Of a stretch of 27,377 nt of DNA, positions 1 to 27,377 are shown piece after piece. Made by a program: the position numbers and the translations under genes. Positions within the stretch are counted from its first letter, which is position 1, and the number at the start of each line of letters is the position of its first letter. The notes under the pieces were generated by a model. It was not told where the DNA came from and searched no databases. It worked only from the letters and a program-made list of their open reading frames with translations. Origin of the DNA: a virus; the IMG/VR virus record IMGVR_UViG_3300030328_003440, positions 1-27,377 of that record; one strand, given 5' to 3'.

Positions 1-3000
1 ATCTATAACCGAGAGAAACATTGTATACAGCTCCTTCTAAATTTCCTGCCATACTAGCACCACCAAGTGCTGTATTGTATTCTGTTTTAGCGTCTGTCCA
101 AGTTCCATTACCTGATGCCCAACCCACAAATGTATTATAGTCTGAATCATTTGAATTGTTACCTGCATCAGTATTCGTCATCGCTCCCTGACCGATAGCA
201 ACATTACCTATTCCAGTTACATGAGTTGCTAATGCTCCAACTCCGACAGCAACATTCTGACTACCAGTTGTAGTTGCATTCAATGCATTATAACCTAGAG
301 CAGTATTGTAGTCGGCAGTTGTAGCGTTACCTAAAGCAGCATACCCTATTGCCATATTTTGCTGACCTGAAGTTATATTTGCTGCCGCTGCATGACCTAC
401 ACCAATCGTATAATTTGCATCTGTACTATCTATATCATTACAAGCAAAACTTCCTATTGCAACAACTCCAGTCGCAGCTACACCTGCTGCAATCGCATTT
501 CCAGTTTCACGACCAATTACAACACAATCATTGGCGGTTGTAGCAGTTGATAAAGCATTTCTACCAATAACTACATTTGAATTTCCTGTTGTTAAAGCAT
601 CTCCAGCCTCTGAACCCACGATGACATTATCATATCCAGTTGAACTTGCACCTGCTGAATGCCCCACATAGGTATTATGTTGATTATTAGTGCTTGTTGC
701 TGTAACTAATTTTGCACCAGTTGAGTACCCGATTAATGTATTGTATCCAGCTGTAGTGATATCGTGTCCTGCGTAATTACCCAATACAGTATTAGCAGGG
801 GCAGTCGTAGCTGCAGTCAAAGCTTCATAGCCGATTGCTATATTGTTTGTAGCTGTAAAAGCAGAGCCGTCATCTGAATATGTAGAACCGCCTAGTGCTT
901 TGTGACCTACAGCAACATTATCAGCTGCTGTATTATTTGCATCGGTACTATCTCCACCACCTCCTGCTCCAAAACCGACAAGGACATTTGTGTCAGCATC
1001 AGCGTGACCTAATTTCCAACCAGCATAAGCACCTAAAGCAACATTCCCACTACAGGTATTCATATATTTACCAGAACCGTATCCAAGTAGAGTATTGGAT
1101 GGCCCAGTTGTTAGATCTTTTCCACTTTCGTATCCTATTGCAGTATTATAATTGCCTGTAGTAAGTTCTTTCAGTGACTCAAAGCCAACAGCAACTGCAC
1201 CATTTATACCATCCATTGCTCCTCGCATTGTGGAAGTACCTATAGCAACATTATATTCTGATTTAGTATTTGCCCAAGTACCACTCCCTGAAGATGCCCC
1301 AATAAAAATATTTGAATCTGAATCTTCAGCATTACTACCTGAATTAGTGTCATACATTGCATTAATTCCTATTGCAATATTGTATTGACCAGTCTTATGA
1401 GTTAATAGCGAATTAACACCCATAGAAACATTACCAAACCCAGTAGTTAATTGTGCCCCAGCATCATATCCGACTAATGTATTTTGAGAGCCAGTATTTA
1501 AATCATTTCCACTATTCGTTCCGACTGCGGTATTATAATCAGCTTCTGTTAAAGCACTTAAAGAACCATATCCTATTGCAACATTATAACCAGCTCCGTT
1601 CATAGCTGCATCCAAAGAATTACCACCAACAGCAGTATTGTAACTTGAAGCTGCATCAGCCCAAGTTCCCCCACCTGAATTGTGTCCTATGAAAACATTA
1701 TCAACAGAACCCAATGAACTTGAACCAGCATCTGTGTCATCCATCGCATTTGTGCCAATAGCTATATTTCTCTCACCAGTGGTATGAACTTTCATAGCAT
1801 TTGTACCAATAGCGACATTATTTGAGGCAGTTGTTAAACTATAAGCTGCACTATTTCCAATAGCTACAACATTATCTGCTTGAGTTACAGCACTTAAAGC
1901 GTAAGCACCTACAGCAGTATTGTATAATGCCCCATCTAAAGCTGAGTCCATAGTATAACTACCAATGCCGACATTACCATTAGATTCTGCATTTGCCCAA
2001 GTACCCCCACCAGCTACATGACCAATAAATATATTGTCATTTGATCCTTGAGATGTCGTTCCAGCGTTAGTATCTCCCATTGAATATGCACCAATGGCGA
2101 CATTTCTTACACCAGTTAAATGTTCTTGAAGAGCCTTAGTACCTAAAGCAATATTTTGACTACCAGTTGTTAAAGCGTTGAGTGCTAATTGTCCTATTGC
2201 CGTATTTTCAGCACCTGAAGTAAGTGAATAAAGAGCAGATCTACCTATTGCAACTGTACCATTTGTAGTTGTTTGACCAGCACTCATTGAATTTCCAGCT
2301 TCTACACCAACTAAAGTACAATCTGAAGTAGTAGTCATCACACTCCCAGTAGAGTTTCCAATTCCAACATTAGAACTACCAGTAGTAAGTGCATCTAAAC
2401 TATATGCACCAAAAGCATTATTGTTATCGCCAGTTGTTAATGATTTAACTACATTAAATCCTACTCCAGTATTTGTGTGAGATTGATTTACTGCTCCATT
2501 AAAAGCATTAGCTCCGATAATAGTATTATTATTAGATGCTCCTGCCCATTGTCCAACACCACCGCATTGATACCCGATAAGAATATTACTATTGCCTAAT
2601 AAATTTGCGGTATTATTAGCAACTTGATATCCAATTAAGGTGTTATTATCACCAGTTTGTGATTCTAATCCAGCTTCATACCCAACAAGCACATTTTTTT
2701 GACCTGAAGTAATAGCAAGTCCCGCTTGATAGCCTATCGCTATTGTACCATCAGCATCAGACGAATTGATTGCTCCACCCGCATTATTACCTATTAAGAT
2801 ACAACCAACTGAGCTAGTCATAGCATCACCAGAATTGTGACCAATCGCAATATTGTTTTCTCCATCTGTTACATCGTGAAGAGCCTCAACTCCAATAGCA
2901 ATATTCTTTTCACCAGTTGTAAGACCATACAAAGCACTTGAGCCTAAAGCTGTATTGTGACTACCTGCTCCACTTCCATTTTTTATTGTGTGATTGCCTA

Positions 3001-3560
3001 CGGCAACATTCTTTTCACCTGTATTTTGTAACCCTGAATTATACCCTACATAAGTATTGTTGTTATTATTAGTAACAGTTGAACCTGTTTGATATCCTAT
3101 AAAAGTATTCTGTACTCCTGTTGTTAGTGAGTCGCCACATTGATAGCCAATCGCTACATTCCCAGCACCTGAAGTAAGAGCCATTAAAGCTTGATACCCT
3201 ATTGCAGTAGTACCATTTGCACCAGTCGTAACACTAGCTTTCATAGCTTGAAATCCAATAGCAACTGTATTACTTGCTACAGATGATTGACCTGCCTGAT
3301 AACCGATTAGAATATTGTTATTATCATCAACTAAATCAGTACCTGCATTTTTTCCAATAAGCACATTATAAGTACCAGTTGTTATATTTCTTCCAGCTTC
3401 ATCTCCTAAAGCTGTGTTTTCCTCTCCTGATGTAATATCCTCTAGAGCTTTATATCCTACAGCAACATTACGACTCGCACCTGAAACAGAGCCAGTACCC
3501 ATTGCTAATTCACCTACGGCAACATTATAATCTGAACCATTATCACCACTTACATTAAAA
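1..3560 (-). repeat. About 60 degenerate YadA-head-like repeats within the fibre gene
   Basis: Coding repeats of 51-66 bp each encode N[TV][AF][IV]G-x-x-[AS]-x-x-x-[LI]-T-[TS]-G. I estimate about 60 copies from the spacing; I did not count them exhaustively. Reading right to left, consecutive units begin AIGFQAM, AIGYQAL, AIGYQCG and FIGYQTG. Larger blocks also recur: a tryptophan-bearing variant (G-x-G-T-W-[TAN]-x-A, then YN[TV]A[IVL]G, preceded by an Asn/Asp/Ser-rich segment) appears near 98, 1270, 1657 and 1995. A weaker copy (G-x-x-Q-W-A) lies near 2540. This points to growth by segmental duplication followed by divergence. Confidence 0.85.
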
Positions 3561-4624
3561 GCGGATTTACCAAAAACTGTATTGCCAGTTTCACCACTAT
3601 CATTATTACTAAGACTAATGCGACAATCAGAATCTAATTGCATCACAGTAGTAACATTACCACCTGAATAAAAAGTATCCCAATGCCTAAATCCTAAATT
3701 TCCACTACCATTGGCTCTAACAATATCCCAATTAGAAGTGTCGCTTGTATCTCCTGAGTTACCTATTTTAAGAGATACATATCCTCCGCTATTTGTACTA
3801 TTTAATAACATACTAAAGTCAGAAGCAGTCTGTACTGAAAGTGGAGTATTTGCATCAAATGCAGTGGTTCTTCCAATCGCTACATTACCAGAAAATATAC
3901 CTGCTAAATTAGTATCTGCACCAGCCGCAGTGACATGGATTCCTACATTTTTTGTAGTTCCTGTTGCATCGTCTGAATTAACATCAACTTTTAATCCTGT
4001 TAAATTAACAGTAGATGCAGCATTATCTGCACCTGAATCATCAAGGTCAATATGCATACCATCATAAGTAAGCGTTGAACCTGAGTCCATTGTACTAGTT
4101 TTATTTATATCAAATAAAATTGCTCTGTTTGTAGCTGAAGTATTTCCAGTAACAGTTCGAGTTAAATTCATTGATTTAGTGGTGCTACCTGCACTATGTA
4201 CTAAATCTAAATGACTACTTGGAGAGTCAGTTCCGATACCTAATTGCCCCGAAGAAGTCATAGACATCGCATAAGATCCACCTGCGTAATAATCTAATCT
4301 ATCGTTTGCGTGTGAATACCTTACTATGCCTCTTTGATTACCACCCGAATCTCCAAAAAATATATTAGAACTACTGCTTGTTCCTGATAAAATTGTTAAA
4401 CCTGAATGACCACTACCTTCAATAATTAATTCATCTGCATCTGCGTGAGCAGTGCCACTACTAGAGGCAGTTTTAATCTGAATTTTTCCTTCAATTATCT
4501 CATCGTATGTAAATGAGCCACCACCCTCTACTTTTAAATCACCTGTGATAGTAAGGTCGCCACTAATAGTGCCACCAGCTAATGCTGCATTGTCTCCTGC
4601 GGTTGATATCATTGATTTTAGCAT
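1..4624 (-). CDS. Giant repetitive phage fibre/adhesin, C-terminus beyond the window
   Basis: The minus-strand frame is open from 4624 to the left edge, giving at least 1541 residues without a stop. I chose the ATG at 4624, which has AAGGA 7 nt upstream; the ATG at 4612 is in frame but lacks this site. It overlaps the upstream stop by 7 nt. Residues about 10-60 contain a GTISGDLTITGDLKVEG-type stretch followed by DEIIEG. Residues about 60-350 are a mixed beta-rich stalk with a QLGIGTDSPSSHLDL segment typical of S74-type phage fibres. From about residue 355 to the edge there are continuous 17-22 residue repeats of the form N-[TV]-[AF]-[IV]-G-Y-x-[AS], like the YadA-type left-handed beta-roll head. 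Proteins of this kind are trimeric and bind host surfaces. A C-terminal intramolecular chaperone (peptidase S74) would be expected beyond the window; that part is inference. The gene directly follows head genes, so a head fibre is an alternative to a tail fibre. Confidence 0.85.
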   Translation of the reverse strand, partial: MLKSMISTAGDNAALAGGTISGDLTITGDLKVEGGGSFTYDEIIEGKIQIKTASSSGTAHADADELIIEGSGHSGLTILSGTSSSSNIFFGDSGGNQRGIVRYSHANDRLDYYAGGSYAMSMTSSGQLGIGTDSPSSHLDLVHSAGSTTKSMNLTRTVTGNTSATNRAILFDINKTSTMDSGSTLTYDGMHIDLDDSGADNAASTVNLTGLKVDVNSDDATGTTKNVGIHVTAAGADTNLAGIFSGNVAIGRTTAFDANTPLSVQTASDFSMLLNSTNSGGYVSLKIGNSGDTSDTSNWDIVRANGSGNLGFRHWDTFYSGGNVTTVMQLDSDCRISLSNNDSGETGNTVFGKSAFNVSGDNGSDYNVAVGELAMGTGSVSGASRNVAVGYKALEDITSGEENTALGDEAGRNITTGTYNVLIGKNAGTDLVDDNNNILIGYQAGQSSVASNTVAIGFQAMKASVTTGANGTTAIGYQALMALTSGAGNVAIGYQCGDSLTTGVQNTFIGYQTGSTVTNNNNNTYVGYNSGLQNTGEKNVAVGNHTIKNGSGAGSHNTALGSSALYGLTTGEKNIAIGVEALHDVTDGENNIAIGHNSGDAMTSSVGCILIGNNAGGAINSSDADGTIAIGYQAGLAITSGQKNVLVGYEAGLESQTGDNNTLIGYQVANNTANLLGNSNILIGYQCGGVGQWAGASNNNTIIGANAFNGAVNQSHTNTGVGFNVVKSLTTGDNNNAFGAYSLDALTTGSSNVGIGNSTGSVMTTTSDCTLVGVEAGNSMSAGQTTTNGTVAIGRSALYSLTSGAENTAIGQLALNALTTGSQNIALGTKALQEHLTGVRNVAIGAYSMGDTNAGTTSQGSNDNIFIGHVAGGGTWANAESNGNVGIGSYTMDSALDGALYNTAVGAYALSAVTQADNVVAIGNSAAYSLTTASNNVAIGTNAMKVHTTGERNIAIGTNAMDDTDAGSSSLGSVDNVFIGHNSGGGTWADAASSYNTAVGGNSLDAAMNGAGYNVAIGYGSLSALTEADYNTAVGTNSGNDLNTGSQNTLVGYDAGAQLTTGFGNVSMGVNSLLTHKTGQYNIAIGINAMYDTNSGSNAEDSDSNIFIGASSGSGTWANTKSEYNVAIGTSTMRGAMDGINGAVAVGFESLKELTTGNYNTAIGYESGKDLTTGPSNTLLGYGSGKYMNTCSGNVALGAYAGWKLGHADADTNVLVGFGAGGGGDSTDANNTAADNVAVGHKALGGSTYSDDGSAFTATNNIAIGYEALTAATTAPANTVLGNYAGHDITTAGYNTLIGYSTGAKLVTATSTNNQHNTYVGHSAGASSTGYDNVIVGSEAGDALTTGNSNVVIGRNALSTATTANDCVVIGRETGNAIAAGVAATGVVAIGSFACNDIDSTDANYTIGVGHAAAANITSGQQNMAIGYAALGNATTADYNTALGYNALNATTTGSQNVAVGVGALATHVTGIGNVAIGQGAMTNTDAGNNSNDSDYNTFVGWASGNGTWTDAKTEYNTALGGASMAGNLEGAVYNVSLGYR

Positions 4625-4962
4625 TCTACGATCCTTACTGCTCCGGTTGTTGATGTTGTAGAGTTATAATTGAAATATATAGTATTGCCCAGGCCACGTG
4701 GTACTGTAATGAATGTTAGTGTGTCTTTTGCAAGTTTTAAATCATTAGACGCATTAACATCTGTAGTGGTAGCAGAGAAATTAAAATAAATCTCTACTGC
4801 GCTATAAATACCAAGACATCCTGCGGTCGCACCAAGCGACACATGGGTTGTGTTTCCTGTACTCGCTGAACTTCCTGCTGTACCTACGCTTTTAACGGAC
4901 CATTCTGCTCCTGTTGTAGTGTTTAATGATTCCTGGACGGAATGTTTGTGTAGTTTTGCCAT
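4618..4962 (-). CDS. Small structural protein (114 aa), paralogue of the next gene upstream
   Basis: This unrecognised 114-residue Thr/Ser/Gly-rich protein looks beta-rich and has no membrane segment. Its N-terminus (LHKHSVQESLN) closely matches that of the 95-aa neighbour (LHRYTAQEALN), so the two are probably paralogues. It starts on an ATG overlapping the upstream stop by one base (TAATG), with AGGAG about 10 nt before it. Its stop lies inside the start region of the giant fibre. Its position between the capsid gene and the fibre suggests a capsid decoration protein or an adaptor anchoring the fibre; this is inference from context only. Confidence 0.75.
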   Translation of the reverse strand: MAKLHKHSVQESLNTTTGAEWSVKSVGTAGSSASTGNTTHVSLGATAGCLGIYSAVEIYFNFSATTTDVNASNDLKLAKDTLTFITVPRGLGNTIYFNYNSTTSTTGAVRIVEC

Positions 4963-5249
4963 TAGCTTGATCTCCTATGCACGATTGCGAAATCTCCACT
5001 TGCTACCGTAACAGCAGACCATTCACCATAAATAGTCTGACCAGCTTTTATTGTTACAGATGATAGTGAATCCCATATGTCTGTATCTGCACTAGTAGCA
5101 GACACAACTGCATCTACTGATAAAGCAGTGATTGCGACATATACGTGTGAGTTAACTGTGGCGTTGGTGACATAATCATAGCCACCGCCTGCGGTGATGA
5201 TGTTTAGCGCTTCTTGCGCGGTATAACGATGTAAATTACTTGTTGCCAT
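4962..5249 (-). CDS. Small structural protein (95 aa), paralogue of the 114-aa protein
   Basis: This 95-residue protein has no recognised family. It is rich in Val, Ala, Thr and Ser, as expected of a beta-sandwich virion protein. The first 17 residues share the LH-aromatic/basic-[ST]-[AV]-Q-E-[SA]-LN pattern with the protein encoded just downstream. The segment ITIKAGQTIYG-like (SVTIKAGQTIYGEW) resembles the turn region of small phage decoration proteins, although this resemblance is weak. It lies downstream of the capsid gene in the late operon and is translationally coupled to its paralogue through TAATG. It is likely a head decoration or cement protein, or part of the fibre attachment. Confidence 0.75.
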   Translation of the reverse strand: MATSNLHRYTAQEALNIITAGGGYDYVTNATVNSHVYVAITALSVDAVVSATSADTDIWDSLSSVTIKAGQTIYGEWSAVTVASGDFAIVHRRSS

Positions 5250-5304
5250 TTTCTCTCCATCTCTAAGGTATTAGCAGACCGTGAACGAGACATGATTAAG
5301 AATG

Positions 5305-5460
5305 CTACTTCTTTTTCATCTTTTTCTTTGGCTCGGATTTAACAATCTTTGGCCCACCAAATTTGTTTTTAGTTACTTCATAACCGTCATTCACTAACTC
5401 TTGAGCTTTTTCACGAGAGTCAACATGAACGGTGTGATTATCTTTTTTAAGTATTATCAT
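5305..5460 (-). CDS. Small lysine-rich protein (51 aa) downstream of capsid gene
   Basis: This short frame runs from ATG at 5460 to TAG at 5305. It begins MIILKKDNHTVHVDSREKAQ and ends in a strongly basic tail (EPKKKMKKK). The N-terminal half has the look of a small alpha/beta domain (DNHTVHVDSREKAQELVNDGYEV), and the tail could bind nucleic acid or sit in the capsid interior. GAAAG stands about 9 nt before the ATG as a modest ribosome site. It fills the space between the capsid and the paralogous pair in the same direction. Small basic proteins at this position are common in phage late operons, but I do not recognise the family. Confidence 0.65.
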   Translation of the reverse strand: MIILKKDNHTVHVDSREKAQELVNDGYEVTKNKFGGPKIVKSEPKKKMKKK

Positions 5461-5481
5461 ATAAGTCTTTCATATATTGCA

Positions 5482-5507
5482 CTGGGCGATGACAAAGCAC
5501 CGCCCAG
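5482..5507 (-). terminator. GC-rich hairpin after the capsid gene
   Basis: CTGGGCG (5482-5488) and CGCCCAG (5501-5507) form a perfect 7-bp stem with a 12-nt loop, 17 nt past the capsid stop codon. There is no T-run after it on the transcribed strand, so it is more likely a partial terminator or an mRNA 3'-end stabiliser than a strong intrinsic terminator. Such an element would set high capsid expression relative to the downstream genes. Confidence 0.5.
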
Positions 5508-5524
5508 CACATAGGTTATATGGT

Positions 5525-6412
5525 TTACGGATTAAGGAATTCAATTCCTTTGACGTGACTACCAGTTGTAATAACAGCACCATAAATGATATCTGCTACA
5601 ACTTTTGTACCTAAATAGTCAACCGAGTATTCAGATTGAACTCTGATATCCTGCTGAACAGCAACTGCAATAGCAGATTTATGCACCAGGTAACCAGCTT
5701 CAATTCCAGTACTAGTAGTAGTAGGAATTAAAGAGCTAGTAAAAACTGGAATGCCAAAAAGCATACCAACTTCACCAGTGCGCATCACTGGATTATCATT
5801 ACCAAAACCAACACCAGCACCTGAGTTATTTGTAACAAATGCTTTAGAGTTTAGTAAGTCAGCATAGATAAGTGGATTTACAAAGAATGCACACTCTTCT
5901 TTTGGAATATCATTAGATAACAATGTTCCAATTGCTGTTTCAACATCAGCGTTACTCATGCTATTATCAGCAGCAAGAGCTTGAGTTGTTCCAAGCGTTT
6001 GAAGCAGAGCTTCAATCTTTGTATCAACTGCTTTTGCAAGCGCATATGCCATAGACTGAGCATACTTATCAAACAATTGCTCGTTTGACTGTATCATTGC
6101 AATATCTTCAAATAGCTTTGCAGCATATTTATGCTGATCAATTGAAAGATCAATGTCGGTTTCTGTATTAACTGAGTAAGCAACACCAGCGTTTGCACCT
6201 TTATCTGCACTAGCAACCTCTTGCACAGTAGGAATATGTAGAGTATCTCCACGTCCTTGTACTAGGCTTGAGTAGTCATCAAAAAATGGTTTAAACACTA
6301 GGTTCTTTTCAAAATAACGGTAAACGCCATCTGCCCACAGTTCAGGAATAAAAACATCAAGATGCGATCCTGTTCCTTGGGTTGCGTCACCACTAAAAGC
6401 GGTATAAGCCAT
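5525..6412 (-). CDS. Major capsid protein, HK97-fold type
   Basis: This 295-residue protein is the phage coat subunit. The N-terminus includes FIPELWADGVYRYFEKNLVF, the E-x-W-[AS]-x-x-[VL]-x-x-x-x-x-x-x-L-V pattern seen in many marine-phage capsid proteins. It is followed by a GRGDTLHIPTV beta-hairpin, a DQHKYAAKLFEDIA segment and a long spine-helix-like region (AMAYALAKAVDTKIEALL-like, about residues 120-145). The C-terminal part ends in beta strands (DIIYGAVITTGSHVKG). Length and position directly after the scaffold gene fit. There is no obvious N-terminal delta domain, which agrees with a separate scaffold. The start follows an AAGGAGC-like site. The family call is firm, but the exact subfamily is uncertain. 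Confidence 0.92.
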   Translation of the reverse strand: MAYTAFSGDATQGTGSHLDVFIPELWADGVYRYFEKNLVFKPFFDDYSSLVQGRGDTLHIPTVQEVASADKGANAGVAYSVNTETDIDLSIDQHKYAAKLFEDIAMIQSNEQLFDKYAQSMAYALAKAVDTKIEALLQTLGTTQALAADNSMSNADVETAIGTLLSNDIPKEECAFFVNPLIYADLLNSKAFVTNNSGAGVGFGNDNPVMRTGEVGMLFGIPVFTSSLIPTTTSTGIEAGYLVHKSAIAVAVQQDIRVQSEYSVDYLGTKVVADIIYGAVITTGSHVKGIEFLNP

Positions 6413-6424
6413 TATAGCTCCTTA

Positions 6425-6997
6425 TTATTTAGCTCTCTGATACCGCTCAATAATCTTGCTCCAGTTTTTCTTTCTATCTTTATCACTCATCTGTGTCCAG
6501 TCTTCTTGTACTTCATTTGCTGGTACAGCAGGATTATTGGCAATTGGTATCTTCGGCTGTTGAACAATTTTACCGTGTAAGGCACGAAGCTTTGCCATAG
6601 GCAAGTCTCCAAATGTCTCACGGTCTTCTATACTAAAGTCAGCAAGCAATTGCTCTCGCATATCTGCTTCTTCTTTCATTGCTCGTTCCACAACAGGTTC
6701 AAGCTCTGCGATTCTAGCAGCACGCTCTTCCGCAAGAGTTTGCCATTCTTTTTTGGCTTCTAACTCTTTCGTCCGTTGCGCTTCCAGTTTCTTTTGCAAA
6801 TCTGCAAGTTCTGCTTCTGCTTTTTGACTTCTCGCCCGATACTTCTTTGACTCTGCGATCAAATCTCCAACTTCCGGGTTAGCTGGTTGATCCTGTGTTT
6901 CTTCGGCCACCGCCTCTGTAGCGACTGCTTTTTCTACTGGTGGTCGCTCGACATATGGTTTGTCACCAGGTGCGCTCTGCACATTATCTTCAGACAT
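6425..6997 (-). CDS. Capsid scaffolding protein
   Basis: This 190-residue, highly charged protein has an acidic, Pro/Ala/Glu-rich N-terminus (residues 1-48). A long predicted coiled coil of Ala, Glu, Lys and Gln follows (about 50-120, e.g. AEAELADLQKKLEAQR), then a basic C-terminus (KDRKKNWSKIIERYQ). This is the classic layout of phage scaffolds, which direct procapsid assembly through a helical core and bind the coat with a basic C-terminal tail. It lies 12 nt upstream of the capsid gene, the standard place for a scaffold. No protease motif is visible, so it probably exits or is degraded by other means. Confidence 0.88.
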   Translation of the reverse strand: MSEDNVQSAPGDKPYVERPPVEKAVATEAVAEETQDQPANPEVGDLIAESKKYRARSQKAEAELADLQKKLEAQRTKELEAKKEWQTLAEERAARIAELEPVVERAMKEEADMREQLLADFSIEDRETFGDLPMAKLRALHGKIVQQPKIPIANNPAVPANEVQEDWTQMSDKDRKKNWSKIIERYQRAK

Positions 6998-7012
6998 ACT
7001 GTCTCCTTTTCA

Positions 7013-7474
7013 TTACCATTTCACTTCAATTCGTTGGCGTGAAAGTCTTTTTGCATTTTTTTGCAGATTATCTGCAAACATTTGTAAAATTTCTTTTTGG
7101 ACCATTGGCCCTACTCTATTACCACCAGCGACGACACGAGTTTCATTGTTCTCGACTAACTTACCACCTTGCTTTTTATCTTTTATGCCATATTTGATCT
7201 GTAATTCACCAGTATGTCGCGTACTAACTAATTCAAATTTTTTCAACATATTTCCAGTTAGTGTTAAGTCAGGTGGACTTACTTTAGTACTAATTTGACT
7301 TTTAAATTTATTGCCTGCTTTTTTTCTACGATATCCTACCGAATATGGTTTGAATTTTTGTCCAAATGCATCAATACCACTTTTAATTTGCAGGACATGC
7401 CTGTTTACAATTTTTTTTGCTGATTTGTTAAGATCAGAACTAGAAAAATTAATTAAATCTGTAAATTTAACCAT
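7013..7474 (-). CDS. Phage Mu gpG / HK97 gp10-like virion morphogenesis protein
   Basis: This 153-residue basic protein contains the hallmark region of the gpG / tail-completion families. A G-x-x-F-x-P-Y-S-x-x-Y segment at about 37-48 is followed by Lys/Arg-rich sequence and then PDLTLTGNMLKKF (about 68-80). Members act at head-tail joining or tail completion in siphoviruses and Mu-like phages. The gene overlaps the MuF-like gene by 8 nt, and the MuF-gpG pairing is itself typical. The C-terminal half (helix QKEILQMFADNLQKNAKRL) fits the family. Confidence in the broad family is good, while the precise role (neck or completion) is inferred. Confidence 0.8.
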   Translation of the reverse strand: MVKFTDLINFSSSDLNKSAKKIVNRHVLQIKSGIDAFGQKFKPYSVGYRRKKAGNKFKSQISTKVSPPDLTLTGNMLKKFELVSTRHTGELQIKYGIKDKKQGGKLVENNETRVVAGGNRVGPMVQKEILQMFADNLQKNAKRLSRQRIEVKW

Positions 7475-8129
7475 CTATTGGCTGCCATTGATGTCTGCAT
7501 CGCCAACCACCCCGAAACTCAAATCCATCAGGCTTAATTGCACGTATTTGTTTCTTTGTTAGTGGCTGTTTGCCTAAATACTCTCTACAGACCGGTCTAT
7601 TCTTCTCATCTCGTGGTCCAACATAATTCCATAAAGTATTTTCAGGTAATCCCTCGGCCATCGTAGCAATAACGCTTTGCTCATATGTAGAAAGCATTGT
7701 GGTGATTGTAGCATCTGCACGATTACCCTTAACAATATTACTCATTAAATCTTGCATATCATTTCTATTTAAATTATTTGCAATGCCTTGCGCCATAGCA
7801 ACTTGTAAGCTTGAAGCAACATTGCGAGATAAATTACTGATCATTGTGCGTTGTACATTCTGTAAAGCCATGAGTTTTGCTTCGGATGTAGCTCCAAAAA
7901 ACGGCAGATCAGAAAGAATAGCTTCCGTTGCACCCATATAGGCGTTGATTCCGGTAGATAGGCCCAGGTCTTCAATAAAATAGGTCGTAAGGTCAATTGC
8001 AGCGATAAATAGTAATACTTCTTCTGTTGTAAGACCCTCTTCTTGAAGTTCTTCCACATCATTTAAAAATTCCTGCTGGGCGCTGTCTAAACTGGCAAGA
8101 TATGCTTCAAGTGCTTCATCAATCGGCAT
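7467..8129 (-). CDS. Phage Mu gpF / SPP1 gp7-like minor head protein
   Basis: This 220-residue protein is a head morphogenesis protein that travels with the portal. The C-terminal 60 residues carry the MuF signature: W-N-Y-V-G-P-R-D-E-K-N-R-P-V-C-R-E followed by GK and, near the end, GGWRCRHQWQPI. This is the conserved Cys / C-R-H arrangement of the family. The N-terminal two thirds are helical with acidic stretches. It overlaps the portal gene by 11 nt and the gpG-like gene by 8 nt, so all three are translationally coupled. Members are minor capsid proteins involved in DNA ejection or early assembly. There is no sign of an attached toxin or ADP-ribosyltransferase domain. Confidence 0.87.
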   Translation of the reverse strand: MPIDEALEAYLASLDSAQQEFLNDVEELQEEGLTTEEVLLFIAAIDLTTYFIEDLGLSTGINAYMGATEAILSDLPFFGATSEAKLMALQNVQRTMISNLSRNVASSLQVAMAQGIANNLNRNDMQDLMSNIVKGNRADATITTMLSTYEQSVIATMAEGLPENTLWNYVGPRDEKNRPVCREYLGKQPLTKKQIRAIKPDGFEFRGGWRCRHQWQPIDG

Positions 8130-9474
8130 TTTGCAGTCTGCTTAGTAAGCGATTTACTGGTTGGTCTTCTTGTGGCTCTTCTTGAATTCTATTTTCAAAT
8201 TCTGCACGTTGCTCCTGGGATGCATCAGGATTCATATAATCAAAATAATCCTGCTTAGTGGCCAAGCCTTGTTCAAAGCGCCATGTCCACAGTGCGATCT
8301 CCGTGTCAGGTGTGAGGGCATAATTTGGCTCTAAGTAATCTACAGAATACTCTTCACCAACATCGATACCTGCTTCTACACGAAGTATTTCTCTATCAAC
8401 CTTGTAGCGCTTTTGTTCCCAGGGCCGCCAGGTGTCTTCTTTTTCTCCAGTAGTAATATCGCGAGCTTCCATCTCCAAAATAGATAAACTAGCTGCTGAT
8501 GGAGCATTGCCTGCATCATCTCTAGCGAACTTAGCTCTAATATGATTATTGTTTAGCGTAGTTTCTACAAAAAATCTTGTAGCATCTACAATCTCAGCCA
8601 AAGAACCACCGGCATTCGTTACACCAAAATTTGCATCTTCAGGTAAATAAAGTATCTTATCTGTGCCAATCTGTATACGTGATGCATCATCCACTCCTGT
8701 AACAAACTTAATTCCCATCGCGCCATAGCGCACTGCAATTTCTAATTCCAACATTGCAACATTTAAAGCCAAATCTGCTTTGGCCACATCCATTGCATTT
8801 TTTACACTATTAAAATCCCGGATTGGTGGGTAGCGGTGTGTAAATGATACCGGCAATACGCCATAAGGATTAATATCATTCTCATTGACGCTAATCTTTG
8901 CTCCATGCTCATCGAGCAAATAATGCTCTCCCTGGTAACCTGGGCGAGATTCGGTCCATACTGCATGAAGTGGCTGTTGATTTCTTGCATTCCCCTGATA
9001 TTCTATTGGATAACATACACCAATAGGCTTTTCTCTACTATCACCAGCTAAGAACAATGGTTCAAAGTGAGATAGAATCTCATATTCCAGTTTCTCTTCT
9101 AGTTCATTCCATTTAGAACGAAATGCCATAGAACCTAGCAAGAATGTCAATCTCTCAAGTAGTCTGCGCTGGGCATTGAGACTGTGGACGTTTATGGAGG
9201 CAAGGTAGGCATCCGCAGCGCGCATTCTAGGCGGGCGCTTATATGTCATACTGCGTACAGCGCAGACTCTTCCAGTAATGTTAGAATTTATAATGGGTGC
9301 TTGGCGAATCGTTTCTATGCTAAAATAATGCTTTACATAGCTCTCAATATTGATACCCTCGTACCAGTCCATGAGATAATCGCGTTCGCGTACACGCTCG
9401 TCTTCTATATAACGTAATTTTTTCTTTAATGAATCTGCTACCGCACCTTGCGATAAATCAGGAATTGTTACCAT
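8119..9474 (-). CDS. Portal protein
   Basis: At 451 residues this has the usual length for a siphovirus portal, the dodecameric ring at the capsid vertex through which DNA is packaged and ejected. Recognisable features are an N-terminal helical region, a wing-like middle segment with NPYGVLPVSFTHRYPP and DFNSVKNAMDVAKADLALN (about 215-260), and a helical stem/crown with SAASLSILEMEARD around 345-360. The C-terminal tail is acidic and Gln-rich (EEPQEDQPVN). It lies 6 nt downstream of the large terminase gene and overlaps the MuF gene, the canonical order TerL-portal-MuF. The evidence is a mix of motifs and context. Confidence 0.88.
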   Translation of the reverse strand: MVTIPDLSQGAVADSLKKKLRYIEDERVRERDYLMDWYEGINIESYVKHYFSIETIRQAPIINSNITGRVCAVRSMTYKRPPRMRAADAYLASINVHSLNAQRRLLERLTFLLGSMAFRSKWNELEEKLEYEILSHFEPLFLAGDSREKPIGVCYPIEYQGNARNQQPLHAVWTESRPGYQGEHYLLDEHGAKISVNENDINPYGVLPVSFTHRYPPIRDFNSVKNAMDVAKADLALNVAMLELEIAVRYGAMGIKFVTGVDDASRIQIGTDKILYLPEDANFGVTNAGGSLAEIVDATRFFVETTLNNNHIRAKFARDDAGNAPSAASLSILEMEARDITTGEKEDTWRPWEQKRYKVDREILRVEAGIDVGEEYSVDYLEPNYALTPDTEIALWTWRFEQGLATKQDYFDYMNPDASQEQRAEFENRIQEEPQEDQPVNRLLSRLQNAD

Positions 9475-9480
9475 ATATGT

Positions 9481-10791
9481 TTACCAATCAATTACACCGG
9501 CCATTCTACTCTTTATAGGAAAAAGATTACAAATCAGATAACGCATCGCATCATTTACATGATCAAATACGCCATCTTTTAAAGGCTCTTCTTTAATAGT
9601 CTGTTCAGCTTTGTTCTCAGGATAGCGATAATTTTCGTAACTTTGTATTGATCCTTTACATTTATCTGAAACAAAAAAATGTGCATCTCCATTTGCATCT
9701 TCAAACCATCTACGCATATGAGATACGCCATTGACCACATTCCTGGTCATTGCATCTTTACGAAAACGTACTCGCATGCCCTTGCGCCAAAAAATCTGTA
9801 TGTCACTAATGCCTGACTGACTACTTCTACCGCCACCAGCAGGATCACCAAAGTATGCAGCAATCTGATATGGTTTTTTACGGACCATATCAGCTAAATC
9901 TTCTGTTTTAATGTTTTCAACCATTGCTATTTCGTCAAATTGATAGATAGTTGGTAATCCTTTTGATTTAAAGTCGATGTTACAGAATACAATTGCTGGT
10001 TTGCGGTAACCGAAGTCGATTGAGCAGTATGCTGGTAAGCTGGGATTGTATTTGAGGTCTTTGCGTACATGAACAGTGGAGTTGAATGGGTAGACCTTGC
10101 CGGAAAATGAGGTAAATTGAGCTTCATATTCTTGTAAATAAGTTTCATTGGTTAGTTCCTTTTTTAAATCTTCTATTTGATCCTTAAAAAATGGTGATTC
10201 ACTGCTGGGATGCTGCCAGCTTTCCCAGTCAGGATAACTACTATCCTTGCCTCTTTCCCATAACTTATGCCACCAGTTAAATCCACGTGGCGTGGATACC
10301 ATTAAGCACCAGCCTTGACGGTCGGATAGTGTTGGGCGCAGGTATTGTTCCCATATCAATTTGTTTGAAAGCGCTGCGGCTTCATCTATAACTAAGTAAT
10401 CGATGCCCTCGCCGATCAAGGATTCAGGTGAGTCTGCTGACTTGACCGACAGCTCCGAGTTAAGTCCAGCAAGTTTCATATAGTACAGATCGCCATTGAC
10501 CTCTTTCTTGTTCTCAATAGGCAATTTGAGCTTGACCATAATATCTTCTTTAATGATACGTGCAATCTTTTGCGATAGGTTGTAGCTTGGTGATACGATC
10601 CAGCCTCGTGTGTTTGGCGTTAAAAGCCAGGGGAGTATTTCGTATGCTGCTGAGTAGGATTTGCCACTGCGCCTGCCCTGGCAGTTTATACGAAAGCGTT
10701 TTTTGCTGTTATGAAGACTAAGCTGTTGCGGGGTCGGTTTGTACCCCACCAGCTTCCACAATTTCTCTTTGTGAACTATCTGCTGGATCAT
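9481..10791 (-). CDS. Terminase large subunit (ATPase and nuclease)
   Basis: This 436-residue protein is the packaging motor. The ATPase domain has Walker A CQGRRSGKS (37-45), Walker B YLVIDEAA (132-139) and the coupling motif STPRG (166-170). The nuclease domain shows the RNase H-like acidic residues in SIDFGYRKPA (Asp259), GDPAG (Asp316) and, near the C-terminus, DHVNDAMRYL. It drives DNA translocation into the procapsid and cuts concatemers. The gene overlaps the small-subunit gene by 74 nt in another frame. The start ATG at 10791 has AAGG about 11 nt upstream. Whether packaging is cos or pac cannot be told from this sequence. Confidence 0.96.
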   Translation of the reverse strand: MIQQIVHKEKLWKLVGYKPTPQQLSLHNSKKRFRINCQGRRSGKSYSAAYEILPWLLTPNTRGWIVSPSYNLSQKIARIIKEDIMVKLKLPIENKKEVNGDLYYMKLAGLNSELSVKSADSPESLIGEGIDYLVIDEAAALSNKLIWEQYLRPTLSDRQGWCLMVSTPRGFNWWHKLWERGKDSSYPDWESWQHPSSESPFFKDQIEDLKKELTNETYLQEYEAQFTSFSGKVYPFNSTVHVRKDLKYNPSLPAYCSIDFGYRKPAIVFCNIDFKSKGLPTIYQFDEIAMVENIKTEDLADMVRKKPYQIAAYFGDPAGGGRSSQSGISDIQIFWRKGMRVRFRKDAMTRNVVNGVSHMRRWFEDANGDAHFFVSDKCKGSIQSYENYRYPENKAEQTIKEEPLKDGVFDHVNDAMRYLICNLFPIKSRMAGVIDW

Positions 10792-11113
10792 CCATTGGGT
10801 TACCTTGAAACCCTACTTCTTTTAGCACTGTTTCCAGGTTGCCGGTCATATCGACTTGTGATTTGTCTGTTTGATTCAAATAATTCTTGCCCAGGAAGAT
10901 AAGCAGCGCTGTGTTGCCTTGACCAGCGTGTTTCCATTGGAGCTGACGCAAGGAAAGCTTCATTTCTTCTTTGCCTTGCTCATATTCTGTGCGAAAGCGC
11001 TCGCGTATTACTTTTTCTGAGCAACCAAAGTATTTGCCGATCTCAATGTATGTACAACCAAAACTAGCAAGCATTTTAACCTTTTCAGGCGGTATATCGT
11101 GTCTATTATCCAT
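10718..11113 (-). CDS. Terminase small subunit
   Basis: This 131-residue DNA-recognition subunit has an N-terminal helix-turn-helix (FGCTYIEIGKYFGCSEKVIRERF, given here only by its position at about 18-40). An oligomerisation region follows with the family pattern Y-x-x-G-K-x-x-x-K-L-S-L-R-x-x-Q, then GQGNTALLIFLGKN and QTDKSQ. This wording is very typical of small terminases next to a TerL of this class. The last 25 residues overlap the TerL gene. Its job is to bind the packaging site and pass DNA to TerL. The acidic, Pro-rich C-terminus (DDPADSSQRE) probably contacts TerL. Confidence 0.87.
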   Translation of the reverse strand: MDNRHDIPPEKVKMLASFGCTYIEIGKYFGCSEKVIRERFRTEYEQGKEEMKLSLRQLQWKHAGQGNTALLIFLGKNYLNQTDKSQVDMTGNLETVLKEVGFQGNPMDDPADSSQREIVEAGGVQTDPATA

Positions 11114-11116
11114 TAC

Positions 11117-11437
11117 TTATAGCTTATTCGTCGACATAAATAGCTTACTGCACTTTGCCATTGTTCTGAGCCAGTAAGTCTTGGCGCTGCTTTCGCTAAT
11201 GCCTAGGGCATCGGCGATGATGGGGAATGTGTGTTGCATAATGCGCATTTTGAATACTTCTCGCTCTCTTGGGGATAGTTCGTCGTAAAGGTCGTGCGCT
11301 GCAAGCTGTAACCAGCGGTGTTCCTCTTCGATGAAAGCGCTTTGGAAGATTGCCATCTTTTTTGCATAATCTTTTGCGCGAGTGACGGCCCTGACTAAGC
11401 GTTCCGCATCTGCGTCTGTCAGTTCAACCCAATTCAT
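11117..11437 (-). CDS. Sigma-70 region 4-like / HTH transcription regulator, likely late-gene control
   Basis: This 106-residue protein has a C-terminal helix-turn-helix (about residues 53-100). The pattern is L-S-P-R-E-R-E-V-F, then IADALGISESSAKTYW, as in sigma-70 region 4 and LuxR-type domains. The N-terminal half is helical and carries no receiver or ligand domain. It resembles small phage late-transcription activators found just upstream of terminase genes (the ArpU/RinA-like position), although I cannot assign that family firmly. It is the first gene of the leftward late block and has a TGTTCACA site 29 nt upstream. It would therefore be a good switch between repression and late expression. 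Confidence 0.75.
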   Translation of the reverse strand: MNWVELTDADAERLVRAVTRAKDYAKKMAIFQSAFIEEEHRWLQLAAHDLYDELSPREREVFKMRIMQHTFPIIADALGISESSAKTYWLRTMAKCSKLFMSTNKL

Positions 11438-11465
11438 ATATTGCGTGAATGTACGCAGTGCAGAG

Positions 11466-11473
11466 TGTTCACA
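11466..11473 (+). promoter_or_regulatory. Candidate operator TGTTCACA upstream of the sigma-like gene
   Basis: The octamer is the dyad TGT-TC-ACA in the context GTGTTCACAA, 29 nt upstream of the ATG of the late regulator. It is one of six exact copies, all at control points. A bound repressor here would block late expression in a lysogen. Confidence 0.55.
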
Positions 11474-11554
11474 AAAAGAGAAAAAAATTTTTAGGGAGTG
11501 ACTTCGTAGAGAGAAATGGCTTGGCCTTGTGGTATCATGTTTAAAATGTTACAT

Positions 11555-11573
11555 ATTAGATTATTAATCTAAT
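11555..11573. repeat. Perfect 19-bp palindrome
   Basis: ATTAGATTATTAATCTAAT has 9-bp arms around a single central T, with no mismatch. It lies midway between the two TGTTCACA sites of the divergent region. It has no T-run and is AT-only except for two G/C pairs, so it is a protein-binding dyad candidate more than a terminator. The binding protein is unknown; the sigma-like or repressor protein are both possible. Confidence 0.6.
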
Positions 11574-11665
11574 GTCACACGACGACGGCCGCCAAGCTGT
11601 ATCAATATGTATAAACCATGATCAATACGGCGCTGGAATTCTATTTTAATCCGATCTATTGCCAT
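11564..11665 (-). CDS. Doubtful 33-aa ORF in the divergent region
   Basis: An ATG at 11665 opens a 33-codon frame with a basic, amphipathic sequence (MAIDRIKIEFQRRIDHGLY at the start, GGRRRVTLD at the end). Its stop codon lies within the 19-bp palindrome. There is no ribosome site before the ATG, only a TATATAG sequence. It could be a leader peptide, a leaderless mini-gene or chance. It is listed because it fills most of the only open stretch in the region. Confidence 0.25.
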   Translation of the reverse strand: MAIDRIKIEFQRRIDHGLYILIQLGGRRRVTLD

Positions 11666-11681
11666 AATACTATATAAAGAT

Positions 11682-11689
11682 TGTTCACA
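11682..11689 (+). promoter_or_regulatory. Candidate operator TGTTCACA upstream of the plus-strand cassette
   Basis: The full local context is TTGTTCACAA, the same 10 bp as in the integrase promoter at 22286-22295. It is a TTGT-TC-ACAA dyad, 64 nt before the cassette ATG, with a weaker TTTGAACAC between it and the start. This suggests the cassette answers to the same repressor as the integrase. Confidence 0.55.
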
Positions 11690-11753
11690 AAGTATTAGGA
11701 ATTAACAATAAAAGTATATTAGATTTGAACACTATTTGAGAGGATAGAAAACA

Positions 11754-12491
11754 ATGAAAACAGATTATCAAACACATTTAACACTAAAAAGCAGCAATGA
11801 AAAGACCGGACCAATACCGGTAAGCACAACAACAGCGCAAACATGCCCGGCCGAATGTCCGTTTAATAATAGCAATGTAGGCGGCTGTTATGCAGATATA
11901 GGCCCGCTTTCGTGGCATTGGAACAAAGTCACAAAGAAAACACGCGGCGGCAGCTTTGCGCAATTCCTGAATAAAATACGTAACTTAAAACCTGGCCAGC
12001 TTTGGCGGCATAATCAAGCCGGCGATCTACCCGGCGATAATAAAAAACTAGATGGCGAAAGCTGCGAGCAATTAACGGCAGCAAATAGAGGCCGCCGCGG
12101 TTTTACATATACTCATTATAACCCGTTTAAATACGGCAATAATATTATCATTAAAGCAATGAACCGCGCCGGCTTTGTTGTGAATTTATCCGGCAATAAT
12201 TACGATCATGCGATAGAATTAAGCAAACTAAACGCCGGTCCTGTTGTATCTGTTGCCCCGGAACATGAAAGCGGCGCTTTCAAATATAAGAATAAATCAT
12301 TTATTCAATGCCCCGCAACAAGAATAAAACCAGGCACAGAAAACAATGCAAAGCCGCAGCCGCTCACAGATTGCGCAACGTGTCAAATTTGCGCCGTACC
12401 TAATAGGAAATCAATTGTCTACTTTCCGGCACATAGTCCACAAAAGAATAAAATCAATAATTATTTAAAAAACCATAAGGATAAAAAATGA
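11754..12491 (+). CDS. Conserved cysteine-rich phage/plasmid protein of unknown function
   Basis: This 245-residue protein belongs to a family I recognise from many phages and mobile elements (DUF7227-like from memory; the number is unverified). Conserved blocks visible here are KTGPIPVSTTTAQTCP, ECPF with GGCYAD(I)GPL, W-x-K-V-T, GQLWRHNQAGDLPG, ANRGRRGFTYTHY, GFVVNLSGNNYDHA, PVVSVAP and a C-terminal C-x-x-C-x-x-C (CATCQIC, about 209-215). The several Cys residues (about 30, 35 and 45, plus the C-terminal cluster) suggest a metal site. No catalytic activity is established as far as I know. It leads a plus-strand operon with GAGAGGATA as ribosome site. Codons are rich in GGC, GCC and GCG, unlike the neighbours, which suggests separate origin. 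Confidence 0.85.
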   Translation: MKTDYQTHLTLKSSNEKTGPIPVSTTTAQTCPAECPFNNSNVGGCYADIGPLSWHWNKVTKKTRGGSFAQFLNKIRNLKPGQLWRHNQAGDLPGDNKKLDGESCEQLTAANRGRRGFTYTHYNPFKYGNNIIIKAMNRAGFVVNLSGNNYDHAIELSKLNAGPVVSVAPEHESGAFKYKNKSFIQCPATRIKPGTENNAKPQPLTDCATCQICAVPNRKSIVYFPAHSPQKNKINNYLKNHKDKK

Positions 12492-12619
12492 AAACAAAAC
12501 TAAAACCAACAGAAATTTACGACGCTAAAAAGCGCGTATTAGCAACAGCGCCGCCGGTAGTTATAGCGGTTTTAAATGGTACATATTTTAAAAAAATAAA
12601 TCAGAAAGCTAAAAAATGA
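12488..12619 (+). CDS. Small protein (43 aa) in the plus-strand cassette
   Basis: The ATG overlaps the preceding stop by 4 nt (ATGA), and the frame ends in TGA at 12619, again overlapping the next start. The product is basic (MKTKLKPTEIYDAKKRVLAT at the start, KKINQKAKK at the end) with a short hydrophobic stretch PPVVIAVL in the middle, too short for a sure membrane span. No family is recognised. Overlapping stop/start pairs on both sides are the main evidence that it is translated. Confidence 0.6.
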   Translation: MKTKLKPTEIYDAKKRVLATAPPVVIAVLNGTYFKKINQKAKK

Positions 12620-12741
12620 ATTATATTAAAATGATCATAAATATAATTAATCTAACAGCAAAAATAATTATATTAACAGCATTGAGGCCGCTGTCATTTG
12701 TGCCGGCCTGGATATTGCGGAAAGTGAAAAAATGTATTTAA
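12616..12741 (+). CDS. Small hydrophobic protein (41 aa), probable single membrane segment
   Basis: This is a 41-residue frame beginning MNYIKMIINIINLTAKIII and ending with a basic WILRKVKKCI. Residues 6-24 are almost wholly aliphatic and would span a membrane, with the positive C-terminus inside the cell. It overlaps the previous stop (ATGA) and the start of the next gene by 10 nt. No family is recognised; small membrane proteins of this kind are common phage accessory or superinfection-exclusion candidates, which is only a guess here. Confidence 0.6.
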   Translation: MNYIKMIINIINLTAKIIILTALRPLSFVPAWILRKVKKCI

Positions 12742-13151
12742 TAGAATATTATAAAAAAGATTATTACGGCTTTGAAAAATTCAATAATAAAGCGGTAGCA
12801 ATGCAGTATTATAAAACATTAAAGCGCTTAAAATACGAAGTCAAACCGCCGCAACTTATTGATAAAAGCGTAGTAAGTGCGCTTTATTGGTATGCTATGG
12901 AATATGAGCGGCAAACAATTAATATTTATAATGTAGTTTTTAAAACAAAAAACACAACAACTTACAAGGATTGTTTAATTACCTGGAGCGGTACAGATTA
13001 CAGCGTTTATGTATTAGATAAACGCGGCCCAGGTTTAATGGTCCGTGCGGCTGGCTTTGATAGCTGCCAGCATAAATTAAAACATAATGAATTAATAAAG
13101 CTTTGCGCGGCCTGGATTGATCATAACTATATAACAGAGGTGCAAAAATGA
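12732..13151 (+). CDS. Unknown cassette protein (139 aa)
   Basis: This soluble, Tyr/Lys-rich protein of 139 residues is not recognised. It has a Tyr-rich N-terminus (YLIEYYKKDYYGFEKF), which looks like a strand-strand-helix start, and a helical middle. Near the centre is a beta region (INIYNVVFKTKNTTTYKDC, ITWSGTDYSVYVLDKRGPG) and the end is helical with HNELIKLCAAWIDHNYI. No signal peptide or membrane helix is seen. It overlaps the previous gene by 10 nt and the next by 4 nt. The Ala/Gly codons include GCG and GGC, while the rest is strongly AT-rich. Confidence 0.7.
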   Translation: MYLIEYYKKDYYGFEKFNNKAVAMQYYKTLKRLKYEVKPPQLIDKSVVSALYWYAMEYERQTINIYNVVFKTKNTTTYKDCLITWSGTDYSVYVLDKRGPGLMVRAAGFDSCQHKLKHNELIKLCAAWIDHNYITEVQK

Positions 13152-13597
13152 ATTATAAAAAACAAGATACCATTAAAATTACAGGTCCTAATGGATTGAG
13201 AATTGAACGTGATGAAATATTAAAAATATTATTAGGTGATAAGATAATTTTTAAATTATTAGGCGGTAAGCATAGCGCAAACTATGAAGATTTATACTGG
13301 GATGATATAGACTTAGTTTCAATATATTATAACAATAAAACCATTGTAACTATTTCATATGATCAGCCGCAAACTATTGGAGATTTAAAAAAAAATATTA
13401 TTGATTTTTGCGCAAAGAATATGACATTTGAACAACGTAAAAAAATAGCTTTAAAAGTATTTAATAAGATATGCGGCAATTATTCAAATAATACTGATGT
13501 ATGTTTGAGCAATGATATAATTATAATAAACGGCGCGCCGCTATTCTTTAATGATATACTAGATTACTACAACAGATTACAAGAGATAAAAAAATGA
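13148..13597 (+). CDS. Unknown cassette protein (149 aa)
   Basis: This 149-residue protein has no recognised family. It opens with a strand-like KQDTIKITGPNGLRIER, followed by an Ile/Leu-rich helix and a Tyr/Asp-rich segment (YEDLYWDDIDLVSIYY). Helices follow in the second half (TFEQRKKIALKVFNKICG) and the C-terminus (DILDYYNRLQEIKK). The start overlaps the upstream stop (ATGA), and its own stop overlaps the next start in the same way. Four-base overlaps through the cassette imply coupled translation of a set that is made together. Confidence 0.7.
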   Translation: MNYKKQDTIKITGPNGLRIERDEILKILLGDKIIFKLLGGKHSANYEDLYWDDIDLVSIYYNNKTIVTISYDQPQTIGDLKKNIIDFCAKNMTFEQRKKIALKVFNKICGNYSNNTDVCLSNDIIIINGAPLFFNDILDYYNRLQEIKK

Positions 13598-13707
13598 TAT
13601 TACTTAATAGAATTCTAACCGTCAACAATTTAGGCTATCATGATTTATTTATTACAATTATTATTTTAACATTTTGCGGCTTTATGCTGTTATTAATTGA
13701 GGAATAA
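13594..13707 (+). CDS. Small membrane protein (37 aa)
   Basis: The frame starts at ATGA overlapping the previous stop and codes for 37 residues: a polar N-terminus (MILLNRILTVNNLGYHD) and then one hydrophobic segment (LFITIIILTFCGFMLLLI) ending in two Glu. The topology would place the acidic end outside or at the membrane face. No family is recognised. It is the second very short hydrophobic protein of this cassette. Confidence 0.6.
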   Translation: MILLNRILTVNNLGYHDLFITIIILTFCGFMLLLIEE

Positions 13708-13729
13708 ACAAAAAGGAGAATAAAAACAT

Positions 13730-13939
13730 ATGAGCAATTATATAAATAATATTAATACCGTACTAAATGAGACTAATGAATTTTTACATAGTACGAAGCA
13801 CTGGAGCAGCTTTGAAACACTAGCAATTGTTGAGGGTGTTTTGCGGGCTTGTTTTAATATGGTTTATTGTTTAGCGCCAGATAAGAAAACAGCAAATAGC
13901 ACCATAAAATCCGTTTTAAAATTAGTAGATGATCAATAA
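13730..13939 (+). CDS. Unknown small helical protein (69 aa), last gene of the cassette
   Basis: This 69-residue protein has a strong ribosome site (AAGGAG, 10 nt before the ATG), unlike the coupled starts upstream. The sequence is helical and amphipathic, with a central LAIVEGVLRACFNMVYCLAP (about residues 31-50) that is moderately hydrophobic, and a C-terminal helix (TIKSVLKLVDDQ). No family is recognised. It ends 21 nt before the first of four terminators. Confidence 0.7.
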   Translation: MSNYINNINTVLNETNEFLHSTKHWSSFETLAIVEGVLRACFNMVYCLAPDKKTANSTIKSVLKLVDDQ

Positions 13940-13960
13940 ATAAACCACAAACAAACAAAA

Positions 13961-13986
13961 AGCCCGCATTTATGCGGGTTTTTTTT
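13961..13986 (+). terminator. Intrinsic terminator 1 after the plus-strand cassette
   Basis: CCCGCAT (13963-13969) pairs with ATGCGGG (13972-13978) around a 2-3 nt loop and is followed by eight T. The left flank has an A-run, so it can also work for minus-strand transcription. Confidence 0.9.
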
Positions 13987-13993
13987 GGTCCTA

Positions 13994-14017
13994 CCTGGAA
14001 TTATTCCAGGGTTTTTT
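13994..14017 (+). terminator. Intrinsic terminator 2
   Basis: CCTGGAA (13994-14000) pairs with TTCCAGG (14004-14010) over a TTA loop, followed by G and six T. It is a second, independent stem right behind the first. Confidence 0.85.
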
Positions 14018-14025
14018 ATGTTTTA

Positions 14026-14049
14026 AGCTGCATTAATGCGGCTTTTTTT
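14026..14049 (+). terminator. Intrinsic terminator 3
   Basis: AGCTGCATT and AATGCGGCT (14026-14043) form a self-complementary stem with one G-T wobble, followed by a run of T to 14049. Its sequence resembles terminator 4, which points to duplication. Confidence 0.8.
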
Positions 14050-14090
14050 GTGCTATATATATTTAATTTGATCTAGCTTTTTTGTGTTTT

Positions 14091-14116
14091 AGCCGCAATT
14101 TATGCGGCTTTTTTTT
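14091..14116 (+). terminator. Intrinsic terminator 4
   Basis: AGCCGCA (14091-14097) pairs with TGCGGCT (14103-14109) around an ATTTA loop, followed by a run of eight T. It shares the upstream GTTTTA and the TATGCGG arm with terminators 1 and 3. Confidence 0.88.
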
Positions 14117-14242
14117 GGTTTTAAACCAGGTGAAATCCTGTTACATGGTCCAGCAAAAAAGCCAATTTTTCACTTTTTTTTGCACATTTTTAGGCTCTTT
14201 TATATTATTTTGTAAAGGGTTTTATATTATTGGCCAAAGGGT
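14117..14242. other. Non-coding spacer between the convergent operons
   Basis: Past terminator 4 there is no convincing gene up to the stop of the 94-aa minus-strand gene. It is AT-rich with long T-runs. On the minus strand a weak stem (AGCC about 14192 with GGCT about 14160) followed by six T could end the leftward early transcript. The right end holds a 22-bp tandem duplication. Confidence 0.6.
14198..14241. repeat. Tandem 22-bp duplication
   Basis: The unit is TTTTATATTATT, four variable bases, AAAGGG. Copy 1 is 14198-14219 (variable part TTGT) and copy 2 is 14220-14241 (GGCC). All 18 other positions are identical. It sits immediately beyond the stop codon of the minus-strand 94-aa gene. 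Function is unknown. Confidence 0.8.
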
Positions 14243-14527
14243 TTAAAATTTTGTACGTTGCAGCCTGGCATGCCGCTTGTTCTTTTTTTTCGATCCTTTG
14301 CCTTTTGTCCAGCCATGCAGCTGCCTGTTTCTCCAAAGCAATTTATCCCTACCCTGAAGTCTGCCAAAACAGCGTTCATGCAATTTAACATCCAGGTCAT
14401 CCCACCAGCCAAAAACAGCTTTACAGTGGACCGTATCATTTACTGGCATAGCAAAGATGCAAAGCTGATCTTCATCAGGTGAAAGAGGGCAAGTGTGAAT
14501 TGCCTGTATTTTGTCAAAAATGTTCAC
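14243..14527 (-). CDS. Unknown basic protein (94 aa), last gene of the early minus-strand block
   Basis: This 94-residue frame has an acidic N-terminal half (IHTCPLSPDEDQLCIFAMPV) followed by WWDDLDVKLHERCFGRL. The very basic C-terminus (KGKGSKKKNKRHARLQRT) probably binds nucleic acid. The first possible start is GTG at 14527, which lies inside a TGTGAACA operator and has no visible ribosome site; the next Met would be at 14449. A shorter ORF in another frame (14227-14439) covers the same DNA, but the frame chosen has better protein character. No family is recognised, and a start further upstream or a repressed mRNA is possible. Confidence 0.55.
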   Translation of the reverse strand: MNIFDKIQAIHTCPLSPDEDQLCIFAMPVNDTVHCKAVFGWWDDLDVKLHERCFGRLQGRDKLLWRNRQLHGWTKGKGSKKKNKRHARLQRTKF

Positions 14528-14528
14528 A
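14521..14528 (-). promoter_or_regulatory. Candidate operator on the start codon of the 94-aa gene
   Basis: On the minus strand the site reads TGTGAACA, and the GTG inside it is the likely start codon of the 94-aa gene. A bound protein here would sit right on the start. It also borders the ACCGACA arm of the nested inverted repeats next door. Confidence 0.5.
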
Positions 14529-14615
14529 CCGACAGTAAATATAAGTAAAGTAAGTAAAGTAAGTAAAGTAAGTGTTCACATTACTTTACCTACTTTACCT
14601 CTCTCGCGTGTCGGT
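14528..14615. repeat. Nested inverted repeats and 9-bp iterons around an operator: candidate origin or switch
   Basis: Outer arms ACCGACA (14528-14534) and TGTCGGT (14609-14615) are exact complements. Inside, AAGTAAAGT is repeated three times in tandem (14543-14551, 14552-14560, 14561-14569). Then comes GTGTTCACA (14572-14580), and then two inverted near-copies ACTTTACCT (14583-14591, 14592-14600). The 20 nt before the operator (14552-14571) and the 20 nt after it (14581-14600) are inverted repeats with only two mismatches, so the operator sits in the loop of a 20-bp hairpin. Next to the primase-helicase gene this could be a replication origin, a terminator-like structure or a regulatory site. 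Confidence 0.7.
14573..14580 (+). promoter_or_regulatory. Candidate operator TGTTCACA in a hairpin loop
   Basis: This exact copy of the octamer (context GTGTTCACAT) forms the loop of the 20-bp inverted repeat between the primase-helicase stop codon and the downstream gene. It lies 52 nt from the copy at 14521, about five helical turns. Confidence 0.5.
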
Positions 14616-16483
14616 TAAGTAAGTAAATTTTCAATATCTGTCTTGTTTTTAGCATAAATTCCGCGCTCTATTTTAATAATTCTTTCTTGCTTTATAAGCT
14701 TTTTTAGCCATGAACTTACACTTTTGCTGCTAGTAATTTGTAGTGTTTCGGCTAAACTTTCAGCCATGTCATTGTATGTAAAATTGTCACCCATTGATTT
14801 AATATTATCTAATACGCGATCCTCATCCGTATGTTCTTGCTCCCGGTACCAGAACACTTCACCTTTTGGAAGTGGCTGCCGATACTCATAAGCAAGATGC
14901 TCTTTTTCAGCATCCGACACCAATTTGATACCAAGCGCCAGGTTATGAAATTCGCTATTGGTCCTGGTCTTGGTGATCTTCATCACTTTCAATGGTTCGT
15001 GAAATGTCGATGCCAATTGTATAAGATTGTCTAGCCAAAATGAATAAAATGAACCACCAAACACCATAGATGTATCCAATGGTATTTGCTTTTCGGCCAT
15101 CTTTTTATGATGTGCTACAACCAAAATGCTTAACCGAAACTCATTTTTAATGTTTTCAATTGTACTAATAAGGTTACGAAGCTGATCATTCTTGACCGTA
15201 TCAACCTCACTACTAGTATATAGGTTGTCAATGATCAGCACTTCAAACCGATTGTTTGTGGCCATAAGATTGCCTGTGATCTTTTCGTATGCATTTTCAA
15301 ATAACTGTTTTTTATCTGCGCTAATGATTTCCAGGTTCTTTCCTAAAGTCTCACGCTTCTCTGGGTGCTTATCAAGTAATGCATTGACCATTGGTCTTAA
15401 CCTATCTGTAACCATTGCGTCCATCATCTCAAATTGCACCAAAAGCACTCGCCTGGGCCTTGGTACACGAAATGTCATAAATGGTACACCCATCGCCACA
15501 CACAGCGCAAATTGCAATGCAAATAGGCTTTTGCCCACATTTGTACCACCCGCTACACTTGTGCGTCCATTTAATAATAATATCTCATCACAGATATATT
15601 CGACCTCATCTTGGAATGTATCCATAAAATCGAACACTTTATACATTGGATCGCCACCAAAGTCTTCAGGCTTGCTTCCAAATACCTTGCACCGATCAAT
15701 AAGCGTATGTAGGTCATTTGCTGTATGACCTGCCACAAAGTAGTCCGTTAGGTCCATCTCGTCACTAAGCTCTAATATTTTGATGATAATATTTTGACGA
15801 TATAATTTTTTAGCAAGCGCCAACGCACCCTTGCGCCCACTCTCATCAGCATCATAGCAGATCACAATAGAACTAAATGTATCCAATGCGCTTATATCTT
15901 TAGGGATGCCGTTAGCACCTGAAGTGAACGTAATGGCCGGGAATCCATAACATTCTGCGCTAACGGCATCTTTTTCACCCTCACAGATAAGTAGCGTGCC
16001 TGTCGGGTTTATATCTGCTATATTAGGGTATATTTTGCATTCTGCGTCACCAAACTGCTCACCCTTGTGCCGTTTGATGTGATTTTCATTAATACGAAAC
16101 ACAAGCTGCATTTCTTCATTATTATTACGCACGCCAATCCCATAGCGTGAGTCACGTGCAGTCTCATTCCAGGGAAGTTGCAGTTTTTTTATAACTTTAT
16201 CGGAATGGTTTAAAAAATTTTCACGATGCTGCCTGTAATTAGATTTTTTAACAGCTCCGCTACTTTTTACATATAATGGCTCTCGTACAATTGGTGGCTT
16301 TATATCAGGCATTTTATCTATCTTATTATCCTCAAAATGCCATGTGTGTTGGCATCGATGACAATACGCATGGTCAGGCTCAATTTGTACAGGATAATTT
16401 GATTTTCCATCACCACACTTAGGACAACGCGCACGATTACCTACCGAATTAATATCGGTAAATATCTGCGACGGCCGGATCAA
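14615..16483 (-). CDS. Primase-helicase: zinc finger, TOPRIM and RecA-like ATPase domains
   Basis: This 622-residue replication protein is built like T7 gp4 and RepA-type phage proteins. A zinc finger at residues 20-44 (Cys20, Cys23, Cys41, Cys44) recognises template. The TOPRIM fold has EGEKD at about 168-172 and YDADESGRKG at about 210-219, the acidic metal-binding residues of primases. A RecA-like ATPase follows with Walker A AGGTNVGKS (311-319), Walker B VLIIDN (415-420) and a SILVVAHHKK sensor-like strand at about 450. The last 70 residues form a winged-helix-like domain (YNDMAESLAETLQITSSKS). It would synthesise primers and unwind DNA at the phage fork. The ATG overlaps the stop of the RecB-like gene by 4 nt. 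Confidence 0.92.
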   Translation of the reverse strand: MIRPSQIFTDINSVGNRARCPKCGDGKSNYPVQIEPDHAYCHRCQHTWHFEDNKIDKMPDIKPPIVREPLYVKSSGAVKKSNYRQHRENFLNHSDKVIKKLQLPWNETARDSRYGIGVRNNNEEMQLVFRINENHIKRHKGEQFGDAECKIYPNIADINPTGTLLICEGEKDAVSAECYGFPAITFTSGANGIPKDISALDTFSSIVICYDADESGRKGALALAKKLYRQNIIIKILELSDEMDLTDYFVAGHTANDLHTLIDRCKVFGSKPEDFGGDPMYKVFDFMDTFQDEVEYICDEILLLNGRTSVAGGTNVGKSLFALQFALCVAMGVPFMTFRVPRPRRVLLVQFEMMDAMVTDRLRPMVNALLDKHPEKRETLGKNLEIISADKKQLFENAYEKITGNLMATNNRFEVLIIDNLYTSSEVDTVKNDQLRNLISTIENIKNEFRLSILVVAHHKKMAEKQIPLDTSMVFGGSFYSFWLDNLIQLASTFHEPLKVMKITKTRTNSEFHNLALGIKLVSDAEKEHLAYEYRQPLPKGEVFWYREQEHTDEDRVLDNIKSMGDNFTYNDMAESLAETLQITSSKSVSSWLKKLIKQERIIKIERGIYAKNKTDIENLLT

Positions 16484-17133
16484 AGTTTGGATTTAAGCTG
16501 TGAGATTTTTATAAGTGCCTTAAATATTTCAATCCCGGTTTCTAATTTCTCTCTTTTAATGACATGTTGATGAAACTTGCCATCCTCTTTCCCAAAGCGC
16601 ATCACAAGGCCATGTGATATCTTTGCTTTGGGTTGTGCCTGTTCATACATATAGGTATAAGCAGCTAATTGCAGTTTATTTTCAGGGTATAGATATTTTG
16701 CTGTTTTCCAATCTACTATTACTAGATCGTCATCCATCTTACCAATACAGTCAATTGTGCCACCCACCTGAAGCTCTTCATTAACCAATACTAATTCATT
16801 AGCAAGTGACTTAAAGTTCTTCTTTTCATACCACTGCAAATACCCTGCAAACGCTTTCATCGCAGCTTTCTCCTGGTTGTAGCTATAATCCTTGGTATCC
16901 ACATCAAAGCCTCGCTGATGGCCCTCGATCAACAGGTGCAATAATGTACCAATGTCACCAGCTTCATTTAATACTTTATCTGCATCCTGACCGCCCAATG
17001 TAATTCGTTTGGCCCAGTTAATTAATACTTGTTTATTCCAACCTAAGTGTTGATTAATAATTGTTGTCACACTAGGTACTTTTTCACCATCATCATTGAC
17101 GTACCTTGTGCCATGTAATGCAAATTTGCTCAT
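16480..17133 (-). CDS. RecB/Cas4-like PD-(D/E)XK exonuclease
   Basis: This 217-residue nuclease belongs to the RecB-like (PDDEXK_1) superfamily. Visible catalytic motifs are GTLLH (about 62-66, the His of motif I), GGTIDCIG (Asp of motif II), LVIVDWKT (Asp and Lys of motif III) and KLQLAAY (the Q-x-x-x-Y motif). Such phage proteins act as recombination exonucleases paired with an SSB or annealing protein. No iron-sulfur Cys cluster is visible, in contrast to Cas4. It follows a tiny membrane-protein gene by ATGA overlap and precedes the primase-helicase by another ATGA overlap, so the three form one coupled unit. Confidence 0.88.
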   Translation of the reverse strand: MSKFALHGTRYVNDDGEKVPSVTTIINQHLGWNKQVLINWAKRITLGGQDADKVLNEAGDIGTLLHLLIEGHQRGFDVDTKDYSYNQEKAAMKAFAGYLQWYEKKNFKSLANELVLVNEELQVGGTIDCIGKMDDDLVIVDWKTAKYLYPENKLQLAAYTYMYEQAQPKAKISHGLVMRFGKEDGKFHQHVIKREKLETGIEIFKALIKISQLKSKL

Positions 17134-17264
17134 GCCTCATCCCTTTTCTTTAACCATGTTACTATTATATCTATTGCAGCTGGTAGCATAATAGTACATG
17201 CGCCAAACATTACTAGTGACACTGCTAGAATAAAAAGATTAGCTATCCATTCGTAAATTATCAT
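17130..17264 (-). CDS. Small membrane protein (44 aa)
   Basis: The frame begins with ATG at 17264 behind a near-perfect ribosome site (AAGGAG, 5 nt spacing). It codes for 44 residues with one clear hydrophobic span (IANLFILAVSLVMFGACTIM, about 7-26) and a charged C-terminus (WLKKRDEA). It overlaps the end of the methyltransferase gene by 26 nt, and its stop overlaps the start of the RecB-like gene (ATGA). The strong ribosome site and the flanking overlaps make it a real gene. No family is recognised. Confidence 0.75.
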   Translation of the reverse strand: MIIYEWIANLFILAVSLVMFGACTIMLPAAIDIIVTWLKKRDEA

Positions 17265-18528
17265 ATATACTCCTTGCTACTAGTTGAACTATTGGCACAC
17301 TTACTGCATTACCACATTGTTTATATCTTTGTGTATCTGAAATGTCTACCACCTTACCATCAAGATTGCCTTTAGATGTCCACTTATCAGGAAATCCTTG
17401 CAAGCGCTCACACTCTATTGGTGTAAGACGGCGAATAGAATTACTTATTATTTTAATACCATTTCTTTTTGCTTTACTACCTGAATTTTGTGTTAGAGTA
17501 GGCGTTGCACCATCTTCTCTTATTTTACTATTGTAATCATCTAAGATTTTTATCTTATTTGGGTGTATCGTTGCCTGCTCCATACCTGTATCCAAGGTCT
17601 GCGTGGCATAGCCTTTGCTTGTGGCTTCTTTGACCTTAATAATTGGTGAATTTTGACCTGTGTTTTCACCTCTTGATGGTATGGTTGGCGCAATGCCACT
17701 ATCATTATAAATTCGCTTAGTCTGTGTCTTGCTATTTTTATAATAATCAATTGCAACCCCATGTTGGTCTTGACCTATAAGTGTAAACATTGGCTCACCA
17801 TCTTCTTTCATTCTACGCCCGTTTTGATTTTTATTTGGCCTATTAGTATCTATTACAGCTTTCACTTGTCCATCTCCAGGCAAGGCACATCCCCGCCTAT
17901 CTTGAGTGTGCTGCACGCCTTGTCCTTGTCCTTTGGCTTGCGCTCTTGAAAGTTGCTCTTCATAATTCCGTTTATCATCTTCTGTGATAGGAAATACTTT
18001 GGCTCTACTTCCTCTTCCAATATGTCCAACAATGTATATCCGCTCTCTATTTTGGGGTAAAACCCACTTAGTATTAAGCAGTTGGCACTCAACGGTATAA
18101 CCAAGGTCGGTAAGAACTCCGTAGATGACAGCAAATGTGCGTCCATTGTCGTGACTAAGTAGGCCTTTAACATTTTCGAGTACAAAATGGTCGATTGGCT
18201 TTCCAGTTTCGATGTAATGTCGTAAAAGCCGTGCAATTTCAAAAAATAAAGTACCTCTGGTGTCATCAAATCCTTTTCGCTTTCCAGCCTGGCTAAATGC
18301 TTGGCATGGAAATCCTCCACAAAGGATGTCAATGTGATCTGGTAAATCTCGCTCTGGTCGAATAGCGCTAATGTCTCCGAGTTCTTTTGCATTAGGAAAT
18401 CTGTGCTTGTAGACCGCACTTGCGTATTTGTCTATTTCTGAAAAACCTACCCATTCAAATTCATATCCTGCTTGCTCAAATCCCTTGTGAAATCCACCAA
18501 TCCCACTAAATAGATCAAGCAAACGCAT
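17239..18528 (-). CDS. DNA (cytosine-5) methyltransferase
   Basis: This 429-residue protein has all the core motifs of the family. Motif I DLFSGIGGF (5-13) binds S-adenosylmethionine, motif IV GGFPCQAFS holds the catalytic Cys75, motif VI ENV is at 118-120, motif VIII is QNRERIYIVG (about 159-168), and QCGNAVSVP near residue 408 is motif X. The target-recognition stretch (about 175-375) carries repeated A-P-T-[IL] / T-L-type segments (APTIPSRGEN, TPTLTQNSG, MFTLIGQDQHG), seen in other phage C5 enzymes. No partner endonuclease is adjacent, so it is an orphan enzyme, presumably protecting phage DNA from host restriction. Recognition sequence is not predictable from here. Confidence 0.95.
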   Translation of the reverse strand: MRLLDLFSGIGGFHKGFEQAGYEFEWVGFSEIDKYASAVYKHRFPNAKELGDISAIRPERDLPDHIDILCGGFPCQAFSQAGKRKGFDDTRGTLFFEIARLLRHYIETGKPIDHFVLENVKGLLSHDNGRTFAVIYGVLTDLGYTVECQLLNTKWVLPQNRERIYIVGHIGRGSRAKVFPITEDDKRNYEEQLSRAQAKGQGQGVQHTQDRRGCALPGDGQVKAVIDTNRPNKNQNGRRMKEDGEPMFTLIGQDQHGVAIDYYKNSKTQTKRIYNDSGIAPTIPSRGENTGQNSPIIKVKEATSKGYATQTLDTGMEQATIHPNKIKILDDYNSKIREDGATPTLTQNSGSKAKRNGIKIISNSIRRLTPIECERLQGFPDKWTSKGNLDGKVVDISDTQRYKQCGNAVSVPIVQLVARSIYDNLRMDS

Positions 18529-18529
18529 C

Positions 18530-18778
18530 TTACTTGCACTTCTCGCATACTACTTTTTCTTTACCATATGTAGGTATGTGACCTACTTTATAATACATAA
18601 TAGATTTACCACAATTCTTATTAGGGTTAACTGACTCATATGTTCTTTTACATACTGGGCATGCTTTAATTAATTTATCTACAAGCAGCTTTCTACCTCG
18701 TTTTTCTTCAATAGAATTTACTCTGCCCTCATACAGTTCTTTTATGGTTTTTTCTCGGATTACCCAATTAGGCAACAT
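18530..18778 (-). CDS. Small zinc-ribbon-like protein (82 aa)
   Basis: Four Cys form two C-x-x-C pairs: ACPVCKRT near the middle and VVCEKCK at the very C-terminus, with a single Cys in NKNCGKS between them. This looks like a zinc ribbon, likely for nucleic-acid or protein contact. I chose ATG at 18778 (MLPNWVIREK) because GAGGAA lies about 9 nt upstream; a GTG at 18811 would add 11 residues but has no such site. The first 35 residues are basic and helical. It ends one base before the methyltransferase ATG and overlaps the SEC-C frame by 19 nt. Confidence 0.7.
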   Translation of the reverse strand: MLPNWVIREKTIKELYEGRVNSIEEKRGRKLLVDKLIKACPVCKRTYESVNPNKNCGKSIMYYKVGHIPTYGKEKVVCEKCK

Positions 18779-18851
18779 TTCTTTAACTTCCTCTCTGACC
18801 CGCAAAAGCACGCTTTATTGCGCCCATGCTTCTTTGCCACAAGCCTTTTTG
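18760..18851 (-). other. SEC-C metal-binding motif in the -1 frame, tail of the frameshifted protein
   Basis: In the frame one base back, residues read KKHGRNKACFCGSERKLKKCC, a close match to the SEC-C consensus G-R-N-x-x-C-x-C-G-S-x-x-K-x-K-K-C-C. That match is unlikely by chance. This frame has only a GTG start at 19035 and an unconvincing N-terminus, while the ATG frame has a good start. A CAAAAAGG run on the transcribed strand (18844-18851) would let the ribosome slip back one base at AAA, joining QK to RLVAKKHGRN. It could be a programmed -1 frameshift, a natural frameshift mutation or a sequence error. The segment overlaps the zinc-ribbon gene. Confidence 0.6.
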
Positions 18852-19031
18852 TTTCGGTTTCGCTGGTGTCGAACGGACTTCTTCCAAGCGCTCTTTGGAA
18901 TCCACCGTAGCTTCCACAATGTCGGATGTATCGTGTTTTGAAGCTAGGCGTTGTGCTGCCCGACGTATGTTTCTTCGCCGAACCCATTCTGAATTCGGAT
19001 ATTTCTTTTTGTGATGTTTTGTTATTGGCAT
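18783..19031 (-). CDS. Small basic protein (82 aa), N-terminal part of a probable frameshifted SEC-C protein
   Basis: This frame begins with ATG at 19031 preceded by AGGTGAG about 7-13 nt upstream. The product starts MPITKHHKKKYPNSEWVRRR, then a helical RRAAQRLASKHDTSDIVEA and a Pro/Lys-rich stretch (STPAKPKQK). Its own C-terminus in this frame (GLWQRSMGAIKRAFAGQRGS) looks unremarkable, whereas the -1 frame of the same DNA gives a perfect SEC-C motif. I therefore read it as the 5' part of a protein that shifts frame near 18844-18851. If the shift does not occur, it makes an 82-aa basic protein of unknown role. Confidence 0.6.
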   Translation of the reverse strand: MPITKHHKKKYPNSEWVRRRNIRRAAQRLASKHDTSDIVEATVDSKERLEEVRSTPAKPKQKGLWQRSMGAIKRAFAGQRGS

Positions 19032-19231
19032 TCACTTCTCACCTTTTCTGTTATATCAAATTCTTTTTTACCCATTTTTAGCACTGCAAAATGCACTTCT
19101 GCATTCTTGCGCATAGACTTGGCCCTAATCATTTTTTCAACCAATGTTTTATAATCCATTGCCGTCACGATCCAGTCTTCCCACTCACCCTGGTCATTGT
19201 CAAATGAGATACTACCTGCATAATGATTCAT
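19022..19231 (-). CDS. Unknown small protein (69 aa)
   Basis: This 69-residue acidic/basic mixed protein begins MNHYAGSISFDNDQGEWEDW and looks like a compact beta-alpha-beta domain (strand, helix TLVEKMIRAKSMRKNAEV, strand HFAVLKMG, EFDITEKV). No metal or catalytic motif is seen. It starts on the last base of the preceding nuclease gene and ends 10 nt inside the following gene, as usual in this operon. No family is recognised. Confidence 0.65.
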   Translation of the reverse strand: MNHYAGSISFDNDQGEWEDWIVTAMDYKTLVEKMIRAKSMRKNAEVHFAVLKMGKKEFDITEKVRSECQ

Positions 19232-19617
19232 TAACTAAACTCCGGGAATCGCTCATATTGATAGAACCATTGTCTTTTATGAGTTTGATTATTTTTTGCA
19301 GTCGTAATAGCAAGACTGATCATCTTCTCATTATTATATGGCACAAAGGCGCATATTTTTTTAGGCACATAATACACCGCTACAACATCTACACGGCCAC
19401 TATTAACATATTTTACGCACCGCACCTGCATCGCAGTAGCAGTGGTCAGCTTTGTAATTGTCTTGACCTGCACACGTTTAAAAGCACCATTGTCTACTTC
19501 AACTATTAAATCAACATGCTGTATATCTACTTCCGGCAAGTACACTTTATATCCTTGGCTTAATAATTCCTGGCGCACAGCTAATTCTCCAATCCTACCA
19601 ACACTATTGCTATGCAT
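19231..19617 (-). CDS. PD-(D/E)XK nuclease-like protein (128 aa), group I intron endonuclease type
   Basis: The first 60 residues show a small PD-(D/E)XK core. Motifs are GRIGELAVRQELLSQGYKV (helix with Glu, about 7-25), VDLIVEVDNG (Asp, about 35-44) and the strand RVQVKT with Gln-x-Lys. This arrangement is typical of small resolvase or intron-endonuclease-like families (PDDEXK_5 and relatives). The second half carries a VAVYYVPKKICAFVPY strand pair, as in that family. It could cleave branched DNA or be a free-standing homing-type nuclease; no intron is visible nearby. It overlaps the next nuclease-like gene by 8 nt. Confidence 0.75.
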   Translation of the reverse strand: MHSNSVGRIGELAVRQELLSQGYKVYLPEVDIQHVDLIVEVDNGAFKRVQVKTITKLTTATAMQVRCVKYVNSGRVDVVAVYYVPKKICAFVPYNNEKMISLAITTAKNNQTHKRQWFYQYERFPEFS

Positions 19618-20086
19618 CTTTCCACACCCTCAGTTGTGATCGTTCCATATGGTAATGTTCGCCGTAACCCATATCACTGAGGTTGCTTCTATTGATTAAC
19701 TCCACACTATAGCACCATCCCTGTATTTCGTATCGCGGCATTTTGCCGCTTACTAATACATACATGTCACAGTCAGTGACTTTGCGCCAGTGTTTTGCTA
19801 TTAAGTACCCAGGATTGTGTTTGGTAGTTTTTACGTCGATGCGGACATTCTCACCTTGATTGCCTCGCATCTTTAAATCATAGCCTCTTCTATGAGGGCC
19901 AATAGTTAAATCAGGATAGGCATTGATTACGCGTGCTACAGCAAGCTCGCCAGCAAAGCCATTTATATCATTTTCAGGCTCACTTTGTGCGCTGGAGTTC
20001 GTTCCATTTGCTAGGTTTTGCTGATGGCGTTTTATCCCGACCTCTTTTGCTAAATTTTGTTCCACTTGATTTAGTGTTACGATCAT
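19610..20086 (-). CDS. PD-(D/E)XK-like protein (158 aa) of unknown substrate
   Basis: I place the start at the ATG at 20086 (MIVTLNQVEQNLAKEVG), which has AAGGA 9 nt upstream; an upstream Met in frame at 20137 lacks this. The core reads GFAGELAVARVIN (Glu of the first helix), then GYDLK (Asp) and RIDVKTT (Asp-x-Lys), a PD-(D/E)XK pattern, followed by DMYVLVSG. N-terminal residues 1-45 are charged and Gln/Asn-rich. The C-terminus (YGEHYHMERSQLRVW) has no known motif. It resembles phage proteins often annotated only as hypothetical. A nuclease role is inferred from the motif alone. Confidence 0.65.
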   Translation of the reverse strand: MIVTLNQVEQNLAKEVGIKRHQQNLANGTNSSAQSEPENDINGFAGELAVARVINAYPDLTIGPHRRGYDLKMRGNQGENVRIDVKTTKHNPGYLIAKHWRKVTDCDMYVLVSGKMPRYEIQGWCYSVELINRSNLSDMGYGEHYHMERSQLRVWKDA

Positions 20087-20405
20087 TTTTAGTTTCCTTG
20101 GTATGTTCTTCATGGAGCGATGCATACAGTATGGCATAATTCATAATATCCTGACATCTACTGCGCACTGTTTCATCACTCTGCTGTTTCCCGGTTTTAG
20201 CATCATTACAAATAGCATCGATGTGTTTTAATACATAAACCATCATTGCTTGTTGTGATGTAATGCCTAGCCTTGAAGCAACATGTTTGAAATTGTAATG
20301 TTTGTCTTCATTAGATATCGTGTACTCTATTGATTTGGAGTCACTGAGGTCTAACGCTTCCGCAACAAACTTGTCTCTGTACTCTAAAAATTCTTTATTG
20401 TTCAT
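19980..20405 (-). CDS. Unknown protein (141 aa), resembles phage nucleotide-modification-associated proteins
   Basis: Residues about 30-100 contain NFKHVASRLGITSQQAMMVYVLKHIDAI followed by SDETVRSRCQDIMNYAIL. The K-H-x-D-A-I ... R-x-x-D-x-x-N-Y pattern is common in small phage proteins of the DUF1599-like (nucleotide modification associated) group; I assign this weakly. The C-terminal third is basic and disordered-looking (KSSGTKFSKRGRDK). It overlaps the downstream nuclease-like gene by 107 nt and shares a stop/start overlap with the 57-aa gene upstream. A start at MNNKEFLEYRD fits. Confidence 0.65.
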   Translation of the reverse strand: MNNKEFLEYRDKFVAEALDLSDSKSIEYTISNEDKHYNFKHVASRLGITSQQAMMVYVLKHIDAICNDAKTGKQQSDETVRSRCQDIMNYAILYASLHEEHTKETKNDRNTKSSGTKFSKRGRDKTPSAKPSKWNELQRTK

Positions 20406-20575
20406 TTCTTAAACTTTGGATTTTCAAGAACGCGAATAACATCATCTAGTATATCACTAGCTATTTTATGCCTAGTAGTATCACTAGCTAGATTTGGCTG
20501 CGTATTGGCGTAGTGTGTTAGCGTTCTGACAATAGCATCGCCCACAATGGCTATCATTTTATTCTTCGCTGTCAT
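20402..20575 (-). CDS. Small helical protein (57 aa)
   Basis: ATG at 20575 opens a 57-codon frame whose TGA overlaps the next start by ATGA. The product (MTAKNKMIAIVGDAIVRTLT at the start, DDVIRVLENPKFKK at the end) is mixed charge and helical, with no membrane segment or cysteine. The start is 17 nt inside the end of the preceding small gene. No family is recognised. It is a real gene by overlap pattern and codon structure, missed by size cut-offs. Confidence 0.6.
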   Translation of the reverse strand: MTAKNKMIAIVGDAIVRTLTHYANTQPNLASDTTRHKIASDILDDVIRVLENPKFKK

Positions 20576-20717
20576 GTAATTCTCTTATGCCACTTAATGT
20601 TGTACTTAAATCAAGAATATGGCCATTCATTTCAAAGATGGCTTTTTCCATACTGCCATACTTTTTAACAGCTTTGTCTACTACTTCTTTTAAATCTTTT
20701 TGGTAATCATAACTCAT
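20559..20717 (-). CDS. Small acidic/helical protein (52 aa)
   Basis: The frame runs from ATG at 20717 with a good ribosome site (GAGGAT, 5-6 nt spacing) to TAA at 20559. It codes for a 52-residue helical protein with a heptad-like pattern (DYQKDLKEVVDKAVKKYG, FEMNGHILDLSTTLSGI), suggesting a short coiled coil. It lies between two other tiny genes in the early block. No family is recognised. Confidence 0.65.
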   Translation of the reverse strand: MSYDYQKDLKEVVDKAVKKYGSMEKAIFEMNGHILDLSTTLSGIRELHDSEE

Positions 20718-20720
20718 ATT

Positions 20721-20906
20721 TTATCCTCTGTATTTCTTTCCGGCATCAGGCAGCTTACCGCCTACGCCAACCTGGGTGTTGATTTTAAAGCATTTTGATG
20801 CCGGAATTCTATCCGAGGACTGGTTCGCCAACCCTTTGTCAGACTCAACTTTCTCGTTATGTCTTTTGCCCTCGGATGTTAAATGTTTATTCCACGCGAA
20901 GCACAT
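20721..20906 (-). CDS. Unknown small basic protein (61 aa)
   Basis: The ATG at 20906 has GAGGAG about 10 nt upstream and lies 20 nt inside the end of the resolvase-like gene. The protein (MCFAWNKHLTSEGKRHNEK at the start) is hydrophilic, and the C-terminal half is Gly/Lys-rich (VGVGGKLPDAGKKYRG), perhaps flexible and nucleic-acid-binding. It has two Cys (2 and 39), not enough for a ribbon. No family is recognised, and the call depends on the ribosome site and gap-filling position. Confidence 0.5.
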   Translation of the reverse strand: MCFAWNKHLTSEGKRHNEKVESDKGLANQSSDRIPASKCFKINTQVGVGGKLPDAGKKYRG

Positions 20907-21189
20907 CTTTAAACATCTCCTCGCTCATTATAAATACCCACTTGCCACGGTCCTGACGAACAGCAACTAGGTTTGCGTTTTTAAATTCTAAGTAACTTGC
21001 AATCTTCTTACGCCTCTTGACTTGTACATGTAGTTCTAAATCACCACGTGTTGCTTTAATATCTATATCTGAAGCAAGTCCAAATGCCCTGCCATCTGAA
21101 CCCCAAGAGCGATCTGCATCGAAGCCAAGGTCAAGGAGCAATTCCTTGACCTCAACTTCACCCCTGTAACCTTTTTTAGCTACATTCAT
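20887..21189 (-). CDS. Holliday-junction-resolvase-like (Hjc-type) PD-(D/E)XK nuclease
   Basis: This 100-residue protein matches the archaeal Hjc / small resolvase pattern. It has KGYRGEVEVKELLLDLGFDA (Glu in the first helix), RSWGSDGRAFGLASDIDIKA (the conserved GS-G loop and DI), and LHVQVKRRKK with the catalytic Q-x-K/Lys. Members cut four-way junctions to resolve recombination or replication intermediates. It is the second gene after the SSB-like gene, with one-base overlap, and is translated with it. Its size (100 aa) is a little short for Hjc, so the C-terminal part may be reduced. Confidence 0.78.
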   Translation of the reverse strand: MNVAKKGYRGEVEVKELLLDLGFDADRSWGSDGRAFGLASDIDIKATRGDLELHVQVKRRKKIASYLEFKNANLVAVRQDRGKWVFIMSEEMFKDVLRVE

Positions 21190-21719
21190 TAAAACGGCAA
21201 TTCCTCTTCATCGTCCTGTGCTTTCTCTTCACCGGCCTCTAGCGGAGTTCCATTGGTAAAAAGATTGTCCGGGTTGTATCGTTCTTTCATTTCGGCCCAT
21301 TGTTTTGCAACATCCGCATCTACAGCCTTTTTAGGGTTTGGAACGACGGTATATTGTGTTTCCAGGTCTTGACCGCTACGAGTTATCGTAATGTCATAAT
21401 CCTGCACTTCGCCCCATTCTTTATTGTCAGAAAGAGCCTTGATCTGACCAAGAATTGTTTTTTGCTTTATCTCTAAGAATTTGACTTCACCATTAATAGC
21501 AATAGTCAAAAACCAAAAGTATTTTGCATCTTCACCAGTTTTTATATCACCTGCTTGTTTTACTCGCACTGGTTTATTTTCATTCTCAGGCCACCATACA
21601 TATCCTGCAATTGGTGTTGTAAGAATGCGCAATCTATTTTCACCCTGCTCTAGCTTTTTCATAAATAAATCGCCTGAACCACTAGCAGGAATATCAATAC
21701 CACTTAAACTGTTGCTCAT
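21189..21719 (-). CDS. Single-stranded DNA-binding protein-like (176 aa)
   Basis: The protein carries a likely OB-type core (LEQGENRLRILTTPIAGYVWW at about 24-44, then aromatic YFWFLTIAI). Its very acidic C-terminus ends DDEEELPF, the typical SSB tip that recruits partner proteins. The GENRLRIL and PIAGYVWW wording is usual in phage SSB-like proteins, and SSB is expected beside a resolvase and RecB-like exonuclease. It would coat single strands during replication and recombination. The stop overlaps the next start by one base. The assignment rests on motif and tail, not on a strict family match. Confidence 0.78.
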   Translation of the reverse strand: MSNSLSGIDIPASGSGDLFMKKLEQGENRLRILTTPIAGYVWWPENENKPVRVKQAGDIKTGEDAKYFWFLTIAINGEVKFLEIKQKTILGQIKALSDNKEWGEVQDYDITITRSGQDLETQYTVVPNPKKAVDADVAKQWAEMKERYNPDNLFTNGTPLEAGEEKAQDDEEELPF

Positions 21720-21946
21720 GTTTTACTCCTTATTTTATTGTTCGTTGTTATTTCATAACCACTTCTTTGTATTAGACCAACAACTTTGCCTAATATTTTT
21801 TGATTAATAATTTCATGTGCTTTAATACCAATAGTTGCATTTTCAGGCACATATGTATCTGTAGTAATTTTGTTGTTTGTAAGTAGTTTGCGCAGCTTTT
21901 GTGCAAACCTTGCTGCGTCTTTTGGTATGTGGATAGTAAAGATCAT
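21716..21946 (-). CDS. Unknown small protein (76 aa), first gene of the early block
   Basis: I use the ATG at 21946 (MIFTIHIPKDAARFAQKL). A frame extension to a TTG at 22003 reads through an inverted-repeat region and is unlikely. The product is basic, with a strand, a helix (AARFAQKLRKLL) and a second alpha/beta half (IKAHEIINQKILGKVVGLI). No family is recognised. There is no good ribosome site: the 8 nt before the ATG are ATCGCCCC, one arm of an inverted repeat whose other arm lies 57 nt upstream. This suggests that its translation is controlled by RNA structure. It overlaps the SSB-like start by 4 nt. Confidence 0.6.
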   Translation of the reverse strand: MIFTIHIPKDAARFAQKLRKLLTNNKITTDTYVPENATIGIKAHEIINQKILGKVVGLIQRSGYEITTNNKIRSKT

Positions 21947-22018
21947 GGGGCGATTCTTTGATTCGATTGAGAGGATAGAACCATACAGCAAAACTGTATA
22001 CAAGAAGGAGATCGCCCC
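21947..22018 (-). promoter_or_regulatory. Inverted repeat over the leader of the early operon
   Basis: On the transcribed minus strand GGGGCGAT (22018-22011) and ATCGCCCC (21954-21947) are exact complements. They enclose a smaller hairpin ATACAG / CTGTAT with a 5-nt loop (21983-21999). The second arm touches the ATG of the 76-aa gene. The element sits 3 nt after the repressor stop, so it may stop or separate repressor and early transcripts, or hide the start region. Confidence 0.5.
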
Positions 22019-22021
22019 AAA

Positions 22022-22228
22022 TTATTCATGCCAAATGATGCTTGTTTCATTAACGTCAAAAACTCTTGCAATATTATCTTTGTGTCTAAATTGGAAGGTT
22101 CTTTCGCCTTTAAGCATCATCGTAAGGAGTGCAGGACTTATGCCTATTAATGCACTGAGTCTTCTCTGTGAAATTTTATTTACAGATAATAACTCGCTGA
22201 ATTTGACTTTAGTATGTGTAGTTTCCAT
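22022..22228 (-). CDS. Small Cro/CI-type (XRE family) repressor
   Basis: This 68-residue DNA-binding protein consists of little more than a helix-turn-helix. Residues about 17-45 (ISQRRLSALIGISPALLTMM with KGER) match the XRE pattern Q-x-x-L-[SA]-x-x-x-[GI]-x-S-x-x-x-[LI]-x-x-x-[LM]-x-G-x-R. The following helix is KDNIARVFDV. There is no C-terminal dimerisation or protease domain, so it resembles Cro or a short repressor. It lies at the end of the early block and diverges from the integrase across a 101-bp gap with two TGTTCACA/TGTGAACA sites. It is the natural candidate to bind these sites; that link is inference. Confidence 0.82.
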   Translation of the reverse strand: METTHTKVKFSELLSVNKISQRRLSALIGISPALLTMMLKGERTFQFRHKDNIARVFDVNETSIIWHE

Positions 22229-22247
22229 AAACGTATAATGAACTTAA

Positions 22248-22256
22248 TGTGAACAC
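22248..22256 (-). promoter_or_regulatory. Candidate operator TGTGAACAC upstream of the repressor gene
   Basis: The minus-strand reading is GTGTTCACA, the same 9-mer as at 14572 and 11465. It lies 20 nt before the repressor ATG at 22228, where a bound repressor could autoregulate. The second site of this gap is 39 bp away. Confidence 0.55.
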
Positions 22257-22278
22257 TTTTATAATTACAAGTTTTATT

Positions 22279-22306
22279 TTGAATTTTGTTCACAAATGTG
22301 TAATAT
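22279..22306 (+). promoter_or_regulatory. Candidate integrase promoter with operator in its spacer
   Basis: TTGAAT (22279-22284), a 16-nt spacer and TAATAT (22301-22306), with TGTG just before the -10, form a plausible sigma-70 promoter. The spacer contains TTGTTCACAA (22286-22295). The start codon of the integrase is 24 nt past the -10, with GAGAGGA between. A bound repressor would block RNA polymerase directly. The 101-bp gap 22229-22329 is otherwise non-coding, also with a TATAAT at 22234. Confidence 0.6.
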
Positions 22307-22329
22307 TAGTCAACATTAGAGAGGATATT

Positions 22330-23445
22330 ATGGCAAGTATGCAACCAAACAAACACCGCAATTTATTTTATGTATCTTATAAACATCCTATCAAGGGAAG
22401 AAAAAAAGATTATTATAATAATAAACAAGATGCTGTGATGGCATTAGCTCATTGGCATAAAATTGAATTGCTTGTGAAAAATGATATGGACTGGCAAAGT
22501 GAGTTACATAAATCTGAAAAGCCAGTGACTATACAAGAAATTATCAATTTGCATAAAAATAATGTATTGGCTAATAAAAATAATATAAAAACAATTCGTA
22601 CTTATAATGCTATGTATAATAGTTTGCTACGCGTCTTTCCTGGTGACACTATTGCACAAAACATCAGAACAATGACACGTGAGATAGATGGCTTAGAAGT
22701 AACAGGATGGGAGATATATAAAAGGCACGAAGAAGTAATACGTGGACGCAGTCGCAATGGTATTGATAGCTATATGAATGATATAATGATCATGTTTAAT
22801 TGGGCCTATGACCAGGAATACATATCTAAACCAATAATGAAAAAAAGTGATAGATATAAGCTAGATGAAAAACCAGCAGTACAATTTAAAACATGGACAA
22901 CTAGTGAGATACGAGATTTATTCCAGCATGATGGCTTAGACCAGTATCAGCGTGATTTGATTGCTCTTTATGTTATTACCGGTTTACGTGCTAATGAATT
23001 AATTGGTAGAAATGCAAATCAACCATATAAAGAGTTACATTGGGAACATATTAACTTTGAAGAAAAAACAATGCAAATTCAGCAAAAATCAAAACAGCGC
23101 ATTAGAGAAACTGTTGAGATACATGATGATGTGGTTGCTATACTTTATAAATGGCATAAGCGCGGCTATGCCAGGCCACTAGACTATTCATATGAGACTC
23201 TAAATCGCAAAATACGTGAGATTAGTACCATAACAGGCATAGAGTTTACCTGCCATGACTTACGTAGAATGAAGTCACAAATAGCGCGTAAAGAATATCA
23301 TAATGTAAATGATGCTGCAAAAGCAATTGGTGATAGGTCAACGCAAGTAATTGTCAATCATTATGCTGGTGAAACAATAGAAGAGCAGCGCTATCGCAAT
23401 AAAGGTATTGTGAATAAACTATATCAAATTGTTGGTCAAAGTTAA
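22330..23445 (+). CDS. int: Tyrosine-family site-specific integrase
   Basis: I start at ATG 22330 because GAGAGGA stands right before it; the longer ATG at 22249 would read through the operator and promoter. The 371-residue protein has an N-terminal DNA-binding portion that includes an AP2-like arm-binding part (about 1-55). The core domain and the C-terminal catalytic domain follow: Arg220 in VITGLRANEL, a Lys near 253 (QQKSKQ), H309-x-x-R312 in CHDLRR, and Tyr345 in NHYAGE. The usual Gly-His position before the Tyr is Asp (GDRST), an atypical residue. It would recombine attP with a host attB. Its stop overlaps the stop of a tail gene by 4 bp. Confidence 0.92.
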   Translation: MASMQPNKHRNLFYVSYKHPIKGRKKDYYNNKQDAVMALAHWHKIELLVKNDMDWQSELHKSEKPVTIQEIINLHKNNVLANKNNIKTIRTYNAMYNSLLRVFPGDTIAQNIRTMTREIDGLEVTGWEIYKRHEEVIRGRSRNGIDSYMNDIMIMFNWAYDQEYISKPIMKKSDRYKLDEKPAVQFKTWTTSEIRDLFQHDGLDQYQRDLIALYVITGLRANELIGRNANQPYKELHWEHINFEEKTMQIQQKSKQRIRETVEIHDDVVAILYKWHKRGYARPLDYSYETLNRKIREISTITGIEFTCHDLRRMKSQIARKEYHNVNDAAKAIGDRSTQVIVNHYAGETIEEQRYRNKGIVNKLYQIVGQS

Positions 23446-24200
23446 GAGATTAATTCTCTCATTACCATTTGACATGACCATATGTCTGGTGCTACCATTT
23501 TAAATGTTAACGGTCTCATTAATCGCACCCAATGAAATGGTCCAGTAGTGCCATCCTCGCTATAGATAAAAGGTTTGCGGTCTGTAACCGTATTAGAAAA
23601 ACTTAGCATTGTTGTTTTATTTGCAGAAGTCATATGATCAAAACTAACAGTTAAGATTTTATAGCTATTATGCTTTTCAATGTAATATCTATTTGCACCA
23701 TAAGCTTTTACTTGCTCTGATCCAAATTTATGTTCTGTAATAATAGTAGCACTTGGCTCAAGTGGTAAAGCTAGTTTTGAACCAATTAAAGCCTCAGATA
23801 GTCCTGCTACAGTACCATGTGCTTTAATAAGCCAATATTGAAATGGTGCTGGTAAGGTAAATTCAGATACATTCCAACCTGCACTAAAATCAGCAGTAAT
23901 AGTTAATGTAGCTGCTGCTGCACCACTACTAGAATTATCATAATGCAATGCAATAGTTTCAGTCATTGCAGATGTAAAGTACAATGCTACAAAATTATTT
24001 GTCACCCCAGTAGAGAATGTAAATTGAACTGCGTCCTCATTGGCCACATTTGTCATTGCGTTGTCAATGCCCTCATCTGAAATATATTCCGGGTTTGTAA
24101 TAGAACTACTAGCAGCAAATACATTACTACTATTGATCGTACCTGCTGCAACGCTAGCATCATAAAAACCATTTTTATCATAGTAAATTGTAGCTGCCAT
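23442..24200 (-). CDS. Tail-associated protein (252 aa), discoidin-like, paralogue of the next gene
   Basis: Residues about 55-95 (EDAVQFTF, then FVALYFTSAM and IALHYDNSS) form a carbohydrate-binding or discoidin-like beta-sandwich pattern. A strand region GWNV...YWLIKAHGTV...LALPLEP follows, and the C-terminal part has VRLMRPLTFKMVAPDIWS. The paralogue encoded upstream shares all these blocks in order. The C-terminal wording is like distal tail or baseplate proteins. The gene lies at the far end of the tail module, its stop overlapping the integrase stop. It may be a host-binding or hub-associated tail protein, which is inferred. Confidence 0.75.
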   Translation of the reverse strand: MAATIYYDKNGFYDASVAAGTINSSNVFAASSSITNPEYISDEGIDNAMTNVANEDAVQFTFSTGVTNNFVALYFTSAMTETIALHYDNSSSGAAAATLTITADFSAGWNVSEFTLPAPFQYWLIKAHGTVAGLSEALIGSKLALPLEPSATIITEHKFGSEQVKAYGANRYYIEKHNSYKILTVSFDHMTSANKTTMLSFSNTVTDRKPFIYSEDGTTGPFHWVRLMRPLTFKMVAPDIWSCQMVMRELIS

Positions 24201-24202
24201 TG

Positions 24203-24991
24203 TTAACCTTCTTCTCGCAATGTTATATTAGTAGAATACGTATTGGTCGCAACCTGGTTAAATGTTAACGGTTTTGCAAGTCTAACAGTATGATATGTAC
24301 TTTCATCATAATATACAAAAGTATATAAATTGCTATAGTCAGACTGTAAAGATTCTAAGCTTGTTTTGTCGGATTCCGTTATAATTGGCAATTGCAATGT
24401 CCATTTGCGCAATTCTGTGTCTATTTTGTTAGAAAACTCTGTATTGTTATATGTACTACTAACAAAAGAATTATATGGCTTTTCTATCGTAATACCAGCT
24501 CCATCTACAGGCAATTCTAACGCAGAACCAAAAAATATTTCTGTAATACCATCTACCGTTCCTGATGCAGCTTCCACAATCCAATATCTTTTAGATTGTT
24601 CATTAAATGTTCTAATATTCCAACCAACTGCATAATTGTCAGTAAAAGCATTAAATTCTGTAGTATTGCCAGTTGCAGCGTCATCATAATGTATCCTAAT
24701 ACTATCTGTTTCAGCAGCATTAAAATATAATGCTACAAAATCAATTGTTTTAGCACTACCAAAATCAAATTGCAATGCATCATTTTCAGGAAAATCAGTT
24801 CCTGATTGTGTACCAGTGCCAAATGAACTTATTGCATTGGTAAAATTTCTATCAATAGCTCGACTTTCATTTGTAATGCTTGTAGCATCAGAAAAGGCAA
24901 ATACCTCTGTTTCTGTGTTTTCTACCACTAAACCATCGTTAAGAGTAGCGCTACGTGTACTTACATTATCAAATAATAACTTATGTGCCAT
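24203..24991 (-). CDS. Tail-associated protein (262 aa), discoidin-like, paralogue of the 252-aa protein
   Basis: This protein shares the same block order as its neighbour: NDALQFDFGS, IDFVALYFNAAETDSIRIHY, GWNIRTF, YWIVEAASGTVDGI, and near the end TVRLAKPLTFNQVA then LREEG. The N-terminal 55 residues differ. The two genes are separated by 2 nt and clearly arose by tandem duplication. The start at 24991 overlaps the stop of the hub-like gene by one base. The domain is predicted beta-rich with no transmembrane or signal segment. A role as baseplate or tail-tip component is inferred from the tail operon. Confidence 0.77.
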   Translation of the reverse strand: MAHKLLFDNVSTRSATLNDGLVVENTETEVFAFSDATSITNESRAIDRNFTNAISSFGTGTQSGTDFPENDALQFDFGSAKTIDFVALYFNAAETDSIRIHYDDAATGNTTEFNAFTDNYAVGWNIRTFNEQSKRYWIVEAASGTVDGITEIFFGSALELPVDGAGITIEKPYNSFVSSTYNNTEFSNKIDTELRKWTLQLPIITESDKTSLESLQSDYSNLYTFVYYDESTYHTVRLAKPLTFNQVATNTYSTNITLREEG

Positions 24992-27099
24992 TACGCTTTA
25001 TACACTTCCATTGCTTTAATCTTTAAAGAGTTAACTGTCCTAGTTGTTTCAGTAATACGAAATTGATAGTCAGTATATGCCGCACTACTATCACGCAATC
25101 TAAAATCTGCTGGTGGATCGCTAAAAGTAATGACATCCCCAATTTCTAATGTCCATTTAGCTGGGTCTAATATCTCGCATTGCGCAGTCATGCGCTGGTA
25201 TTTAAAAAGATTAATTAAATTGACCGGCCCTCTTGTTTCATTAACCCAATCTAAATTAAATGTTGCCACACCGTCATTATCGCCAAAATCATAAGTGCCT
25301 TTTGTTGTTGTGTCTTGGGTAGTCGATCCAGTTAAATACGTTCCTTTTGCAGGATGCTTATCATAATTATATGTCACTTTCCAAAGCATTTGCGATAATG
25401 GTATTGTGCCAAATACAGGATTACGGTACATAGCAGTGGTTAATACAGCTTCTATTCCAGGATCAGATGATTTATCACCAGCATCTTCGAGTAAATAATA
25501 CACTTTACCATCACTAGGTCGTACATACGATATAAATCCTGCTTCTTTTTGCAATTTATTTAATGCGTCCTGTACAGTCATATTAGGATCGTCAATAGTG
25601 CATCGCACTAAACCATTAGCATTAAATTCACCCTCAACTGCTGCTTGAGTTGTACTATCAATATTACTTGCCCCAGGACCAAAGTTTACTAATATATTTT
25701 CATGCACTTCAGTTGGTCCATGATCAGATGGATTGGTATATCCATCTAAAGTTGTACCATCAGCGCCAATATATAGTACATCAGGCATTTCTTGGTTTTT
25801 AGCTTTACCATTATTGGTGTCAATGGGTATGTATGTTGTAAATTCTAAATACATCTCTGTTATTTCTAATACTTCCGTACCGCTTGTTGACCGCTGATAA
25901 AAACCAAAAATAACACCATTAAGATTAACACCCATATCCCAAACTGATGTGACATCCTTACTAAAAGTCAAAATAGTACCGTCCGCTAAATTAGCCGCTC
26001 CACTTGAAGATGAAAATCCATTACCAGTTGTGACGGCAGCATCTAAAATAGTATCGCCATCACCTGCTTTAATCCAACATGACACTAATGCTCCTTGTGT
26101 ACTTTCACCCTTGATACATGCCCTCACTGATTTAATAGTGCCTAGCAATGTGCCTGACATTTCACCAAATGCACCAACATAAGGCGTGCTACCTGACACG
26201 GCACTAACACTAACAACGCTACTAGTTTCATCTAATGCATTAGTAATATTCGCTATAGTTGCACTAATACTGCTTGGATCATCTGCTGCTCCGGCTACTG
26301 TGTTAGGATACAACTTTACTGAATGTCTAAAATAATCATTATCCGAACCTGGATTGTCAGAATTATTTACTCGTATATTATTTGTGCCAAATTTATCAAG
26401 TGTGCCTGATTGTGCTTCTTCTATTGGCACAAATTTATCAATACCATCAACATAAAGATGTGGCCTGCCACCTTGTGCATTAATACCCTCATTATAGTAT
26501 AAATAATCTCTATCATGTGTAATAAACTTTACTGGTCGCAGTTTTTTACTTTCGCAAAGTCCAGTGCTAGATTCTGTAGAAGTGTTTTCTGTAAAATCAC
26601 CATAGCTTAATGGTAAAAACTCTTTTGTTCCTGGCATATTATATCCAGTGGCACTTCCCACTTGTTCTGTTAATATCTTATTATATCTCCAGGATGCATA
26701 ATCTTCACAGTTTACCGCAATTTCTTTATCTGTTAATTTACTAATGCCAACAACGCGACCTGTAAATACCTTTAAGCATTCACCAATAGCAGATGTTGTG
26801 CCATTGGTTGCAAAATAAATAGTAACTGCTTTGTTGGTTCTTTGCGCAAAAGTAGCATCATAGCCGTTATTTGCTATGCGTATAGTGATATTATTTGTGC
26901 GACTTGTTCTATTTCTTAAATCAATACTAGAAGTAATTCCAGGAGCATTTAACAGCCTACCATCATATGCCTGCGAGTCTACTGTTACATCTCTAGTAGA
27001 TAAATATATAGTTGAACTGCCACCAATCTGCACCAATGGGAATATATCATTGTTACGCTTGAGAGAGTTTGTAAAGTTTGCATGAAAAGATAATGCCAT
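24991..27099 (-). CDS. Large tail hub / baseplate-like protein (702 aa)
   Basis: This long tail protein begins MALSFHANFTNSLKRNNDIF with a strand-rich domain that includes RIANNGYDATFAQR and VFTGRVVGI (about 75-120), a pattern common to tail hub proteins (FTG-x-V). The middle part (about 280-420) is Ser/Thr/Gly-rich. The last 220 residues contain TVQDALNKLQKEAGFISYVRPSDGKVYYLLED, here given only by position at about 510-540, and at the end LEIGDVITFSD with RITETTRTVNSLKIKAMEVY. Such proteins connect tail tube and fibre. It lies just downstream of the tape measure, as hub genes usually do. No lysozyme domain was seen. Confidence 0.75.
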   Translation of the reverse strand: MALSFHANFTNSLKRNNDIFPLVQIGGSSTIYLSTRDVTVDSQAYDGRLLNAPGITSSIDLRNRTSRTNNITIRIANNGYDATFAQRTNKAVTIYFATNGTTSAIGECLKVFTGRVVGISKLTDKEIAVNCEDYASWRYNKILTEQVGSATGYNMPGTKEFLPLSYGDFTENTSTESSTGLCESKKLRPVKFITHDRDYLYYNEGINAQGGRPHLYVDGIDKFVPIEEAQSGTLDKFGTNNIRVNNSDNPGSDNDYFRHSVKLYPNTVAGAADDPSSISATIANITNALDETSSVVSVSAVSGSTPYVGAFGEMSGTLLGTIKSVRACIKGESTQGALVSCWIKAGDGDTILDAAVTTGNGFSSSSGAANLADGTILTFSKDVTSVWDMGVNLNGVIFGFYQRSTSGTEVLEITEMYLEFTTYIPIDTNNGKAKNQEMPDVLYIGADGTTLDGYTNPSDHGPTEVHENILVNFGPGASNIDSTTQAAVEGEFNANGLVRCTIDDPNMTVQDALNKLQKEAGFISYVRPSDGKVYYLLEDAGDKSSDPGIEAVLTTAMYRNPVFGTIPLSQMLWKVTYNYDKHPAKGTYLTGSTTQDTTTKGTYDFGDNDGVATFNLDWVNETRGPVNLINLFKYQRMTAQCEILDPAKWTLEIGDVITFSDPPADFRLRDSSAAYTDYQFRITETTRTVNSLKIKAMEVYKA

Positions 27100-27102
27100 A
27101 GT

Positions 27103-27377
27103 TTATGCGTTAGCTTCACGCCTTAATTCTTCTTTTATAGCAGGTAATACTTTTGTTCTAACATGATCTTCATCACCAACCATATCTCCTGCAATGTTAA
27201 TTGTCACGCCACCACTAGGCTGACCAGTTTGATTCATTTGCGCTAGGTTTTGCAATCCAATGTTGCTAACCGCACTTCGTTGCATGATAAATTCTCCTGC
27301 TTGTGCCATAATAGGTACATTGTCTTGCCCTTGGACCATACCGCCAGTAGCAAAGCGTTGTATGCCGTTATTTTGTA
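27103..27377 (-). CDS. Tail tape measure protein, C-terminus only
   Basis: The frame continues to the right edge without a start; the ATG at 27339 is internal, because the codons before it (QRFATGG) are the usual lead-in. The visible 91 residues show the typical C-terminal signature of tape measure proteins: FATGGMVQGQDNVPIMAQAGEFIM, then a helix with S-A-V-x-x-I-G-L-x-N-L, a GVTINIAGDMV strand, and HVRTKVLPAIKEELRREA. The protein sets tail length and is ejected with DNA. It therefore shows that this phage has a long tail. The gene is incomplete here by its whole N-terminal and central part. Confidence 0.88.
   Translation of the reverse strand, partial: QNNGIQRFATGGMVQGQDNVPIMAQAGEFIMQRSAVSNIGLQNLAQMNQTGQPSGGVTINIAGDMVGDEDHVRTKVLPAIKEELRREANA

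Follow-up and report, generated by a model that had tools for sequence, protein, structure and literature searches.

Putative replication origin of paired 9-bp iteron arrays that covary with the predicted winged helix of a primase-helicase in uncultured marine phages

The winged helix of phage P4 alpha binds the repeats of the origin before unwinding and priming, and in RSF1010 iteron binding, a RepA-type helicase and a primase are carried on three proteins (RepC, RepA and RepB', respectively) which act at an iteron oriV (PMC4234260). In pRN1 the origin is positioned just 3' of the replication gene, with variable origin sequence between flanking conserved DNA, and ORF904 has a C-terminal winged helix (PMC4234260). 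In the Vibrio satellite PLE the RepA DNA-binding domain and the origin covary and form a cognate module, with repeated swaps of specificity (PMC8263062).

We analysed a linear IMG/VR marine virus record of 27,377 bp from an uncultured phage, the whole of which is referred to as the window, and which has no DNA similarity to cultured phages. Immediately 3' of its minus-strand primase-helicase gene, and ahead of a small minus-strand gene, there is a compact element with direct and inverted 9-bp repeats, an operator-like sequence in the loop between them and a pair of outer arms (Table 1). All of these parts had been described in the original prediction, along with a stem matching at 18 of 20 pairs, and all are present in the DNA; the stem (14552-14571 with 14581-14600) has 18 Watson-Crick pairs, and the remaining two would form G-U pairs in minus-strand RNA. 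Both the repeats and the stem exceed chance, with a period-9 score of 23 compared with ≤10.5 in 1000 dinucleotide shuffles, and a best 20-bp stem of 18 pairs compared with ≤16 in 200 shuffles.

Table 1. Positions of the repeats, operator-like sites and genes in the window.
Feature	Position	Strand	Basis or remark
Primase-helicase, 622 aa, proposed initiator	14615-16483	-	Pfam, PHROGs, AlphaFold2, Foldseek
Predicted winged-helix domain, residues ~551-612	14648-14833	-	AlphaFold2, Foldseek, Pfam winged-helix families
Predicted recognition helix, residues 586-598	14690-14728	-	Residues 586-588 and 591 track iteron sequence
Three AAGTAAAGT copies	14543-14551, 14552-14560, 14561-14569	+	Sequence
Three tandem 9-bp iterons, canonical phase GTAAAGTAA	14545-14553, 14554-14562, 14563-14571	+	Sequence
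Two inverted near-copies AGGTAAAGT	14583-14591, 14592-14600	-	Sequence
Inverted iterons, canonical phase GTAAAGTAA, GTAAAGTAG	14581-14589, 14590-14598 (respectively)	-	Sequence; copies in nearly all relatives
Operator-like TGTTCACA, in loop between both arrays	14573-14580	+	Sequence
Second operator-like TGTTCACA	14521-14528	+	Same orientation, 52 bp from loop copy
Left outer arm ACCGACA	14528-14534	+	Sequence
Right outer arm TGTCGGT	14609-14615	+	Touches primase-helicase stop codon (14615-14617)
Two inverted TGTTCACA, between regulator and integrase genes	22248-22255, 22287-22294	-, +	Sequence
Two TGTTCACA, ends of divergent intergenic region before terminase operon	11466-11473, 11682-11689
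Cro/C1-type HTH regulator, 68 aa, candidate TGTTCACA binder	22022-22228	-	Pfam HTH_26; conserved in relatives
Small gene following array	14243-14527	-	GTG start uncertain; four invariant cysteines
Long repetitive tail-fibre-like protein, 1541 aa	2-4624	-	Runs off record
Apparent DNA cytosine methyltransferase gene	17239-18528	-	Early operon; assigned by eye

The primase-helicase matches TOPRIM (Toprim_2/3/4) and AAA_25 in Pfam and primase/helicase in PHROGs, and is arranged in the order zinc motif, TOPRIM, RecA/RepA-like helicase and predicted C-terminal winged helix, with zinc-motif residues C20, C23, C41, H42 and C44 invariant in A1. Using Foldseek, an AlphaFold2 model (mean pLDDT 75) matched T7 gp4 and Twinkle, with the helicase part matching RSF1010 RepA (1g8y, 1nlf), while no D5-type (SF3) helicase family was matched in Pfam. 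The C-terminal ~75 residues were modelled as helix-strand-helix-helix-strand-strand with pLDDT mostly 81-92, and their Foldseek neighbours were the DpnI winged helix, Rok, Z-alpha, Fur and MecI, none of these below E = 0.001. Many members of the primase-helicase family also match winged-helix Pfam families, weakly. The model and these matches support a winged helix at the C-terminus, and together with the Pfam results indicate that a TOPRIM primase and a C-terminal winged helix are combined in one chain.

The nearest working analogue appears to be P4 alpha/crr, in which a TOPRIM-type primase, a helicase and a repeat-binding C-terminal winged helix are likewise found in one protein. However, the P4 alpha helicase is of the SF3 type, whereas that of the window is AAA_25/RepA and resembles T7 gp4/Twinkle, which places it in another helicase superfamily, and the repeats here are abutting 9-bp iterons that form two opposed arms immediately past the 3' end of the gene. 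RSF1010 resembles the phage in joining iteron binding, a RepA-type helicase and a primase at an iteron origin, and its RepA is matched by the phage helicase, but three separate proteins are used there as against one chain here, and the repeat length and primase type also differ. With pRN1 the phage shares the position of the proposed origin, a C-terminal winged helix and variable origin sequence inside conserved flanks, but pRN1 has an SF3 helicase, an archaeo-eukaryotic primase and a required 100-nt stem-loop origin without iterons. In PLE the DNA-binding domain and the origin also covary and swap, but this involves two replicon types exchanged by replacement of the whole domain, ~30-bp iterons and a RepA that is no primase-helicase, whereas the many specificities of the phage group differ by few residues. 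T7 gp4 and Twinkle share the overall fold and have a zinc motif, TOPRIM and RecA-like helicase in the same order, and to our knowledge T7 gp4 has no origin-binding winged helix. Protein matches to cultured phages were weak and partial, the best being to the shorter Rizwana gene 69 (542 aa), and no comparable intergenic array was present at the Rizwana primase-helicase region inspected. The same combination of features was not found in a literature search that took in few subscription papers.

Relatives of the window were gathered using primase-helicase queries, with the repeats playing no part in the selection, and this gave ~95 distinct contigs, some of them incomplete, on which the trees and identities partly rest. 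Conservation of the iterons is strong, with multiple direct repeats in a constant position close to the proposed initiator gene; a period-9 array was detected within 220 bp past the primase-helicase stop codon at 93 of the 94 testable loci, compared with 13 of 1880 random control segments, and no period besides 9 recurs in these 220-bp segments apart from its harmonic, 18. At nearly all of the loci direct units are followed by a spacer and then by inverted units. The iterons vary widely between phages but are mostly uniform inside one phage, and share one common phase. Units in other phages include GTGAAGTAA, GTAAAAAAG, GTAAAATAT, GTAGAATAA, GGAGAATAT and GCGGAATAT, among others, with GCAGAATAT, GAAGAATAT, GAGGAATAA, GTGGAATAA and GGAGACTTT as further examples, and at some loci (e.g. 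L098 and L091) the two arms differ by one or two bases. Between the arms of the L083-L109 class (GGAGAAT-type), after the third iteron, there is a conserved purine-rich block, TTTATAGAGGAGAGAGAGAG, which may serve in melting or as a promoter and is absent from the clade of the window.

The same primase-helicase/iteron layout was also observed in a Candidatus Marinimicrobia single-cell genome, on a phage-like contig (L111; CACLYL010000043.1) carrying terminase and portal-like genes, and this provides a weak lead to Candidatus Marinimicrobia as a host of the phage group. On inspection, the genes of distant primase-helicases (29-33% identity, from same-phylum genomes) are also followed on their 3' side by short repeats; these differ between loci L187, L188, L189, L190, L192 and L197, with 9-bp repeats at L187 and L197 and, for example, CCGACAAGTTTCGCACCCTG at L192.

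Using 65 de-duplicated sequences, we compared distances between recognition helices with distances between iterons while controlling for the rest of the protein, and these were correlated (partial Mantel r = 0.48; 0/5000 permutations). In a blind scan of 9-residue windows over all 622 residues the best window was 583-591, and the next best independent one was the wing, 599-607. Single columns 309 and 325, which are far from the winged helix, also scored high in the whole-protein scan; this probably reflects deep clade splits, and a tree-based test removed most of the signal from distant columns. In that test, which used a tree built on residues 1-555 and ranked 449 columns, the 20 branches with a change in iteron bases 2-4 included 14 on which residue 587 also changed, and this residue was the best of all columns (p = 1.8e-7, runner-up p = 4e-3), a p-value weakened by the grouping of bases 2-4 having been picked after the pattern was seen. 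With the whole unit taken as one character the best column was 586, at p = 6.6e-4, which is not significant after correction.

The correspondence between residues and bases takes the form of a short list. With NA or KA at residues 587-588, bases 2-4 are GAG (18/19); with TA or TG they are CGG or AGG (6/7), with AA they are CAG or AAG (5/5), with QT they are TGG (2/2), with NS they are TGA (3/3), and with AS, KS, RS or RT they are TAA (26/28). Where residues 587-588 are equal, bases 2-4 are shared by 85% of pairs with ≥90% identity elsewhere and by 71% of pairs with <50%, while for unequal residues these values are 16% and 10%, respectively, and so residues 587-588 appear largely to predict bases 2-4 whatever the relatedness. 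Likewise, Gly at 591 and T at base 1 occur together in two separate lineages, L097 and L136, each with N591G and a base-1 G-to-T change as a single-patch natural swap in otherwise near-identical phages. That the repeats and the residues which would read them change together across ~95 relatives points to a natural recognition code.

Comparison of close phages suggests how such changes may arise. In close pairs with unlike iterons (e.g. L009/L010, L095/L144 and L123/L125) identity is mostly 92-100% on both sides but drops to ~65-90% between about -140 and +120 relative to the stop codon, whereas close pairs with identical iterons show no such drop. The divergent tract is ~270 bp and spans the recognition helix and the iterons. 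Its changes are both synonymous and amino-acid-replacing, a pattern better explained by recombinational import than by mutations acquired one at a time. Since the recognition-helix codons are ~100 bp from the first iteron, the binding domain and its sites can be exchanged as one short tract, and origin specificity appears to move as a single ~270-bp cassette. The sequence of the small gene stays constant among close phages with different iterons. This gene, which encodes a protein of 66-94 aa with a conserved basic RDKL.WRNR tail, occupies the corresponding position in almost every relative, and matched no Pfam family and a single PHROG, weakly.

We consider that the element is very probably a replication origin, and that the primase-helicase, whose gene is immediately upstream, recognises it with its C-terminal winged helix. 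An iteron-type origin beside the primase-helicase gene had been suggested when the repeats were first noticed, and the suggestion gains support from their conservation and their covariation with the predicted winged helix. Enzyme monomers would occupy the 9-bp iterons, oriented oppositely on the two arms, and helicase rings could then form, open the duplex and start bidirectional priming. In the clade of the window, TGTTCACA between the arms may additionally let a Cro/C1-type regulator hinder assembly of the initiator in lysogeny. GC skew in the window follows gene orientation and is uninformative on the origin.

TGTTCACA occurs six times in the window compared with 1.3 expected, and none of 100 shuffles reached six. 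The copy at 14521-14528 abuts the left outer arm beside the start of the small gene, and its 52-bp spacing from the loop copy was held in the nine relatives compared. Either TGTTCACA or TGTTTACA is present between the arms in most phages of clade 1 (the clade of the window) and absent from other clades; within clade 1, L002, L007 and L020 have neither between the arms and L003 retains only the central copy. The two terminase-side sites keep a spacing of ~200-230 bp in those clade-1 relatives whose contigs include the region. The 68-aa regulator may bind TGTTCACA. At the regulator/integrase region TGTTCACA was found in the window, L008, L009 and L010 and not in L003, L004, L005 or L007, although the recognition helix of the regulator, ISPALLTMM, is identical in all clade-1 phages examined. 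No homologue of the regulator was found in the Marinimicrobia single-cell genome, which shows little. Two of the six TGTTCACA sites are one mismatch from the DnaA box TTATNCACA; we do not favour a DnaA-box reading, since the 8-mer is constant and the bases on either side of it are not. In a related group (L015-L017) TGTTCGCA surrounds the arrays in place of TGTTCACA, with sites in L015 at 11887, 11951, 12003 and 14266, and L015 has a different candidate regulator at 4321-4581.

Gating of replication by the regulator through the central TGTTCACA is plausible as a subclade feature. It is possible, if rather doubtful, that the TGTTCACA sites instead serve the promoter of the small four-cysteine gene, given that one site is next to the start of this gene and that both flank a promoter-like pair on the minus strand, TTTACT-18-TATATT (14567-14538). 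However, this match is at chance level, as were the promoter scans, and several relatives with the sites intact do not conserve the -10-like hexamer.

That the iterons are bound and that they act as an origin are two different claims, and the support from covariation is for binding alone; the primase-helicase could thus bind the arrays for autoregulation, copy control or packaging/segregation, with the origin elsewhere. Some origins do have a second, distant repeat cluster, and P4 crr-like or regulatory binding away from the site of initiation is conceivable. We consider this unlikely, as the sites are at the 3' end of the gene, where there is no promoter of its operon, no other cluster of AAGTAAAGT was found within the window, and the precedents of P4 and pRN1 put such binding at the origin.

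A functional hairpin, either as a cruciform that presents or hides the operator, as had been raised in the original prediction, or as an RNA structure which controls transcription or translation of the small gene, is very unlikely, although the predicted folds are stable (z = -8.0 as minus-strand RNA; z = -4.3 as plus-strand DNA). Pairing was counted on 19 clade-1 sequences, 16 of them distinct. In the outer arms 98% of cells are paired, and there is one compensatory change, G-C to C-G, in three of the 16 distinct sequences (L002/L003/L013), which is probably a single event. By contrast, the inner stem is broken in many relatives at iteron bases 1, 6 and 7 without compensation, its sole two-sided changes being those of the coordinated change at iteron base 3, and in other clades the arrays are some 40-90 bp apart. 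Compensatory changes, which the original prediction had looked to as evidence for the stem, were seen once in the outer arms and not at these inner positions, and the 20-bp hairpin is for the most part a consequence of the iterons being inverted. These counts rule out the hairpin or cruciform as a conserved object: only the outer arms stay paired, and there is no stem-loop conserved despite sequence change of the kind found in pRN1. Furthermore, RNA pairing fails to explain covariation with a DNA-binding helix, and Rfam and tRNA scans returned nothing. In L021 (~830-910) a natural deletion has removed the right outer arm and the second operator-like site and joined the array to the small gene, with the iterons kept.

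Finally, although period 9 equals three codons and the sequence is A+T-rich, the array is almost certainly not a functionless low-complexity or coding repeat, as it lies between genes at a constant place and covaries with the protein, and a coding repeat is ruled out by stops in most relatives.

Returning to the origin and its proposed initiator, it is quite possible, and we suggest this tentatively, that these phages represent a class of single-chain TOPRIM-RepA/SF4-winged-helix initiators with an exchangeable ~270-bp cassette that sets origin specificity, numerous mutually distinct replication types among co-circulating phages, a readable residue-to-base code and, in one clade, a central lysogeny operator. 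How an origin and its initiator change jointly without loss of replication is a standing question, and a neighbouring helix and sites that move as one tract would solve the joint change in one step. The ~20 different iteron sequences found in nature, together with the recognition helices that match them, offer a test bed for DNA recognition by winged helices, and the set can be used to probe whether replication types isolate co-infecting phages from each other or from satellites. For a large group of uncultured marine phages, the likely origin is hereby marked from sequence alone.
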